Positions 1 to 64,000 of a stretch of 64,000 nt of DNA are shown piece by piece. The first letter of the stretch is position 1; the number at the start of each line of letters is the position of its first letter. Position numbers and translations under genes: made by a program. Location: the NCBI GenBank assembly GCA_012513515.1, contig JAAZCA010000003.1, positions 9,904 through 73,903 on the forward strand, in the 5' to 3' direction. The notes beneath the pieces are model-generated. The model saw only the letters and a list, made by a program, of their open reading frames with translations, ran no database searches and was not told where the DNA came from. The DNA is from Myxococcales bacterium. GTDB lineage: Bacteria; UBA10199; 2-02-FULL-44-16; JAAZCA01.

Positions 1-1548
1 GTTGGGTACGGAAAAACAGAGGTGGCGATGAGGGCAGCATATCGCGCTATAGCCGCCGACAAACAGGTTGCCATACTCGTTCCGACGACAGTTTTAGCGC
101 TCCAGCATTATGAAAATTTCCTGAAGCGCTTCGCCGGCACTCCAGCCTCAATAGGGATGCTCTCCCGCTTTCGCAGCAAAACGGATATCAAAAATACGCT
201 GGAAAAACTAAAAACCGGTGCGATCGACATAGCGATAGGAACGCACAGGATCCTACAGGATGACGTTCGTTTCAAGAACCTAGGTCTCCTCATAATCGAC
301 GAGGAACACAGATTTGGCGTGAAGCATAAAGAAAGAATCAAACAGATGAAATCCACGGTCGATGTCTTTTCCATGACGGCCACCCCGATTCCCAGGACGC
401 TCAACATGTCGCTCATGGGAATCCGCGACATAAGCGTGATCAATACTCCGCCGGTGGACAGACAGGCGGTAGCAACTTACGTCACCCGCTTCGACGAGGC
501 AGTGATTCGTCAGGCTATACTGAAAGAGCTTGCACGCGGCGGACAGATCTTTTTCGTGCATAACAGAGTTGAAACAATCGGATCGATGTTCGACAGGCTG
601 AAAGGAATCATCCCGGAGGCTAAGATACTGCTCGGGCATGGCAAGATGCGCGAAGGAGCTCTCGAAAAGGTGATGATAGATTTTTTGGGAAAACGCGCCG
701 ACGTGCTTTTGTGCACGACGATAATCGAATCAGGTCTCGACATCCCGAACGCGAACACCATAATAGTGGACAGGGCCGACACCTTCGGCCTGGCCCAATT
801 GTACCAGCTCCGTGGCAGAGTCGGGCGTTCAAATATCAAAGCGTTCGCCTATCTCCTGACGCCTGACTCGAAGGAGATCACCCCCATAGCAAAAAAAAGG
901 CTCTCCGTACTCAAACGATTCACCGAACTCGGCAGCGGATTTCAGATAGCGATGCACGACCTGGAGTTCAGGGGGGCCGGCAACATCCTCGGCAGCGCGC
1001 AGTCCGGCCATATAAACGCGATCGGATACGAGCTCTATGTAAAACTTCTCGACAGAACGGTAAGAAAACTCAAGGGTGCGGCCGTCGAGGAAGAGATCAA
1101 CCCGGAGCTAAACCTCAAGGTAAGCGCATTCCTCCCGGAGGACTACGTGCCGGACACCTCCGCCAGAGTAGAACTCTACAGGCGACTTGCCAGCCGCGAA
1201 GAAACCGCGGATCTCGAAGCCATGGCCGGGGAAATTTCCGACCGCTTCGGCACCCTGCCGAAGGAAGCGATCAATCTTCTCTCCATGATGGAAATAAAGA
1301 TCATGGCCACCAAGCTCAAGATACGCCAGATCAATTTCGACGGAACCCAGTTTTCCTGCCAGTTCGACCAATCCACCCCCATTGACATAGAAAAGTTGCT
1401 GAAGGAACTGTCATCCGGCAAGGTCGGCTACAGGATCTACCCCCCGGACAAGCTTTTGATCGTAGCAGGTAACGTAGAGGGAGATGAAGAGGTGCTTTCG
1501 GCCGCGAAAAACTCCTTGAGCGCTCTATTTTCCTATGTTAGCCACTAG
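1..1548 (+). CDS. mfd: Transcription-repair coupling factor Mfd, C-terminal part (cut by window edge)
   Basis: Mfd is the superfamily-2 translocase that displaces RNA polymerase stalled at lesions and recruits UvrA. The reading frame is open from base 1, so the protein begins upstream. What remains starts in the Walker A motif (VGYGKTEVA). It then has the DEEH box (IIDEEHRFGVKHKE; most Mfd proteins have DEEQ), motif III TATPIPRTL with the following TRG region, ESGLDIPNANT (motif V) and QLRGRVGRS (motif VI). The C-terminal TRCF domain follows, and the gene ends with TAG at 1546-1548. The UvrB-homology and RNA-polymerase-interaction domains are not in view. The next gene starts 4 bases after the stop, so this is probably the head of an operon with the two isomerase genes. 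Family assignment is secure. Confidence 0.95.
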   Translation, partial: VGYGKTEVAMRAAYRAIAADKQVAILVPTTVLALQHYENFLKRFAGTPASIGMLSRFRSKTDIKNTLEKLKTGAIDIAIGTHRILQDDVRFKNLGLLIIDEEHRFGVKHKERIKQMKSTVDVFSMTATPIPRTLNMSLMGIRDISVINTPPVDRQAVATYVTRFDEAVIRQAILKELARGGQIFFVHNRVETIGSMFDRLKGIIPEAKILLGHGKMREGALEKVMIDFLGKRADVLLCTTIIESGLDIPNANTIIVDRADTFGLAQLYQLRGRVGRSNIKAFAYLLTPDSKEITPIAKKRLSVLKRFTELGSGFQIAMHDLEFRGAGNILGSAQSGHINAIGYELYVKLLDRTVRKLKGAAVEEEINPELNLKVSAFLPEDYVPDTSARVELYRRLASREETADLEAMAGEISDRFGTLPKEAINLLSMMEIKIMATKLKIRQINFDGTQFSCQFDQSTPIDIEKLLKELSSGKVGYRIYPPDKLLIVAGNVEGDEEVLSAAKNSLSALFSYVSH

Positions 1549-1552
1549 CCCC

Positions 1553-2506
1553 ATGCGCACAAAATCGATCTTGCCTGTCGTAATACTCATCCTGGCCGCC
1601 GCACTTGGATGCTCCGAAAAACCGGCCGAAAAAATCGTCGCCACGGTGGGATCGATGACTATCGGAGAATCGCGCCTGCGCGAGGAGATAGCATTCGAAG
1701 GCTCCAAATACGATCCCGAAATGATCTCGACCAAGGTGAATTTCGAACAACTGAAGGCTCAGGCATTGGAGAAGCTGATTCAAGAGGCCATGCTCTTAAA
1801 TGAGGCGATAAAACTCGACATATCGGCAACATCCGATGAACTGAAAAAAGAGGAATCCTTGCAAAGGGGTTCACTCACAGATGACGAGATAAGTGAAGCC
1901 CTCAAGGAAAAAGGTCTGAACATAGATCGTTGGAGGGAGATACAGAAAAAAAGGATAATCATGACTAAGCTGATCCAGAGCGAAGTTCTGGACAAGGTCC
2001 CCGTCTTGGACGCCGATATCGAGAGTTACTACAACGATAATATACATCAGTTCAGCCTACCGACGCATTTTCATGCCAAACAGATCATCGTCGATAGCCG
2101 CGAACTCGCGGAGGAGATATTGGCGAAGCTTAAGAAGGGGGGGGATTTCGCTGAGCTGGCGAAAAAACACTCCTTAAGCCCCGATGGAAAGAACGGCGGC
2201 GACCTCGGGTTCTTCAACGCCCAGAGCTATCCACCGGTATTTTCCGAAATATGCCACAAGCTGAAGCCCGGGGAGATAAGCGACGTAGTGGAAACCGACT
2301 ATGGATACCAGATATTCCAACTGATCGATTCGCGCCCGGCAAGGCAGGAGAGCCTCTCTGAAGCCAAGCCCTACATAAAGAACCTGCTCGCGGAAGAAAA
2401 ATCCGCCGACATATTCAAAAAGTGGTTTGACGATTTGAGAGCCAAGACGGAGATATCTGTGAACGAAAAAGCACTTGCGGAGGTACTTCTTGAAGAGAAA
2501 AAATAA
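1553..2506 (+). CDS. Parvulin-type peptidyl-prolyl isomerase lipoprotein
   Basis: A lipoprotein of about 317 residues. From ATG 1553 it begins MRTKSILPVV with the lipobox LAAALGC (Cys20), so it should be lipidated and face the periplasm. An in-frame ATG at 1535 lies inside mfd and only adds six residues ahead of a good signal peptide, so 1553 is preferred. A SurA-N-like helical region occupies the first half. A parvulin (PpiC/rotamase) domain follows at about residues 165-260, with the typical HAKQIIV strand, GGDFAELAKKHS and GGDLGFF segments. It likely folds outer-membrane or secreted proteins together with the next gene, which it overlaps by 17 bases. It may be PrsA-like; which clients it serves cannot be seen. 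Confidence 0.9.
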   Translation: MRTKSILPVVILILAAALGCSEKPAEKIVATVGSMTIGESRLREEIAFEGSKYDPEMISTKVNFEQLKAQALEKLIQEAMLLNEAIKLDISATSDELKKEESLQRGSLTDDEISEALKEKGLNIDRWREIQKKRIIMTKLIQSEVLDKVPVLDADIESYYNDNIHQFSLPTHFHAKQIIVDSRELAEEILAKLKKGGDFAELAKKHSLSPDGKNGGDLGFFNAQSYPPVFSEICHKLKPGEISDVVETDYGYQIFQLIDSRPARQESLSEAKPYIKNLLAEEKSADIFKKWFDDLRAKTEISVNEKALAEVLLEEKK

Positions 2507-3461
2507 ATTCGCGTGCGCGCTGATCCTAGTGACGCTTTTTGCCGCAGCATCAGCCTCGGCAGGAATGGAATCCGGAAAAAGCACCGGCGGCAAACGCATC
2601 AGCGGAATAGCAGCCATAGTCAACGACAACATCGTAACCGAGACCGAGGTAGAAAAGGCGATCAGGATGTTGAAGGGCCCAGCCCTGGTAGGCGATTCTG
2701 ACGCCAGGCGAGATGTCATAAACAGACTCGTCGACGACATGCTCTTCGATCAGCTCGTCTCCGCCGCGAAGATAGAGATCTCCGACGACGATCTCGCGCG
2801 CGCCATCGCAGGCATCCTGCAGGAAAACAGAATCTCGCTCGACCAACTCAGAAATGAACTCGCTGGAAAGGGGATGACTTACGACGATTACAAAGCTAGC
2901 ATCTCCAAGGAGATCAGGAGGGTCAAGTACGTAAACCAGGTGATAGGACCACAGGTCAAGATAACCGACCAGGACCTCCGCGACTACTACCAGAAAAATC
3001 AGGAGCAGTTCCGCGGAACGCACAGCGCGCATATCGCTGAGATAGTTCTGCCGCTGGATGAAATCACCTCACAGGCGGAATTCAATTCCCTGCGCGATCT
3101 TGCGCTTTCAATATCGTCGAAAGGCAAAAAAGGAGGGGCCTTCGAACAGCTCGCCCAAAAGCATTCCAAGGGGCCCAATCCGGAAAAAGGCGGAGACCTG
3201 GGAATGATCGATCTTTCAACTCTTCCTGCGGAAGTCTCTTCGACGGTCAGGAGGATGAAGATAGGTGACGTGTCGAGCCCAATACTGTCGGGCAACGCCA
3301 TAGTCGTAGTGAAACTCATCTCGCTGCCTGAAATTTCCGCCGCGGATTTCGACAGGCTGCGCGACAAGATCTACGAAGCGCTCTACGATGCAAAGATAGA
3401 CGAGACGATGGCAAGCTATCTCGCAAAGGAGAGGCAGAAGGCATTCATCGAAATCAGATGA
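2490..3461 (+). CDS. SurA-like periplasmic peptidyl-prolyl isomerase
   Basis: The start is taken as TTG 2490. A GGAGG at 2479-2483 sits six bases upstream and the product then begins with a normal signal peptide (KRKNKFACALILVTLFAAA, cleavage near ASASA). An upstream TTG at 2475 has no such site. It overlaps the previous gene by 17 bases, so translation is probably coupled. The mature protein has a SurA_N-type chaperone region (GIAAIVNDNIVTETEVEKA) and one parvulin domain at about residues 170-265 (HIAEIVLP, GPNPEKGGDLGMIDL). E. coli SurA has two parvulin domains; this one has one, as many deltaproteobacterial SurA homologs do. Expected role: outer-membrane protein assembly. Confidence 0.88.
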   Translation: MKRKNKFACALILVTLFAAASASAGMESGKSTGGKRISGIAAIVNDNIVTETEVEKAIRMLKGPALVGDSDARRDVINRLVDDMLFDQLVSAAKIEISDDDLARAIAGILQENRISLDQLRNELAGKGMTYDDYKASISKEIRRVKYVNQVIGPQVKITDQDLRDYYQKNQEQFRGTHSAHIAEIVLPLDEITSQAEFNSLRDLALSISSKGKKGGAFEQLAQKHSKGPNPEKGGDLGMIDLSTLPAEVSSTVRRMKIGDVSSPILSGNAIVVVKLISLPEISAADFDRLRDKIYEALYDAKIDETMASYLAKERQKAFIEIR

Positions 3462-3486
3462 TTTCTTCCGCCATTCGCACACCAAT

Positions 3487-4434
3487 ATGAACGACCTTAT
3501 AGGAATATCGACCGGCGATCCGGAAGGCATAGGCCCTGAAATAACGGCCGCGGCCCTGCTGGAACTTCCTCGCGAGATCTCGTCGAAGATCGTCCTCTTT
3601 GGAAAAAAATCCATTTTCGAAAAAGCATTCGACCTCATAGGCACAAAAATTCCCCGGGAAGTAGAAGTGCATGAATGCGTTGGAAAGGCGCTTAAGGACG
3701 CAGGCAGCATCGCACTGGCAGCGCTGGAATCCGCAGTTGATAGCGCCCTTTCAGGAAAAATCTCCGCACTGGTTACAGCTCCTGTCAACAAAGGCAGAGT
3801 AATCAGGATCGACCCGGGCTTCATCGGCCATACTGAATATCTCGCAAAACGCTGCGGCGTAAAAAACGCTACCATGATGTTCATCTCCGACCATGAAGAG
3901 AAGATGCGGATGTCTCTTGTCACAACCCACCTTCCGCTTTCGAAAGTTGCCGAAGAAATCGCTGCTGAAAAAATTCTAAAGACAATATCAATGACCTCAT
4001 CAGCGGTTTCGAAGATGGATGGAATCGCCACGCCAAAAATTGCGGTGTGCTCCCTCAATCCCCACGCCGGAGAATGCGGGCATTTCGGCAGTGATGAAGC
4101 GGAAAAAATAGCCCCGGCGATCGCCATGGCAAATGCAGGGGGTATGGATTGCAGCGGCCCCCACCCGGCCGACGCCATCTTCTCCCCCCTTTCACGAGTA
4201 AAATTCGACGCGGCAGTAGCTATGTACCACGACCAGGGAATGATCCCCGCAAAGATTCTCTCAAAGGGAAGATGCATCAACGTGACCCTCGGCCTCCCCT
4301 TCTTCAGGACATCCCCTGGACATGGCAGCGCAGATGACATAGCCTGGACAGGATCTGCGGACAAAACGCCTATGTTGGACGCGATAATCGCCGCCCACAA
4401 ACTTTCCCGAACTGACAAAAACACGGAGGATTAA
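3487..4434 (+). CDS. pdxA: 4-hydroxythreonine-4-phosphate dehydrogenase PdxA
   Basis: Cytoplasmic enzyme of pyridoxal-phosphate synthesis: NAD-dependent oxidation of 4-phosphohydroxy-L-threonine, which then condenses with deoxyxylulose 5-phosphate through PdxJ. At 315 residues it matches the family. The N-terminal STGDPEGIGPE, HTEYLA, NPHAGECGHFG, GPHPADAIF, YHDQGMIPAK and TLGLPFFRTSPGHG blocks include the metal-binding histidines. The start ATG 3487 has a weak ribosome site. Its stop is directly followed by the ATG of the next gene with no spacer. Confidence 0.95.
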   Translation: MNDLIGISTGDPEGIGPEITAAALLELPREISSKIVLFGKKSIFEKAFDLIGTKIPREVEVHECVGKALKDAGSIALAALESAVDSALSGKISALVTAPVNKGRVIRIDPGFIGHTEYLAKRCGVKNATMMFISDHEEKMRMSLVTTHLPLSKVAEEIAAEKILKTISMTSSAVSKMDGIATPKIAVCSLNPHAGECGHFGSDEAEKIAPAIAMANAGGMDCSGPHPADAIFSPLSRVKFDAAVAMYHDQGMIPAKILSKGRCINVTLGLPFFRTSPGHGSADDIAWTGSADKTPMLDAIIAAHKLSRTDKNTED

Positions 4435-5838
4435 ATGGCTATCAAGTTTGGTACCGACGGCTGGAGAGCAGTGGTAGACAAGGATTTCATACCCGAAAAC
4501 ATAAAGAAGGTTGCGCAGGCCTTCGCAGACCTGTATCCCGAGGTCGAAAATACCGGCAAACCTATAGCGATCGGATACGACAAGCGCAACCAGAGCCCGG
4601 AGGCTGCGCGGCTGGTCGCCGAGGTCCTTCTCGGAAACGGAATCAAGGTCATATTCAGCGACGATTTCTGCCCTACCCCGGCCGTCTCCTGGTACGTTAA
4701 AAACAGGGGCCTTACCGCTGGCATAATGGTGACGGCAAGCCATAATCCTCCAGCCTGGAACGGAATAAAATTCAAGGAAAGCTACGGCGGAGCGGCATCT
4801 GGAGAATACTGCACCCCTATAGAGGAGATGATTCTTAAAAACGACCAGATCGGCAGAAAGCCCAAGATGAAATCTATAAGGGGCAACCCCGACTTCTCCG
4901 AGTTCAGCCCATTCGGCGAATACATGAATTCCTTCAGACAATTCGTCGATATCGAAAAAATCAAGAAGAGCGGCTTCAAAATAATGTTCGATCCGCTCTA
5001 CGGGTCCGGCGGCGGGTACATGACGAAGCTTTTAGGCAGCATGATCACCGAAATCCACGGTGAAAGGGACGTAAAATTCGGCGGGCTGAATCCCGAGCCG
5101 ATCCCGCCGCATGCAAACGAGCTTATGGAGCGCGTGAAAGCCGGAGATTTCTCCTGCGGCATACTCACAGACGGAGACGCAGACAGGGCCGGAGCAGTGG
5201 ATGAAAACGGAAACTTCATCACGACGCACGAATTGTTTTCCCTACTCATACGCCACGTCGTCGAAAACAAAGGCTGGAAGGGAAAGATAATCAAATCGAT
5301 ATCCACCACCCAGATGATCGACAGGCTCGCAAAAAAATACGGCTTCGAAATAGGGATCACTCCGGTCGGATTCAAATACATAAGCCCTGCGATGAAGGAC
5401 CCTTCGGTTCTCATCGGCGGCGAGGAGAGCGGAGGCTTCGGATTCCCGCGCCACATCCCGGAACGCGACGGAGTTTTTTCCGACCTCCTGCTACTTGAAT
5501 ACATGGCCAATGACAACAAGACCCTTGGCGAACTCGTCTATGATCTGCAGAAAAAATTCGGCCCGACCAAATACAGGAGGATGGACCACCACCTCGACCA
5601 GGACACCATCCAGAGGGTCAGGGAGAAGATGAACACGCTCGACATACCGTCAGTGTGCGGTAAAAAACTCGTTCACCATGAGACTATGGACGGACACCAT
5701 TTTCTGTTTGATGACGATTCCTGGCTTCTCTTCAGGGCATCTGGAACGGAGCCCTTGATACGAATCTACGCCGAGGCGCCCAGCATGGACCAGGTGGAAG
5801 AGATGCTCGCTGAAGGCAAAAAGAGAGTGGGGCTCTAG
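4435..5838 (+). CDS. Phosphoglucomutase/phosphomannomutase (alpha-D-phosphohexomutase)
   Basis: 467-residue phosphohexomutase that interconverts sugar 1- and 6-phosphates. The phosphoserine loop is [11 protein letters not shown] (Ser102), the metal loop is TDGDADR, the sugar-specificity loop is GGEESGGF and the phosphate-binding loop is [10 protein letters not shown]. The family cannot be resolved to glucose, mannose or glucosamine by eye. It is not obviously GlmM, whose active loop differs (ISASHNP). The start ATG follows the pdxA stop directly, and a GGAGGA lies inside the pdxA end at 4424-4429, so the two are co-translated. Confidence 0.92.
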
Positions 5839-5849
5839 AGGCGGGGCTG

Positions 5850-8693
5850 ATGCCATACGAAGAAATAATCGTCCGCGGCGCGCGGACGCACAATCTGAAA
5901 AACATCGACATAACGATTCCGAAAAATAAGCTCGTAGTCATAACCGGGCTCTCGGGTTCGGGAAAGTCGTCGCTCGCTTTCGACACGATCTACGCCGAGG
6001 GGCAGCGAAGATACGTGGAATCTCTGTCGGCTTATGCCAGGCAGTTCCTGACGCAGATGGATAAGCCCGACGTCGACTCGATAGAAGGGCTCTCCCCCGC
6101 AATATCCATAGAACAGAGAAATGCCAGCAAAAACCCCCGCTCGACCGTCGGCACATCTACGGAGATATACGACTATCTGCGGCTTCTCTTCGCCCGCGTG
6201 GGGAAGCCCCACTGTCCTTCCTGCAAAAGGCCCATCTCGGGGCAGACTATATCGCAGATGGTGGACCACATACTCGGAATGCCGGAGGGAACGAAGTTCG
6301 CGATCCTGTCCCCTATCATCTCGGGCAGGAAGGGCGAGCACGCAAAGGAACTCGCCTCGCTCGCAAAACAGGGGTTCATAAGGGCGAGAATAGACGGCGA
6401 AACCGTCGAGCTCTCCGATTCTCCGAAACTCGACAAGAAGAAAAAACACGACATCGACCTGTTCGTCGACAGGCTCGAGGTCAAGCCCTCCATCAAATCG
6501 CGGCTCGCCGACTCGCTTGAGACGGCGCTCAAGTTCGGAAACGGAATCGTCCGCATCCTGCACGGAAAAGAGGAAACTCTGCTCTCCGAAAAAAATTCCT
6601 GCGCGTACTGCGACGTCAGCATGCCGGAGATAACGCCCCAGCTGTTCAGCTTCAACAGTCCCAAGGGTGCGTGTCCGGACTGCGACGGCCTCGGCAGCCG
6701 GAGATATTTCGACCCGGACCTCATCGTTCCGAACAGGAACCTGTCTCTGCGCGACGAGGCGGTCCTGCCCTGGCAGAGGATGAAAGCCACCGACAGAATC
6801 GAGCTGGCTTCGGCCCTTGCGCGCCATTACGGATTCGACATATACACCCCCTTCGGAGAGCTCCCGGAAAAAGTTCAGGAAGTCATATTTCACGGCTCGG
6901 GCGATGAAAAAATAAAGTTCTCCTACGACACCGGCGACGACAAAAAACACGTCTTCAAGGCCCCCTTCGAAGGGGTCATACCGTCGCTGGAAAAAAAGCT
7001 TCGCGAAGCGGCGACCCTATCCGCGCAGGAATACGCGGAACAGTTCATGAACATGAGGCACTGCCCCACCTGCAACGGAACCCGCCTCAGAAAAGAGGCC
7101 CTCTCCGTTCTTTTCGACGGCAGGAACATCAGCGAAGTCGTCGCGATGCCGGTCGGCGAATGCGCAAAATTTTTCCGGTCCGTGCGCCTCGGGAAAAAGG
7201 ACGCTGAAATAGCCAAAAAGCTCATGAGCGAGATCATCGAGCGCCTCTCATTCCTCATAGACGTCGGGCTCGACTACATCACGCTGGAGCGTTCGAGCAT
7301 GACCCTCGCCGGCGGAGAGGATCAGCGCATACGCCTGGCGACGCAGATAGGCTCGGCGCTCACGGGAGTTCTCTACGTTCTCGACGAGCCGTCCATCGGC
7401 CTCCACCAGAGGGACAACGACAGGCTGATCTCCACGCTCAAAAAACTCCGGGACATAGGCAACACGGTTCTCGTCGTGGAGCACGACCGGGACATGATGC
7501 TCGAAGCCGACCATATAATCGACATGGGCCCCGGCGCGGGGATGAACGGCGGGAAAATAATCGCCACGGGCTCTCCGGCCATGGTGATGAAAAATCCAAA
7601 ATCTCTCACAGGGCAGTACCTGGCCGGCAAGATATCCCTTGAAAACCGCGGCGCGCGAAGATCCCCTTCCGAAGCGGCCATAAAGATCACCGGCGCGAAG
7701 GAACACAACCTGAAAAACGTAGACGTAAAAATTCCTCTCGGACTTTTTACGGCGGTCACCGGCGTATCCGGCTCGGGCAAATCGACGCTTATAAACGACA
7801 CCCTGTATGCGGGGCTCATGCAGAGAATATTCAAGTCCAAGATGCCCGCGGGGGCCGTCGATGAAATAACCGGCCACCAGCAGATAGCCCGCGTCATCAA
7901 CATAGATCAAACCCCAATCGGGCGCACTCCGAGGTCGAATCCGGCCACTTACACTGGGATTTTCACCCACATCCGCGACCTTTACGCGGAGCTGCCCGAC
8001 TCCAAATCCAGGGGATACAAGCCCGGGCGTTTTTCCTTCAACGTCAAAGGCGGAAGGTGCGAAGCCTGCGAAGGGGACGGCATCATCAAGATAGAGATGC
8101 ACTTCCTTCCGGACGTCTATGTGGAATGCGAAGTCTGCCGGGGGATGCGCTTCAACAGGGAAACTCTCGAAGTGAAGTACAAGGGGGCGTCGATAGCCGA
8201 CGTGCTTCGCATGACTATAAACCAGGCCCACTCCTTCTTCGAAAACATTCCGCAGATACGCCACAAGCTGGAAACCCTGATCGATGTCGGGCTCGGATAC
8301 ATCGAGCTCGGCCAGTCTGCGACGACTCTGTCCGGCGGAGAAGCCCAGCGCATAAAGTTATCAAGAGAACTATCGAAGCGCTCCTCCCCGATACAAGCCG
8401 AGGGAGGCGTCGGAAAAACTCTCTACATACTCGACGAGCCCACCACCGGACTTCATTTCGACGACGTGATGAAGCTGCTGGACGTGCTGGACAAACTCGT
8501 CGCCGCAGGCAACACGATCGTGGTGATAGAGCATAACCTTGACGTAATAAAGTTCGCGGATTACTGTATCGACTTGGGGCCTGCGGGGGGCGCTAGGGGA
8601 GGCGAAATAGTCGCCGTAGGCACTCCCGAGGAAATCGCGAAAAACCCCAGATCACACACAGGAAGATACCTCAGAGAGGTATTAGGAGAGTGA
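5850..8693 (+). CDS. uvrA: Excinuclease ABC subunit UvrA
   Basis: Damage-recognition ATPase of nucleotide excision repair, 947 residues, as usual. First ATPase: GLSGSGKSS Walker A near residue 37, with the insertion and UvrB-binding domains after it. The zinc modules are CPSC...CPDC and later CPTC and CEAC...CEVC pairs. Second ATPase: GVSGSGKST Walker A, then [12 protein letters not shown] signature and [10 protein letters not shown] Walker B. The first ABC signature reads [12 protein letters not shown] instead of the near-invariant [12 protein letters not shown] (see findings). The stop TGA overlaps a GTG that could begin the next gene. Confidence 0.97.
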
Positions 8694-8695
8694 CC

Positions 8696-9727
8696 ATGAA
8701 AAATTCGAAGGCTCTCGCAGCACTCGCAGTTCTGGCAATTACTCTCGTATTTCCATTTTCACAGGCTGATGCCGAAAGCAGGCAGATTAGCGCCCAAGGC
8801 GTTCTTCTCGACGGAACGCCGATATCGATGACAATCATCGCCGATGAATCGATGCGGGAATCTGCGGAAAGCGCCGTCTCGGACGCCATCTCCAGGATAT
8901 CCTCTGTCGACCTCCAGCTGTTCTCGGCAGACGGCATCCAGGACAAGATAAACTCGCTTGGCAAATCGCAAAAACTCGAACTTCCGTTTGAAATTTTCGA
9001 CATGATATCCAAGTCTGTCGAACTCTCAGCCCTCACCAAGGGATGGTTCGACATCGCAGCCCCCTCAAAGAAGGAGATGTTCATAAATCGCGATTGGAGG
9101 CGTATCGTTCTCGATGACAGCTCCAGATCGATGTCTTTCAAAAGCGACGGGATGCAGCTCGATCTCTCTAAAATTTCCAAAGGTTACTATGCGGACATGG
9201 CGATCGGTGAAGCCTCGAAGGCCGGGTTCTCGGATGCCATGGTGGAAATCGGCTCCGTGCAGAGAAACATCGGACATGATATCTTCACTCCATGGAAAGT
9301 CGACATCGGTTTCGGCGGCACCTCCGGCAATTTCGCGCACAGGGCGGCCAGCTATAAAATCAGGAACATCGCCTCGGCGACGGTCGGCGAAAACAGCCTT
9401 GGCTCCGGCCTGATAGACGGCAGGAGCAAGCTCCCCGTCGCTCAGGGGAAGATGAGAAGCGTGACGATCCTCTCGCAAAGCGCGGTCAGGGCAACGGCCT
9501 ATGCGCTTGCCGCTTACGCCGTGGGGCCAAAGTACGCAATGCACTTCGTCAACAGGCATCCCGACGCAAAAGTTATCATCGTGGACAAGTCGGGACAGAT
9601 CGCCTCCTCCGAAGGGCTCAACACCGGATCGACAAACCTTGTAAATAGGTGGCAGACGGAAAACACAAACGATGGCGGACCGAATGACCTCAAGAAAAAG
9701 GAACAGGAAGAAAACAGCGATCTGTAG
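8696..9727 (+). CDS. Secreted ApbE-fold protein, catalytically degenerate (paralog 1)
   Basis: The start is taken as ATG 8696, with AGGAG at 8684-8688; the GTG at 8690 overlapping the uvrA stop would add two residues. A signal peptide (LAALAVLAITLVFPFSQADA) is followed by an ApbE (FAD:protein FMN transferase)-like domain. Recognisable landmarks are KGWFDIAAP, LDLSKISKGYYADMA and AVGPKYAM. The residues that make ApbE active are changed. The SHIIDPRTG block reads SGLIDGRSK, and the Mg-binding Asp and Thr of the ADALATAL helix are replaced (RATAYALA). It therefore probably binds a flavin, nucleotide or protein without transferring FMN. It overlaps a second protein of the same kind by 56 bases. 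Fold assignment is fairly sure; function is unknown. Confidence 0.75.
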   Translation: MKNSKALAALAVLAITLVFPFSQADAESRQISAQGVLLDGTPISMTIIADESMRESAESAVSDAISRISSVDLQLFSADGIQDKINSLGKSQKLELPFEIFDMISKSVELSALTKGWFDIAAPSKKEMFINRDWRRIVLDDSSRSMSFKSDGMQLDLSKISKGYYADMAIGEASKAGFSDAMVEIGSVQRNIGHDIFTPWKVDIGFGGTSGNFAHRAASYKIRNIASATVGENSLGSGLIDGRSKLPVAQGKMRSVTILSQSAVRATAYALAAYAVGPKYAMHFVNRHPDAKVIIVDKSGQIASSEGLNTGSTNLVNRWQTENTNDGGPNDLKKKEQEENSDL

Positions 9728-10619
9728 CACCATCCTGTTATCGATCACAGCCGCTGCGCTCTTTTTCCTCCCCGCTTCTGCCGGCGCGCAGAGCATCGAG
9801 GAATATCAGCGCCATGTTACGATAGGCGGCACCATGCCCGTCTCCCTGATCATCCTCGGCTATTCGCATGACAAGGCGCAGATAAACCAGCTGATCGACG
9901 TTGTCGTATCCAAGGCAAACCAGGCATATTACAACATGGACTGGAGAAATTCGCAGGGCGAGGTGTTCCGAGTCAATTCCCTTGCGGGCGCCGCTCCGGT
10001 TGAAGTTTCACCGGAGGTTTTCGCCGCATTTCAGGCCGCGAAGAAAATTTCGGAATGGTCGGGCGGCGCATTCGACATCACCTATTACAAGGGAAGCGGC
10101 AATTACAAGGATATCCGGCTTAACGACTCCAGCAAGAGCGTTCAGTTAAAGAGCAAGGGGATGGAGGTGCGCTTCGACGACCTCGCGCAGGGGCTTATCG
10201 CGGACATAATGATACGCTACATCTACCACGCCAACATGCACAACGCGATGGTGAAGGCGGGAAGCGTATTTCGGGGACTCGGCCAGGGGATGCACGGGCC
10301 GTGGAAAATCACGATGGAAGAGGACAGCGGGGCATTCGCAAGACATGCGCTGAACCTGGTGGTAAGCAACACCGGCATAGCGGCTATCAGCGCCAGCGAA
10401 TTTCGCGGCGTTGCCATAATAGACCCGAGAAGCAAGTCCCCCACTTACGTTCAGTGCAAAGGGGCTGTCGTCGTGATGAGCGACGCGGCGCTGGCCCAGG
10501 GAATCGCGAGGGCCGCCTTCGTCCTCGGCCCTGAAAAAGGAATGGAGCTTCTAAGCAAGTACGCGAAAGGGGTAATCGTCGACAACAACGGGAAGTTCAT
10601 CCGCTCGCCAGGGTTTTGA
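9672..10619 (+). CDS. Secreted ApbE-fold protein, catalytically degenerate (paralog 2)
   Basis: 315 residues with a basic n-region and a signal peptide (STILLSITAAALFFLPASA). ATG 9672 or ATG 9684 could be the start; neither has a strong ribosome site, and translation is probably coupled to the upstream gene it overlaps. It retains ApbE landmarks (SGGAFDITYYKG, MEVRFDDLAQGLIADI, IDPRSKSPT, VLGPEKGMELL). It lacks the Lys of the KG(Y/F) block, the SGNYER block and both metal ligands (ADALAT becomes AQGIAR). It resembles its upstream neighbour more in gene order and architecture than in exact sequence, so this looks like an old tandem duplication followed by divergence. A scaffold or flavin-binding role is conjecture. 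Confidence 0.72.
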   Translation: MADRMTSRKRNRKKTAICSTILLSITAAALFFLPASAGAQSIEEYQRHVTIGGTMPVSLIILGYSHDKAQINQLIDVVVSKANQAYYNMDWRNSQGEVFRVNSLAGAAPVEVSPEVFAAFQAAKKISEWSGGAFDITYYKGSGNYKDIRLNDSSKSVQLKSKGMEVRFDDLAQGLIADIMIRYIYHANMHNAMVKAGSVFRGLGQGMHGPWKITMEEDSGAFARHALNLVVSNTGIAAISASEFRGVAIIDPRSKSPTYVQCKGAVVVMSDAALAQGIARAAFVLGPEKGMELLSKYAKGVIVDNNGKFIRSPGF

Positions 10620-10621
10620 AG

Positions 10622-11155
10622 ATGTTCAAAAACTACCTCGCCCTGCTTGAAAAGGCCGACTCCTTTTTCTCCAAAGTCTTCAATGAAAACCCTTCAAAGA
10701 TGAACTGCTCCGAGGGATGTTCGAAGTGCTGCGTGGACGGCATCACCCTCCTGCGAATCGAACGCGACAGGATCATCTCGCATCTGAAAAACAGGGATGA
10801 GATGCCCGTCAAATCCAAAACCGGGGGATGCGCATTCCTCTCGAGCGAAGGGCGCTGCAAAATCTACGAGGTCCGCCCTCTGGTATGCAGGACCTGGGGG
10901 ATCCCGATTATATATTCAGAAGGCGACCCCTCCGCCCTTTCAGAGAAAATGAGCAGAGGCGCCGTGGCAAGCGGAGGCTCGGTCGTGTGCTGCGACTTAA
11001 ATTTTCAGGAAGAGTTCCGGAAAGGCGCGCTCGGAAAGGAAATTATAATGAACGGCGACAGGATCCTGGAAATTCTCGTGGCGGTAAACAGCATCTACTG
11101 CAACAAATTGTCGGCCGATTCGGCTAAGCGATTTCCGCTCAGGAATATAATCTAA
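10622..11155 (+). CDS. YkgJ-family cysteine-cluster protein
   Basis: About 177 residues. ATG 10622 is taken; a TTG at 10616 overlaps the previous stop. The N-terminal cluster CSEGCSKCC (C-x3-C-x2-C-C) and the later GGCAFLSSEGRCKIYEVRP and LVCRTWG cysteines are the signature of the YkgJ / zinc- or iron-chelating cluster family (CxxxCxxCC). The fold binds zinc or an iron-sulfur cluster, and no member has a settled enzymatic role. It sits 2 bases after the second ApbE-like gene, so the three form one transcription unit. A conserved link between a metal or Fe-S protein and flavin-fold proteins would be worth testing. Confidence 0.8.
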   Translation: MFKNYLALLEKADSFFSKVFNENPSKMNCSEGCSKCCVDGITLLRIERDRIISHLKNRDEMPVKSKTGGCAFLSSEGRCKIYEVRPLVCRTWGIPIIYSEGDPSALSEKMSRGAVASGGSVVCCDLNFQEEFRKGALGKEIIMNGDRILEILVAVNSIYCNKLSADSAKRFPLRNII

Positions 11156-11175
11156 AACGCTATTCACCTATGCAC

Positions 11176-11204
11176 AAAAAAGGGCCGGTCGATCGACCGG
11201 CCCT
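11176..11204 (-). terminator. Rho-independent terminator for the minus-strand lipoprotein gene
   Basis: A perfect 24-base palindrome (11181-11204, arms AGGGCCGGTC / GACCGGCCCT around GATC) is followed on the minus strand by six T (AAAAAA at 11176-11181 on the plus strand). It lies 23 bases beyond the stop of the minus-strand gene. On the plus strand no T-run follows, so it should act mainly in one direction. Confidence 0.85.
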
Positions 11205-11226
11205 CGGCGTTCCACAGATTGTAATC

Positions 11227-12015
11227 TTATTTCAGCCCTCTCCTTAGCACCGCCGGAACGAGCGAGATCATCATGAAAAGAATTCCCGCGATCCCCTGCC
11301 CGGCCTCTGTCGGCATAAGCGCGCAGGAACCTCCACCATAGCCCAGCATATTTTCTCCAACCTCGGCAGGGGTTTCCTTATCGACTGTGTCCACAAGTAT
11401 GATCTCTTCGTCACTACCACTGTCGTCAGCGATATCGACAGGTTTACAAAAAGAACGCGTTGGATCTTCATCGCATAGCGCAATGCAAACAGCAGACAGT
11501 CGGTGATCTGTAACATGCGAATCTTGAATTCCAGCTGCCATCTCCTCACACTTTTCCAAATCCGTTTTCACCTGAACAATAAGAGTCGGCGTCCGATATT
11601 CTTCTTCTAAGAAAAAGGGTTTCGAATGGCCATCAAAAGTAGCCGTCAACTTAACACTAAAGTTTTGATCTACGTTGATTCTATTATGGGAAAGAAAAAT
11701 CTTACACTCAATCGCAGGTAAGTCCGCAAGAGTGGTTACCCCACAGATAGGAAGAAAAGACTCAATTGAAAGGTCGGTGTTAAACGCTAAAGTAGCCTTA
11801 ATTTCAAAATCACTTAGATAGTCTCGTGCTAGCTCATAATAATCACAATCACTAACTACCACTTGTTTTAGGAGCGGAAAACTCACAACGACATGCGACA
11901 TTTCGCCTTTTAGAAATTTAACGTCATAATCCGCGGGGTCGTCGGGGACAACCTTGCATCCAACGGCTCCCAGCATGAAGACCATCACCGCCAGGATCAG
12001 AAGTCTATTTCTCAT
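11227..12015 (-). CDS. Lipoprotein of unknown function with C-terminal Cys/TM/Arg sorting-type tail
   Basis: The start ATG at 12015 has an excellent site (GGAGGATAAAATC before it). It begins MRNRLLILAVMVFMLGAVGC, a lipobox with Cys20. The middle is a hydrophilic beta-rich region with Cys residues and no family I recognise. The C-terminus is GGGSCALMPTEAGQG, then a hydrophobic segment (IAGILFMMISLVPAVL) and a basic end (RRGLK). This three-part tail resembles MYXO-CTERM / GlyGly-CTERM type sorting signals. By eye the gene is clearly richer in A+T than its neighbours and uses A/T-ending codons, which suggests horizontal acquisition or weak selection. It stands alone between two plus-strand units. 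Confidence 0.75.
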   Translation of the reverse strand: MRNRLLILAVMVFMLGAVGCKVVPDDPADYDVKFLKGEMSHVVVSFPLLKQVVVSDCDYYELARDYLSDFEIKATLAFNTDLSIESFLPICGVTTLADLPAIECKIFLSHNRINVDQNFSVKLTATFDGHSKPFFLEEEYRTPTLIVQVKTDLEKCEEMAAGIQDSHVTDHRLSAVCIALCDEDPTRSFCKPVDIADDSGSDEEIILVDTVDKETPAEVGENMLGYGGGSCALMPTEAGQGIAGILFMMISLVPAVLRRGLK

Positions 12016-12045
12016 GATTTTATCCTCCGCCATCAGACTATGCAT

Positions 12046-12250
12046 TTATCACGCCAGTTATACGACTAACCGGCCTACGCTGGTAACATATTGATTTAAT
12101 TATATTAATCTTTAAGGAAATATTTACTGCGCAGATGGGATGCCTCATCTGGTGATGCCAACGCCCCCCACTTGATATCAAATCGGGGGGAGAGCTCTCC
12201 AGGTCGATTAAACCGGTTTTTTCTAGCTTCTAGCTAGTTTCTGTTTTTCC
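12046..12250. other. Intergenic region with a series of hairpins
   Basis: No gene is visible. An AT-rich patch at 12091-12112 holds a perfect minus-strand -10 (ATTATA on plus at 12099-12104), possibly the promoter of the lipoprotein gene, but without a good -35. Then come hairpins: CAGATG/CATCTG (12132-12151); CCCCCC/GGGGGG enclosing the palindrome TTGATATCAA (12164-12190); GAGAGCTCTC (12190-12199); and AAACCGGTTT followed by T's (12210-12222). The last pair could end transcription on the plus strand. Confidence 0.5.
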
Positions 12251-12395
12251 CAGTCACGGTCGTTGCTGGATCCCCGATAGAACCATTCGGGGATGACACC
12301 ATGAATGTCATTCCCGCGGCACTAAGCCGCCGCTACCGCGGGGTTCCGACCGTTAACCAGTTACGAGTCACGAGTCACCAGTCACAAGTCACGGT
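12251..12395 (+). repeat. Dispersed intergenic repeat, copy A
   Basis: The segment 12284-12395 matches 23104-23210 almost base for base, including CATTCGGGGATGACACC and a block around GCGGCACTAAGCCGCCGC that is itself a hairpin. It ends in five degenerate 7-base units of the form CNAGTCA. The left part (12251-12279) matches the reverse complement of 16650-16679. So copy A combines segments found separately in copy B and in the MITE-like copy C. The repeat runs up to the leader of the carbamate kinase gene and could pass for an N-terminal extension of it, because the frame is open. Confidence 0.8.
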
Positions 12396-12459
12396 ACCCA
12401 TAGTAGTTGACGAAAAAAGCGCGTCATTTTATACGCTCACCCTCACCTCGGAGGATCGA

Positions 12460-13410
12460 ATGTCTAAAAAGGGCGGGCTCGTAATCGCGCTGGGCGGAAA
12501 CGCAATCAGTAAGCCCGGGAAACACGGCACGATTCAGGATCAGTTCTACGCAACCTACGAAAGCATGGAACATATCGCCGAGCTCGTGAGCGACGGCTTC
12601 GACAGGCTGGTGGTGACCCATGGCAACGGCCCGCAGGTCGGAGCCTCTATCCTCAGAAGTGAAATAGCCGCAAAGTCCACCTACCCGCTCCCCATGGATA
12701 TATGCGTCGCGGATACGCAGGGCGGAATGGGATATATGATTCAGCAGGTTCTAAAAAACACGCTCAAAAAACGCAAAATCTCAACGCCAGTGGCCACGAT
12801 CGTCTCGCAGGCGCTGGTCGATTTAAATGACCCCGCCTTCGAAAACCCTACCAAGCCGATAGGAATGTTCTACACCGAGAAAGAGGCAAACGAACTGCGC
12901 GTCGGCCGCGGCTGGACGATGAAGGAGGATGCCGGCAGAGGTTTCAGGCGCGTCGTCCCAAGCCCGAAACCGATAAAGATACTCGAGGTCGATGTAATAA
13001 AAGCGCTATTCGACAAGGGATTCATAGTCATAGCGGGCGGCGGCGGCGGCGTTCCGATAGGGCTCAACCGCCAAGGCTTATATTACGGAATCGAGGCGGT
13101 GATCGACAAAGATCTCACAAGCGCCCTGATCGCAGCAGAAGTGGGGGCCGATACGCTAGTAATTCTCACCGCGGTTGAATTCGCCTACCTCGATTTCTTG
13201 GGCGAAAATAAGCGGGCCCTGACGGAGGTAAAGGTGGAAGAGATGCAGCGCTACCTCAACGCGGGTGAATTCCAGGCGGGCAGTATGAAGCCAAAGGTCG
13301 AAGCCGCATTGAATTTTTTGGAGGGGGGCGGCAAGAAGGCCATCATAACCTCGCTTTCAAATTGCCTGGCGGCCCTGCACGGCAGAACCGGGACGCATAT
13401 AACAAAGTAA
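12460..13410 (+). CDS. arcC: Carbamate kinase
   Basis: The start ATG 12460 has GGAGGA at 12450-12455. The frame is open further upstream to 12301, but that part is translated repeat DNA. The product of about 316 residues begins MSKKGGLVIALGGNAI. It has the amino-acid-kinase motifs THGNGPQVG, QGGMGYMIQQ, GFIVIAGGGGGVP and the Lys/Asp DKDLTSALIA. It makes ATP from carbamoyl phosphate plus ADP, or runs in reverse. No arcA/arcB or other carbamoyl-phosphate genes adjoin it, so its metabolic partner is not visible here. Confidence 0.92.
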   Translation: MSKKGGLVIALGGNAISKPGKHGTIQDQFYATYESMEHIAELVSDGFDRLVVTHGNGPQVGASILRSEIAAKSTYPLPMDICVADTQGGMGYMIQQVLKNTLKKRKISTPVATIVSQALVDLNDPAFENPTKPIGMFYTEKEANELRVGRGWTMKEDAGRGFRRVVPSPKPIKILEVDVIKALFDKGFIVIAGGGGGVPIGLNRQGLYYGIEAVIDKDLTSALIAAEVGADTLVILTAVEFAYLDFLGENKRALTEVKVEEMQRYLNAGEFQAGSMKPKVEAALNFLEGGGKKAIITSLSNCLAALHGRTGTHITK

Positions 13411-13489
13411 GAGTAACGATCGGGGATGACGGCCTCTAAACTATTCGGAACAATCGTCATTTACGCACCGTCCAAGACTCAATTATTTA

Positions 13490-13518
13490 TTGACACGACA
13501 GCCAAAATCCGGCTAACG
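13490..13518 (+). promoter_or_regulatory. Candidate promoter for the zinc-ribbon gene
   Basis: A perfect -35 TTGACA lies at 13490-13495. The -10 at 13513-13518 (CTAACG) after 17 bases is poor, so the assignment rests mostly on the -35 and on the position 35 bases before a strong ribosome site. Confidence 0.3.
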
Positions 13519-13552
13519 GCCCCTTGTTTGTTGAATAATCGGGAGGTACGTG

Positions 13553-13708
13553 ATGCCGGAAATCGATGAACTCAGCTTTGAAAACCCGGAAACCTGTCCA
13601 AATTGCGGAAACTTCGTTGGACACGATTCTGTCTGCCCGAACTGCGGGGCGATGCTATACGACGAAGAGGAGGATCTCAACGTCTTTGATGAAGAGGAAA
13701 ACACCTGA
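13553..13708 (+). CDS. 51-residue zinc-ribbon protein with acidic tail
   Basis: A small gene with a clear site (GGAGG at 13542-13546) and ATG 13553. The product MPEIDELSFENPETCPNCG... has two knuckles, CPNCG (residues 15-19) and CPNCG (28-32), nine residues apart: a rubredoxin-type zinc ribbon. A strongly acidic tail follows (YDEEEDLNVFDEEENT). Such proteins often act as adaptors in transcription, translation or proteolysis; no specific partner is visible. It stands alone between carbamate kinase and tRNA-Leu. Confidence 0.8.
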   Translation: MPEIDELSFENPETCPNCGNFVGHDSVCPNCGAMLYDEEEDLNVFDEEENT

Positions 13709-13756
13709 GCCCCTCCCCCGCAAAAATACCCGAAAAACAGGGAAAAACCGTTGATC

Positions 13757-13762
13757 TATAAT
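13757..13762 (+). promoter_or_regulatory. TATAAT, possible -10 of the tRNA-Leu/mrcA unit
   Basis: A perfect TATAAT 47 bases before tRNA-Leu. No TTGACA-like -35 stands 16-18 bases upstream. A transcript from it would have to cross the weak hairpin at 13776-13803, so either this promoter or that terminator is probably not real. Confidence 0.35.
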
Positions 13763-13775
13763 GGGTTAAGTGCTA

Positions 13776-13803
13776 CCGGCACAGAACCCAGTCGGGCTTT
13801 TTT
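13776..13803 (+). terminator. Weak terminator-like hairpin ahead of tRNA-Leu
   Basis: Stem CCGGC/GTCGG (one G-T pair) with a 10-base loop, then GC and six T (13798-13803). It could end the zinc-ribbon transcript, but the stem is only five pairs. Confidence 0.4.
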
Positions 13804-13808
13804 GAATT

Positions 13809-13893
13809 GCGAGAGTGGCGGAATTTGGCAGACGCGCAAGATTCAGGATCTTGTGATCGTAAGATCTTAGGGGTTCGAGTCCCCTCTCTCGCA
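13809..13893 (+). tRNA. tRNA-Leu (anticodon CAG)
   Basis: Acceptor stem GCGAGAG / CTCTCGC (13809-13815 with 13886-13892) and discriminator A13893. The anticodon stem CAAGA/TCTTG encloses loop TTCAGGA, with anticodon CAG at 13844-13846. There is a long class-II variable arm and a T-loop GGTTCGAGTCC. Length, variable arm and discriminator A fit leucine. CCA is only partly encoded (ACA follows). The 3' end is 4 bases from the start codon of the next gene. Confidence 0.95.
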
Positions 13894-13897
13894 CAAG

Positions 13898-16555
13898 ATG
13901 TCTCTCAAAAGCATTTTTTCAGGCGCCGTAAATTTTCTCGGCAGAACTATTCGCCTCTTCAGGGGCTTCGCCGGAGCCGTCGTCGGGCTTTGCGCGGCCA
14001 TCTTCATCCTGATGCTCGGCACGTATTTCTACTTCGCCAGCGGACTCCCGGATATCACATCGATAGACAGCTACACCCCCCCCGTGATCAGCGAGGTCTT
14101 CTCGGACGATGGCACGAGGATAGGAGAGTTCTGGGAGGAATGCCGCATATTCATCCCTTATGAAGATATCCCAAAAATGGTGGCGCTGGCATTCATCGAC
14201 TCTGAAGATGCGAGATTCTTCGACCATAAAGGGGTGGATCTTCGTTCCATAGTCAGGGCATTTTTAGCGAACATCCGCGCAGGCGAGATCACTCAGGGCG
14301 GAAGCACGATCACCCAGCAGGTCACACGCGCGCTGCTCCTTTCAAGAGAACGAAAACTGGCCAGAAAGGTTAAGGAGGCGATACTGGCGACGAGGATCGA
14401 GCACTATCTCAGCAAGGAACAGATCCTCACCATATACCTGAACCAGATATACCTCGGGAACCGGTCTTACGGAGTAGCCGCCGCAGCGAGAAACTATTTC
14501 AGGAAGGAGCCAAAAGATCTCACGATCGGACAGATTGCGATGATCGCAGGGCTCCCTTCCGCTCCTAACACATTTTCCCCTCTCAATAATCCTGCGGAAG
14601 CCAGAAAGCGTCAGCTTCATGTCCTGGGCAGAATGGTGGATGAGGGACACATCACGAAGGATGAAGCAAATGCGGCAGCTCAGGAACATTTCGAAATATA
14701 TGCCGCTGGCGTCGATAAATCTTTCAACGACAAGGACGCTGCCTATTTCGTAGAGCACGTGCGCAGAATAGTGAAGGAAATTTATGGGGATGATTTCCTC
14801 TACAGGAAGGGGCTCAAGATATACACTACCGTCAATATGCCGATGCAGCGCGCAGGTGCGACGGCGGTGAGAAAAGGAATAGAATCCCTGGACAGAAGAC
14901 AGGGATGGAGGGGTCCGCTCGGCCACGTCGCCCCCGACGAGATGGATAAAAAGCTCGCCGAAATCGACAGGGAAAATGCGATCTCCACCACAGGCGAAAT
15001 AATAAACTGGCCCCCTGAAAGCGACAGCGCTCAATATCTCGTCAGGCTGATACCGGGTGAGAGGTACAAGGCAATCGTCTCCTATCTGGAGGAGGACGCA
15101 ATAATCCTTAGAGTCGGAAGATTCCCGGGAAGGATAGGAAAGAGCGCCTACTCGTGGGCGCGCCCGTTTTCGAACAGCTGGCTTGGAATGGACGAAGGCA
15201 ATTACGTAAGCGATCCGTCGAGGATCGTAAAGCCCGGCGATATCATACTTGCCGAATATGTTGCAGGCAGCGAATTCAGGCTGGCGCAGATCCCTATGAT
15301 CGAAAGCGCGCTTATGTCGATGGATCCGCACACCGGATACATAAAGGCGATGGTCGGCGGCTACGACTTCGAAAAGAGCGAGTTCAACAGGACGACCCAG
15401 GCGATGCGCCAGCCGGGATCCGCTTTCAAACCCTTCGTCTATGCTGCAGCGCTGGACAAGGGTTACACGATGAACACGACGATCATGGACCAGCCGGTGA
15501 CCTACAACGTTGGCAGAAACCAGTTCTGGTCGCCCAAGAATTACGATGGCAAACACAAGGGTCCCACATCTTTTATGAACGCGCTCATGTTCTCGCGAAA
15601 TATTCCAACGGTAAAAATCACATACGACATCGGCACGCACTATCTTACAGCATTCACCAGAAAGCTTGGAGTCACCACCCCGATTGAAAAATATCTCTCG
15701 ATGGCGCTCGGTTCCAACGCTGTCTTTTTGAAGGACATAGTCCAGGCTTACTCCGTGTTCCCAAATATGGGGAAGATGGCCCCCGCCGTTGCCATAGTAA
15801 AAATCACGGACTTGAAGGGCGAGCTCTTGCAGTCCATCGGCCCCTCCCCGGCCGCTGACGCTGCGGCAGAAAAACCGGTCAAAGACAAAAAAGCCGCCCC
15901 CGACGAAGGGGAAAAGAAAATCAAGGTCGGAAGCGCAGAGATGGTTTTGCAGGAAACCGATCTAAACCCCGAGCTCTTTCGCGAGGGGCTTGCGACGATA
16001 GAACGAGACGCTCTCATACTGACCGACTTGGAGGTAAAAACTCTCTACGGAGAGCAGATTCCCCCGGGCCACGTCATAACGCCGCAAACCGCGTATCTTA
16101 TGACCCAGATGCTAAAGGCCGTCGTCGACGGGGGAACGGGTTCGAGAATACGCGAACTCGGGAAGCCGGCCGGCGGAAAGACCGGTACCACCAACGATGA
16201 AACCGACACATGGTTCATAGGTTTCGTTCCGGATCTGATCGCGGGCGTATGGATAGGATTCGACGAGGTAAAACCCATCGGTAAGAAGGTCACGGGGGGC
16301 AGCATCGCAGCGCCGGTATTTTTGGATTTCATGAAAGAGGCAACGAAGGACATGGAAGCGAAGGATTTCGAAAAGCCCGAAGGTTTTCCGAGCGGCGACG
16401 TGGCGAACCTCGCCGGCGGCTCCGCCCTGTTCGGCTCAAGGCCTTCGCAGGACTTCGATGCGGCGAGCTCCGGCGCCGACCGCGCAGGGCGCTTCTTCGA
16501 AGAGGATCTCGAGAGCTGGGACGCCCCGATCGACGATCCGTCGACATTAGATTAG
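13898..16555 (+). CDS. mrcA: Bifunctional penicillin-binding protein 1A (class A PBP)
   Basis: Inner-membrane peptidoglycan synthase, 885 residues. Order: short cytoplasmic end; TM about 24-48; family-51 transglycosylase with EDARFFDHKG (catalytic Glu103), GGSTITQQ (134-141) and YLNQIYLG; then a transpeptidase with SAFK (about Ser508), SRN and KTGTT (about 759). A long OB-like insert lies between. The low-complexity tail is Ala/Asp/Glu-rich. ATG 13898 is forced: an in-frame TAG at 13868-13870 inside the tRNA bars any upstream start, and no ribosome site lies in the 4 bases after the tRNA. The stop TAG is formed at the edge of a MITE-like element; without it the protein would be five residues longer. 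Confidence 0.95.
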   Translation: MSLKSIFSGAVNFLGRTIRLFRGFAGAVVGLCAAIFILMLGTYFYFASGLPDITSIDSYTPPVISEVFSDDGTRIGEFWEECRIFIPYEDIPKMVALAFIDSEDARFFDHKGVDLRSIVRAFLANIRAGEITQGGSTITQQVTRALLLSRERKLARKVKEAILATRIEHYLSKEQILTIYLNQIYLGNRSYGVAAAARNYFRKEPKDLTIGQIAMIAGLPSAPNTFSPLNNPAEARKRQLHVLGRMVDEGHITKDEANAAAQEHFEIYAAGVDKSFNDKDAAYFVEHVRRIVKEIYGDDFLYRKGLKIYTTVNMPMQRAGATAVRKGIESLDRRQGWRGPLGHVAPDEMDKKLAEIDRENAISTTGEIINWPPESDSAQYLVRLIPGERYKAIVSYLEEDAIILRVGRFPGRIGKSAYSWARPFSNSWLGMDEGNYVSDPSRIVKPGDIILAEYVAGSEFRLAQIPMIESALMSMDPHTGYIKAMVGGYDFEKSEFNRTTQAMRQPGSAFKPFVYAAALDKGYTMNTTIMDQPVTYNVGRNQFWSPKNYDGKHKGPTSFMNALMFSRNIPTVKITYDIGTHYLTAFTRKLGVTTPIEKYLSMALGSNAVFLKDIVQAYSVFPNMGKMAPAVAIVKITDLKGELLQSIGPSPAADAAAEKPVKDKKAAPDEGEKKIKVGSAEMVLQETDLNPELFREGLATIERDALILTDLEVKTLYGEQIPPGHVITPQTAYLMTQMLKAVVDGGTGSRIRELGKPAGGKTGTTNDETDTWFIGFVPDLIAGVWIGFDEVKPIGKKVTGGSIAAPVFLDFMKEATKDMEAKDFEKPEGFPSGDVANLAGGSALFGSRPSQDFDAASSGADRAGRFFEEDLESWDAPIDDPSTLD

Positions 16556-16742
16556 GTAACCTCTGAAAAATCAGCAAATTCAGGGCGCCTCTAAAAGCTG
16601 TGCGCTTGTCATCCCCGAATGACGAAAAGGTCGTCATCCCCGAGTGCTTTTATCGGGGATCCCGCAACAACCGTGACTGGTGGTAGACGGCTTTCATAAG
16701 ATAGCTTTTAGAGGCGCTTATAGCTAGCTTTTCAGAGATTCC
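16553..16742. mobile_element. MITE-like element with terminal inverted repeats (repeat copy C inside)
   Basis: About 190 bases, non-coding. The imperfect terminal inverted repeats are about 40 bases (16555-16599 against 16703-16742); the best-matching blocks are CTCTGAAAA and GCGCCTCTAAAAGCT, read inward from each end. A 6-base direct repeat TTAGAT flanks it (16547-16552 and 16743-16748), as expected for a target-site duplication. The interior 16607-16679, read on the minus strand, matches the dispersed repeats: 26 bases (16607-16632) are identical to 23093-23118, and 16660-16678 to 23202-23220. The TTAGAT duplication and the element's first bases form the end of mrcA. No transposase is encoded. 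Confidence 0.7.
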
Positions 16743-16763
16743 TTAGATCAAAAGAGCTTCAAA

Positions 16764-16955
16764 CTATAAACCAAGGAGCCTACAAAACACTCTAGGATAT
16801 TCCCTGCAAATCAAGACCTGATATTTGACTTCCGGATACGGCCGGTCACAGAAACGCGCCAACCTCTCCTCCAGAGGAACCCCGTCAAAACCACGGGGAA
16901 TATAATAGCGATTAATGACGTTCTTTCGAGTTTCTTCAACGACTCCTGTAAAAAG
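16764..16955 (-). pseudogene. Open frame directly after the cyclophilin stop; possible gene remnant
   Basis: In the same frame as the cyclophilin gene, right after its TAG, 63 further codons run to another TAG at 16764-16766. The translation has a protein-like composition (NVINRYYIPRGFDGVPLEER, then RFCDRPYPEVKYQ) but no start codon and no family I recognise. It could be the tail of a decayed gene, a read-through extension, or chance. In another frame, TTG 16936 with AGGAG ahead of it opens a 42-codon ORF. Confidence 0.3.
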
Positions 16956-17576
16956 CTATTCGGCTCTAACTTCGATGGTCTCTATCACATCTCCCATCCT
17001 GATCGCATCGACAATATCCTGCCCCTCCCTCACCTTGCCGAACACCGTGTACTGGCCATCGAGGAAAGGGGTGGGTTCCAAGGTTATATAGAACTGAGAT
17101 CCGCTCGAACGCCTCTCGGGATTCACCTCATCGCCCGTGCGCGCCCAAGCCAGTGCCCCTTTCACATGTTTGTGAACCGGATTTATCTCCGCAGGAATCG
17201 TATAGCCGGGACCACCCGCACCCGTGCCGGTTGGGTCTCCGCCCTGGACGACGAATTCAGGAACAACCCTGTGGAAAGTCAGGCCGTCGTAAAATTTTCC
17301 ATCGGCGAGATATTTGAAGTTGGTCACCGAAAGCGGAGCTTCCTTCGGAAACAGATCGCACACTATCTCGCCCTTGTTCGTCTTTATAAGTGCGATGTAG
17401 TTTTTATCTGCTTCCACTGTAGAAACTTTGGGTTCCACCCATGTCGTACCACTGGCCATCAATTCCTCCTTCTGCTGGTTATCCAATTGTTTTGTCTCAT
17501 CGGCTGGAGCTTGTTTCCCTTTGCAACCCGCGAAGAGAAGGACCGCGGCCATGAGAACTAATAAAGTTTGTTTCAT
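16956..17576 (-). CDS. Cyclophilin-type peptidyl-prolyl isomerase, lipoprotein
   Basis: 206 residues starting MKQTLLVLMAAVLLFAGCKG, a lipobox with Cys18, so it is membrane-anchored in the periplasm. The cyclophilin domain fills residues 60-206, with FHRVVPEFVVQGGDPTGTG, the short GSQFYITLEP and FGKV blocks; the catalytic Arg is in FHRV. The linker after the Cys is charged (KQAPADETKQ). It is the third prolyl isomerase of the window. It is transcribed alone, convergent with mrcA. Confidence 0.92.
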   Translation of the reverse strand: MKQTLLVLMAAVLLFAGCKGKQAPADETKQLDNQQKEELMASGTTWVEPKVSTVEADKNYIALIKTNKGEIVCDLFPKEAPLSVTNFKYLADGKFYDGLTFHRVVPEFVVQGGDPTGTGAGGPGYTIPAEINPVHKHVKGALAWARTGDEVNPERRSSGSQFYITLEPTPFLDGQYTVFGKVREGQDIVDAIRMGDVIETIEVRAE

Positions 17577-17777
17577 AGCATCTCCTTTTTATAATGCCGG
17601 TTGTACAACATAGTGCGACTGAAGACACTTGAGTCATACCTACATTTGCCACGACAAAACAAGGAAGATTTTTTACATTATCGGGGGACACAAACGGCCG
17701 TGACTGGTGAGGGCTGTCATCCCTTGTGCGACTGTATCTTGATTTGTACAATTTAGCGCTTCAGGGACACAAAAAAA
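17577..17777. repeat. Intergenic region with a short repeat relic
   Basis: No gene. At 17690-17720 the words GCCGTGACTGGTGAGGGCTGTCATCCC echo the minus-strand form of the dispersed repeat (CCAGTCACGG, GGGATGACA), so this is a worn copy. No convincing terminator for the rnf operon was seen. Confidence 0.4.
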
Positions 17778-18392
17778 TCAATCGACAGCTTTTTTGATCT
17801 TTTCCACCGCATCGTTAACCGCGCTGCACACTGCCCGCGATGATATCGTAGCCCCTGTTATTGCCTCTATAACCCCGCCATCCTTGTTGACCGCTACAGG
17901 CGCCTGCTGCTCGTCGAACTGGGTCTGAAACCATGGCCTCAGTCCGCCTTCATCAGGACTAGTACCGGTAATCACGGTTCCCCAAGTCCTTTTAGAATCG
18001 AGCGCCTCTACCTTATCGCCAAGCCCTGGAGTTTCCTTCTGGTACAAAACCTTGACCCCCTTGATCACGAAATTGAGATCAACCCCTACCATAACCTGTA
18101 GTACGCTGGAATAACCTGAAGCGGCTCCGGTCGCTACATATCCAATTGCATATCCACCCTTCTTCGCAATCCTGAAGGAAAACTTCTCGCCGCCAATATC
18201 CTTTGTGACCTCCTCAAAGGAATCGGCATCCGGTATCACGATCTTTAAGGCCTCCTCAACGAGCGCCTTTTGCATCGCATCCTTCTTCGGCTTTGTGACC
18301 GAATAAAGTGCCGCAAGACTCGCAGCCGAGATAAGCGCCACGATTAGAAGCACGATCGGGAATTTCAACCACTCAGGCATCTTTTGAGACAT
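17778..18392 (-). CDS. rnfG: Rnf complex subunit RnfG (covalent FMN, electron transport)
   Basis: Single-span protein with its flavin domain on the outer face of the membrane. ATG 18392 is preferred over 18407; it overlaps rnfD by 20 bases. TM at about residues 10-30 (FPIVLLIVALISAASLAALY). The FMN-attachment motif is TGATISS near the C-terminus (consensus (S/T)GAT-(S/T)), with the Thr carrying FMN through a phosphoester made by ApbE. It is the last gene of the operon. The Rnf complex couples ferredoxin:NAD+ electron transfer to Na+ or H+ movement. Confidence 0.93.
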   Translation of the reverse strand: MSQKMPEWLKFPIVLLIVALISAASLAALYSVTKPKKDAMQKALVEEALKIVIPDADSFEEVTKDIGGEKFSFRIAKKGGYAIGYVATGAASGYSSVLQVMVGVDLNFVIKGVKVLYQKETPGLGDKVEALDSKRTWGTVITGTSPDEGGLRPWFQTQFDEQQAPVAVNKDGGVIEAITGATISSRAVCSAVNDAVEKIKKAVD

Positions 18393-19440
18393 GACCTTTG
18401 ACTCCAAAGAAACGCGGGACGGTGAGTCTGTCTATCACCCACACCGCTGTGTTCATTATGAGTATCGAATAGCAAACCCCTTCCGGATATCCACCGTAGA
18501 GGCGTATCAGCGCAACTAAAATTCCGCACCCGACTCCAAAAATCGTCTGCCCCTTCCCTGTAAGGGGGCTTGTGACCATATCGGTAGCCATAAAAAAAGC
18601 GCCGAGCATCAGCCCGCCGGAGAACGCCTCCGCAGTTGATATTCTTACCAGATCTAACCACCCTCCTTGCAAAACGACGTCCTTCCACAGGAATATCGTT
18701 CCACCAGCGCCATCCGAAACAGGAAGAAACACGGTAAATATCATGACTGTGGCTATATAGCTGAGCGGCAGGCGCCAGTTCACATATCCTTTTACGATCA
18801 GAAAAATTCCGCCTGCGATAAGCGCAAGAGCGGAGGTCTCTCCGATAGAGCCGGGGATCCTTCCGATGAAAAGATCCATCAGCGAGTAGTGCGAAAAAAT
18901 CGTAAGCGGCGCTTCTTTCAAAATGGCGCACGGAGTCGCCTTGGTTACCGCGTCGACCGTTATATTTCCAAATAAATAGTTGGAAAGTATCGGCCACTTC
19001 GTCATCACGATCTGCCCGGAGTAGGCGGCCAGAAGAAATGCGCGTCCGGCGAGCGCCGGATTCCATATGTTGAATCCAAGCCCGCCAAAAGCCTGTTTGG
19101 CTATCGCTATGGCAAATACGCTGCCGATCACCGGAAGATACAAGGGAACATTCGGCGGCAGAGTGAATGCTAGAAGAAGGCCGGTGAGCGCCGCAGAGCC
19201 GTCGGAGACGGTGACGGGAACGCCCCTAAAACGCTGTATTGCGGCCTCGCACAGTACGGCGGAAATCATGGAGACCGCAACGACCATGAGCGCGTAATAA
19301 CCGAAATATATGGCGGCGACTATCAGCGCTGGAACAAGCGCGATAATGACGCTCCACATGATCCGCTGTATGCTGTCCTTGGTCGCCACATGCGGCGCGG
19401 GACCTACCACCAATTTGCCATCAAAAAGTTGTTCAGACAT
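18373..19440 (-). CDS. rnfD: Rnf complex subunit RnfD
   Basis: Integral membrane subunit, 355 residues, about ten hydrophobic spans, with the sequence of the NqrB/RnfD family (LVVGPAPHVATKDSIQRIMW at the N-terminus, FGGLGFNIWNPALAGRAFL). The FMN-binding segment reads DAVTKATPCAILKEA, where most RnfD proteins have (S/T)GATP: the Thr is kept and the Gly is Lys. It lies between rnfC (25 bases) and rnfG (overlap). Confidence 0.93.
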   Translation of the reverse strand: MSEQLFDGKLVVGPAPHVATKDSIQRIMWSVIIALVPALIVAAIYFGYYALMVVAVSMISAVLCEAAIQRFRGVPVTVSDGSAALTGLLLAFTLPPNVPLYLPVIGSVFAIAIAKQAFGGLGFNIWNPALAGRAFLLAAYSGQIVMTKWPILSNYLFGNITVDAVTKATPCAILKEAPLTIFSHYSLMDLFIGRIPGSIGETSALALIAGGIFLIVKGYVNWRLPLSYIATVMIFTVFLPVSDGAGGTIFLWKDVVLQGGWLDLVRISTAEAFSGGLMLGAFFMATDMVTSPLTGKGQTIFGVGCGILVALIRLYGGYPEGVCYSILIMNTAVWVIDRLTVPRFFGVKGHVSKDA

Positions 19441-19465
19441 ATTTCGAACTCCCGCTGAAAAAGAG

Positions 19466-20803
19466 TCATTTTTTCTTCGACTGTTCAGACTTCCACGCCA
19501 TGTATTCGGCCTTTGCCCTCTTTATATAGTGGACGAGGCTTCTATGCGACGGGCAAGCGAAGGTGCACGTCCCACACTCCACGCAGTCGAGCACATGGAG
19601 ATGCTCATATTTTTCCACCTGCCCCGCCTCTATCGCAGCCACCATTTCAGCCGCCATGCCGTGCAGAGGACAAACCTCTATGCACTTTCCGCACCTGATG
19701 CACGGGCCTGGGCGATGAAGCACAGTTTTATTGAACGCTAGAATGCCGCTCGTTCCCTTGACGACTGGGATATCTGCCGATGGAAGCGCAATTCCCATCA
19801 TCGGCCCGCCCATCACGAGTTTTTTTGTCTTTCTATCGACCCCCTGTCGAAGCAGAAGATCGGCGACCGATGTCCCAATCGGCACGACCAGGTTTGCGGG
19901 TTTTTCCACCCCCTCCCCCGTGACGGTGACGGCGCGTTCAATAAGGGGTTTTCCTTCACAGACCGCTTCGTAGACCGCAAGCGCCGTACCTACATTCTGA
20001 ACAACGACTCCGACATCGAATGGAAGTTTCCCCGGAGAGACTTCCCTGCCGAGCAGAGCCTCTATTAGTTGCTTTTCCGCCCCCTGTGGGTATTTCACCT
20101 TCAGCATCTCGGCGGTGATGCCGCTATCGGACCAGACCGCGTCGCGCATCTTCTCGAACGCGTCGGGCTTGTTTGCCTCCACTCCTATTATCGCTTTTTC
20201 AACCCCGAGCGCCTTCATCATGATTCGAAGCCCAATGGCTACCGCCTTGGTCCTATCTATCATGACTCTGTAATCGCAGGTCATGTAGGGCTCGCACTCT
20301 ACGCCATTGAGAATCAGCACATCGATGGGTTTGTCTTCGGGCGGAGAGAGTTTGACATGAGTCGGGAACGCCGCACCGCCGAGGCCGACAACTCCGCAAT
20401 TCTTTATTATCTCCTTGATCTCTTCTCCGTCGAGGCTCTGCCACTCGCGTTTTTCAAGAATGCCATCCAGCCACTCCTCCTGACCGTCCGCCTCTATAAC
20501 TATATGATCGCAGACCTTCCCGCTGACGATAGCACGCTGAACTATCGCAGAAACCTCACCTGAAGTAGGTGCGTGAACCGGGACCGACACATAACCGGAG
20601 GCCTCCGCAAGCACTTGTCCCTTCTTTACCAGATCGCCCACCGAGACGATGCTCTTCGCAGGCGATCCGATATGCTGCAAGACCGGCAGAATCAAAGTCT
20701 TCGGCATCGCGATTTTTTCGAGCGCCACGTCTTTCGACAGATGTTTCATTTCAGGTGGATAAACGCCGCCATGTGAAAATGTCTTCATATTTTTCCGATC
20801 CAT
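19466..20803 (-). CDS. rnfC: Rnf complex subunit RnfC (NADH/Fe-S, FMN)
   Basis: 445-residue peripheral subunit on the cytoplasmic side. It has the NuoF-like nucleotide/FMN region with GVVGLGGAAFPTHVKLSP and ILNGVECEPYMTCD, then an SLBB-like part and two [4Fe-4S] motifs, CIRCGKCIEVCP and CVECGTCTFACP, near the C-terminus. The basic tail (KRAKAEYMAWKSEQSKKK) is short; E. coli RsxC has a long repeat tail there. It is the site where NAD(H) exchanges electrons with the complex. Confidence 0.95.
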   Translation of the reverse strand: MDRKNMKTFSHGGVYPPEMKHLSKDVALEKIAMPKTLILPVLQHIGSPAKSIVSVGDLVKKGQVLAEASGYVSVPVHAPTSGEVSAIVQRAIVSGKVCDHIVIEADGQEEWLDGILEKREWQSLDGEEIKEIIKNCGVVGLGGAAFPTHVKLSPPEDKPIDVLILNGVECEPYMTCDYRVMIDRTKAVAIGLRIMMKALGVEKAIIGVEANKPDAFEKMRDAVWSDSGITAEMLKVKYPQGAEKQLIEALLGREVSPGKLPFDVGVVVQNVGTALAVYEAVCEGKPLIERAVTVTGEGVEKPANLVVPIGTSVADLLLRQGVDRKTKKLVMGGPMMGIALPSADIPVVKGTSGILAFNKTVLHRPGPCIRCGKCIEVCPLHGMAAEMVAAIEAGQVEKYEHLHVLDCVECGTCTFACPSHRSLVHYIKRAKAEYMAWKSEQSKKK

Positions 20804-20822
20804 TTTGCAAAGAGAGGGGCGA

Positions 20823-21662
20823 TCACTGCTGCGCCTGAGCCTCTTTGGACTTTTTCACCGGCCACAGGCCGGCTGCCTTTCTAACTTCCCTCTGGCTGAA
20901 TATCGCACCGGTCGGACACTCCTTCGCGCAGATGCCGCACGATACGCACTTTTCATAATCTATGACCGCCAGGTTATTGACGACGTGAATCGCGTCGAAC
21001 TTGCATGAAGTTTCGCACTTCTTGCATCCGATGCATCCAGCCTTGCAATATCTGCGGACTAATTTTCCAGACTCGCAGTTAACACACCCTACGTGAACGA
21101 GCTTTGCAACCGGTAAAGTTTTGAAGAGGCGTTTGGGGCACACGGCGACGCACTTTCCGCATGCGGTGCATTTCGATTCGTCTACCACAGGAAAACCGTC
21201 AACCATGTGAATAGCGTCGAAGGAACAGGCTGCCGCACAGTCGCCGTAGCCGATGCAGCCGACGCTGCATTCCTTTGGGCCGCCATGAATGAGGTTTGCT
21301 GCCGCGCAGGTTTTTATTCCATCATATTCGAATCTGTCCTGCACATCCCTGCCATGGCACATCATGACAGCGACATCCTTCTCAACGGTTTTGGCCTCGA
21401 CCCCCATGATGTCGGCGACCAGATGGGCGACGGCCTCTCCGCCGGGTATGCACCCCGTGATCTCCGCGCTTCCATGAACTATCGCCTTGGCAAAGGACGA
21501 GCACCCCGCAAGTCCGCAGGCACCGCAGTTGGCGCCGGGCAGGACGTGCTCCACGCTAACGACCCTCGGATCCACATAAACCTTAAAGACTCTCGACGCG
21601 ATGAAGAGCCCTACCCCAAACAGCAGGCCCAACGAACATAGTATTATGATTGCTGGCAACAT
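20823..21662 (-). CDS. rnfB: Rnf complex subunit RnfB (ferredoxin-type Fe-S)
   Basis: 279 residues: one N-terminal TM (IIILCSLGLLFGVGLFIA), the RnfB-specific cluster CGACGLAGC, and a long C-terminal polyferredoxin region. The latter has CSVGCIGYGDC...C, CTACGKCVAVCP, CKAGCIGCKKCETSC and CVSCGICAKECP motifs. That is several more clusters than the E. coli type (about 190 residues) and is like the long RnfB of anaerobes that take electrons from ferredoxin. Position: third in the operon, 20 bases before rnfC. Confidence 0.94.
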   Translation of the reverse strand: MLPAIIILCSLGLLFGVGLFIASRVFKVYVDPRVVSVEHVLPGANCGACGLAGCSSFAKAIVHGSAEITGCIPGGEAVAHLVADIMGVEAKTVEKDVAVMMCHGRDVQDRFEYDGIKTCAAANLIHGGPKECSVGCIGYGDCAAACSFDAIHMVDGFPVVDESKCTACGKCVAVCPKRLFKTLPVAKLVHVGCVNCESGKLVRRYCKAGCIGCKKCETSCKFDAIHVVNNLAVIDYEKCVSCGICAKECPTGAIFSQREVRKAAGLWPVKKSKEAQAQQ

Positions 21663-21720
21663 AACGCCTCACACAAAAGTTTTCAGAAAAATTCAGAAAC
21701 GTGCTTCACAATTTTTATCG

Positions 21721-22374
21721 TCACTTCACCAGCCCGGCAAATCCCATGAACGCAAGCGACATGAGTCCCGTACATATGAATGCGATCGGCGCCCCCTTCA
21801 TCGCTTCGGGGAGCTGAACATTGTCCAGCTTTTCGCGGATTCCGCTCATCAGCAGTATTACAAGGAGAAAGCCTACTCCTCCGCCAAAGCCCTGAATCGT
21901 CGTCCTGAAAAAGCTATCCCCCGCGTTCTGAAGCATCCCGAAATCGCTGATATTTAGAAGCGCCACGCCAAGCACCGCACAGTTTGTAGTGATGAGGGGA
22001 AGATATATTCCAAGCGCCTCGTACAGAGGGGGAAGCGCCTTCATCAGAAACATCTCTACCAACTGAACCAATGTGGCGATGACGAGGATGAAAACTATCG
22101 TAGTAAGGTAGGTGTAATCAAAATCGATCGGCGTCTTTCCGGCTCCCATAAATGAGAAAAATATATTTTCAGCAGAGGGGGCGAGCAGGTAGCGATAGAC
22201 GACCCATGAAACCGCCGATGCCATCGTCATGACGAAGATGACCGCTCCCCCCATTCCCAGCGCAGATTTTATCTGTTTGGACACTCCTATGAAGGGGCAA
22301 AGGCCGAGAAATTTCGCCAATACGAAATTATTTATGAGTACTATCGAAATAAAGAGCATGAAATATGACTGCAT
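21721..22374 (-). CDS. rnfA: Rnf complex subunit RnfA
   Basis: 217-residue membrane subunit with six predicted spans, of the RnfA/NqrE family (NNFVLAKFLGLCPFIGVSK at the N-terminus, with the conserved Cys of the intramembrane Fe-S site; LITTNCAVLGVAL as the second half-site). With RnfE it forms the antiporter-like pair that holds an Fe-S cluster in the membrane. The gene is 58 bases ahead of rnfB. Confidence 0.95.
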   Translation of the reverse strand: MQSYFMLFISIVLINNFVLAKFLGLCPFIGVSKQIKSALGMGGAVIFVMTMASAVSWVVYRYLLAPSAENIFFSFMGAGKTPIDFDYTYLTTIVFILVIATLVQLVEMFLMKALPPLYEALGIYLPLITTNCAVLGVALLNISDFGMLQNAGDSFFRTTIQGFGGGVGFLLVILLMSGIREKLDNVQLPEAMKGAPIAFICTGLMSLAFMGFAGLVK

Positions 22375-22392
22375 ATCCTCTCCGTTTTAAAA

Positions 22393-23007
22393 TCAGACTG
22401 GTCTTGTCCGTTTATTCGCCCTTCTGTAATTCATCCACGCCATGATAAGGCCTATTACGACGAAGGCGCCTGGGGCCATGACCATCACGGCAGCAGGCTT
22501 GAAAAAAGCTTCGTTGGTGAAATACGAGCTTATCGTGATCCCCCAGATTTTACCGGAGCCCAAGACCTCGCGTATGAAGGCTATCAGCATCAGGGAAAGG
22601 GTAAACCCCAGCCCCATTCCCATCCCATCGAAGATGGATGGAAGTACGCCGTTTTTGGAGGCGAAGGCCTCGGCCCGACCGAGGATGATGCAATTGACGA
22701 CTATCAGAGGGATGAAAATTCCAAGCGACTGGTTGAGCGCAGGCAGATACGCACCCATCACCATTTCAACGACAGTGACGAAGGTCGCGATAACGACTAT
22801 GAAGCAGGGGATTCTGATCTTGGAAGGGAAGAATTTTCCAAAGATGGAGATCATGGCGTTGGAGCAGACAAGGACGAATGTCGCAGCTAGCCCCATTCCA
22901 ACGGCGTTTTGAAGCGAAACCGAAACGGCGAGGGATGGGCACAGTCCAAGCATAAGGATGAAAATAGGATTCTCCTTGAAAAGGCCCTTGGTCATCTCTT
23001 TTAGCAT
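22393..23007 (-). CDS. rnfE: Rnf complex subunit RnfE
   Basis: About 204 residues from ATG 23007, which has AGGAG before it. The frame is open back to 23106, but that part runs into repeat DNA and lacks a ribosome site. It is an RnfE/NqrD family protein with ENPIFILMLGLCPSLAVS (Cys half-site) and LIVVNCIILGRAEAFA. It is first in the operon, so the order here is E-A-B-C-D-G. Its leader borders a copy of the dispersed repeat. Confidence 0.93.
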   Translation of the reverse strand: MLKEMTKGLFKENPIFILMLGLCPSLAVSVSLQNAVGMGLAATFVLVCSNAMISIFGKFFPSKIRIPCFIVVIATFVTVVEMVMGAYLPALNQSLGIFIPLIVVNCIILGRAEAFASKNGVLPSIFDGMGMGLGFTLSLMLIAFIREVLGSGKIWGITISSYFTNEAFFKPAAVMVMAPGAFVVIGLIMAWMNYRRANKRTRPV

Positions 23008-23092
23008 GGTATCTCCTGCGGAATCGAAAAGATGCGCCCTTATACAAAAAGACTCAAGGATATCAATAAGAAAAGGGGGGTGAGGGGATGGC

Positions 23093-23220
23093 GACCTTTT
23101 CGTCATTCGGGGATGACACCATGAATGTCATTCCCGCGGCACTAAGCCGCCGCTATTGCGCGGGGTTCCGACCGCTCACCAGTCACGAGTCACCAGTCAT
23201 AAGTCACGGTTGTTGCGGGA
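23093..23220 (+). repeat. Dispersed intergenic repeat, copy B
   Basis: The segment 23104-23210 matches copy A (12284-12395). 23093-23118 is identical to the reverse complement of 16607-16632 and 23202-23220 to that of 16660-16678. It contains the hairpin around GCGGCACTAAGCCGCCGC and four 7-base units (CNAGTCA-type) at 23176-23206. It lies just upstream of the rnf operon, so its hairpin could affect rnf expression. Confidence 0.8.
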
Positions 23221-23542
23221 GGGGGTAGAATCCTGATCCCTGATCTTTGATCAGCATTTTGTAAGACTAACTTATATTCGAAAATAATCGTTATTAAGAT
23301 CAGAATCAGGATTAAGATGAAGATGAAGATTTTGTGTTCCGTCCCGAAGGTCTATCGTGGCACCCTCCCCGTCGGAAGGCTGCAGGCGCTGGGAGGCAAG
23401 ATCCTCACAATATTCAGGGTTTGTTGAACGGATGCAGACGTCATTTCCCATGGGGATCTCCTGATAACGACAGCTCAGAACCCCCGACAAGATGGGGCTC
23501 ACCCCGCACTCCCTCATGGGCAATTTGGTGAAATTGTTGTGC
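23221..23542. other. Intergenic region, no supported gene
   Basis: About 320 bases between the rnf promoter region and the terminator of the next minus-strand gene. Short open frames exist on both strands (for example 23272-23544 minus) but have no ribosome site or family resemblance. A purine-rich run (AAGATGAAGATGAAGATT, 23314-23331) is seen. The region may hold decayed sequence. Confidence 0.4.
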
Positions 23543-23570
23543 AAAAACTTTCGGCCGTTTTACAGGCCGG
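23543..23570 (-). terminator. Rho-independent terminator overlapping the end of the minus-strand gene
   Basis: Stem CGGCC/GGCCG (23565-23569 with 23552-23556 on the minus strand), 8-base loop, then AAAG and five T (AAAAA at 23543-23547 on plus). The stem includes the last codons and stop of the gene ending at 23560. Confidence 0.7.
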
Positions 23571-25083
23571 ATTCAGAGCGCAGTATCTCCATGAAGGGAA
23601 CCCCACGGGAACCGTTGCTCGAAGCAAAAAGGACCGGATCATATTTTCCAATCGCAGCTACCGCCCTTTCAGAAATGCCCTTTCTGCGCTCAGCTGGAAC
23701 CCCCATAAAATCAAGATACAGTCCGATTTCTTCCAACAGTTCCGGCGACCCCAAGGTGACATAGTTTTTACGATAGAGTTCCTCTAGGAACTCTTTTTTG
23801 CGGCTATCTGACCAGGTTTCTCCGATATCCGCAAACTTTTCGACCATGGCCTGGTACTGCCATGCGAGGCTCCTCATCTCCAGATATTTTTCGGCGGTCT
23901 CCTTGTCTACCTTCAGCAGTGCGTTCATAGGATTTGGCTCAGCCGACATCACAGCCCGAATTTTAGCCTCTAGGCGCCAAATATTTTCGATCGCAAGAAG
24001 GTCGATTCTTCTATCCGTGAAGTTTCCCCAAGCCAGATCCTTCACGCTGCGAAAGCGCTTCGAATAGTGTTCGATCAGCGGTACGTAGCGTGCAAACTCC
24101 TTGGCAAGCGCCTCGTTATACCCAAAGCGGTCATGGTTGGAGACCGGATTTGGAAGGTAATATACCGCCCTGAAATGGGCGTCTTTTTCGAGTTCTGGAG
24201 GGGGTTCGAATCTTCCTCGCTTCATCTCTATCGAGGACATTGCACGAGCTGCGGGGACTATTTTATATCCGCAGAATTCACCGTAGCACCCCTTCTGGAA
24301 GACCGTCCCTGCGATGAGATTCAAGGCGCCATGAACGCCGGGATTAATTCCTCTAAAGATTTTTGGAAACGAACCTCCCGCCGACGTGACGAAATTCCCA
24401 GCGGAAGTTTCCATCAAGGAGAGATAATCGACCTCCGGCGCACGCCTGAGCCCCGACTCGAAGGCATGGACATGCGCCCCTCCGAGGTCTCTCGGTATGC
24501 GCGACGGCCTTTTGATTGCGGGAAGTGCCGGGGTATAAATTCCGAATGTGGTGAGGCCGAAGCGAGGGGCCTCGTTCCCTGATGACAAACCCATGCCGAC
24601 ATCATTCGCAGCATCTCCCTTATTCACGAATATCAAAGCACTGCCGAAGAGACCGCCCCCCTGCGAATCAAACCTGAAATCGCGAGTGAGATAATATGCG
24701 ATCTCTTCATCATGGACATACCTGTCCTTGAACCCATCGCCGTAAAAATTGGACATAACGACGTGATAACAATTCGGCCCGGGAACAGAAGCATCCCTTC
24801 CCAACTTCTCACGCATATAGGTCGGCATATATTCGCTGACATCGTAGAAGCGCAGCCCCGAAGGAAGCGCCGCGGGAAGATCCTTTGCCTCAAAGGCCTT
24901 GTACTGCGATGACCGAAAAAGGACTTTGAGTATCTCAGCATCCATCGACGGAGGAACTCTGGGATCGAGGCCGACAAAAAATGGTGCGGTTCCGATATTC
25001 GGATAACAAAACGCGTAATTGATGGCGCTTCCGGCAAACTGAAGAGCTCCAGAAGCTGAATTGTAGGATATCATAGAGGACAT
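23560..25083 (-). CDS. Large protein of unknown function, possible papain/NlpC-fold hydrolase
   Basis: 507 residues from ATG 25083, chosen because GGAGG stands seven bases before it. I see no classical signal peptide, but the N-terminus is weakly hydrophobic. Two segments look like a cysteine-hydrolase pair: GPNCYHVVM (about residues 108-116), followed by an E-x-x-x-YL helix, and later GGAHVHAFESG (about 200-210), then SLMETSAGNFVTSAGG. Putative NlpC/P60-like proteins of predatory deltaproteobacteria share the GPNC...EVHAF layout, as I recall it; that comparison is from memory. The C-terminal third is charged and helical (KVDKETAEKYLEMRSLAWQY). It is transcribed alone. Confidence 0.6.
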   Translation of the reverse strand: MSSMISYNSASGALQFAGSAINYAFCYPNIGTAPFFVGLDPRVPPSMDAEILKVLFRSSQYKAFEAKDLPAALPSGLRFYDVSEYMPTYMREKLGRDASVPGPNCYHVVMSNFYGDGFKDRYVHDEEIAYYLTRDFRFDSQGGGLFGSALIFVNKGDAANDVGMGLSSGNEAPRFGLTTFGIYTPALPAIKRPSRIPRDLGGAHVHAFESGLRRAPEVDYLSLMETSAGNFVTSAGGSFPKIFRGINPGVHGALNLIAGTVFQKGCYGEFCGYKIVPAARAMSSIEMKRGRFEPPPELEKDAHFRAVYYLPNPVSNHDRFGYNEALAKEFARYVPLIEHYSKRFRSVKDLAWGNFTDRRIDLLAIENIWRLEAKIRAVMSAEPNPMNALLKVDKETAEKYLEMRSLAWQYQAMVEKFADIGETWSDSRKKEFLEELYRKNYVTLGSPELLEEIGLYLDFMGVPAERRKGISERAVAAIGKYDPVLFASSNGSRGVPFMEILRSESGL

Positions 25084-25135
25084 TTTTAACCTCCCTCGCA
25101 ATTGTGATGAACAGGCGGGAGGCTAGCATCAGGCG

Positions 25136-25232
25136 TCGGATAATTCAACTGCTTAGCTAAAAATTATTGATATATAATTATAATTATTTAGATATAATTA
25201 TCTGACTATAAATATTAATTATAATTAATGCC
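25136..25232. promoter_or_regulatory. Very AT-rich island
   Basis: Nearly pure A/T from about 25152 to 25230, with nested palindromes such as ATAATTATAATTAT and ATTAATTATAATTAAT. It covers the last codons of the minus-strand transporter and the space before the 23560-25083 gene, whose promoter it probably contains (several minus-strand TATAAT-like words). Confidence 0.5.
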
Positions 25233-26453
25233 CATAATTTCCTCGCGACGGGAAACCTTCCGCCTGAACCTTACTGAGAGTGCAAGTGCCACAATCAACC
25301 AGACGATGATCAACAGCAGTGAAAGATAGCCGACGTAGCCGACCAGCCCCACCGCTATCACCGCCATCAAAAGAAGGGAGGCTCCCCCCTTCGCCAATCT
25401 GTATGAGAACATATCGACGATCGCCTTGCCCACCGTACGCTCTTCGTACGAGAGCGGGATATAGAGAATCTCCTTGGAGGATTTAAAAATCGTGTAATCG
25501 AATATCTTGCTCGCCGATTTTGCAACGACGGCGACCATAATAGTCGGAAGGGCGATAAAGGATATGACGTTCGCGCCGAGTATAAACGGAATGGCTACCA
25601 GGACCCCCGGAACGGTGGCAAGCCTGAGTATCGGGCCGGTCATCAGATGCATAGCGAAGGTCGCAAAATTGATGAAGGCATACACCTTGCCCATGAAGCC
25701 GGTGCGAAGATCCATATCAGGGTAGGCCGACTCGACCGCACCGTTGAACTGAAAATCGATCAGCGTAACCGCTATCTGCACAGTAAATATCAGCGCCATG
25801 ATCAGCAGAAGATAGGAGCTTCGTCTGGCGATGGAAGCCGCCTCGCCCATCTTCACCCCGCCGCGATGCTCTACAAGAGGGGTTCCGAAGCTGGCCGATT
25901 TTGCAAACGGAATGCTGAGAAGCCACAGGATCACCAAAATCGGAATGGTGAAGGAGAGCGCCATCAGAGTCCCGAATTCAAGGGCGAGATAACCGATCAA
26001 CAGATTTCCCGAGACGCTTCCGGCGGCGGCCAGCGCCCCGAAGTACCCGTAGAGCCACCTCGCGCTCTTGATCGGAAAAACCGAGTTCGAATACATGTAG
26101 AAAATTTCAACGAGTATTACGACGTAGATGTCCTTCAGAACATAGATCGCATAATCGGAATAAGGAATCCGGGCGGAATGTGCAATTATCAACAGCAAAA
26201 AAAGCAAGGCGCTGGCGAGAGAAACCCATCCGGCCATCGAGATCAGATCCGTCACCGCTATGAGCCTGTTGTAGAGATAGAGCACGCATAGCATCGCAGC
26301 CGCTACAAAAAGCCAGACGTATGGGAGGGACTCGCTGCCATGGCTGGCGAGGAAAAGGGATTCCGCTGAAGGGCGCACGATCGCATAGGACAGCATCATC
26401 AAAAAGGATGCGATAGAAAGGCCTGAAATTCTGATTTTATTTATACGTTCCAA
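25215..26453 (-). CDS. MFS-fold membrane protein related to Npt1/ATP-ADP translocases
   Basis: 412 residues with about twelve hydrophobic spans and a basic tail. The overall sequence resembles the nucleotide-transporter (TLC/Npt) branch of the MFS, including a late amphipathic segment and FSYRLAKGGASLLL, comparable to the family's VYR.GKG block. In intracellular parasites these exchange ATP or take up NTPs; in free-living bacteria their substrate is unknown. The gene follows apbE by 15 bases on the same strand. The substrate cannot be inferred from sequence by eye. Confidence 0.65.
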   Translation of the reverse strand: MERINKIRISGLSIASFLMMLSYAIVRPSAESLFLASHGSESLPYVWLFVAAAMLCVLYLYNRLIAVTDLISMAGWVSLASALLFLLLIIAHSARIPYSDYAIYVLKDIYVVILVEIFYMYSNSVFPIKSARWLYGYFGALAAAGSVSGNLLIGYLALEFGTLMALSFTIPILVILWLLSIPFAKSASFGTPLVEHRGGVKMGEAASIARRSSYLLLIMALIFTVQIAVTLIDFQFNGAVESAYPDMDLRTGFMGKVYAFINFATFAMHLMTGPILRLATVPGVLVAIPFILGANVISFIALPTIMVAVVAKSASKIFDYTIFKSSKEILYIPLSYEERTVGKAIVDMFSYRLAKGGASLLLMAVIAVGLVGYVGYLSLLLIIVWLIVALALSVRFRRKVSRREEIMGINYN

Positions 26454-26468
26454 ATCGCGGCACCTTCA

Positions 26469-27500
26469 TCAATAGATCCTGACTCTGTTTCTCCATTCAT
26501 CACTCGGTTTTAGGCGATCGGCAAGCGCGGATGCCACCCACAGCACCGAGAGATCCCCCGTCTTCTCGACGATGATACATGGAAGTTCCACCCTGCCAGA
26601 GAGCTGGATCCCGGAATGAAGCCCCATCAGCATCACGGATGTCGCCATGGCATCGGCATCAGCAGCGCTTCCCCCTACTACGGTAACGCTGACGATGCTG
26701 TTTTCAACCGGCAGCCCGCTCATGGGGTTGTAGATATGCGAATAGCGCTTGCCCCCGATTTCGTGGTAGCGCTCATAGTTGCCAGACGTTACGACGGCGC
26801 AGTTTTCTATCTCGATCGTTCCGATGAGTTTCCCCTCTTCGAAGGGATCCTGAATTCCTACCGTGAGAGGCCTGTCGCCGAAAACGTAGGCATCCCCTCC
26901 AGCCTCGACCACACCCGCCAAGACTCCCGATGAAAGCATATCCTCTACAGCTGCATCGACGATGTATCCTTTGGCGATAGCGCCAAAGTCCAGGGAGAGA
27001 CCCTGCTCGGCGAAATGGACCTTTTCTCCGTCGACGGTTTCAACCTTTCGCATACCAATGACCGATATCGCACCGGATATCTCCTGGTGGGAGGGAACTC
27101 TCCCCTCCTTCGCAGCCCTGTTCCAAAGGGAAATTACGGGGGCCACAGTCGGATCGAAAGCACCGCTCGTGATCGTGTTCCATTTTCTCGACAGGGAAAT
27201 GATACTCTTCATGTCGTCGCTGACGTCCACAGGGGAGGAAAAAGCGCGCTCGTTGATCTTTGAAAGCTCGCTGAGAGGATCGTAAGCGCTAAATACCTTA
27301 ACCAAAGATTGAACCCTCCCTTCGACCATGGAGATCGCCTTGTTAAAGCCGAGATAGTTTTTGCCATAGGCCACAACCTTAACAGGTATCGGCCCCATCG
27401 GATAGAAGGTAGCCTCGTACCTCCTCGGAGAGAATGCGAAGACCAGCACCCCTGCAACGGCAAAAAACGCGATGACGGCAAGAAAATGTTTCATCTTCAC
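26469..27500 (-). CDS. apbE: FAD:protein FMN transferase ApbE
   Basis: GTG 27500 has GGGAGGG seven bases upstream; ATG 27494 is the alternative. A signal peptide or anchor (FLAVIAFFAVAGVLVFAF) precedes a canonical ApbE domain with SGAFDPTVAP, LDFGAIAKGYIVDAA, VEAGGDAYVFG, AVVTSGNYER, YSHIYNPMSGLP and the metal-binding ADADAMATSVMLMG. It attaches FMN to Thr of (S/T)GAT sites, so RnfG and RnfD encoded 4-9 kb away are its expected substrates. All catalytic residues missing from the two ApbE-like proteins at 8.7-10.6 kb are present here. Confidence 0.95.
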   Translation of the reverse strand: MKMKHFLAVIAFFAVAGVLVFAFSPRRYEATFYPMGPIPVKVVAYGKNYLGFNKAISMVEGRVQSLVKVFSAYDPLSELSKINERAFSSPVDVSDDMKSIISLSRKWNTITSGAFDPTVAPVISLWNRAAKEGRVPSHQEISGAISVIGMRKVETVDGEKVHFAEQGLSLDFGAIAKGYIVDAAVEDMLSSGVLAGVVEAGGDAYVFGDRPLTVGIQDPFEEGKLIGTIEIENCAVVTSGNYERYHEIGGKRYSHIYNPMSGLPVENSIVSVTVVGGSAADADAMATSVMLMGLHSGIQLSGRVELPCIIVEKTGDLSVLWVASALADRLKPSDEWRNRVRIY

Positions 27501-27712
27501 AATGGCTCCCTCCCGATCTGATTTCGGCTGAATCTATCCCTTGCGAGCACCCTGTCAAGAACGTATAGAAATCCGCCAGAAAACAGGATGGCTCCCACCT
27601 CCCTCGCATCGATGCAGTCGCACCCGCTGGGAAAGGAGGCTTCCATAACGGGCAGGGCAATGGAGAATATGCTGATTTCCAGCCCCACCCGCTGTCCTTG
27701 CATCGAATCCAT
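27497..27712 (-). CDS. Possible small protein overlapping the apbE start
   Basis: 71 codons (ATG 27712, or ATG 27703). Its TGA overlaps the GTG start of apbE (GTGA), the usual sign of translational coupling. The product has a CDCIDAREVG patch, a short hydrophobic stretch (AILFSGGFLYVL) and a basic tail. I know no family. The ribosome site is weak, so it may be only a leader. Confidence 0.4.
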   Translation of the reverse strand: MDSMQGQRVGLEISIFSIALPVMEASFPSGCDCIDAREVGAILFSGGFLYVLDRVLARDRFSRNQIGREPL

Positions 27713-27735
27713 CCATCCGCTATAGACTTAGCACG

Positions 27736-28476
27736 ATGAAAATGAAACTCGCAGCACTGCTGGCACTCCTTTTAATCCCATCGACTCTCTTCGCAAAGTT
27801 TCCATCTCCGAAGGGATTTGTCACGGATGATGCTGGCGTGATGAAAAACGAAACCGTCTCCGAACTGAACTCGCTGCTTTCCTACTTCGAAAAAGAGAGC
27901 GGAATCGAAATAGCGGTCGCAACCGTTCGCAGCCTGGATGGAATTCCTGTCGAGGATTACGCCACCGATCTCTTCAGAACCTGGGGAATCGGCAAGAAGG
28001 GGAAGGACGACGGGTTGCTCTTTCTGATCGCACCAAACGACAAAAAAGTAAGAATCGAAGTGGGCTATGGCCTTGAGGGCTCCATCAACGATGCACTGGC
28101 GGGGCGGATCATGGATCAATACGTCCTGCCTGCATTCAAGGTCGGCGACATAGACGGCGGGATAACGGCTGGGACGGCCGTAATCGTTCAGACCATAGCC
28201 AAAAAAGAAAACATCCACTTCGATCCTCAAAACGCCGAAAGGCTTGTGGTTATGTCTGAAAGCTCCGCCACTGGCGAAAATTCCGGGCCGCTCGCCACGA
28301 TCGGAAAGATATTCCTTCTCGTACTCATGATGACTATATTCATTCGCTATCCGCATCTCTTTCTATTTTTTCTCTCAAGCTCGGGCCACAGAGGAACCGG
28401 CCGGGGATTCGGCGGCGGTTTCGGAGGATTCGGCGGCGGTATATCCGGCGGAGGCGGAGCATCGCGAGGATGGTGA
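27736..28476 (+). CDS. TPM-domain (YgcG-type) secreted membrane protein
   Basis: 246 residues: signal peptide (LAALLALLLIPSTLFA), TPM domain about 25-150 (FVTDDAGVMKNETVSEL, GIEIAVATV, KGKDDGLLFLIA, VGYGLEGSINDALAGRIM), one TM (ILLVLMMTIFIRYPHLFLFF), and a Gly-rich tail of GFGG repeats. TPM proteins are linked genetically to LemA, which lies two genes downstream. Several have phosphatase-like activity in vitro; the physiological role is unclear. It is divergent from the apbE unit. Confidence 0.9.
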   Translation: MKMKLAALLALLLIPSTLFAKFPSPKGFVTDDAGVMKNETVSELNSLLSYFEKESGIEIAVATVRSLDGIPVEDYATDLFRTWGIGKKGKDDGLLFLIAPNDKKVRIEVGYGLEGSINDALAGRIMDQYVLPAFKVGDIDGGITAGTAVIVQTIAKKENIHFDPQNAERLVVMSESSATGENSGPLATIGKIFLLVLMMTIFIRYPHLFLFFLSSSGHRGTGRGFGGGFGGFGGGISGGGGASRGW

Positions 28477-28492
28477 TAATTCAAAAATTCTG

Positions 28493-28520
28493 GTTAGAAT
28501 TTCCGCGCATAAATTCTAAC
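28493..28520. promoter_or_regulatory. Perfect 10-bp inverted repeat between the TPM and nucleotidyltransferase genes
   Basis: GTTAGAATTT and AAATTCTAAC flank an 8-base loop (CCGCGCAT). There is no T-run after it on the plus strand, so an operator or RNA-processing hairpin is likelier than a terminator. It sits 20 bases before the start of the next gene. Confidence 0.55.
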
Positions 28521-28539
28521 TCGCAAAAAGGGAGTTTCT

Positions 28540-29241
28540 ATGACGCCAAACGAACTGGCCAGAAAACTGGAAGCGATATACGGACCAGAGCTCAAATCGG
28601 TTGTTCTCTACGGATCATCGGTACGCAGCGAGTTTTCCAAGCGCTATTCCGATTACAACATCATATGCGTGCTCACAGATCCGTCACCGGGGATGCTAGC
28701 TAAATCAAACCATGTGGTAAAAAAATGGGTGAAAAAGGGAAACCCTCCACCCTACTTCTTCGACCCGCGTCACATCGAAACCTCATCGGATGTATTTCCG
28801 CTGGAATTCATCGACATCAGCAACGAGCACAAGGTAATACTTGGACAAGACCCCTTCAAACAGCTCGATATAGACACGAAAAATCTTCGTCACCAGTGCG
28901 AAAGCGAACTCAAGGGAAAACTCCTCCATCTCCGTTCTTTCTATGCCGAAAACTGCGACGCTCCGAGGCTTGTCGCTGAAATGTGCGTGAAGTCATTTTC
29001 CACTTTTCTGGCCGTCTTTCGCGGAGTGCTCATGCTCCTTGACAAAAATCCTCCGCGCGATGCAAGGGCCATAATAGAGCTCATCGCTGCTGAAATAAAT
29101 TTCAATCCCGAGATATTTTTAGAAATCGCGCAGATAAGGCAGGGAAAATCCTTTCTCCCGAGAAAAGAGGAGGCCATCCTGATGTTCGAGCGATACTTGA
29201 CAGAGCTCTCCATCATAACTAACTTCGTCGATAGGATGTAA
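28540..29241 (+). CDS. Nucleotidyltransferase-fold protein, possibly inactive
   Basis: 233 residues; the N-terminus matches the MNT/pol-beta nucleotidyltransferase pattern (VVLYGSSVRSEFSKRYSDYN). The usual second metal-binding Asp of the SDxD motif is Asn here (SDYN) and the Gly after Arg is Ser, so catalysis is doubtful. A helical C-terminal half (about 105-230) follows, like substrate-binding or HEPN-like partners. The site GGGAG at 28531-28535 supports ATG 28540. It splits the usual lemA/TPM pair. Confidence 0.7.
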   Translation: MTPNELARKLEAIYGPELKSVVLYGSSVRSEFSKRYSDYNIICVLTDPSPGMLAKSNHVVKKWVKKGNPPPYFFDPRHIETSSDVFPLEFIDISNEHKVILGQDPFKQLDIDTKNLRHQCESELKGKLLHLRSFYAENCDAPRLVAEMCVKSFSTFLAVFRGVLMLLDKNPPRDARAIIELIAAEINFNPEIFLEIAQIRQGKSFLPRKEEAILMFERYLTELSIITNFVDRM

Positions 29242-29290
29242 AAGTCGTTCATGTGGAATTAAAATCAATATGGAACCCAAAGGAGATACC

Positions 29291-29872
29291 ATGAAAATAA
29301 AATGGATAGTGATCATAGCGCTTCTGGCAATTCTGGTGATAGTCGGAGGAGGGAGCTGCGCGGGCAAATACAACATGCTCGTAACACTGAATGAAAACGT
29401 GAAAACCTCCTGGTCCCAAGTGGAAAACGTAATGCAAAGGCGCGCTGATCTTATCCCGAACCTGGTCAACGCCGTGAAGGGATACGCCGCGCACGAGGAA
29501 GAGGTCTTAACCGAAGTTACAAACGCAAGGGCGAAAGTCGGACAGGCATCGACCGTGCCTGATAAAATCGCCGCCAACAGCGAGCTCTCCTCCGCCCTCT
29601 CGCGACTTTTAGTGGTAGCGGAGCGATACCCGGACCTGAAGGCCAATCAGAATTTTATCTCCCTGCAGGACGAACTTGCAGGAACGGAAAACAGAATAAC
29701 GGTTGAAAGAATGCGCTATAACGACAGCGTACGACAGTACAACACCTATGTACGGATCTTCCCAAACAACATCATCGCATCCATACTCGGCTACAGCAGG
29801 GAAGACATCTATTTCAAGGCTGACGAAGGATCGGAAAAGGCCCCGGTGGTCGACTTCGGAAAAAGCGAATAG
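29291..29872 (+). CDS. lemA: LemA family protein
   Basis: ATG 29291, with GGAG at 29282-29285; ATG 29270 would add seven residues and lacks a site. 193 residues with an N-terminal membrane anchor (IVIIALLAILVIVGG) and a coiled helical domain with the LemA hallmark NVKTSWSQVENVMQRRADLI, PNLVNAVKGYA and FP.NIIASILGY. The role is membrane-associated and poorly known. It is commonly encoded next to TPM proteins, as here. Confidence 0.93.
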   Translation: MKIKWIVIIALLAILVIVGGGSCAGKYNMLVTLNENVKTSWSQVENVMQRRADLIPNLVNAVKGYAAHEEEVLTEVTNARAKVGQASTVPDKIAANSELSSALSRLLVVAERYPDLKANQNFISLQDELAGTENRITVERMRYNDSVRQYNTYVRIFPNNIIASILGYSREDIYFKADEGSEKAPVVDFGKSE

Positions 29873-29920
29873 ATCCCCATTCGATTCTGGCGAAATCTCG
29901 AACGTGGAATTACCAGAACA

Positions 29921-30532
29921 TCATAGATGTTTCGATATGGACTTCATAAGATCCTGACGATGGATGAAGTCCTCTATGTAGTCCATCCTCTCCGTGGAAA
30001 GTTCGAGAACAGGCGACTTGTCGTATTTTGAAAGCCATCTTTTATAGTACCGCTCGAGCCTCTTTATGTATTCGTCAGGAACATTTTTTTCTATCGCCCT
30101 GCCGCGCCTGGCTATACGCTTCTTCAGCGTTTTGATGGGGCAGTTCAGATAGATGAGCAGGTCCGGAGGTTTGATTGCGGAAATCATCGTTTCGTACAAG
30201 TCGCAATAAGTACGCCATTCATCCTTGGACATGCACCCCTGCTTGAAAAGGTTGAAGGCGAAGATCTCGGCGTCCTCGTAGATCGACCGGTCTTGCACCA
30301 CCGTATCGGGGCAGCTATCCAGCTCTCGATGAATGCGGAACTTGTGCGTAAGGAAGTGCATCTGCGAATGAAAGGCCCACCTCTTCATGTCCTTGTAGAA
30401 GAGCGGCAGAAAAGGGTTGAAATCGTTGTATTCGAAAAAAGGCTTCAGCGCAAAATGCTTGCAAAGAAAGTCGACCAGACTCGATTTACCTGAGCCCATA
30501 TTACCGGCGATCGCTATGTATTTTCTGGTCAT
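29921..30532 (-). CDS. Deoxynucleoside kinase family protein
   Basis: 203 residues with P-loop GNMGSGKSSL, the ERS-type motif as QDRSIYEDAEIF (about residues 87-98), LIYLNCPI and the lid with RIARRGRAIE. The family phosphorylates deoxyadenosine, deoxyguanosine or others using ATP. It is last in a minus-strand cluster that includes ahcY; salvage of the adenosine released by AhcY would make sense but is inference. The 3' end faces lemA. Confidence 0.9.
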   Translation of the reverse strand: MTRKYIAIAGNMGSGKSSLVDFLCKHFALKPFFEYNDFNPFLPLFYKDMKRWAFHSQMHFLTHKFRIHRELDSCPDTVVQDRSIYEDAEIFAFNLFKQGCMSKDEWRTYCDLYETMISAIKPPDLLIYLNCPIKTLKKRIARRGRAIEKNVPDEYIKRLERYYKRWLSKYDKSPVLELSTERMDYIEDFIHRQDLMKSISKHL

Positions 30533-30589
30533 CTGACACCTTTAAAACAACATAACCTGAAAGCGTCAATTTCAAAAACCGAAGATACG

Positions 30590-31882
30590 TCAATATCTGT
30601 AAAAATCAGGCTTATAAGGACCTTCTACCGGAACGCCTAAGTAATCAGCCTGCTCTTTTGTAAGTTTGGTCAGCTTCACGCCAAGCTTGGCAAGATGGAG
30701 CCTCGCCACTTCCTCATCCAATCTCTTCGGAAGCATGTACACTCCGACATCGTATTTTTTCGTAAAGAGCTCGATCTGCGCAAGGCACTGATTGGTGAAT
30801 GAATTGCTCATCACGAAGGATGGATGCCCTGTAGCGCATCCAAGATTCACGAGCCTCCCTTCGGCGAGAATTATTATCTGATTCCCTTCCGGAAATGTGT
30901 AGATATCCACCTGCGGCTTGACCGTGGATTTTTTCACCTCGGAATGATTTTTAAACCACGACATCTCTATCTCGTGGTCGAAGTGGCCGATATTGCAGAC
31001 GATCGCCTTGTCCTTCATGCGCCGCATGTGCTCGCCGGTTATGACTTTGCAACATCCGGTTGCAGTCACGAAGATATCGCCTACCGAGGCAAGATCATCC
31101 ATCGTCGAAACCTCATATCCCTCCATGGCTGCCTGAAGGGCTATGATCGGATCGACCTCGGTAACTATTACTCGCGCGCCGATCCCCCTCATCGCCTGCG
31201 CGCATCCCTTACCGACGTCGCCGTATCCGCATATGACCACGATTTTCCCCGCCACCATTACGTCTGTGGCTCTCTTGATTCCGTCCGCCAGAGATTCCCG
31301 GCAACCATAGAGGTTGTCGAATTTGGATTTAGTAACCGAATCGTTCACGTTGAAACACGGAGTTTTCAACTCGCCCCGCTCCATCATCTGATAGAGCCTG
31401 TGAACTCCGGTGGTGGTCTCTTCGGTTATCCCTTTGATGCCTGCTATGAGATCCGGTCGTTTTTTATATACGAAAGCGGTGAGATCGCCGCCGTCGTCTA
31501 GAATCATGTTGAGAGGTTTGCCGTCAAAGAGGAGGGTCTGCTCTATACACCAGTCATATTCGGGCTCCGTCTCACCCTTCCAAGCGAAAACGGGAATACC
31601 TGCGGCAGCTATAGCGGCAGCCGCATGGTCCTGCGTCGAAAAGATGTTACAGCTCGACCATCTCACTTCGGCACCAAGCTCGATGAGCGTTTCAATAAGC
31701 ACCGCAGTCTGAATCGTCATATGCAAGCAGCCGGCTATCCTTGCTCCTTTGAGAGGTTTTTTCGGACCGTAGTTTTTCCTTATCGCCATAAGCCCCGGCA
31801 TCTCGTGCTCAGCGAGAGAAATCTCCTTGCGCCCCCACCCGGCCAGACCCATGTCCTTCACTTTGAAATCGGAACCGCTCAT
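30590..31882 (-). CDS. ahcY: S-adenosylhomocysteine hydrolase AhcY
   Basis: 430 residues from ATG 31882, which has GGAGGAG before it; the frame is open to 31963 but that is spacer. It hydrolyses S-adenosylhomocysteine to adenosine and homocysteine. Landmarks: [25 protein letters not shown] (NAD site), [22 protein letters not shown] and the conserved C-terminus KPDFYRY. No SAH riboswitch is visible in the 49-base spacer ahead. Confidence 0.97.
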
Positions 31883-31931
31883 ATACTCCTCCTGCCTGTT
31901 ATCTTTCGCCTGCATTGCAAAGGGAGGGATC

Positions 31932-33365
31932 TCATCGACCAAAAAACGGTATCTCCCTTCCATCTATATAAGAAGGCTTTTCTAAACCCAGCGCTGAAAG
32001 CACCGTTGGAAATACGTCGGCACTCCTCACAGGTTTTGGATCGAGCGAAGCATTACATAGAACCGGAATCCTCATGTGGGTTTTATGCAAGGAACCATGC
32101 GAAGCGAAGTGCTCCGGCTCTTCGTATTTGAGCCTCAGGTCAAAGCCGGGAGTCGCTGATATAACCATATCTCCCGCCCGCGGCGAAGTCATGAGATGCG
32201 CTATCTGGAAGGGGGCGTCGGGATATTCGGAGTTTATGGTAGCAGCCAAGGTCTCGTCAGGGCTCATGTTGGAAGAAAGCCCGGAATATCCAAAGGGATC
32301 GCTGCCCTGTACCTCGTAATGAAGTACAAATCCGTCGAGCCTGACCGATGCGCGCCCTCTCCTGCTGAATATATCGGCGCCGCCTTCGGCATTTCTGCAA
32401 GCGACTATATCGACCGCCCGCTGCGCGAGCAGGTCATCGATGATTCCGGGGGCTATCTTTTCAAGATCCTGAGCAAAAACCCTGGGCTTCCACTTATCAC
32501 CTCTCTTGAAATAGATGTTGGTCATGCCATTCCCTGAAACCATATTCGCTGAGAGCTTTCCCCTCTTTTCGAATATCAGGGGATAAAAAAACGCCGGCAG
32601 ATGATGTTTCTCGAGAAAGGTGTTCACGCAGAAATGAGAATCCGTCTTGGAAAGCCCGTGATCGCTCACTATCATGAATAGTGTCGAGTCGGCTTCGCCG
32701 CGATCATCGAGGGATTCAAAAATCGAACCCACGTGACGATCGAGATTCTCATACTGTTGTATCACTAGCTCGCTATGAGGATGGGTAAGATGCGAATATT
32801 CGTCTATCGCCGGAAAAACGGAGAATATAAATTTTGGATTCCTCTCCAAAACCTCTTTGAGTTTCACGGTTGCCGATTTATCGATAAATCCCCAGCGATC
32901 GGTAAGATGGGCGTAGTACCAATACCATATCCTGCTGATCCTGGTGAAATTCCTTTTGCCGCGTGCGCCGCGCGCTATCGGATTGAATATGCTGTATGAG
33001 TCGGGAATTATCTCGAAGACAGTCTTTATGTGCGGCCACATATCGCTGGCCATGCAAAAACTCTCGAGCCCCACATACGAACGGTATTTGTTGAACGAAT
33101 AGGGCCCATCGTAAATTGATTTATCGAACCACCTGATGCCGGGGATGTTGCATGTCCCCGGGAAGCACCCTGTAAGAAACGGAAGATAGGCAGGTCCGGT
33201 TGTCGAGGGAAAGCTGGTCACAGCCCTCAGACTCGCACCCGCGCCAACGATGCGGGAGGAGATATTGGGAAGCCTCCCATCGGATATGAGGGATTCCATG
33301 ACATCGGCACGCGCGCCATCGGCCAGCATCACGATAGCGCGGCTGTATTTCGACGATGGAGTCAT
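31932..33365 (-). CDS. Type I phosphodiesterase/nucleotide pyrophosphatase (alkaline-phosphatase fold)
   Basis: 477 residues with no signal peptide. Metal and nucleophile pattern: [11 protein letters not shown], then the catalytic Thr segment [16 protein letters not shown], a DEYSHLTH-type metal site and [13 protein letters not shown]. The substrate could be a nucleotide, a phosphodiester lipid or a sulfate ester. It lies in the cluster tolC-mlaC-PDE-ahcY-dNK with gaps of 28-58 bases. Confidence 0.85.
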
Positions 33366-33393
33366 CTTGCGTTTTGCGCCTTCCCGAAAAGGG

Positions 33394-34086
33394 TCACCGC
33401 TGGGCCTTGATGCTTGCGAGTTTGGACTTCATCCTGTTTATGAGATCCGGATAGCCATGTTTGGTGATTATCGAATTGAACTGATATCTGTAGTTATCGA
33501 CCAAGCTAGCCTCGTCGACTATGATGTCGTAAATTTTCCAGTTGGTGCCTTCCTTTTTCAACTTGTAGTTCAAAGTGATAGTTATATTTTCCGAAGGAAC
33601 GTTCACCTTCGTTTTCACGAAAGATTTCGTCTTCTCCTGATTGATGTATTTCTCGCCCAGGTAGATCACGGCATATTTTCCGCCGCTCCTGCTCTTAGCC
33701 GCCGACTGTTCCTTTGAAAAAAGCGCCTTCTCCTCGAGTAGGTCAGTGAGCAGCGTCACGAATTCATCCTGTTCGGCCGGAGTCCTCTCCCCCCAATGCT
33801 TGGCGAGCGACACCTTTCCGAGCTCGCGAATATCGAAGGTCCCCCTCATGATATCCCGTTTGAGTTTGCTGTTATGTTCCTCTTCACTGGGCGAAAGCTT
33901 CTCTCCCTTTTCTTTGACTATAAAATCGTCCAGCATATCATCGAGATCCTGAATAGCTCTCGTCGCCGTGCCAGGGGGATAGTATTTTATCGTGGAGCGT
34001 TTTGCGGCCTCCGAGGAAAACGAAAACAAGCACGCCAGAGTAAAGACCGCTACAAACGAACAGGATACAAATTTAGAAATCTTCAT
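33394..34086 (-). CDS. MlaC/Ttg2D-family periplasmic lipid-binding protein
   Basis: About 230 residues from ATG 34086, with GGAGGTGG before it; it overlaps the upstream gene by 14 bases. Signal peptide (FVSCSFVAVFTLACLFSFSS). The MlaC fold is indicated by the helical first half (LDDMLDDFIVKEKG), LGKHW-like SLAKHWGERTPAEQDEF, and VNVPSENITITLNYKLKKEG with WKIYDIIVDEASLVDNYR. MlaC shuttles phospholipids between the outer-membrane complex and the inner-membrane MlaFEDB transporter; those partners are not in this window. In some lineages the same family serves hopanoid transport. Confidence 0.88.
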   Translation of the reverse strand: MKISKFVSCSFVAVFTLACLFSFSSEAAKRSTIKYYPPGTATRAIQDLDDMLDDFIVKEKGEKLSPSEEEHNSKLKRDIMRGTFDIRELGKVSLAKHWGERTPAEQDEFVTLLTDLLEEKALFSKEQSAAKSRSGGKYAVIYLGEKYINQEKTKSFVKTKVNVPSENITITLNYKLKKEGTNWKIYDIIVDEASLVDNYRYQFNSIITKHGYPDLINRMKSKLASIKAQR

Positions 34087-35701
34087 TTTCCACCTCCATC
34101 GGCCCGACAGCATCCTCTTCAAAGAAATCAAACGAATCCCCACGATCGATTCCAAAAAACTCCTGCTCGTTCGTATCGGAAACGCTCATGAGGGTGTTGT
34201 ATTTCTCCATACCAATCTTGCGTTCGAGATCCGCCAGCGCCACGTTAAAGTCAAAAACCGTTTTGAAATACTGTCCCCTTGTCAGAAGGATGAGTTTAAG
34301 AGCGTCGGCATATTTGGACTCATCCCCTATACCCGTATCTATGTTCAATTTAGAAAGAAATGTCATCTGCTGCGCAAGCGATTGCGCCTCATTGGCCCTT
34401 CCTACATCGTCTTTCAGCCTTTGAACGAGCTGATAAGCTTTCTTCATCTCAAGTCCGAGGCCTCGCCTGGCTATGTGGCGCTCGTAAGTAGCCTTGTAGT
34501 ATTCGGCACGCGCCTTGCGAATTCTTCCGGCAGCACCATGAAAATCCAGATCTCCGGACAGCTGCATGCCAACGCCAGCCCTGGTGTAATTGAAGGGGTT
34601 GCTGTAATCGTCGGTGAAATTCGGACCCACCACCTCTCCGACGGTGCGGCCGACATCAGCAAAAAACCCCACTCCTGCTTTTGGAAGCAGCTTGAGTTTT
34701 TCCAGCTTGTACTGTTTCTGTTTCACATCTACTCCGATATCCAGAAGTTTGGACTCAGGCTGATGTTCCATCGCCATCTCTACGTATTCCTTCTCCTCAG
34801 CCAGCTTGTGGAGCAGCGGCTTCAGATTGTAAGAGTCGAGCTCGATTTCGGCGTTTGGATCGAGATCCAATTGAATTTTGAGACCCTCCAAGGCCAGCAT
34901 GCCATTTTCCTTGGTCTCGGCAAGGCGCCTCTCGAGCTCGTTCCTAAAAACCTTGAGCTGGATGATGTCGAAGGGGTCGAGATCCTTGATATCCTTCTCA
35001 TCCTCCTCCGCTATCTTGTTATTCATCTTGGATATCGCATCCTCAAGGATACGCTCCGTCTCCCTCGCCAGCTGAAGACCGAAGTAGATCTTCTTCACCT
35101 GGAATATCGTATCATACTGCATGCTTCGCCTCTTCGCCTGAGCAGCATCTACTCCGCGCTCGGCCATCTTCTTGGCTGTATTCAAACGCCCAAATGTCGT
35201 GATGGGAGCTGCGATGCCGACGTGAAAGCTGTTAAAGAGAGTTACGTTGCCTCTGAAAAAATCGTTGAAGGCGTTGTCGAGATCCTTCGGGACAGGCGCC
35301 ACCCTGTAAGTGTATTCCATCACCGGCCAGAAGAGCGCTTTGGCCTCCGTCAGCTGTCCCTCGGCGGCCTCGACATCGTAACCAGCGGCAGTTATCCTCC
35401 TGTTGCGCTCGAGCGCCAGATCCACGCAATCTTCCAGTGAATAGCGCCTCGACTTGGGCTCCGCGCCCATATCGTTAATCCAGTGTTCTGAAAGATCCGG
35501 CGAGCCCGAACCCAGCGAAGGGTAAAGAGGCTCAGTTTTTTCCCTTACGACGACATCCTCCGACGTAGGCTCTATCTGAACGGAGCCGGGCGCAACAGGC
35601 TTTCTGACTGCGCTATGCCTCCCCGCATGGAGTTCGCCGGCCATGAGAATTGCGATCAGAAGACACGGTAGCGTTATGTTGAAATGATGCCTGATTTTCA
35701 T
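34073..35701 (-). CDS. TolC-family outer-membrane efflux protein
   Basis: About 542 residues from ATG 35701 (a TTG at 35758 is unlikely). Signal peptide (LPCLLIAILMAGELHA), a proline-rich linker with charges, then two OEP repeats with long coiled-coil helices (AKKMAERGVDAAQAKRRS; RARAEYYKATYERHI-like) and the barrel segments. Its neighbour MlaC suggests lipid or drug export through the envelope. No MFP or RND/ABC pump genes adjoin it. The end (EDAVGPMEVENEDF) is acidic. Confidence 0.88.
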   Translation of the reverse strand: MKIRHHFNITLPCLLIAILMAGELHAGRHSAVRKPVAPGSVQIEPTSEDVVVREKTEPLYPSLGSGSPDLSEHWINDMGAEPKSRRYSLEDCVDLALERNRRITAAGYDVEAAEGQLTEAKALFWPVMEYTYRVAPVPKDLDNAFNDFFRGNVTLFNSFHVGIAAPITTFGRLNTAKKMAERGVDAAQAKRRSMQYDTIFQVKKIYFGLQLARETERILEDAISKMNNKIAEEDEKDIKDLDPFDIIQLKVFRNELERRLAETKENGMLALEGLKIQLDLDPNAEIELDSYNLKPLLHKLAEEKEYVEMAMEHQPESKLLDIGVDVKQKQYKLEKLKLLPKAGVGFFADVGRTVGEVVGPNFTDDYSNPFNYTRAGVGMQLSGDLDFHGAAGRIRKARAEYYKATYERHIARRGLGLEMKKAYQLVQRLKDDVGRANEAQSLAQQMTFLSKLNIDTGIGDESKYADALKLILLTRGQYFKTVFDFNVALADLERKIGMEKYNTLMSVSDTNEQEFFGIDRGDSFDFFEEDAVGPMEVENEDF

Positions 35702-35844
35702 CTTTGAACAGCTTGCGCCTTTCTCAATCAAGTATATGATCTTCAAAAGCTTTAGCAACGCAGGTCCGAGCCATCTATCAGATGGTTTTTTTTAACGCAA
35801 CGTGATTTTTCCCTGATTTGGCGCAGCGCGTAGAAAAGAGATGT

Positions 35845-37254
35845 TCAGGAAACAAACCTTTTTGGCCCTTCGGCTTGGTGGTGGTAAACCGCGGCAGGCC
35901 TGAGAGGGAGGGTGAAGTTGAACTCGCTCCCCTGACCTATCTTGCTCGTAAGCCACATCCTCCCGCCATGAAGTTCGACCAATTTCTTGGAGATGGTCAA
36001 ACCGAGGCCAAGCCCTTCATACTCCCTAGTGGCGCTCCCATCCCCCTGACGAAATCCCTCAAATATCGCCTTCTGTTTCTTTTTTTCTATTCCGATTCCT
36101 GTATCTTTTACTGAAATTTTCAGCATTTCTCCGCATTTTTCGGCTTCAATAGAAATTTTGCCGCGCTTTGTGAATTTTACAGCATTATCCATGAGGTGCT
36201 TTACCACCTGTTTGAGACGCGCCTCATCCCCGTAGACACCCGGCGTCTCGCTGCCGATCATTACTTCCACTTTGGTGTATTTATTCGGGGATATCTCCTC
36301 TGCGACCTGCTGAACGACCTTCCCGAGGTTGACCTTCTGAACATGCAGGTCGAGCTTATCGACTTCAAGCCTTGAAAGATCGACCATAGCCGTCACCGTA
36401 TCGAGCAAACGCTTGCCTGAATTCAATATCAGGGAAAGATGTTTGTGCTGTTCCTCATTCAATGGACCATCCCCACCCTCCGCCATCAACTCCGTAAGCC
36501 CTATTACCGCTGTCAGCGGAGTTCTGAGCTCATGCGAAATATTCGCCAGCAACTGAGTTTTAAACTGGGCGGTCTCTTGAAGTTTCTGGTTCTGCCTCAC
36601 AACGGCTTGATAGAGGTTTGCATTGTGAATGGAGGTTGCGAACTGGACGGCGAGCAGTTTGAGCAGATCCTTGGTCTCGCTGTCGTACATCCCTTTTCTG
36701 CGCGACCCGAGATTGATCACGCCATAGAGCCTGTCTCCGACAAAAAGCGGAATACATGCCTCGGCGTTGAACTGCACGAACCAGCGAAGCCCCTCATTTT
36801 TTATATCCCTGTATTTCACAGAATTTACGAAATCACCTCTTGCCACAACCGCCCTCTGGGTTTCGAGAAGAGAGATAAAGCCCCTCACCTCTCCCACGTC
36901 GAAACTGAAGGGTTTGAGTCCGAATGTGGCCTTTATCTGGAGACACCCCTTGGCATCCCTTACCACCAATGAGGCACCGGAGGCTCCGACTATCCTACAG
37001 GTCGCCGAAAGTATGGCGACATAAAGCTCGCGCCTGTCCTCCAGCGCGCTGAACCTTTCGAGGTAGTCTCTGAATATTTTCCTATAATCATATTCCGGTT
37101 TTCTTAGAAGGTAGCGACGGATCAGGGGATACAAAAAGTGCCAGCGCAAAACCACCATGCTCACGCCTAGAAGTGTAAAAATAACCCCGGAACTCACCAG
37201 GATGACGGGCATCGCTGCATTCCAATACTGAGATGTCAATTGCATGATGCTCAA
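35845..37254 (-). CDS. Sensor histidine kinase with GAF domain
   Basis: 469 residues: a single N-terminal TM (about 13-37), GAF domain (about 55-200; SATCRIVGASGASLVV), then HisKA with H-box NISHELRTPLTAVIGL (His about 240) and HATPase_c with N-box HLMDNAVKFTKRG, DTGIGIEKK and GLGLTISKKLVELHGG. The last residues carry no receiver. TTG 37254 (GGGGGAT before it) or ATG 37245 may be the start. It is orphan: no response regulator is adjacent, though a single-domain regulator lies 4 kb away. Its promoter is at 37285-37313. Confidence 0.92.
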   Translation of the reverse strand: MSIMQLTSQYWNAAMPVILVSSGVIFTLLGVSMVVLRWHFLYPLIRRYLLRKPEYDYRKIFRDYLERFSALEDRRELYVAILSATCRIVGASGASLVVRDAKGCLQIKATFGLKPFSFDVGEVRGFISLLETQRAVVARGDFVNSVKYRDIKNEGLRWFVQFNAEACIPLFVGDRLYGVINLGSRRKGMYDSETKDLLKLLAVQFATSIHNANLYQAVVRQNQKLQETAQFKTQLLANISHELRTPLTAVIGLTELMAEGGDGPLNEEQHKHLSLILNSGKRLLDTVTAMVDLSRLEVDKLDLHVQKVNLGKVVQQVAEEISPNKYTKVEVMIGSETPGVYGDEARLKQVVKHLMDNAVKFTKRGKISIEAEKCGEMLKISVKDTGIGIEKKKQKAIFEGFRQGDGSATREYEGLGLGLTISKKLVELHGGRMWLTSKIGQGSEFNFTLPLRPAAVYHHQAEGPKRFVS

Positions 37255-37284
37255 TCATCCCCCCCAGATACATAGCTTAGTCGC

Positions 37285-37313
37285 ATTATATGGATATTTC
37301 AATAGGTTGACAA
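37285..37313 (-). promoter_or_regulatory. Strong promoter for the histidine kinase
   Basis: On the minus strand: -35 TTGTCA (37308-37313), 17-base spacer, perfect -10 TATAAT (37285-37290). The start point would be near 37278, about 25 bases before the gene. Confidence 0.7.
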
Positions 37314-37377
37314 GGTTTTCTGCATAAAAACATTACCTTTGTCCAAGAACTAACTGTTTTGAAGGGAAGAGTTCCCC

Positions 37378-37406
37378 TTGACTGAATTGAAAGCTACAAG
37401 CATCAT
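37378..37406 (+). promoter_or_regulatory. Candidate promoter of the S41 protease-ribF unit
   Basis: TTGACT (37378-37383), 17 bases, CATCAT (37401-37406). Both boxes match the consensus in all but one or two positions. The gene starts 30 bases downstream with AAAGGA before it. Confidence 0.5.
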
Positions 37407-37435
37407 GTCGCACCAACTGGAAAAAAGGATCCCAA

Positions 37436-40174
37436 ATGGCATACCATGAAAGAAAAAACGACATAAAATCCAAAAAAACAGCTCCATGCCTACGAAATAT
37501 TGCAAGAACGACCCTCGCGATCGCAATTTTTCTGTCGGCGACTCTCTTGCACTCCATAGCGGCCTTCTCCGACTTCACGGCCATAGATCCCAAGCTCATA
37601 GAGCGAACGGCGGATGCGGTCGATGCGCACTATTTGGACATAGAGAGAGCCGATCCAAAAAAAATGCTGCTGCGCTCCCTCTCACATCTTCAAAAAGCAG
37701 TTCCGGAAATAATGATGGAAGAAAAGGGATCCGACGCAATAGTTCTCAAAGTCGGGCTCGCACAGAAAAGATTTCCTATAAAGAAGATCATGAGCATGCG
37801 CGATCTGAAATCAACGATGAACGAAATCGCGCAATTTCTCTCCGCAAATTACAAAGGGGAAATCTCTTCCGAGGATATGGAATCGACGCTCATAAACGGA
37901 CTTCTCGCCCCTCTCGATCCCCATTCCAATTTTCTGACTAAAAAAACCTATGACGAGTTCATGATAGGAACGCGCGGCAAATTCGGAGGGCTCGGCATAG
38001 TCATAACCGTCAAGGACGGGCAGCTCACCGTCATCGCACCAATAGAGGACACACCGGCTTACCGCGCGGGGATAAGAGCCGGTGACCGCATCACGCAGAT
38101 AGAGGACGAATCGACCATCAATATGTCGTTGACCGATGCAGTGAACAAACTTCGCGGAAACGTAGGCAGCAAGGTGGCCATCGTGGTAGAGCGCGATGGA
38201 AAACCGGCGCATAAGATCACACTTACAAGGGCTGTCATCAATATAGACAGCGTAAAATCGGGGCTGCTTGAAAAAGATGGAAAGAGAATCGGCTATCTTG
38301 GGATAAAGAATTTCCAATCCAACACGACGAAGGACGTCAAGGCAGCGCTGGCAAAGATGCACGATAAAAACGCTGAGCTCGACGGGCTCATACTCGACAT
38401 GAGGAACAACCCAGGAGGGCTTCTTAGCGCCGCAACCGAAATAGCGAATATCTTCCTCAAGGAGGGAGTGATCGTATCTACGGTGGGGAAGGATGGCGAG
38501 GTGCTCGAAAAAGAAGAGGCGCGCGGCAACGGAAATAAACCTGATTATCCCATAGCGGTCCTGCTCAATGAAGGATCGGCATCCGCATCCGAGATCGTAG
38601 GAGGCGCTCTGCAGGCACGCGGGAGAGCCACGGTCATGGGAAACTATTCGTTCGGAAAAGGCTCGGTGCAGACCCTTTTCGAAACCGGAAACGGAACTGC
38701 ACTGAAACTCACAATAGCGACCTACAAACCGGCCGGCACCGAATCCATACAGCTGGAAGGAGTGGTCCCTGACATACGCCTGATTCCCGTGGTGATTGAC
38801 AAGGAACAGATCAACCTGTTCCCAGACAAATTTTTCACCGAAGAGGATTTTAAAGAACATCTTGGAAATTCGAAGACATCCCTCGAGAAAAACAGAAAAC
38901 CAGACTACGTGATCAGATATCTGAAAGCTAAGGAAGACGAAAAAATTCTGGAGGAAAAATCACGCAAGGAATATTCGAAGGCACTCGATCTCAGCGAAGA
39001 TTTCGAGGCCACGCTCGCGCGCAACTTGATTGCCGCGGCAGGACGTCCGACGAGGATGGAAACCCTCAAGTCATGCAAGGATGTGATTGATGCCGCCGCT
39101 GCTTCTGAAGATGAAAAGATAGACGCCGCCCTCAAAGCTCTGGGCGTCAACTGGAGCAAGACAAGGGCGGAAGGCATGCCATCCATAGCACTCTCCAAAA
39201 GGATACTCCTGGACGATAAACCTTTGGAAAGCGCCTCCTCCGGCCAAAAAATATGGCTGAGACTCACGGCTACCAACAGGGGAACCGGAAACTATTCAAG
39301 ACTGGTGGGGATCGGACAATCGGAAGACCTGGCTTTTCTGGCGAACAAGGAATTTCCGTTCGGCCATTTGAAGCCCGGGCAATCCGCTTCGTGGAAGGTT
39401 CCCATAGAGCTGCCGGAAAATCTTCCTTCGCAAAATTTAAAGATGGAACTCTCTTTCGAGGAGGATAATGGAAATGCTCCGGCCAAGACCGAGGTCATAA
39501 TCCCTGTAAAGGCGTCACCAGCACCGACGTTTTCGATGGAATATAAAATTTCATCCACTTCCTACGGGAAAAAGTTCGAAGCCAACACCCCAATTACGAT
39601 GGACGTCGCGGTGCAAAATATCGGGGATGGTGAAACCAGCGACGAAGCGATACTGACGCTTTCCGGAGAATGCTCGGACAAGATCTTCATCGAAAAGGGG
39701 CGCGTAAAGATGAATAAGATGCCCCCGGGAGCATCGGAGAGATCGAAGCTGAAATTTCACATGATGGAAGGATACCCCCGAAAAGGGTGCTATATGAATC
39801 TTGCCATCACCGATATAAAAAAACGCGCGGCGCTTGTGAAAAGGATAGAGCTCAAGGCCGACTCAGGAACGAGCATCCCACCTCCTGGGACAAAACTGGC
39901 AGCCCCGAAGATATCCGTAATCTCAGCCCCCGATTCCACAAAGGAAAAAAACGTCGATATTTCAGCGACGATATCGGATGACAATCCCATCAAGGACTAT
40001 TTCATATTCGTGGGCGATAAAAAGATTCTGTACCAGACCAACGAGGAAGGACTCAAAGAGATAACTTTCAAGACATCAGTCCCGCTCGAAAGCGGCAACA
40101 ACAACATAGTCATAGGTGCGAGGGATGATGAAAAATTGATGCAGACGAAGATGATAGTCATAGAGAAAAAATGA
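37436..40174 (+). CDS. Long C-terminal processing (S41) serine protease, MXAN_5808-like
   Basis: 912 residues. An N-terminal membrane anchor or signal (about 22-42) is followed by a helical region, a PDZ domain (about 180-260, GGLGIVITVKDGQL), and the S41 peptidase core with GLILDMRNNPGGLL, the Ser of GSASASEIVGG (about 380-390) and the Lys of FGKGSVQT (about 408). It then continues for some 450 residues past the core, with at least two beta-sandwich-like (CARDB-type) repeats (LRLTATNRGTGNYS, MDVAVQNIGDGETSDEAI) and a final SVISAPDS domain. This is about twice the usual CtpA length. It is periplasmic; the tail probably binds the envelope or substrates. It overlaps ribF by 4 bases. Confidence 0.9.
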   Translation: MAYHERKNDIKSKKTAPCLRNIARTTLAIAIFLSATLLHSIAAFSDFTAIDPKLIERTADAVDAHYLDIERADPKKMLLRSLSHLQKAVPEIMMEEKGSDAIVLKVGLAQKRFPIKKIMSMRDLKSTMNEIAQFLSANYKGEISSEDMESTLINGLLAPLDPHSNFLTKKTYDEFMIGTRGKFGGLGIVITVKDGQLTVIAPIEDTPAYRAGIRAGDRITQIEDESTINMSLTDAVNKLRGNVGSKVAIVVERDGKPAHKITLTRAVINIDSVKSGLLEKDGKRIGYLGIKNFQSNTTKDVKAALAKMHDKNAELDGLILDMRNNPGGLLSAATEIANIFLKEGVIVSTVGKDGEVLEKEEARGNGNKPDYPIAVLLNEGSASASEIVGGALQARGRATVMGNYSFGKGSVQTLFETGNGTALKLTIATYKPAGTESIQLEGVVPDIRLIPVVIDKEQINLFPDKFFTEEDFKEHLGNSKTSLEKNRKPDYVIRYLKAKEDEKILEEKSRKEYSKALDLSEDFEATLARNLIAAAGRPTRMETLKSCKDVIDAAAASEDEKIDAALKALGVNWSKTRAEGMPSIALSKRILLDDKPLESASSGQKIWLRLTATNRGTGNYSRLVGIGQSEDLAFLANKEFPFGHLKPGQSASWKVPIELPENLPSQNLKMELSFEEDNGNAPAKTEVIIPVKASPAPTFSMEYKISSTSYGKKFEANTPITMDVAVQNIGDGETSDEAILTLSGECSDKIFIEKGRVKMNKMPPGASERSKLKFHMMEGYPRKGCYMNLAITDIKKRAALVKRIELKADSGTSIPPPGTKLAAPKISVISAPDSTKEKNVDISATISDDNPIKDYFIFVGDKKILYQTNEEGLKEITFKTSVPLESGNNNIVIGARDDEKLMQTKMIVIEKK

Positions 40175-41118
40175 TAATACTGACCAACTCACAGGATTAC
40201 CCGGAAAAATCGAAGGGAGCCGTTGTAGCGATTGGCAATTTTGACGGGCTGCATCTCGGACACATGGCGCTCATCGAGGAAGCAAAGACACGGGCTGGCG
40301 CCATGAACGCCCCGACCGTCATCTATACATTCACGCCCCACCCGGCAAGCGTCATAGCCAGGAGTTGCGCGCCAAGGCTACTGCAGACGTTAGAGCAGAA
40401 GATGGAATCTCTGCATGCGGCCGGAATCGATATCTGCATCATCGAGAAATTCACGCGAAATTTTTCGGAGATCCATTCCAAGGATTATTTCCAAAACATT
40501 ATCATGCAAAGGATAGATCCGCGCGCAATGATAGTCGGGTATAATTTCACCTTCGGCCTTAACAGGGAAGGTACTGCGCAGTCGCTCACCCGATATGGCA
40601 TGGAAGCAGGGATTGAAGTTGTCGTCATAGAGTCTCAATCAGTCGGAGGAACTGCAATAAGCTCCACCAACATCAGAAACCTGATCTTCAACGGAGATGT
40701 GTCGGCTGCAGAAAAGATGCTCGGACGCCATTATTCGATACGTGGCAAAGTGATATCGGGCAAAGGGATCGGCGGCAAACTCGGCGCCCACACCGCAAAC
40801 ATCGACCCCGAAAACGAGATCATTCCTAAAAACGGCGTATATGTAACCGCGACTTCGATACTCGGTGAACACGAAGGCTCACTATCGCTTCCTTCGGTTA
40901 CCAGCATAGGCAACAACCCAACCTTCGGTGGTGGAGAGTTCACCGTGGAGACCCACATAATCGACTCCGAGATCAACCTTTCTAGAAAAAGGATAGAGAT
41001 ATTTTTCCTTGAGCGCCTCGACGATCAGATAGCGTTCCATAACATCGATGATCTAAGAAAAAAAATCGCTGATGATATAGAAGCTGCCAAGAAGTTTCAT
41101 GCGGCTAAGATCGGTTAG
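40171..41118 (+). CDS. ribF: Bifunctional riboflavin kinase/FAD synthetase RibF
   Basis: 315 residues; the ATGA overlap with the protease gene indicates coupling. N-terminal FAD-synthetase with GNFDGLHLGH and a later TAISSTNIR block; C-terminal kinase with GKVISGKGIGGKLG then HTANI. Most RibF have GFPTAN here; the Pro is His, so the flavin-kinase loop is unusual (see findings). It makes the FMN and FAD used by ApbE, Rnf and PyrD/K. Confidence 0.95.
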   Translation: MIILTNSQDYPEKSKGAVVAIGNFDGLHLGHMALIEEAKTRAGAMNAPTVIYTFTPHPASVIARSCAPRLLQTLEQKMESLHAAGIDICIIEKFTRNFSEIHSKDYFQNIIMQRIDPRAMIVGYNFTFGLNREGTAQSLTRYGMEAGIEVVVIESQSVGGTAISSTNIRNLIFNGDVSAAEKMLGRHYSIRGKVISGKGIGGKLGAHTANIDPENEIIPKNGVYVTATSILGEHEGSLSLPSVTSIGNNPTFGGGEFTVETHIIDSEINLSRKRIEIFFLERLDDQIAFHNIDDLRKKIADDIEAAKKFHAAKIG

Positions 41119-41314
41119 CTCAGCAGAGGCGAAAACATGAAATGGGCCCTTGCCGGCAGGAAACCTGATTCTTTCTATCCATCCATTTAAAACGCCTGCA
41201 TTTTGACGCGAGCCGGGCAGAAAATACCCCCTGACAGCATCCAAACCTTCCCTCACAAGATATAACATTTTATATTCAAGTAGTTATAGCGCACACTGGC
41301 AGAAGCTCTATGGC

Positions 41315-41824
41315 ATGGATATTGAAGGAGCCGGTCTGTTTCGGGGGATCAGATCCTTGAAGAAAAAAACGGAAAGCACAGCGCTTACCGATGCGATAGT
41401 TGTCGATGACGACCCGGTGTACCTCTCCTTCTGGCGCAGGATTCTCACCGATATGGGCATCATACATTTCAAACTGATCGACGACCCCGTGATAGCCGCT
41501 GATATGATCAAAAATTTTCCGTGCGCCTTGCTCATCAGCGACCTAATCATGCCGGGGATATCCGGCTTCGACCTGGCGGGGATCGCGCTCGGCGCGTGCG
41601 AACAGTGCAGGATCATACTCACGACAGCATATCGCACGGAGCTGTCCCGGTTTCATCTTCCGCATAAAAAATTTCACATACTTTACAAACCTTATTCCAA
41701 CCTCGAAGAACTCAAGAAGCTCCTGGTGCATCTTATCGAAGACGACCCCAATTACGAAGACATGAACGAGGATTCATTCACCGAAAATAAGGATTTTCCG
41801 GAAATTCTCGAGTGGAAATTCTAA
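41315..41824 (+). CDS. Single-domain response regulator
   Basis: 170 residues: about 25 residues of unknown N-terminal extension, then a receiver with DDDP acidic pocket (about 31-33), phospho-acceptor Asp in LISDLIMPG, TTAY and LYKPYS (conserved Lys). There is no output domain; the C-terminus is an acidic tail (DEDSFTENKDFPEI). It could serve the orphan kinase at 35.8-37.3 kb. Weak ribosome site. Confidence 0.85.
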   Translation: MDIEGAGLFRGIRSLKKKTESTALTDAIVVDDDPVYLSFWRRILTDMGIIHFKLIDDPVIAADMIKNFPCALLISDLIMPGISGFDLAGIALGACEQCRIILTTAYRTELSRFHLPHKKFHILYKPYSNLEELKKLLVHLIEDDPNYEDMNEDSFTENKDFPEILEWKF

Positions 41825-41842
41825 AATGTGCGCTTTAAAATA

Positions 41843-44074
41843 TCAAAGGCAAACCAGCCCGGCGAACTCTGCAATAAGGCGTTTCACCTCTCCGCTGTTG
41901 AAACTGACCATGACCTTGTGACCGAAGCTCGTTTTCTCGCAGCTTCTCACGACACCGACTCCAAAAACCGGATGACGCACCCTCATTCCATTTGAATATG
42001 GCGCCCTTCGCTCCTCCTGCGGCCTCTGATCAAACTCGCCCGAGAAATCATCGGATGAATAATCGAATTCATCCGCGGGAAGGAAAGACCTCCGTTTGAA
42101 AGATCTGTTTACCGAGACAGAGGAATCGTTGTCATCGGCACAAAAGGGCGGGCTGGAAAGGGAAATACGCCTTATGGAATCCTCCGGCAATTCACCGAGA
42201 AATCTCGATGCCACGCTGTACTTTTCCGCTCCAAAGAGCCTGCGCTTGAAGGTGTAGGATATCGTCAGGTCGTTCATCGCTCTAGTCATCCCCACATAGC
42301 AAAGACGGCGTTCCTCCTCGAGCTCATTGGGATCGTTCAATGAACGTGAGTGCGGAAAAAGCCCCTCCTCGAGGCCTACCATGAAGACGGAGGGGAATTC
42401 GAGCCCCTTTGCCAAATGAATGGTCATTAGAGTAACGGCACCCCTGTCGTCGTCCATTCTGTCGATCTCGGAAACGAGGGCGATCCGATCAAGAAATTCC
42501 ACCAGCGGATCGGAGTCTGAAGCGGGAACGAACTCCTCCATAGCCGTAAGCAACTCGTTTATATTCTCCAGGCGGCTTTCGGATTCAACCGATGAAACCG
42601 ACGCAAGCGCGGATATGTATCCGGACTTCTCAAGCAGCTCACGGACCAGTTCACCCAAGCCCATCGACGAAGAAGCATCCCTTACCGATGCAATGACGGA
42701 ACAAAATTCCAGGAGTTTTTCACCGGTGGAACGCCTGATCGCCCCCGAGCCTACAAAGGAGGGAATCGCGGCGCTCAAGGAAATCCCTCGAAAAGCGGCG
42801 TATGACTTCAATTTTTCAAGCGATGTTTTTCCGACACCCCGCGAAGGGCTACTCACGGCCCTCAAAAAACTAAGATCGTCGTTTGAATCGACCACAAGTT
42901 TCAGGTACGATATTACATCCCTGACTTCGGCCCTCTCATAAAAACGAACACCTCCGTAAATCCTGTATGGAATGCCTTTGATGCTAAAAGCCTCTTCGAA
43001 TGGCCTCGACTGCGCATTCGTACGATAAAATACGGAGATGTCGCCGTAGCGCTTCCCCTGCGATGCGACCTCCTGAATTTTACATGCAACAAATTCCGCC
43101 TCCGAACGCTCGCTATCGCATGAAACTACGGAGACTTTTTCACCATCTCCATTGTCGGTCCATATCTCCTTATCGGTTCTGCCAGCGTTGTTATTTATCA
43201 AAACTGCTGCTGCGCGAATGATGGCCTTGCTCGATCTATAATTTTGTTCCAGCTTGACCACATCACATCCTGGGAAATCCTCGGCAAAGCGCAGGATGTT
43301 GCTCACATCCGCACCGCGCCATCTGTATATCGACTGATCCTCATCCCCAACCACGCATATATTCCTATGCTCTTTTACAAGGTGTTCGATGAACCTGTAC
43401 TGCGCATTGTTGGTATCCTGGTACTCATCGACCATGACATATTTCCACCTGCGCCTGTACAATGAAAGCAGCTCGGGATAGTCGTCGAACATCTTGACAA
43501 CCAAGCGTATCAGATCGCCGAAGTCCACCGCCTCGAGCTGCATCAGCCTATTTTGGTAGAGATCATACACCTTTGAAATCTTTCTCAGATAAGGATTGTC
43601 TCCTAATTTCAGAGCGAACGACTTCGGATCAAGACAGGAGTCTTTAGCACGACTTATCTTGTCAACTACCGCGTTGGGGAGAATTTTACCCGTATCTATG
43701 TTGAGCGCAGCGAGACATTCCTTCACAAGAGCCGTCTGATCGTAATCGTCGTACACCAAAAATTTTGGACTCATACCTATCTTCTCGGAATGTTTTCTGA
43801 GGAGCTTCAGGCAGATGGAGTGAAATGTTCCTATAGAGATCTCGCGCGCACGCGAGCCGATCAGTTTTTCCACGCGACTCGCCATCTCGCCTGCGGCCTT
43901 ATTCGTAAATGTTACGGAAAGTATCTCGGAGGGATAGGCATGTCCCTCTTCGATGATGCGAGCCAGCCTCTGCACCAGCACCATGGTCTTGCCACTGCCG
44001 GGGCCTGCAAGCACCAGCAGGGGGCCTTTTGTATGCGATACGGCTGCAAGCTGCGCTGAATTCAGATTCGTCAT
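41843..44074 (-). CDS. UvrD/PcrA/Rep-family superfamily 1 DNA helicase
   Basis: 743 residues with GPGSGKTMV (Walker A), TFTNKAAGEM, the long DEYQDTN motif, VVGDEDQSIYRWRGAD, YRTNAQSRPFEEA, LMTIHLAKGLEFPSVF and CYVGMTRAMNDL. A C-terminal tail (HPVFGVGVV with FGHKVMV and FNSGEVKRL) is the PcrA/UvrD KOW-like RNA-polymerase-binding module. It unwinds DNA in repair and replication restart. Its ATGA start overlaps the glmS end, so it is translated after glmS. Confidence 0.95.
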   Translation of the reverse strand: MTNLNSAQLAAVSHTKGPLLVLAGPGSGKTMVLVQRLARIIEEGHAYPSEILSVTFTNKAAGEMASRVEKLIGSRAREISIGTFHSICLKLLRKHSEKIGMSPKFLVYDDYDQTALVKECLAALNIDTGKILPNAVVDKISRAKDSCLDPKSFALKLGDNPYLRKISKVYDLYQNRLMQLEAVDFGDLIRLVVKMFDDYPELLSLYRRRWKYVMVDEYQDTNNAQYRFIEHLVKEHRNICVVGDEDQSIYRWRGADVSNILRFAEDFPGCDVVKLEQNYRSSKAIIRAAAVLINNNAGRTDKEIWTDNGDGEKVSVVSCDSERSEAEFVACKIQEVASQGKRYGDISVFYRTNAQSRPFEEAFSIKGIPYRIYGGVRFYERAEVRDVISYLKLVVDSNDDLSFLRAVSSPSRGVGKTSLEKLKSYAAFRGISLSAAIPSFVGSGAIRRSTGEKLLEFCSVIASVRDASSSMGLGELVRELLEKSGYISALASVSSVESESRLENINELLTAMEEFVPASDSDPLVEFLDRIALVSEIDRMDDDRGAVTLMTIHLAKGLEFPSVFMVGLEEGLFPHSRSLNDPNELEEERRLCYVGMTRAMNDLTISYTFKRRLFGAEKYSVASRFLGELPEDSIRRISLSSPPFCADDNDSSVSVNRSFKRRSFLPADEFDYSSDDFSGEFDQRPQEERRAPYSNGMRVRHPVFGVGVVRSCEKTSFGHKVMVSFNSGEVKRLIAEFAGLVCL

Positions 44075-45906
44075 TCTACAGTTACGCTCTTCGCAAGATT
44101 TCTGGGTTGGTCTACGTCCGTCCCTTTATGATCGGCTGCAAAATAGGCGATCAGCTGAAGCGGAATAGAAGCGAGAATCGGTGTCATAAATTCATCTGCA
44201 GCGGGTATTCGCACGACCTCGTTGACGGTAAAATTTATTGCTTCATCCCCTTCGCTGGCTACCGCTATCGTGAATGCTCCGCGAGCCTTCACCTCTTCGA
44301 TATTAGACAGCATCTTCTCGTAGGACTCGTCCTTCGGGATTATCGCCACGACCGGAACACCGCTGTCTATAAGCGCTATCGGCCCGTGTTTAAGCTCTCC
44401 GGCTGCAAAACCCTCGGAATGAACGTAAGATATCTCTTTGAGCTTCAGCGCGCCCTCTAGCGCGACCGGGAAATTGTGGTTCCTGCCGATGAAGAGAACA
44501 TTTTCAGCCCCGGCTATCATCTCGGCAATATCCTTTATGTGATTGGACTGTTCAAGCACCTCCGCTACCAATCGCGGCAATTTGAGCATCTCCTCGACCA
44601 TGGATCTTATCTGCGCACCGCCAAGGCTGCCGGTCCTCCTGCTGACATCTAGGGCAAACAATACGAGGGCGACGAGCTGGGCCGTGAATGCCTTCGTGGA
44701 GGCGACACCTATTTCGGGGCCGGCATAGGTATAGATGGTAGTATCTGCCATGCGGGTTATCGAACTGCCCAAAACGTTACATATCGCCATGACCGTACAG
44801 CCTCGCTCCTTTGCGAGTTTTTCCGCGGCTATGGTATCGGCGGTTTCACCCGACTGCGATATAGGCACAATCAATGTCCTGGAATCGAGTATCGGGTCCC
44901 TGTATCTAAACTCGGATGCATAATCGATGGCGACGGGAATTTTCGTAAGAGACTCAATAATATATCTGCCTACCATCGCAGCATGCAGCGATGTCCCGCA
45001 CGCGACTATGGCGATTCGATCAAACTTAGGATTGCTGCCGTCGAACAAGCTATCGATCTCCTTGAGCTCGACCACGCCGCGCTCCTTGGAAACACGCCCG
45101 GCAAAAATATCCTGAAACATGTCACGCTGATCGTGTATCTCTTTGAGCATGAAGTGTTTGAACCCGCCCTTTTCTGCCATGACAGGATTCCATGGTATAT
45201 GCTGCTTTTCACGATTTATACGAGTTCCTTCCGAATCATATATTTTAATCTCCCTTGAAGAGACGACCGCATGCTCGCCATCTTCTATGAAGATCACCCC
45301 TTTTGTGTAAGGGAGCAAAGCGGGTATATCTGAGGCGACATATCTCGAACCGTTACTCTCTCCCAAAACCATAGGACTTCCGGTCTTGGCGATATAGAGA
45401 ACGCCGGGCTCCTGCGCGTTCATTATGACCATAGCATATGAACCTCTGAGCCTAGCTAGCGTCTCCCTCAAAGCAGAGAGGGAGTCTCCTCCGTTCCTTT
45501 TGAAATTGTAGTCCATCAGGTGACAGATGACCTCAGTATCAGTCTCGGATGTGAAGCGGTGCCCGCTCGCAGTCAGAGACTCCCTGAGCTCCAGATAATT
45601 CTCGATGATCCCGTTATGCACCACGACTATGTCGCCGGAGCGATGTGGATGAGCGTTCATCTCGTTGGGATTGCCGTGGGTGGCCCACCGGGTATGACCT
45701 ATTCCTGTATTCCCGACCAGATTACACTCATTCACCATCCTCTCCAAATTGGAGAGTTTTCCCTCCGCACGAACTATCTTTATCTCTCCCGAACTCAGCA
45801 CCGCTATGCCGGCGGAATCGTACCCGCGGTATTCCAGCCTCCTCAGTCCATCGATCAGTATGGGCGTCGCCTGCTCAGTACCCACATATCCCATTATTCC
45901 ACACAT
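44071..45906 (-). CDS. glmS: Glutamine-fructose-6-phosphate aminotransferase GlmS
   Basis: 611 residues: glutaminase domain starting MCGIMGYVG (Cys2 becomes the N-terminal nucleophile) with GHTRWATHG, HPHR and SETDTEV; two SIS isomerase domains (ACGTSLHAAMVG, PISQSGETADT, ESVTKIP) and the C-terminus DQPRNLAKSVTVE. It makes glucosamine 6-phosphate for peptidoglycan and lipid A. It sits 30 bases after glmU. No glmS ribozyme core is visible in that short spacer. Confidence 0.98.
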   Translation of the reverse strand: MCGIMGYVGTEQATPILIDGLRRLEYRGYDSAGIAVLSSGEIKIVRAEGKLSNLERMVNECNLVGNTGIGHTRWATHGNPNEMNAHPHRSGDIVVVHNGIIENYLELRESLTASGHRFTSETDTEVICHLMDYNFKRNGGDSLSALRETLARLRGSYAMVIMNAQEPGVLYIAKTGSPMVLGESNGSRYVASDIPALLPYTKGVIFIEDGEHAVVSSREIKIYDSEGTRINREKQHIPWNPVMAEKGGFKHFMLKEIHDQRDMFQDIFAGRVSKERGVVELKEIDSLFDGSNPKFDRIAIVACGTSLHAAMVGRYIIESLTKIPVAIDYASEFRYRDPILDSRTLIVPISQSGETADTIAAEKLAKERGCTVMAICNVLGSSITRMADTTIYTYAGPEIGVASTKAFTAQLVALVLFALDVSRRTGSLGGAQIRSMVEEMLKLPRLVAEVLEQSNHIKDIAEMIAGAENVLFIGRNHNFPVALEGALKLKEISYVHSEGFAAGELKHGPIALIDSGVPVVAIIPKDESYEKMLSNIEEVKARGAFTIAVASEGDEAINFTVNEVVRIPAADEFMTPILASIPLQLIAYFAADHKGTDVDQPRNLAKSVTVE

Positions 45907-45936
45907 AGATTCCTCTCCATTTAAGAAGATATATTT

Positions 45937-47319
45937 CTATTTCTTTTTCTTCCGCCTCTTCGACCAACCCGGCACGACCTTTTGCTGAACCCTCGACAGC
46001 GCCAGCGCAAACTCCGGGACGTTCTTCGTTATCGTAGAACCAGCTCCTATCGTAGCGCCGCGTCCCACTCTCACCGGGGCCACGAACTGAGTATCGCTGC
46101 CAACAAAAACCCCGTCGCCGATCGAAGTTCTGTACTTGGCAAAACCATCATAGTTGCAGGTAATAGTTCCGCATCCGATGTTAGCGCCTGCGCCTATCAC
46201 CGCATCGCCGAGATAGGTCAGATGATTGGCTTTTGATCCATCCTTCATCGTACATTTCTTCAGCTCAACAAAATTTCCAATGCGAACATTCTTGCCGACT
46301 TTGGAATCCGGTCTCACCCTTGCGAATGGCCCGAGTATCGCTCCACCTCCAATCGTGCTTTTTTCTATAACGCTGTGTGCCTTTATATGAACCCCGTCGC
46401 CGACCACTGAGTCCTTTATGACCACCCCGTTTTCGATTATGCAATCACAGCCTATCCTTGTATTGCCTGAGATGAATGTGTAGGGCATCACCGTCGTATC
46501 TGCGCCTATCTTCACCCCGAAGTCTATATTCGTATTTCTGCTGTCTAGGATCCCCACGCCTCCCAGCATATGCGCAGCGTTGATCCTTTCAATCATCAAC
46601 TCGCGCACCCTGGACATATCGATGCGCGTGTTGATTCCAAGAAAGTCCGTAGCAGGCTCCCCGCTCCAAGCAGTGACGCTCACCCCCTCTTTGAGGGCTA
46701 TGCCCACAAGATCGGTGATATAGTACTCGCCCTTCGCATTCTTATTGGAGAGCTTCTTCAGGGATTTGAAAAGCCACTGGGCATCGAAGCACATAATTCC
46801 AGAGTTGACCTCCCTAATCTTTAGCTCCTCTTCGTCGGCGTCCCTGGCCTCGACGATTTTGACGACCTTGCCGTCCAGATCGCGAACTATCCGACCATAG
46901 CTGCCCGGCTCTTGGAGGTTCATCGTCAGAATGCCCATAGTAGAACCCTTTTCCGAAACGTATTTCAGAAAAGATGAAATCACCTCGCCTCGTATCAGCG
47001 GCACATCGGCGCACAGTGAAAGCGCATACCCCTTGAAGCCCTTGAGAGCTTTTCCGGCTGCCTGAACGGCATTGCCGGTGCCAAGCGGCTGCCTCTGTAC
47101 AGCATCTTCAAGGCGATTGTTAAGAATGTATTCCTTCACATCCCTCTGCGACGGCCCCCTAACGACTATTACCCTGTCAGAGCCAACCTCTCGCCTCACC
47201 ACATCCACAACGTAGGAAATGACTGGGCGCCCCAAGAGGTCGTGCAGCACCTTCGACTTTTTGGATTTCATCCTAGTGCTTTTACCTGCAGCGAGTATGA
47301 TAGCGGCGACCTTAGCCAT
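45937..47319 (-). CDS. glmU: Bifunctional GlmU (GlcN-1-P acetyltransferase / GlcNAc-1-P uridylyltransferase)
   Basis: 460 residues. N-terminal nucleotidyltransferase with LAAGKSTRMKSKKSKVLH, QPLGTGNAVQ and CADVPLI; C-terminal left-handed beta-helix with hexapeptide repeats (IGADTTVMPYTFISGNTRIG, GPFARVRPDS, KANHLTYLGDA, GCGTITCNYDG). A basic Lys/Arg end (RRKKKK). It makes UDP-GlcNAc from GlcN-1-P. It is the first gene of glmU-glmS-pcrA. Confidence 0.98.
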   Translation of the reverse strand: MAKVAAIILAAGKSTRMKSKKSKVLHDLLGRPVISYVVDVVRREVGSDRVIVVRGPSQRDVKEYILNNRLEDAVQRQPLGTGNAVQAAGKALKGFKGYALSLCADVPLIRGEVISSFLKYVSEKGSTMGILTMNLQEPGSYGRIVRDLDGKVVKIVEARDADEEELKIREVNSGIMCFDAQWLFKSLKKLSNKNAKGEYYITDLVGIALKEGVSVTAWSGEPATDFLGINTRIDMSRVRELMIERINAAHMLGGVGILDSRNTNIDFGVKIGADTTVMPYTFISGNTRIGCDCIIENGVVIKDSVVGDGVHIKAHSVIEKSTIGGGAILGPFARVRPDSKVGKNVRIGNFVELKKCTMKDGSKANHLTYLGDAVIGAGANIGCGTITCNYDGFAKYRTSIGDGVFVGSDTQFVAPVRVGRGATIGAGSTITKNVPEFALALSRVQQKVVPGWSKRRKKKK

Positions 47320-47377
47320 CTAACCCTCCGTTTTTATTAACTTATTCATTTAAAGCCGAATTTTTAAAATTTCAGCG

Positions 47378-47406
47378 CTTATATAATCAGGGGGATCGGA
47401 ATACAA
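47378..47406 (-). promoter_or_regulatory. Candidate promoter of the glmU operon
   Basis: Minus strand: -35 TTGTAT (47401-47406), 17 bases, -10 TATAAG (47378-47383, five of six matches). The start would be near 47371, about 50 bases before glmU. Confidence 0.5.
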
Positions 47407-47414
47407 GCCTCATT

Positions 47415-47443
47415 TTGACATTATATGTCGGCATGTGATAGGC
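47415..47443 (+). promoter_or_regulatory. Candidate promoter of the tldD unit
   Basis: Perfect -35 TTGACA (47415-47420) with a poor -10 (ATAGGC at 47438-47443). It lies 29 bases before a good GGAGG-led gene. Confidence 0.35.
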
Positions 47444-47471
47444 CAATCGTGCTGGAAAACGGAGGGAGAAG

Positions 47472-48026
47472 ATGAGCACCACACAGCAGACCATATCGAG
47501 GCAGCTTGGCATATTCAGGCCGCTGACCAGGATCCCCAGATCCAGCCTCTTCAACTTTGCGGCAATTCTCCTGCTGTTCCTCTTCATATTTACCCTCCAG
47601 AAGCTGAGCGACCGGATAACACCCGCCGACACAGCATCAAAACCTTCCGCCCCAGCCGCAGCATCTGCATTAACTGCTACCCCGACGACAACTGCGCAGA
47701 GGCAGGAGATCGCAGGAGAAGCGATAAGCCGGAAGAAGCTGGTCTTGCCAGAGATAAAACCGGAGGTAGAAAAGACACCCGAAGTCTCAATCGCCATCGG
47801 CAACGCTAAACCAAAAACCGCAAACGTTCCATCCGGGCATGCCGTGGAAGAGCTCGATAGCCACGAGGCCCGCATGATCTATTTGAATCAGAACAGAAGC
47901 TATTTTCAAAATTCCACCCAACCGAGCGAAATCGGTCGGCCTCAAATCGTCCATCATGCGCTGGCGCTTCAAAAGACCGAAGACGACACGGAATATTTTA
48001 TACCATTCGAAGAGAATGCCAAATAG
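47472..48026 (+). CDS. Membrane-anchored protein of unknown function preceding tldD
   Basis: 184 residues, with GGAGGG at 47461-47466. One TM near the N-terminus (FAAILLLFLFIFTL), then a Pro/Ala/Thr-rich flexible linker, then a C-terminal part (HEARMIYLNQNRSYFQNSTQ ... EYFIPFEENAK). No family recognised. It is 23 bases ahead of tldD on the same strand, and may be exported or act in its regulation. Confidence 0.75.
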   Translation: MSTTQQTISRQLGIFRPLTRIPRSSLFNFAAILLLFLFIFTLQKLSDRITPADTASKPSAPAAASALTATPTTTAQRQEIAGEAISRKKLVLPEIKPEVEKTPEVSIAIGNAKPKTANVPSGHAVEELDSHEARMIYLNQNRSYFQNSTQPSEIGRPQIVHHALALQKTEDDTEYFIPFEENAK

Positions 48027-48049
48027 AGAGATCCGACCGATCACGACAA

Positions 48050-49432
48050 ATGATAAATCAACATCCTGTAGATAAAATCATTCAGACGGCGATGAGATAC
48101 GGAGCCGACTTTGCCGAGGTCTTCATCGAACAGAAGCGTTCAACGACCATAACCCTCGACAATAGGAAGATCGAAAATGCTTCATCATTTTTCGACCACG
48201 GGATAGGGATCAGAGTCATATCCGAGGGAAGAACTGCATACGGAGCCACCAACGACCTTTCAAAAAAAGCACTGCTGGAAATGGCAAAGTCCGTCGGAAA
48301 AGCCGTGAGGGCTAAAAACGCGGACGTAAAAAAAATAACGCTGGTTGAGATGGCTCCGGAATCTCCATCGATGGTCAAGCATCATCCATCCGGAGTCAAA
48401 CTCGAAGAGAAATGCGAGATAGTCAAGAGGGCCAACGAAACGGCGTGGAGCGCAGGCACCGCGATATGTCAGGTTAAAATAACCTACAGAGACGCAGTGC
48501 GTAGGATACTGATAGCGTCATCATCGGGAACATATGCGATCGATGAACAAGTAGGCACCGCGCTTCTGGTTCAAACTGTCGCAGCCGACAAAGAAGTCCT
48601 TCAAACAGGATACGAGGTCATCGGCGGAAGCCTTGGCTTCGAAACATTCGACGAAACGATGCCTGAAGAAATAGCCGAGCGCGCCGCCAAGAGAGCGCTA
48701 CGGAATCTGAAGGCCCGCCCGGCCCCGGCCGGCAAGATGCCCGTAATAATCGCCGGCGAAGCAGGCGGAACGATGATCCACGAGGCGGTCGGGCACGGTC
48801 TTGAGGCCGACCTCGCTCTCGACGGAAACTCCGTGTACTCAGGAAAAATCGGAGAACAGGTTGCCAGCCCGCTTGTGACCGTCATAGACGACTCAACTCT
48901 GCAGGGGAAAAGGGGCACATTCACGTTCGACGACGAGGGGACCTGCGCAAAGCGCACGGTCCTGATCGAAAAAGGAATTCTAAAAAATTATATGTCCGAC
49001 AACATCAGGGCACAGAGGTCAAAAAGCGTCTCTACAGGAAATGCCAGGCGCGAAAGCTACAGGGTCCCGCCGATAGTCAGGATGACCAACACGATCATCG
49101 CCCCAGGCTACGACGATGCAGCCGCGATACTGCGCGACACTGAATCCGGGCTCTTCGTAAAACGCATGGGAGGCGGCCAGGTCAACACGATCAATGGAGA
49201 TTTCGTATTCGACGTTCAAGAAGGTTATCTCATTGAAGAGGGGAAGCTGGGAGATCAGGTCCGCGGGGCAACTCTCATAGGAAACGGTCCCAAGATACTC
49301 ATGGAGATAGACCGCATAGCGACCGACCTCGGCTTTTCAATCGGCACCTGCGGCAAGAGTGGGCAGGAAGCACCTGTGTCATGCGGACAGCCGACGCTCA
49401 GGATACCTGAAATAGTTGTGGGAGGCATGTAG
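48050..49432 (+). CDS. tldD: TldD-family metalloprotease
   Basis: 460 residues with the active-site GTMIHEAVGHGLEADL (HEAVGH at about 244-249) and a GTCGKSGQ region near the C-terminus. TldD with TldE (PmbA) trims peptides such as microcin precursors and the CcdA antitoxin. No tldE lies next to it, unlike the common arrangement. ATG 48050 has a weak ribosome site. Confidence 0.95.
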   Translation: MINQHPVDKIIQTAMRYGADFAEVFIEQKRSTTITLDNRKIENASSFFDHGIGIRVISEGRTAYGATNDLSKKALLEMAKSVGKAVRAKNADVKKITLVEMAPESPSMVKHHPSGVKLEEKCEIVKRANETAWSAGTAICQVKITYRDAVRRILIASSSGTYAIDEQVGTALLVQTVAADKEVLQTGYEVIGGSLGFETFDETMPEEIAERAAKRALRNLKARPAPAGKMPVIIAGEAGGTMIHEAVGHGLEADLALDGNSVYSGKIGEQVASPLVTVIDDSTLQGKRGTFTFDDEGTCAKRTVLIEKGILKNYMSDNIRAQRSKSVSTGNARRESYRVPPIVRMTNTIIAPGYDDAAAILRDTESGLFVKRMGGGQVNTINGDFVFDVQEGYLIEEGKLGDQVRGATLIGNGPKILMEIDRIATDLGFSIGTCGKSGQEAPVSCGQPTLRIPEIVVGGM

Positions 49433-49453
49433 TACAGATCATCCAAAAGAAGA

Positions 49454-49687
49454 TCACTTCCCGCACAGACTATCCCCGACTATCTCTTTTCCCCCACCTA
49501 CGAATCCTTCCGGAATGGCGCACTCATTACGAGGAATCCAGGTATATTCTTCACAGCATTTCACCATCATCGCGCCGAATCCGTAGGACTCACAACATAC
49601 CATGTCCGGCGCTGAGAGATCCTCGTTACATGAAAAAGAAGAGATTCCTAACAAAATCAGCGCTAGAACTATAGTGATCCTTTTCAT
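49454..49687 (-). CDS. Small Cys-rich lipoprotein
   Basis: 77 residues from ATG 49687, with GGAG before it. It begins MKRITIVLALILLGISSFSC, a lipobox (ISSFSC), and the mature part has further cysteines (VCCESYGFG, KCCEEYTW, ECAIP, CGK) that could form disulfides. Family unknown. It is last in the long minus-strand run. Confidence 0.7.
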   Translation of the reverse strand: MKRITIVLALILLGISSFSCNEDLSAPDMVCCESYGFGAMMVKCCEEYTWIPRNECAIPEGFVGGGKEIVGDSLCGK

Positions 49688-49704
49688 AATCGGCTCCATC
49701 CTTA

Positions 49705-50397
49705 TCATGCGATCATTATGAAGTTATGCTGCCGTCCCTCTTCATTTTTGTCCCGGCGGTAGGAGTTAAAGGCATCTTCACAGAAGGTGCATCTATCAGA
49801 GACATCTATAGATGAAGCCGGCACCCCTGCGGCCTCAAGCAAAAGCCTGTTAGCCGCCTTGAGATCCGCATGAGATGAATCGATGCACCACGAATCCCCT
49901 ATCCGAAGGCTGGACAATGCGTCTATGACTTCGCCCCCCACCTCGTAACACCTTCCGCATATGGAAGGTCCTATAGCGGCAACCAGATTCCCGGGGTCAA
50001 CGCTGAAGGCATCGCGCATCGCAGCGATCGTCTTACCTACGATATTTCCTGCACTGCCCCGCCAGCCCGCGTGGACCGCTGCGACCGCGCAGGCATCCCG
50101 GTCGGCGAGAAGTATCGGAACGCAATCGGCGGTCCTCACGAAGCACACTATTCCCGGTCTGTCGCTTATGAATGCATCTCCCTTTATGATGAGAGATTCC
50201 TTCGACCGCATAAGGTAGTGTACGGTACTGCCATGAACTTGGTCGGTCTGAAATACAAAGTGGTCTTTGACCCCGATGGCATCGAGATATTCCGGCCCCG
50301 TAATGCCGCGAAGGCCGAAGCCGTGGACAATTCCATCGATTTTCTCGATGAGATCAGAATAGATCAAAGTGTAATTGCCGGCCTTTTTTTCAAACAT
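49705..50397 (-). CDS. YfiH/LACC1-family purine nucleoside phosphorylase (multi-copper-like fold)
   Basis: About 230 residues; start ATG 50397, five bases after GGGGG (an ATG at 50400 precedes it and overlaps the rluD stop). Zn ligands lie in QVHGSTV, TADCVPILLA and HAGWRG, with GPSICGRCYEV and a C-terminal CTFCEDAFNSYRRD. Members act on adenosine or inosine, or edit peptidoglycan intermediates. It is commonly encoded beside rluD, as here. Confidence 0.93.
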   Translation of the reverse strand: MFEKKAGNYTLIYSDLIEKIDGIVHGFGLRGITGPEYLDAIGVKDHFVFQTDQVHGSTVHYLMRSKESLIIKGDAFISDRPGIVCFVRTADCVPILLADRDACAVAAVHAGWRGSAGNIVGKTIAAMRDAFSVDPGNLVAAIGPSICGRCYEVGGEVIDALSSLRIGDSWCIDSSHADLKAANRLLLEAAGVPASSIDVSDRCTFCEDAFNSYRRDKNEEGRQHNFIMIA

Positions 50398-51371
50398 CAT
50401 CTCCCCCCACTGCAAAGATTTCTGAGAGAACAAAGCATGGATGCAAAGTCTTTCGCTATCTCAGATTCAAATTCCATAAATTCGCCGGATTTAGGGTGAT
50501 AAAATCCAAGCTTCCAGGCATGAAGCGCAGGCCTCGAAAAGGATGCGACGGCTTCCATAAGTTGACTCTTCGTAAGACGCTTTATCTTTTTTTCACCCCC
50601 ATAAACCGGATCACCGACGAGAGGGTGAGAACCTTCGGCAAAATGAACGCGTATCTGGTGAGTGCGACCGGTATGAAGGGTGACCTCAACGAGGGTCAGA
50701 TGTTTATAAAACCTTTCGACAACTCTCCATTCTGTGAGGGCCTGCCTCCCAATCCTGCTCCTCGACGAAAATTTCTTTCTGTCTCTTTGAGACCTTCCTA
50801 TCGGAGAATCGAAAAACCCCTTATCCCCCTGCATTGATCCATACACAAGCGCCAGATAAATTTTTTTTACCTTTCTAGATTTGAACTGATTTGAAAGCGA
50901 ATTGTGCGCTGCATCGTTTTTTGCAGCAACTATGGTTCCGCTCGTACCGACATCCAGCCTATGAACTATGCCGGCGCGTATTTTACCGCCTATCCCGGAA
51001 AGATTTTTGCAGTGTGCCAGCAGAGCGTTCACGAGGGTGCCATCCCTGTGGCCCGCCGCAGGATGAACGACCATTCCTGCTGGCTTATTCACGACTATAA
51101 CATCATCATCCTCATATATAACATCGAGAGGTATATCCTGTGCAAAACCTTCGGAAGATTTAGGCGGAGGAATCAAAACCTCGACCACATCCCCATCTTT
51201 GACCTTGAATGCAGGCTTTTTTATCTCCCCCGAAACAGTTACGTCGCCGTTTAAAATCAGGGCGCCAGCTCTTGAGCGAGATATGCCGGAAATTTTTTCG
51301 GACACAAACATATCCAGACGAAGCCCTTCGTCGTTTTTTTCAACAGCAATCCTCTCTTTTATGGAGTCCAT
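50397..51371 (-). CDS. rluD: RluD-family 23S rRNA pseudouridine synthase
   Basis: 325 residues from ATG 51371 (a frame from 51398 would overlap the HNH gene; neither start has a clear site). An S4 domain (RLDMFVSEKISGISRSRA) is followed by the catalytic HRLDVGTSG (Asp nucleophile), LVYGSM and HTGRTHQIRVH. It probably makes pseudouridines in helix 69 of 23S rRNA. RluC/RluD substrate choice cannot be told by eye. Confidence 0.93.
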   Translation of the reverse strand: MDSIKERIAVEKNDEGLRLDMFVSEKISGISRSRAGALILNGDVTVSGEIKKPAFKVKDGDVVEVLIPPPKSSEGFAQDIPLDVIYEDDDVIVVNKPAGMVVHPAAGHRDGTLVNALLAHCKNLSGIGGKIRAGIVHRLDVGTSGTIVAAKNDAAHNSLSNQFKSRKVKKIYLALVYGSMQGDKGFFDSPIGRSQRDRKKFSSRSRIGRQALTEWRVVERFYKHLTLVEVTLHTGRTHQIRVHFAEGSHPLVGDPVYGGEKKIKRLTKSQLMEAVASFSRPALHAWKLGFYHPKSGEFMEFESEIAKDFASMLCSLRNLCSGGR

Positions 51372-51378
51372 GATGGCA

Positions 51379-51972
51379 TCAGCTCTCAAGTTCGACATTC
51401 CAGTAGCTGAAGTCGACCATATTTACAAACGGCTTCCATTCCTCATAACCGGAAAGAAGATTCAAACCCGAGAACGGGGTCATATGAGGACGCACCGGTT
51501 TTTTGAGAAGACGCATGCCGGCCTCTTCCGGAGTGCATCCACCTTTTGTCAGGTTGCACTTGCGGCAGCTAGCGACAACATTTTCCCATGTCGTGCTGCC
51601 ACCGCGAGAACGAGGGATCACGTGGTCGATGTTTAGCTGCGTGCGTTTGAACCTAAGGCCGCAATACTGGCAGGTGTAATTGTCGCGAAGCATTATATTC
51701 ATACGCGAAAAACGAACGGTCCTCTTTGGAAGTCGGTCGTAGGTGGCGAGTATCAAGACGCGCGGCACGCGTATCGCCTTGCCGATAACTCCCACGGTTT
51801 CATCATTGACGCTGGCAGAAAGCTCGGCCCAGCTTTTGAAATCGAATGTCTTGAATTCGCGATCGACGGCATGCGCAATGCCTGAGACGAGCATGCAGAA
51901 AGCCCTGCGCACGGTCACTACGTTGACCGGCATATAGTGTTTATTCAGGACTAGAACCGACGAGGATAACAT
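51379..51972 (-). CDS. HNH endonuclease
   Basis: 197 residues with CQYCGLRF, LNIDHVIPRSRGGS, WENVVASCRKCN (HNH core about 105-150) and a C-terminal extension. The family is widespread in bacteria, always near housekeeping genes, with unknown biological target. It lies 39 bases downstream of pyrD. Confidence 0.9.
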   Translation of the reverse strand: MLSSSVLVLNKHYMPVNVVTVRRAFCMLVSGIAHAVDREFKTFDFKSWAELSASVNDETVGVIGKAIRVPRVLILATYDRLPKRTVRFSRMNIMLRDNYTCQYCGLRFKRTQLNIDHVIPRSRGGSTTWENVVASCRKCNLTKGGCTPEEAGMRLLKKPVRPHMTPFSGLNLLSGYEEWKPFVNMVDFSYWNVELES

Positions 51973-52011
51973 CGGCCCGATGGTATCCTGAAATAGGCGT
52001 CAGATCAAGCT

Positions 52012-52935
52012 TTAGCTGGTTAAAGACCTCATCTTCCCGCGTATCTGATCGATCGATGTAAAACCGTGGGTCAAGCAATAATTCTTAATTCCGCTCACGA
52101 TATCCCATGCGGTGGAAGGTTTAACAAAATTTGCAGTGCCGACCTGTATTGCCGACGCACCGGCGAGCAAAAATTCGGCGGCATCAGAGGAGTTCATTAT
52201 TCCGCCAAGCCCAACTATAGGAATTTTAACCGCACGAGAGGCATCGTACACCAGTTTCAGGGCTATCGGCTTGACCGCAGGGCCGGAAAGACCGCCGCTA
52301 CCGTTGGTGAGGACCGGTTTCATCCTCACCGAATCGATCGCCATAGCGGGAACTGTGTTTATGAGCGACAATGCATCGGCCCCGACATCTTCCATGGCAC
52401 GCGCCATCTGTCGAATATCGGAGACCTGAGGCGAGAGCTTCACCATCAGAAAACCACCGTAGGATTTGCGGACTCTGTCGATGACTTTTTTTGCCATCTC
52501 GGGATCGGTGCCGAACTGAACTCCGCCAGCCTTCACATTTGGACAGGAGATATTAACCTCGATCCCGGCGATGCCATTCACTCCTTCGAAAGAGCTGGAG
52601 ACCTCCTCGTACTCTTCAATGCTGGAGCCGAAGACGTTGACGATGACCGTCGCCATTTTCGATACGAGAAATGGAAGCTTTTCGGAGAGAAATTTTTCAA
52701 CCCCGACATTGGCAAGGCCGATGGCATTGATCATCCCAGATGGGGTCTCGACGATGCGAGGCATCGGGTTCCCTTCGCGGGGCTTCAGAGATATTCCCTT
52801 GGTGACGACAGCGCCAAGCGCCGCGAGATTGAACATCTCGGAAAATTCCTCGCCATATCCGAAGGTGCCCGAAGCGACCATGACGGGATTTTTAAGTTCG
52901 AGTTTGCCTATTCTGGTTTTAAGTAAATCGGGCAT
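52012..52935 (-). CDS. pyrD: Dihydroorotate dehydrogenase, class 1B catalytic subunit
   Basis: 307 residues: TRIGKLELKNPVMVASGTFG, EVNISCPNVKAGG (catalytic Cys), LSPQVSDIRQMA, LINTVPAMAID and VGLGGIMNSSDAAEFLLAGA (FMN phosphate). With PyrK, encoded just upstream, it passes electrons from dihydroorotate to NAD+. The pairing with PyrK shows it is the NAD-linked 1B enzyme. Confidence 0.96.
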   Translation of the reverse strand: MPDLLKTRIGKLELKNPVMVASGTFGYGEEFSEMFNLAALGAVVTKGISLKPREGNPMPRIVETPSGMINAIGLANVGVEKFLSEKLPFLVSKMATVIVNVFGSSIEEYEEVSSSFEGVNGIAGIEVNISCPNVKAGGVQFGTDPEMAKKVIDRVRKSYGGFLMVKLSPQVSDIRQMARAMEDVGADALSLINTVPAMAIDSVRMKPVLTNGSGGLSGPAVKPIALKLVYDASRAVKIPIVGLGGIMNSSDAAEFLLAGASAIQVGTANFVKPSTAWDIVSGIKNYCLTHGFTSIDQIRGKMRSLTS

Positions 52936-52964
52936 CGTTTATCTTCTCCATCGCGGAAAAATCA

Positions 52965-53738
52965 TTAGCCGTTATCCCACATCAGATCATTCACGTCAAA
53001 AACCGGTCCCTCGCGGCAGGTCCTCACGTAACCGCCGGATACATCTTTGCACACGCAGCCGAGACATACCCCTATCCCGCACCCCATGTATCTCTCGGTG
53101 GAAACCTGTGCGGGCAATGAATTCTTTTTTGAAATTGCTGCTACTGCCTTCAGCAAGCCTTCCGGACCGCATGCGAAGATGGAGGGTGAATAGAAAGATG
53201 CAAGTTCCGCACACAGAAGCTCGGTGATCAACCCGCACCTTCCCAAAGAACCATCTTCGGTAGAAAGATGAACAGCGACTCCGATCTCATCCAGTTGATC
53301 GATATAAAAAAGATCGCTGCGGCTCTTTCCGCCGTAGAACAGATGGGGAGAATAACCGTTTTCACGAAGCAGCGAGGCAAGCCCGAAAATGGGAGCTATC
53401 CCGTATCCTCCCGCGATTAGAAGCGGGGTCGAATTCGACTCGAGCTTTGAGATATCGAACCCATGTCCGCAGGGGCCTAAAACATCTATCTCCGTTTCTC
53501 TCTTCGCCTCCGCAAGCAGACGAGTTCCTCTGCCGACTACTTTGTAGCATATTTCGAGTTCACCTTTGGAAAGTCCCGCGATTCCAAAGGGCCTGCGCAG
53601 AAAGACCTCATTGCCAGGAATGGAAAGCATGACGAACTGACCCGGCACGAATCCTTCCCAGGCGACGCGAATGCGCATCATATGAAGGTTATCGCTCACC
53701 TTTTCATTCAGGGAAATTTTGCAGCGTTCATCTTTCAA
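52965..53738 (-). CDS. pyrK: Dihydroorotate dehydrogenase electron-transfer subunit PyrK
   Basis: Start taken at TTG 53738, with GGAGG four bases upstream and no overlap with rimI; a GTG at 53777 is possible. About 257 residues: FAD domain (RPFGIAGLSKG, PGQFVML), NAD domain (GGYGIAPIFGLA) and a C-terminal [2Fe-2S] site with CGIGVCLGCVCK and CREGPVF. It transfers electrons from PyrD to NAD+. Confidence 0.93.
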   Translation of the reverse strand: MKDERCKISLNEKVSDNLHMMRIRVAWEGFVPGQFVMLSIPGNEVFLRRPFGIAGLSKGELEICYKVVGRGTRLLAEAKRETEIDVLGPCGHGFDISKLESNSTPLLIAGGYGIAPIFGLASLLRENGYSPHLFYGGKSRSDLFYIDQLDEIGVAVHLSTEDGSLGRCGLITELLCAELASFYSPSIFACGPEGLLKAVAAISKKNSLPAQVSTERYMGCGIGVCLGCVCKDVSGGYVRTCREGPVFDVNDLMWDNG

Positions 53739-53758
53739 TCGACCTCCGGCATCGAAAT

Positions 53759-54223
53759 CTAAACGACATTCATACACATAACAAGGGCGTCTGCACCATC
53801 GTCCTGATAGTAATTTTTTCGAACTCCGATGATTTTAAAACCGAGGGACTCATAAAGGTTCTTGGCTGAAACGTTATAATGCCTGACCAAGAGATATATG
53901 CGCTCAACATCATAACCGCGAGCGAGATCGAGCATTTTATTCAGCATTCTTCTGCCGATGCCCTTCCTTCGCCACGATGATTTTACAGCAAAGGTATGAA
54001 GTTCCATCTCATCATAGATCCGCTGTATCAACATATAGGCAACGACCTCGTCTCCGGATTTTGCCACCCACATCTCGACCGTATCCAGCGCCACCACTTC
54101 CTCGTAGGACTGCCTCGACCACGGAAGGGTGAAAGCCTCGACCTCGATCTTCATTATTTCATCGATCTGAGACGGGTCGAACCTAACGATGTTCAATTCG
54201 CTGCCCTTTGAATTTTCGCTCAT
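53759..54223 (-). CDS. rimI: Ribosomal-protein-alanine N-acetyltransferase RimI
   Basis: 154-residue GNAT enzyme with IMKIEVEAFTLPWSRQSYEE, RRKGIGRRMLNKML (acetyl-CoA loop), LLVRHYNVSAKNLYESLGF and a C-terminal Cys-Met end. It likely acetylates the N-terminus of ribosomal protein S18. Three bases after eno. Confidence 0.9.
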   Translation of the reverse strand: MSENSKGSELNIVRFDPSQIDEIMKIEVEAFTLPWSRQSYEEVVALDTVEMWVAKSGDEVVAYMLIQRIYDEMELHTFAVKSSWRRKGIGRRMLNKMLDLARGYDVERIYLLVRHYNVSAKNLYESLGFKIIGVRKNYYQDDGADALVMCMNVV

Positions 54224-54226
54224 CTG

Positions 54227-55537
<1,311 letters not shown>

Positions 55538-55639
55538 TTAAAATTTGGGTGAGAGGGCTACATCATAAAGGCGTGCGTGTCAATTGATGGGAAAAGGAAG
55601 ATTTTTAGGCGTAATCGAGTCGCCGTTCGATATGATTAG

Positions 55640-55997
55640 CTAGCGTTTGAGGGCTAAGAGTATCTCTTTCCTCAGTTCAGTGAAAAAAACTTTCGAGATC
55701 GTTCAGGTCGATCTCCTTCAGCATCCTCGGCAAAACCCGGATATTTTCGGCGTCGAGAATGACTTTGACCCACTGAAACGCCTCGATGTCGGCATCCTTG
55801 TTCTTCGCGAGCTCTATCACCTTCATTATGTCGAAATTCAGGAACGGCTTGAGAAAATACAGATCCACATAGCTTTTGGGATCAAACCTGCCATAGATAG
55901 CCAGCGCTTTGTTGAGCCCGATATTGAGCGGGCAATCCACCATAAAATCGCCCTTGAGCTCTGGCGCACCGAGGCGGGGATAGATGATCCGTATCAA
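55640..55997 (-). pseudogene. Truncated, frameshifted nucleotidyltransferase (AbiEii-like) remnant
   Basis: The readable part (55677-55997) resembles the C-terminal half of AbiEii/DUF1814 nucleotidyltransferases: NIGLNKALAIYGRFDPKSYVDLYFLK, then a helical end. The N-terminal catalytic half is missing. A run of seven T (A at 55683-55689 on plus) breaks the frame: with one base shifted, ESFF continues as TELRKEILLALKR and stops at 55640, a natural C-terminus. The fragment begins inside the last bases of miaA (TTG 55997). It is most likely a relic; the family call is from memory. Confidence 0.55.
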
Positions 55998-56902
55998 ATA
56001 ATTTTTTGAAGAACTTCCGATTCGATCAGTGAAATTTCTAAAGGCTCAAACCACTTTATCTCCGAGTCCGCCCGAAACCAGGTCATCTGGCGTTTGGCGT
56101 AGCGGCGACTGTTTCTCTTTATAAGCCTTACCGCCTCATCGAGGGATACCTCTCCGGCGAGGTGCGAAACGAGCTCCTTGTAGCCTACCGCCGAGAAGGG
56201 TTGGGCAGCGCTGTCATATCTGTCGAGAAGCGCACGAACCTCTTCGAGAAGGCCCGCTGCCATCATCGAATCGACGCGGGCGTCGATGCGGCGATAGAGC
56301 TCCTCCCTTTCGATGTTGAGGCCGATTTTCAACGCATCGTAACGACGGCTGGAAAATTCATGGCCGGAGCGAAACTCGCTCGCTGGAGATCCGGCGAGTT
56401 GAAATATTTCAAGAGCGCGGATTATCCTGATTTTGTCGTTGGGATGTATTGAAGAGGACGATTGAGGGTCGACCCTTTCAAGCTCTTCGTAAAGCGCCGC
56501 AAGGCCCTCGGCTTTCGCACGGGATTCGAGCTCTGCCCTCAGCGCGGGATCGGACTCCGGCGCCTCACAGATCCCGAATTCGAGCATACGGAGATACATC
56601 CCTGTTCCTCCAACGACAAAGGGAATCATGCCGCGCGATGAGATGTCATCGATCGCAGCATCGGCGCGTCTTAAAAATTTTTCAGCATCGAAACGTTCGG
56701 ACGGATCGCAGATGTCGATCAGATGATGCGGCACCTCGCGAAGCTCTTCTTCGAACGGCTTCGCCGTGCCTATATCAAAGCCACGCCAGATCTGCTGGGA
56801 ATCGGCAGAGACGATCTCGCCGGAACATCCCTTCGCCAGAAATATAGCCAAGGCGCTCTTCCCTGACGCCGTCGGTCCGCATATGACTATTATCTTTTTC
56901 AT
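55994..56902 (-). CDS. miaA: tRNA dimethylallyltransferase MiaA
   Basis: 303 residues from ATG 56902 (frame open to 56950 through repeat-like spacer). P-loop GPTASGKSALA, SADSQQIWRGFDIGTAKP, FVVGGTGMYLRML and KRQMTWFRADSEIKWFE. It adds a prenyl group to A37 of tRNAs reading UNN codons. Ribosome site weak. Confidence 0.95.
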   Translation of the reverse strand: MKKIIVICGPTASGKSALAIFLAKGCSGEIVSADSQQIWRGFDIGTAKPFEEELREVPHHLIDICDPSERFDAEKFLRRADAAIDDISSRGMIPFVVGGTGMYLRMLEFGICEAPESDPALRAELESRAKAEGLAALYEELERVDPQSSSSIHPNDKIRIIRALEIFQLAGSPASEFRSGHEFSSRRYDALKIGLNIEREELYRRIDARVDSMMAAGLLEEVRALLDRYDSAAQPFSAVGYKELVSHLAGEVSLDEAVRLIKRNSRRYAKRQMTWFRADSEIKWFEPLEISLIESEVLQKII

Positions 56903-56910
56903 AGTTAGCG

Positions 56911-56998
56911 TCATCAACCATCGACCAAATTCGAACGCGCGCATGATCAATAGTCGACGCTCAATTGTCCATGGTCGATTAAAAATTAATGGTCAATC
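56911..56998. repeat. Degenerate 7-base tandem repeats between miaA and mutL
   Basis: The stretch reads as successive 7-base words close to TCAATTG/TCGACCA (for example TCAATAG, TCGACGC, TCAATTG, TCCATGG, TCGATTA at about 56947-56981). ATCGACCAT and ATGGTCGAT also form an inverted pair. No gene. It resembles short tandem repeat islands. Confidence 0.45.
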
Positions 56999-58732
56999 CC
57001 TCTTGAACCACTTTTCGATCTCCTGCGGGTCAATTTTTACGAGCGCCGGACGCCCGTGGGGACAATGAGTGACCCTTTCCCTCACAACATCGTGAACAAG
57101 GGCCGCCACCTCCGCATCAGAAAGCCTATCCCCGCTTCGAATCTGTGAATGACATGCGATCCTCGTCAGTATCCTATTTACCGCATCATCTGCGGATGAC
57201 GAAGCGCCGAGCTCCTCAAGATCCGAGGCGAGATCGGAAAGGAATCCTGCCAGAGAAATTCCGGCGAGCATCTCCGGTACGCTTTTCACCACGACGGAAT
57301 TACCGCCGAAGTGCTCTATCTCGAACCCCGCTTCCGAGAGTGCTCCAAAATGTTCCATGACGTGAGCCAGCTCCTTAGGGCTGAGTTCGACCCTCTCCGG
57401 AATCAACAGGCGTTGCCCTGCGACACCCCCGCGGGAACGCTGATTCTTCAGCGCCTCAAATCCTAACCTCTCATGAGCGGCGTGCTGGTCTATAACGACG
57501 AGCGAGCGGTTCTCATCCTCGCAGAGGATATAGGAAAGTCCCAGCTGTCCTATCGGACGAAGCCGCGGCAGGTCTTGTGAAGTGAAGAAAAGATCGCGGT
57601 GCTCCAAATTCCTTTTCTCACCTGACGCAAAATTCGAAAAACCCCTTAAGGGCTGACACTCTCGCCTTTCCTCAAAACGCATGATCGCATTTTCCACACC
57701 AGGAAATCGAACCGATCCCGCAGAGGTCGGAAAACCGCTCTGCAGCCCTTTGCGCATGGCGGATTTTAGAAACTCATAGACGGCTCCGGAGTTGGCGAAC
57801 CTCACCTCGCGCTTCGTAGGATGTACGTTGACGTCAACTTTCGAAGGATCGATCCGCATCCAGAGAATCGCCGCCGGGTACCTGTCTCGCAAAGTCCCGT
57901 CCCCCAACGCCGAAGTCACGGCATGGATGAGAAGCCTGTCGCGCACCGGACGCCCGTTCAGAAAGATATGGATATCCTTTCCGCCGCGCCTTCCGTTTTC
58001 CGAAACCCATCCCTCCACGGAAATTTCTGGGGCCGGTTCGTAAATTTTTTTTAGTCCGGCCGAAACCGAATCGCCAACGAGGGAGATAATCCGCGATTTC
58101 ATCGCATCATCGTCGGCGAAGTCGGCGGCATGTGCACAGAGGCGCTCCTTGCCATCACATGACAGGTCAAATCTCACCGAGGGGTTGGCAAGCGCCAGGG
58201 CAACTACGGAATCGTGAACGTGGCCAAACTCCACAGCATCCGATTTTAAAAATTTCATGCGCGCCGGAACGTTGCCGAAAAGTTTTTTAACCGAGACCCG
58301 CGTACCCGAAGGACATCCAGCTGGATGAGGGCCATCGGCCGCACCGAAAGAGAGAATGATACGCGACCCTTCGAGCGCCTCCGAAGCAGGCCTCGATTCT
58401 ATCTCCATTTCTGAGACTGCCCCTATAGCAGCAAGCGCTTCCCCCCTAAAGCCTAGCGTGTGTAAATTCCACAGATCCGATTCGCTGCGAATTTTGCTCG
58501 TCGCATGTTTCAAAACACACTTAGCGAGGTCATCTCGACCCATCCCGCATCCATCGTCCTCGACCGAGATGAGCCCCCTCCCCCCTCCGCGTATCACAAT
58601 CTTTATCCTGCTCGCGCCGGCATCGATGGAGTTTTCAATCAGCTCCTTAACAACCGAGGCCGGCCTCTCTACCACCTCTCCGGCGGCGATCTTTTCCACC
58701 AGATCAACCGGCAATTCACTAATTATTCCCAT
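56993..58732 (-). CDS. mutL: DNA mismatch repair protein MutL
   Basis: 579 residues: GHKL ATPase with ELIENSIDAGA, DDGCGMGRDDL, LHTLGFRGEAL and GTRVSVKKLFGNVPAR, then NGRPV. The C-terminal part has DQHAAHERLGFE, which fits the endonuclease motif DQHA(x)2E(x)4E, and CPHGRP and ACHSQIR. MutL proteins of this type nick DNA themselves; no mutH or mutS is in the window. Divergent from plsB. Confidence 0.96.
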   Translation of the reverse strand: MGIISELPVDLVEKIAAGEVVERPASVVKELIENSIDAGASRIKIVIRGGGRGLISVEDDGCGMGRDDLAKCVLKHATSKIRSESDLWNLHTLGFRGEALAAIGAVSEMEIESRPASEALEGSRIILSFGAADGPHPAGCPSGTRVSVKKLFGNVPARMKFLKSDAVEFGHVHDSVVALALANPSVRFDLSCDGKERLCAHAADFADDDAMKSRIISLVGDSVSAGLKKIYEPAPEISVEGWVSENGRRGGKDIHIFLNGRPVRDRLLIHAVTSALGDGTLRDRYPAAILWMRIDPSKVDVNVHPTKREVRFANSGAVYEFLKSAMRKGLQSGFPTSAGSVRFPGVENAIMRFEERRECQPLRGFSNFASGEKRNLEHRDLFFTSQDLPRLRPIGQLGLSYILCEDENRSLVVIDQHAAHERLGFEALKNQRSRGGVAGQRLLIPERVELSPKELAHVMEHFGALSEAGFEIEHFGGNSVVVKSVPEMLAGISLAGFLSDLASDLEELGASSSADDAVNRILTRIACHSQIRSGDRLSDAEVAALVHDVVRERVTHCPHGRPALVKIDPQEIEKWFKRD

Positions 58733-58861
58733 AAGTTATTCCTTTAAAGCGGCTTTAAGAAAGAATGTCGAAAGTTCCTGGTGGCTTGGACTACCCCCAA
58801 TTCGATACCATTTCAATGGCAAAAGATATCCTCCTTTATGCTTGAAGTAGCGGGGGAATTT

Positions 58862-61522
58862 GTGAAAAATCGCGGGATGATGAGAATATACGACATGACG
58901 ATATCAGACCGGATCATGAAATGGCTCTCTCCGGCTTTCACAAGGCTCTCTGAAAGATGGCCCGAGAGGTTCGGGGTCCCCTCCGAAGATATGCCCCACG
59001 CATCGGCGATGCGCGATCGATGGAACATACAGCATAGGGTCCTCTTCTCAGGAATCCTCGACAGGGTACAGATGGACGCCGAATCGCTTGCGGACCTAAG
59101 GCGACTATCTTCCGAAGGCACGGTAATATACGTCTTCAAAAACCTGGGCCACCTGGAGTATGCTTACTTCAACTCGCTTTTTCTCGAAAATTCCATACCG
59201 CTCGCTGCCTATAACAACTCCGTAACCCTGAAGCGCTGGATGAGATGGGGAGATTTCTTCCGCACCATCAGGAGTGAGGAGGCCAAGATCGCCGTAAGCG
59301 GCGAGATCCCGGACCCCCTCGATGACGGCCTGCTCCCCGAGATGATCGCATCCGGAAAGAGCGCATTTATAAGAGTCCCCGCCTCCGACCTTCTCGACGA
59401 CGGGCTCTTGATGACCGGAGAATCGCGCGCGCTTATCGAAGTGGTAAAGGCCGGCAGGCTCTCCGCCGGAAAAGTCTTCATACTCCCCGTGGAATTTTTA
59501 TGGAGCCGCCGCCCAGACAAGCTGAAAAAATCTCTTTTTGAAATTCTCTTCGGAGAAAAAGAATTTCCGGGAATATTTCGAAGCCTGATTCTTTTTTTGA
59601 GGAGGTTTCGTTCACACGCGCAGGTCGCGATGGGCAAACCGATAGACCTTGGAGAGTTCATAATTGCGTCCGGAGGCTCGGATCAGGATGTCGCCTTAAG
59701 GCTTAAAGGGATGCTGCTCGGCTCGCTCAGGGCCTCGCGCCAGACCGTCACCGGCCCTTTGGTAAAGCCCCGCAGCTGGTTTCTCAACGAAGTGATGTCG
59801 GATCCCGAGCTGGATGAAAGCATCTGCAACATCGCTGCGGATCTCGGTAAGGAGGCGGAGAGCGTGCGTGACCTCGCCGAAAAATACATCCGGGAGATCG
59901 CATCCGACATCGACTACACCTACGTCGAGGTCATGGACAGAATTCTCGGATCGACTCTCAACAGAATCTATGAAAGCTACGAAATTGACACCAAGGGACT
60001 AAAAAGAACGAAGGACCTATACTCGGAAGGCCCGGTAATTCTGGTTCCGAATCACAAGAGCCACGTTGATTATCTCATCCTCTCGCACGTACTCCACAAA
60101 AACGGCATGACCGTTCCGCAGATCGCAGCTGGGATAAACATGAGCTTCTGGCCGATGGGCAAGATCTTCCGACGCTGCGGAGCGTACTTCATACGCCGCG
60201 AGTTCAAGGACAACACGCTCTACAAGGCGGTGCTGGAAACCTATCTTAAAATCCTGCTCAAGGAGGGATATTGCCAAGAATTTTTCATCGAGGGGGGGCG
60301 AAGCAGAACCGGCAAGCTCAGGATGCCCAAGCTCGGGATGATAGCCATGCTTGAACGGGCCGCCAAGAGAGCCGGCTTTTCGAAGCTCTCATTCATGCCG
60401 GTCTCACTGACCTACGACAGGGTCATGGAGGAAGGGAGCTACGTCGCCGAAAGCGAGGGCGCAGACAAGCAACCTGAAAACGCCGGGCAGTTGATAAAAC
60501 TCACGAAATATCTGAAAGGCCGAGCATATAAGCACGGCTCCATATACGTGAGGTTTGGCGAACCGGTTGAAATGTCGGTCGACCAGCCCTCGCCGCAGCA
60601 GGTGCCGGAGATCGGTGAGTCGATAAGCAGGATTCTGAACGACAACTGCGTGATAACTCCCGTGGCGCTGGCGGCTGCATCGCTCCTTTCGCATGGGCGC
60701 AGGGGCGTGACGCTAGAGGAGTTCAACGGGACCTCGAAGCTGATATACGATTACCTTCGCAAGACAAACAACCCCTTCTCTTCCAGATTCGACTCACAGC
60801 TCGAACCCGTCATGATGAAGGCCCTCTCGATGCTTTCCTCGAGACGACTCGTTTCAATAAACATGAGCGCGCTCGGCGACTATATCTCGGTGGGGGAAAC
60901 CAAAAGAAACGAACTGGCCTTTTTTAAAAATAGCATAGCCCATTTTCTCCTCCCTCTATCAGTCGCCTGTATGGAGATATCCAACAGCGGAACGCCTATC
61001 AGGAGGAAGAAGATGCTCGATGACCTTCCGCTGATACGGGATCTTCTCGCCCACGAATTTCGTTTTGAAAGGGAGAGGCTTGGAGAAAACCATCTAAATG
61101 ACGCAATAGATTTTCTGATAGAAAGCGACATCGCTGAACTATCCGCCGAGGGAAATATATATCCCTCTCCCGGCTTCGCGGACAGAATCGAAAATCTGTC
61201 GCGCATCGTAATTCCCTACCTCGAAACGCTTTACATAGCCGCAGTTCATGCCCATGGCATATGCGATCGCGAGTCAGATGAAAAAGAACTCATCGAAAAT
61301 ATGGCTCGCACCGGTACGGATTTGTTGATGCTCGACAGGATAAGACACAAGGAAGCGATAAACAGATTCGACCTCGCGCACACGATACCAACATTGCTCG
61401 AGAATAATCTTCTCACGGAGCTTCCGCTGGAAATAGGGAAAAAAAGGCGGAGGAGATACGGGGTATCCTGTAATAATGAGATGGCGCAAAACATTAAAGT
61501 GGAACTTGAAAAGCTGCTTTAA
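58862..61522 (+). CDS. plsB: Glycerol-3-phosphate 1-O-acyltransferase PlsB-like
   Basis: Start uncertain: GTG 58862 has GGGGGA before it; the frame is open from 58781. About 887 residues. Acyltransferase motifs in order: NHKSHVDYLILSHVL (HxxxxD, about 397), GAYFIRRE, FFIEGGRSRTGK (about 477) and FMPVSLTYDRVME. Long helical N- and C-terminal regions flank these, as in E. coli PlsB. It puts acyl groups on sn-1 of glycerol 3-phosphate at the inner membrane. It is flanked by a site rich in DnaA-box-like words. Confidence 0.9.
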   Translation: MKNRGMMRIYDMTISDRIMKWLSPAFTRLSERWPERFGVPSEDMPHASAMRDRWNIQHRVLFSGILDRVQMDAESLADLRRLSSEGTVIYVFKNLGHLEYAYFNSLFLENSIPLAAYNNSVTLKRWMRWGDFFRTIRSEEAKIAVSGEIPDPLDDGLLPEMIASGKSAFIRVPASDLLDDGLLMTGESRALIEVVKAGRLSAGKVFILPVEFLWSRRPDKLKKSLFEILFGEKEFPGIFRSLILFLRRFRSHAQVAMGKPIDLGEFIIASGGSDQDVALRLKGMLLGSLRASRQTVTGPLVKPRSWFLNEVMSDPELDESICNIAADLGKEAESVRDLAEKYIREIASDIDYTYVEVMDRILGSTLNRIYESYEIDTKGLKRTKDLYSEGPVILVPNHKSHVDYLILSHVLHKNGMTVPQIAAGINMSFWPMGKIFRRCGAYFIRREFKDNTLYKAVLETYLKILLKEGYCQEFFIEGGRSRTGKLRMPKLGMIAMLERAAKRAGFSKLSFMPVSLTYDRVMEEGSYVAESEGADKQPENAGQLIKLTKYLKGRAYKHGSIYVRFGEPVEMSVDQPSPQQVPEIGESISRILNDNCVITPVALAAASLLSHGRRGVTLEEFNGTSKLIYDYLRKTNNPFSSRFDSQLEPVMMKALSMLSSRRLVSINMSALGDYISVGETKRNELAFFKNSIAHFLLPLSVACMEISNSGTPIRRKKMLDDLPLIRDLLAHEFRFERERLGENHLNDAIDFLIESDIAELSAEGNIYPSPGFADRIENLSRIVIPYLETLYIAAVHAHGICDRESDEKELIENMARTGTDLLMLDRIRHKEAINRFDLAHTIPTLLENNLLTELPLEIGKKRRRRYGVSCNNEMAQNIKVELEKLL

Positions 61523-61814
61523 ACCCCCCTCCAATTAAGCCAATCCACTTTTTATTCACATTTGTGGAGAACTTCTTCGTCTTCTACGACGTTCAGCGAC
61601 AAACGGACAGAATGCCTATCTAGCTAATTTATAAGTATATCTTATGCCTATTTATTGGTCAGTTCGATTTCGGGCGCATTTAGGGCTTAAATTATTCGCC
61701 AGAGCTCCAGCTATCCACACCTTTATCCCGAACCACTGTGAAAAACCTTTAGAGGATTTTGATATGATAATTTAAGAATATATTATCTATAAATTCTATA
61801 GTGGGAGGCAGCTT
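61523..61814. other. Intergenic region with DnaA-box-like cluster and AT-rich patch
   Basis: No gene. Four 9-base words resemble the DnaA box TTATCCACA: TTATTCACA (61552-61560), the reverse-strand word at 61563-61571 (TTCTCCACA), CTATCCACA (61711-61719) and the reverse-strand word at 61737-61745 (TTTTTCACA). An AT-rich run, about 61760-61800, follows. This could be a DnaA-bound regulatory site or an origin; chance is not excluded. Confidence 0.4.
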
Positions 61815-63464
61815 TCAAACAATCTCAGCGGGAATATCCTCGGAAGCAAACTGGTCGAAAAACTCATCATCGTAATCCTCTTCCTGATCCCGATTGCCTC
61901 CGCCCCCTTCATCTCCACCATCGCTATGGGAATGCCCTTCATGGGAGACATCCGCTACAGTGTGAAGTTTACGCTCAGCGTCCGATGCGGCAGTGAAAAT
62001 TGCAGAGAGAACTCCCGAAGATAACATCGTGTGAGGCATTCCTCCAAGCCCTCGGGTCGCCTCGGCTATCGACGCGGGGGAATCCTCAGCAATTGCACAC
62101 GCAAATCCAAGCGCGGAGATCCCGGCATTTCCACCTTTGGATCTCCCGAGGAAAGCTCGGCGAGCCGATAAAAAAGAAGGAAGGGGGCTAAATCCGAAAT
62201 CGTTCAATGAATCGAAACCGATAGGAAGCATCCCCCGAGATAAGATCCCCTTCTTTGCAACATGGTTGGACCTAACACCAACTACCTCTGGAAGGACCTT
62301 CTCCGATCCTGAATCTGGACCCTGACTGTGGAGGATCCTCCTGAGCGCCGAGAGCTGAGCCTGTGAAAGATGCTTGGCATTTTCAAAATAGGCAGCACCC
62401 GGATTGAGGTGAATCGCCCCTTTAATAAATTCGACCGCGAAAGAAGTTGAAAGTATTCCCCCGACCACGGCCTGAGTCGGAATCAGATCGAAAGCGGCGC
62501 TCGCGAAATCCACGGGTCCCGAGGCTGCAGATGAAGCGAAGGAATGGATATAAAATGCAGGCTTCAAATCCCCCACTGAATTTTGGGTGGAAGGCGTCTG
62601 CTCCGCTCCGGATGAGGCCGAGGCATAGCTCTCGGAACTCTCCTCCGTCGATCCATGCTCAAAGGTCATCTTAAACCCGCTATAGTCTTCCGATGAGGAT
62701 TCGGATTCTCCATATCCCGTAGTCTCAACATCTTCAACTTTTTCACCGGCAGGCGTCGCAATCTTGGCGGAGTGCGCCACCCCAGCATCATCGTCTTTAT
62801 CGGCCTTGGCAGGCTTCGACTTGGGCTCAGGTTCGGGAGCGACGATTACGGGATCCACTTCCCTTTTCGGCGGCTGTTCGGGTTCCTCGACAGAAGGATC
62901 ATCTATGGCGCTATATTCGTCAGGCGCGCAGGTACCGAGCATCCTGTCTAAGAGATCATCACAGCTTCCAAAGAGATTGATCGCACTATTTTGCGTCGAA
63001 AGGTCTGGCTCAGGCGGAATGCACTGTGGCTCATCAACAACGGTGAAAACATCCACCTCACAAGTCTGTTTCTCCGGAGATGGCAATGCAGGTTCAGGAA
63101 TACAGACCTCTTCGGTCAAGAGATGTGACCCGAATACCTCCTGCTCACAGACCTCTTTTCTGGATGCGCTCCCAGCTTTTACAGCATTTTGATCCTTCTC
63201 CTCGGGCTTTGCACTGTAGATCAAAACCCTATCGCCATCGCGGACGAAGAGATTGCCATCCGCATCGATGACCGCAGCAAGCGATCCATCCGGGGCATAG
63301 AGGTTGGTTGAACCATCGGGATTTTCAGGACCCTGCACAAGGAAGGTGCCACAGAGCTTCGCAGCAAAGGCCACGGGGTCGCCGGAGAGATAGCTGCTCG
63401 CCTGCGACGACGAGAGGCCGCCAAAATAATTTCTTGAAAGATCTGTCAGGTCCATTTTGGACAT
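61815..63464 (-). CDS. Large acidic protein of unknown function
   Basis: 549 residues (or 546 from ATG 63455). No signal peptide. N-terminal compact region with PDGSLAAVIDADGNLFVRDGD; then a Cys-containing (CEQEVFGS, CIPEP, CEVDVF, CIPPEPD, CDDLLD, CAPDEY) and Pro/Glu/Asp/Ser-rich disordered middle; a hydrophobic region (DFASAAFDLIPTQAVVGGIL); and a His/Asp/Gly-rich acidic tail (HEGHSHSDGGDEGGGG and EEDYDDEFFDQ). Family not recognised. Neither candidate start has a strong ribosome site. It stands between the DnaA-box-like region and the tRNA-Gln unit. Confidence 0.65.
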   Translation of the reverse strand: MSKMDLTDLSRNYFGGLSSSQASSYLSGDPVAFAAKLCGTFLVQGPENPDGSTNLYAPDGSLAAVIDADGNLFVRDGDRVLIYSAKPEEKDQNAVKAGSASRKEVCEQEVFGSHLLTEEVCIPEPALPSPEKQTCEVDVFTVVDEPQCIPPEPDLSTQNSAINLFGSCDDLLDRMLGTCAPDEYSAIDDPSVEEPEQPPKREVDPVIVAPEPEPKSKPAKADKDDDAGVAHSAKIATPAGEKVEDVETTGYGESESSSEDYSGFKMTFEHGSTEESSESYASASSGAEQTPSTQNSVGDLKPAFYIHSFASSAASGPVDFASAAFDLIPTQAVVGGILSTSFAVEFIKGAIHLNPGAAYFENAKHLSQAQLSALRRILHSQGPDSGSEKVLPEVVGVRSNHVAKKGILSRGMLPIGFDSLNDFGFSPLPSFLSARRAFLGRSKGGNAGISALGFACAIAEDSPASIAEATRGLGGMPHTMLSSGVLSAIFTAASDAERKLHTVADVSHEGHSHSDGGDEGGGGNRDQEEDYDDEFFDQFASEDIPAEIV

Positions 63465-63571
63465 AGTTAAGATAGAGGGACCTACCCCTCTATATCCATT
63501 ATCGGCTGATCCAGGGGGGATGTTGCCTGGATTGTTGAGTTTTTTAGAAGATTATAAGTGCTTGAAAATAA

Positions 63572-63600
63572 TTGACAATGTGCTGAGTCGATGCTAGAAG
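63572..63600 (+). promoter_or_regulatory. Strong promoter for the tRNA-Gln transcription unit
   Basis: TTGACA (63572-63577), 17-base spacer, TAGAAG (63595-63600, four of six matches). Expected start near 63607. The pseudo-tRNA and tRNA-Gln follow, and a terminator closes the unit. Confidence 0.65.
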
Positions 63601-63649
63601 CCCGCGCTCGGATCGATCGTTCTTTCTTTCTTTGACAGCGCCGGATTTT

Positions 63650-63740
63650 GGATTATTCGGGGGTCGTCCAACGGTATAGGCATCCGTTGAGTCGCGACCA
63701 TAGCCATGGACGCGACGATTACGGATGCGAATCCCCGAAG
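63650..63740 (+). ncRNA. tRNA-Gln-derived hairpin RNA (pseudo-tRNA)
   Basis: Bases 63650-63676 are identical to 63813-63839, the 5' part of tRNA-Gln. TTCGGGG (63656-63662) pairs with CCCCGAA (63733-63739) as an acceptor-like stem. In place of a cloverleaf the centre is a nested hairpin: GCATCCGT/ACGGATGC (63680-63687 with 63721-63728), GTCGCG/CGCGAC and CCAT/ATGG around AGCC. There is no anticodon arm or T-loop. It is a decayed or repurposed tRNA copy. Confidence 0.55.
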
Positions 63741-63819
63741 TGTGAGGCAGTGTTTTTCCGCCGAACGGTTACGAAGGGGAGGACGGCACCCTTTGCTTGG
63801 AAATCGGATTTCGGATTAT

Positions 63820-63890
63820 TCGGGGGTCGTCCAACGGTAGGACGGCAGCCTCTGGAGCTGCATATTGGGGTTCGAATCCCTGCCCCCGAG
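63820..63890 (+). tRNA. tRNA-Gln (anticodon CTG)
   Basis: Acceptor TCGGGGG / CCCCCGA (U1-A72) with discriminator G73, both typical of glutamine tRNAs. D-stem GTCC/GGAC, anticodon stem GCAGC/GCTGC with loop CTCTGGA, anticodon CTG at 63852-63854, T-loop GGTTCGAATCC. CCA is only partly encoded (CA follows). Confidence 0.95.
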
Positions 63891-63898
63891 CAAATGAA

Positions 63899-63925
63899 AA
63901 AGGTCGCCGAAAGGTGGCCTTTTTT
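63899..63925 (+). terminator. Rho-independent terminator of the tRNA-Gln unit
   Basis: Stem AAGGTCGCC/GGTGGCCTT with GAAA tetraloop and two G-T pairs, followed by six or more T (63920-63925). Confidence 0.85.
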
Positions 63926-63958
63926 ATTTGCTTGGGGGTGGTGGATGAGACCCCACGG

Positions 63959-63991
63959 TTCGCACGCAGCCGTTAGAACAGCGGATGCGAA
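63959..63991. other. Hairpin at the right edge sharing a word with the pseudo-tRNA
   Basis: TTCGCA (63959-63964) pairs with TGCGAA (63986-63991). CGGATGCGAA (63982-63991) is also at 63722-63731. It is cut by the window end, so its extent is unknown. Confidence 0.3.
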
Positions 63992-64000
63992 TTTTGCAGA

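Follow-up and report, generated by a model that had tools for sequence, protein, structure and literature searches.

The closest described relatives of the proteins considered here are the flavin transferases ApbE, Ftp and FmnB. In FmnB, the active site comprises Met49, Asp128, Phe142, Asp184, Lys190, Asn216, Ser257, Glu261, Arg262, His273, Asp301, Ser304 and Thr305, of which Ser257, His273 and Asp301 form the catalytic triad (PMC8906456). The site residues of Ftp_Ec are D280, D283, T284, E169 and R240, and its Mg site consists of the Asp and the Thr of a DxxxT segment, D280 and T284 (PMC4767422). In a review, too, the conserved catalytic residues are Ser, His and Asp (PMC12052999), and surveys of flavinylation take ApbE as their genomic marker (PMC8238504, PMC11334425).

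We analysed a stretch of 64,000 nucleotides from contig JAAZCA010000003.1 of a Myxococcales bacterium, referred to below as the window, in which two neighbouring genes, here called A and B, encode ApbE-like proteins that lack the catalytic and metal-binding residues. The coordinates of these genes and of the other features discussed are compiled in Table 1. The reading that we favour, with moderate confidence, is that A and B are periplasmic pseudoenzymes derived from ApbE and exapted to a role other than flavinylation, probably as a binding scaffold. To our knowledge, no clade of ApbE pseudoenzymes with a conserved gene order has been described, and the incomplete literature collection that we searched yielded no text with both ApbE and pseudoenzyme, none with both ApbE and UPF0280, and no description of a linkage between uvrA and ApbE.

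Table 1. Coordinates of the features discussed. Entries with an L number lie on contigs of the genome given in brackets; all others are positions of the window.
Feature	Position	Strand	Length	Remarks
uvrA (excinuclease ABC subunit A)	5850..8693	+	947 aa	
Gene A	8696..9727	+	343 aa	Predicted exported ApbE-fold protein without catalytic/metal residues (PF02424, AlphaFold2 model, residue table)
A V230	9383..9385	+		Aligns with catalytic Ser (FmnB Ser257)
A G238	9407..9409	+		Aligns with catalytic His (FmnB His273 / Vibrio His257)
A T267	9494..9496	+		Aligns with Mg ligand Asp (FmnB Asp301)
C-terminal GGPND(L/V) codons of A	9671..9700	+		Contain purine-rich GGCGGA and the ATG of B
Gene B	9684..10619	+	311 aa	Predicted exported ApbE-fold protein without catalytic/metal residues (PF02424, AlphaFold2 model, residue table)
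B I235	10386..10388	+		Aligns with catalytic Ser (FmnB Ser257)
B A244	10413..10415	+		Aligns with catalytic His (FmnB His273)
B Q272	10497..10499	+		Aligns with Mg ligand Asp; Gln in 7/8 B proteins of the order
YkgJ-like CxxCxxCC protein	10616..11155	+		PF03692; start TTG 10616 or ATG 10622
Carbamate-kinase-like gene	12301-13410	+		Recognised by eye
RNF-type operon	17778-23106	-		
RnfG-type FMN_bind protein	17778..18407	-		Adjoins RnfD
RnfD	18373-19440	-		
RnfC-like	19466-20803	-		
RnfB-like ferredoxin protein	20823-21662	-		
RnfA/E-like membrane proteins	21721-23106	-		
Canonical catalytic ApbE	26469..27500	-		SGNYER, SHIYNP and DADAMAT all kept; comparison protein outside the pair
ApbE-like protein (G028)	L081:5328-6221			Degenerate clade
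His-less protein (G014)	L127:7142-8089			Ends xAAC(F/M)
His-less protein (G016)	L140:1710-2609			Ends xAAC(F/M)
Compact-ApbE cassette (G025)	L149:1522-4227			
Compact-ApbE cassette (G024)	L143:759-4119			
Compact-ApbE cassette (G012)	L148:1073-3318			

Three lines of evidence, from homology and predicted fold, place A and B in the ApbE family and bear out the assignment made in an earlier note on this DNA. Both proteins exceed the curated Pfam cut-off for ApbE (PF02424, 25.6 bits), A with 88.4 bits (E=7e-25) and B with 106.3 bits (E=2.5e-30); ApbE is the sole NCBIfam family assigned to either of them, and PHROGs gave no match. A phmmer search of the PDB matched ApbE, Ftp and FmnB (E=1e-4 for A and 5e-14 for B) and essentially no other structures. 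AlphaFold2 models built from nine homologues (pLDDT 74.0 and pTM 0.73 for A, 83.9 and 0.80 for B) had solved ApbEs, and no other fold, as their best match across the entire mature chain; against Treponema Ftp (7mgt), model A reached Z 29.4 over 278 residues at 2.9 A and model B Z 30.7 over 270 residues at 2.3 A. Signal peptides recognised by eye place both proteins putatively in the periplasm, that of A being N-terminal, of the Sec type and without a lipobox Cys.

The alignment to FmnB confirms the loss of the catalytic and metal residues in both genes. At the positions of the triad, A has V230/G238/T267 and B has I235/A244/Q272; at those of the Asp and Thr of the Mg site, A has T267/L271 and B has Q272/R276, while Asn/Asp216 is replaced by V188 and V195, respectively. 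No conserved substitute ligands are found at the aligned positions, so that, as judged by alignment, the metal site has not been restored from other residues. Two details of the earlier description need correction: the Lys of the I-A-K-G motif is kept in A (K162) and gone in B (Q169), and, although the His of SHIIDPRTG is indeed lost, B retains the string IIDPR that followed it. The canonical ApbE encoded in the same window is complete, as had been stated, with the triad and the metal Asp and Thr all in place, and it likely flavinylates the RnfG-type FMN_bind/RNF proteins of the window. By the catalytic criteria tested, A and B would not be FMN transferases, and the residue content supports the earlier view of them as non-transferases. 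They were also considered as possible targets of flavinylation, a candidate that was rejected since the motif [DE]xx[ST]GA[ST] is missing from all aligned proteins.

The loss is not peculiar to this genome, nor is it the mutation of a single gene; it is an old property, common to an entire clade. Among 46 genomes of the class, 38 have ApbE-like genes, and 18 of them encode a total of 30 degenerate proteins, all without the catalytic His, whose reading frames are intact, so that a local mutation or a frameshift artefact was rejected. In trees computed with the active-site columns removed, the 30 proteins form one clade (support 100/99, and 100/100 in another tree), whose nearest relatives are compact catalytic ApbEs (98/97 for the union), a placement that depends on rather long branches. 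His273 is present in none of the 30 and in 36/36 catalytic relatives, Ser257 in 0/30 and 35/36, Asp301 in 1/30 and 34/36, and Asn/Asp216 in 0/30 and 32/36. The single protein with Asp301, that of G028, is the sole clade member keeping the metal-site Asp and a Ser (DAALADALASAL); its entire Ser-His loop is deleted, which suggests that this loop can be lost ahead of the metal site.

The A proteins and the B proteins of families f1-f3 form a subclade each, and the f5 tandem pair groups separately in its own, which indicates that the tandem duplication happened twice. Three further His-less proteins (G009, G014 and G016) are placed among the compact catalytic ApbEs, suggesting a second, independent loss of the His; the tree prefers this second origin, and a single origin for all 33 His-less proteins is not shown, although a single clade for them is not rejected either (p-AU 0.408). 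The proteins of G014 and G016 end in xAAC(F/M), like the uvrA-linked ones of G034, G039 and G009. With a profile of the degenerate family, B-type and single-copy members scored 309-416 bits in a sample of 290 genomes, in which no members were found outside the class; the best outside score was 102 bits, and the two best outsiders (G241 and G259) have kept their catalytic residues and do not adjoin uvrA. A contig scan with a narrow alignment found close relatives also on three MAG contigs, labelled Deltaproteobacteria bacterium, bacterium and Bdellovibrio sp.

The degenerate genes share their genomic location. The uvrA gene lies directly upstream, on the same strand, in 16 of the 16 assessable clade genomes, contig ends being too near to judge in G007 and G026. 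It also precedes the complete compact ApbE of G034 and G039 and the degenerate ApbE of G009, which lies outside the clade; the remaining compact-ApbE genomes examined do not have uvrA as the immediate neighbour of the ApbE gene. The most parsimonious course of events is one in which a compact catalytic ApbE settled behind uvrA first and lost its active site later. The linkage is inherited gene order and not evidence of a role in DNA repair. Regarding the order uvrA-ApbE-like-ApbE-like-YkgJ, for which a search in relatives had been proposed, the link to uvrA is general, but the YkgJ-like gene follows only in the window's family f1 (G000-G003) and was rejected as a general partner. A carbamate-kinase-like gene is found close downstream of the ApbE-like gene or genes not only in the window but also in G002, G003, G004, G006 and G007.

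The reading frames of A and B overlap by 44 bases in different frames, and the two genes are likely translationally coupled. The tail GPND(L/V) of A is conserved in four aligned members; since its codons double as the ribosome-binding leader and start codon of B, this conservation may stem from the initiation of B and not from the function of A. The junctions at 8690-8696, 9684-9727 and 10616-10622 suggest that uvrA, A, B and the YkgJ-like gene are translated together.

The earlier note had proposed for the pair a flavin-binding or substrate-recruiting module, and neither part of this proposal is upheld. If A and B bound flavin or adenine nucleotides without catalysis, they could be periplasmic flavin carriers or sensors. 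The architecture of two T-folds is retained overall, D119, D156 and K162 of A align with Asp128, Asp184 and Lys190 of FmnB, and the Vibrio ApbE variant H257G still folds (PDB 6nxj), all of which would be compatible with such a role. However, most FAD-contact residues have been lost together with the metal ligands: besides Ser257, Asn/Asp216 and His273, Arg262 is gone in all but one of the clade proteins, as are nearly all Mg ligands, and in 30/30 another residue takes the place of the isoalloxazine-stacking Met49 and the lid segment that bears Phe142 is missing. The absence of the lid alone is a weak argument because the compact catalytic relatives lack it too. A comparison of entropies points the same way, in which the FAD/Mg contact columns were set against 5000 random column sets for a random eight catalytic ApbEs and for the A and B proteins of the order, eight of each. 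In the catalytic enzymes, the contact columns have a mean entropy of 0.58 versus 1.58 for all columns, and 0/5000 random sets were as low; the corresponding values are 1.31 versus 1.54 in A, with 11% of the random sets as low, and 1.40 versus 1.39 in B, with 54%. FAD-contact residues are thus not conserved above background in either protein, which argues against flavin binding, and we consider this alternative unlikely.

A further alternative is that A and B are new enzymes, whose ancestral cleft would have been refashioned from other side chains to accept a different substrate. In B, new charged or polar residues have become nearly invariant in and around the former site (R163, D165, K191, R197 and Q272), which would also suit a rebuilt binding or catalytic site. 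The position of Asp184 is fixed by subclade, as Asp/Glu in A, Arg in 7/8 B proteins and mostly Asn in f5, and Gln/Glu is fixed at the position of Asp301 in B and f5. Nevertheless, no set of polar residues new to the clade is invariant throughout it; in the B-like alignment, only N98, G128, D131, G170, G200, W207, A219 and G303 are invariant, and these are mostly common to catalytic ApbEs, so that we assign this alternative a low probability.

The distribution of flavinylation genes bears on whether A and B could be accessory subunits that bring client proteins to the canonical ApbE encoded in their genome. A catalytic ApbE of the long type and RnfD/NqrB co-occur in 12/18 clade genomes, as this idea would have it, and in G000 client proteins were found along with its own catalytic ApbE. 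The search included DUF2271 because PMC8238504 reports it as a client type without an FMN_bind domain. In draft genomes G005, G006, G010, G013, G023 and G033 (84-99% complete, five of them 96-99%), profile searches detected no catalytic ApbE, FMN_bind, RnfD/NqrB or DUF2271, and yet all six retain the degenerate gene or genes. This makes a helper role in flavinylation unlikely and runs counter to the proposed substrate recruitment for ApbE; moreover, the gene is linked to uvrA rather than to rnf, so that we regard the accessory role as very improbable.

The idea that the genes are selectively neutral relics, persisting only through the uvrA transcription unit, fits their constant position behind uvrA but hardly deserves credence, given that all are intact, that two independent duplications were retained and that, over a deep divergence, codon position 3 differs by 0.52-0.70 versus 0.22-0.43 at position 2 with zero stops, a pattern of purifying selection on the protein sequence. 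As the proteins are conserved and their contact columns unremarkable, the constraint appears to sit on the fold and surface and not on the nucleotide site.

Our preferred reading, that of periplasmic pseudoenzymes with a non-flavinylation role, suggests the following history. The ancestor would have been a compact, catalytically complete ApbE beside uvrA, an arrangement persisting in G034 and G039. In the clade, the Ser-His-Asp triad disappeared together with nearly the whole Mg site, and tandem duplication occurred twice, in families f1-f3 and in f5, with intact genes retained behind uvrA. The exported proteins would keep the ApbE fold but no longer hold FAD and Mg productively or transfer FMN, and their task in the periplasm would be to bind or to scaffold without catalysis. 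In members of this order, the coupled genes would probably give rise to an A/B heteromer, and the process served would not depend on protein flavinylation.

The compact catalytic relatives differ from the clade in their flavinylation genes. Their ApbE can occur in a cassette with a small FMN_bind protein and a probable membrane protein of about 160-175 aa, with an outer-membrane-barrel-like protein ahead of them in G024 and G025; this cassette is possibly an undescribed electron-transfer system based on flavinylation. A compact catalytic ApbE occurs in 17 genomes; FMN_bind accompanies it in 16, all of which lack RnfD/NqrB. Such associations with flavinylation genes reflect few independent events and not many. 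The small FMN_bind protein of the cassette was not seen in the clade genomes, whose FMN_bind proteins all adjoin RnfD or are long (about 414-430 residues). A more specific scenario, which we offer only tentatively, is that the ApbE gene outlived its substrate: the small FMN_bind client and the active site would have been lost, and the duplicated gene would have become a periplasmic heteromer with a new function, as scaffold, inhibitor or binding protein, required in the class and tied to uvrA by co-expression.

These proteins matter for annotation, as assignment at the family level would label A and B “FAD:protein FMN transferase” and credit their genomes with a flavinylation that may be missing. 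The uvrA-linked series, from an intact ApbE through a partly eroded one and a degenerate single copy to a degenerate tandem pair, offers natural steps from enzyme to pseudoenzyme, and makes testable the question of what role the ApbE fold can take once flavin transfer is lost.

Compared with known systems, A and B share with ApbE, Ftp and FmnB (PF02424; Treponema 4IFU-7MGT, Listeria 7ESA, Vibrio 6NXI) the two-T-fold structure (Z 27-31, spanning residues 26-315 of A and 36-311 of B), scaffold residues such as GAFD/GWFD and GPW, and export. Unlike these proteins, they have no Ser-His-Asp triad, Mg site or lid segment, the loop from SGNYER to the His is shortened or deleted, and no lipoprotein anchor motif was seen. 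The next-best structural match, also with an ApbE-like fold, is the DUF375/UPF0280 protein DVU1097 (PDB 2o34); identity with this family was rejected, as its Z values of 15.4 for A and 16.6 for B are far below those of ApbE (about 30) and there is no sequence-family match, ApbE being the only NCBIfam assignment. A and B also resemble the compact catalytic ApbEs of the same class (G034, G039, G024 and G025), which likewise lack the lid segment, have a short TSGxYERGxHIIDP loop and, in G034 and G039, occupy the same place behind uvrA, but which, unlike A and B, have kept the triad and the metal residues.
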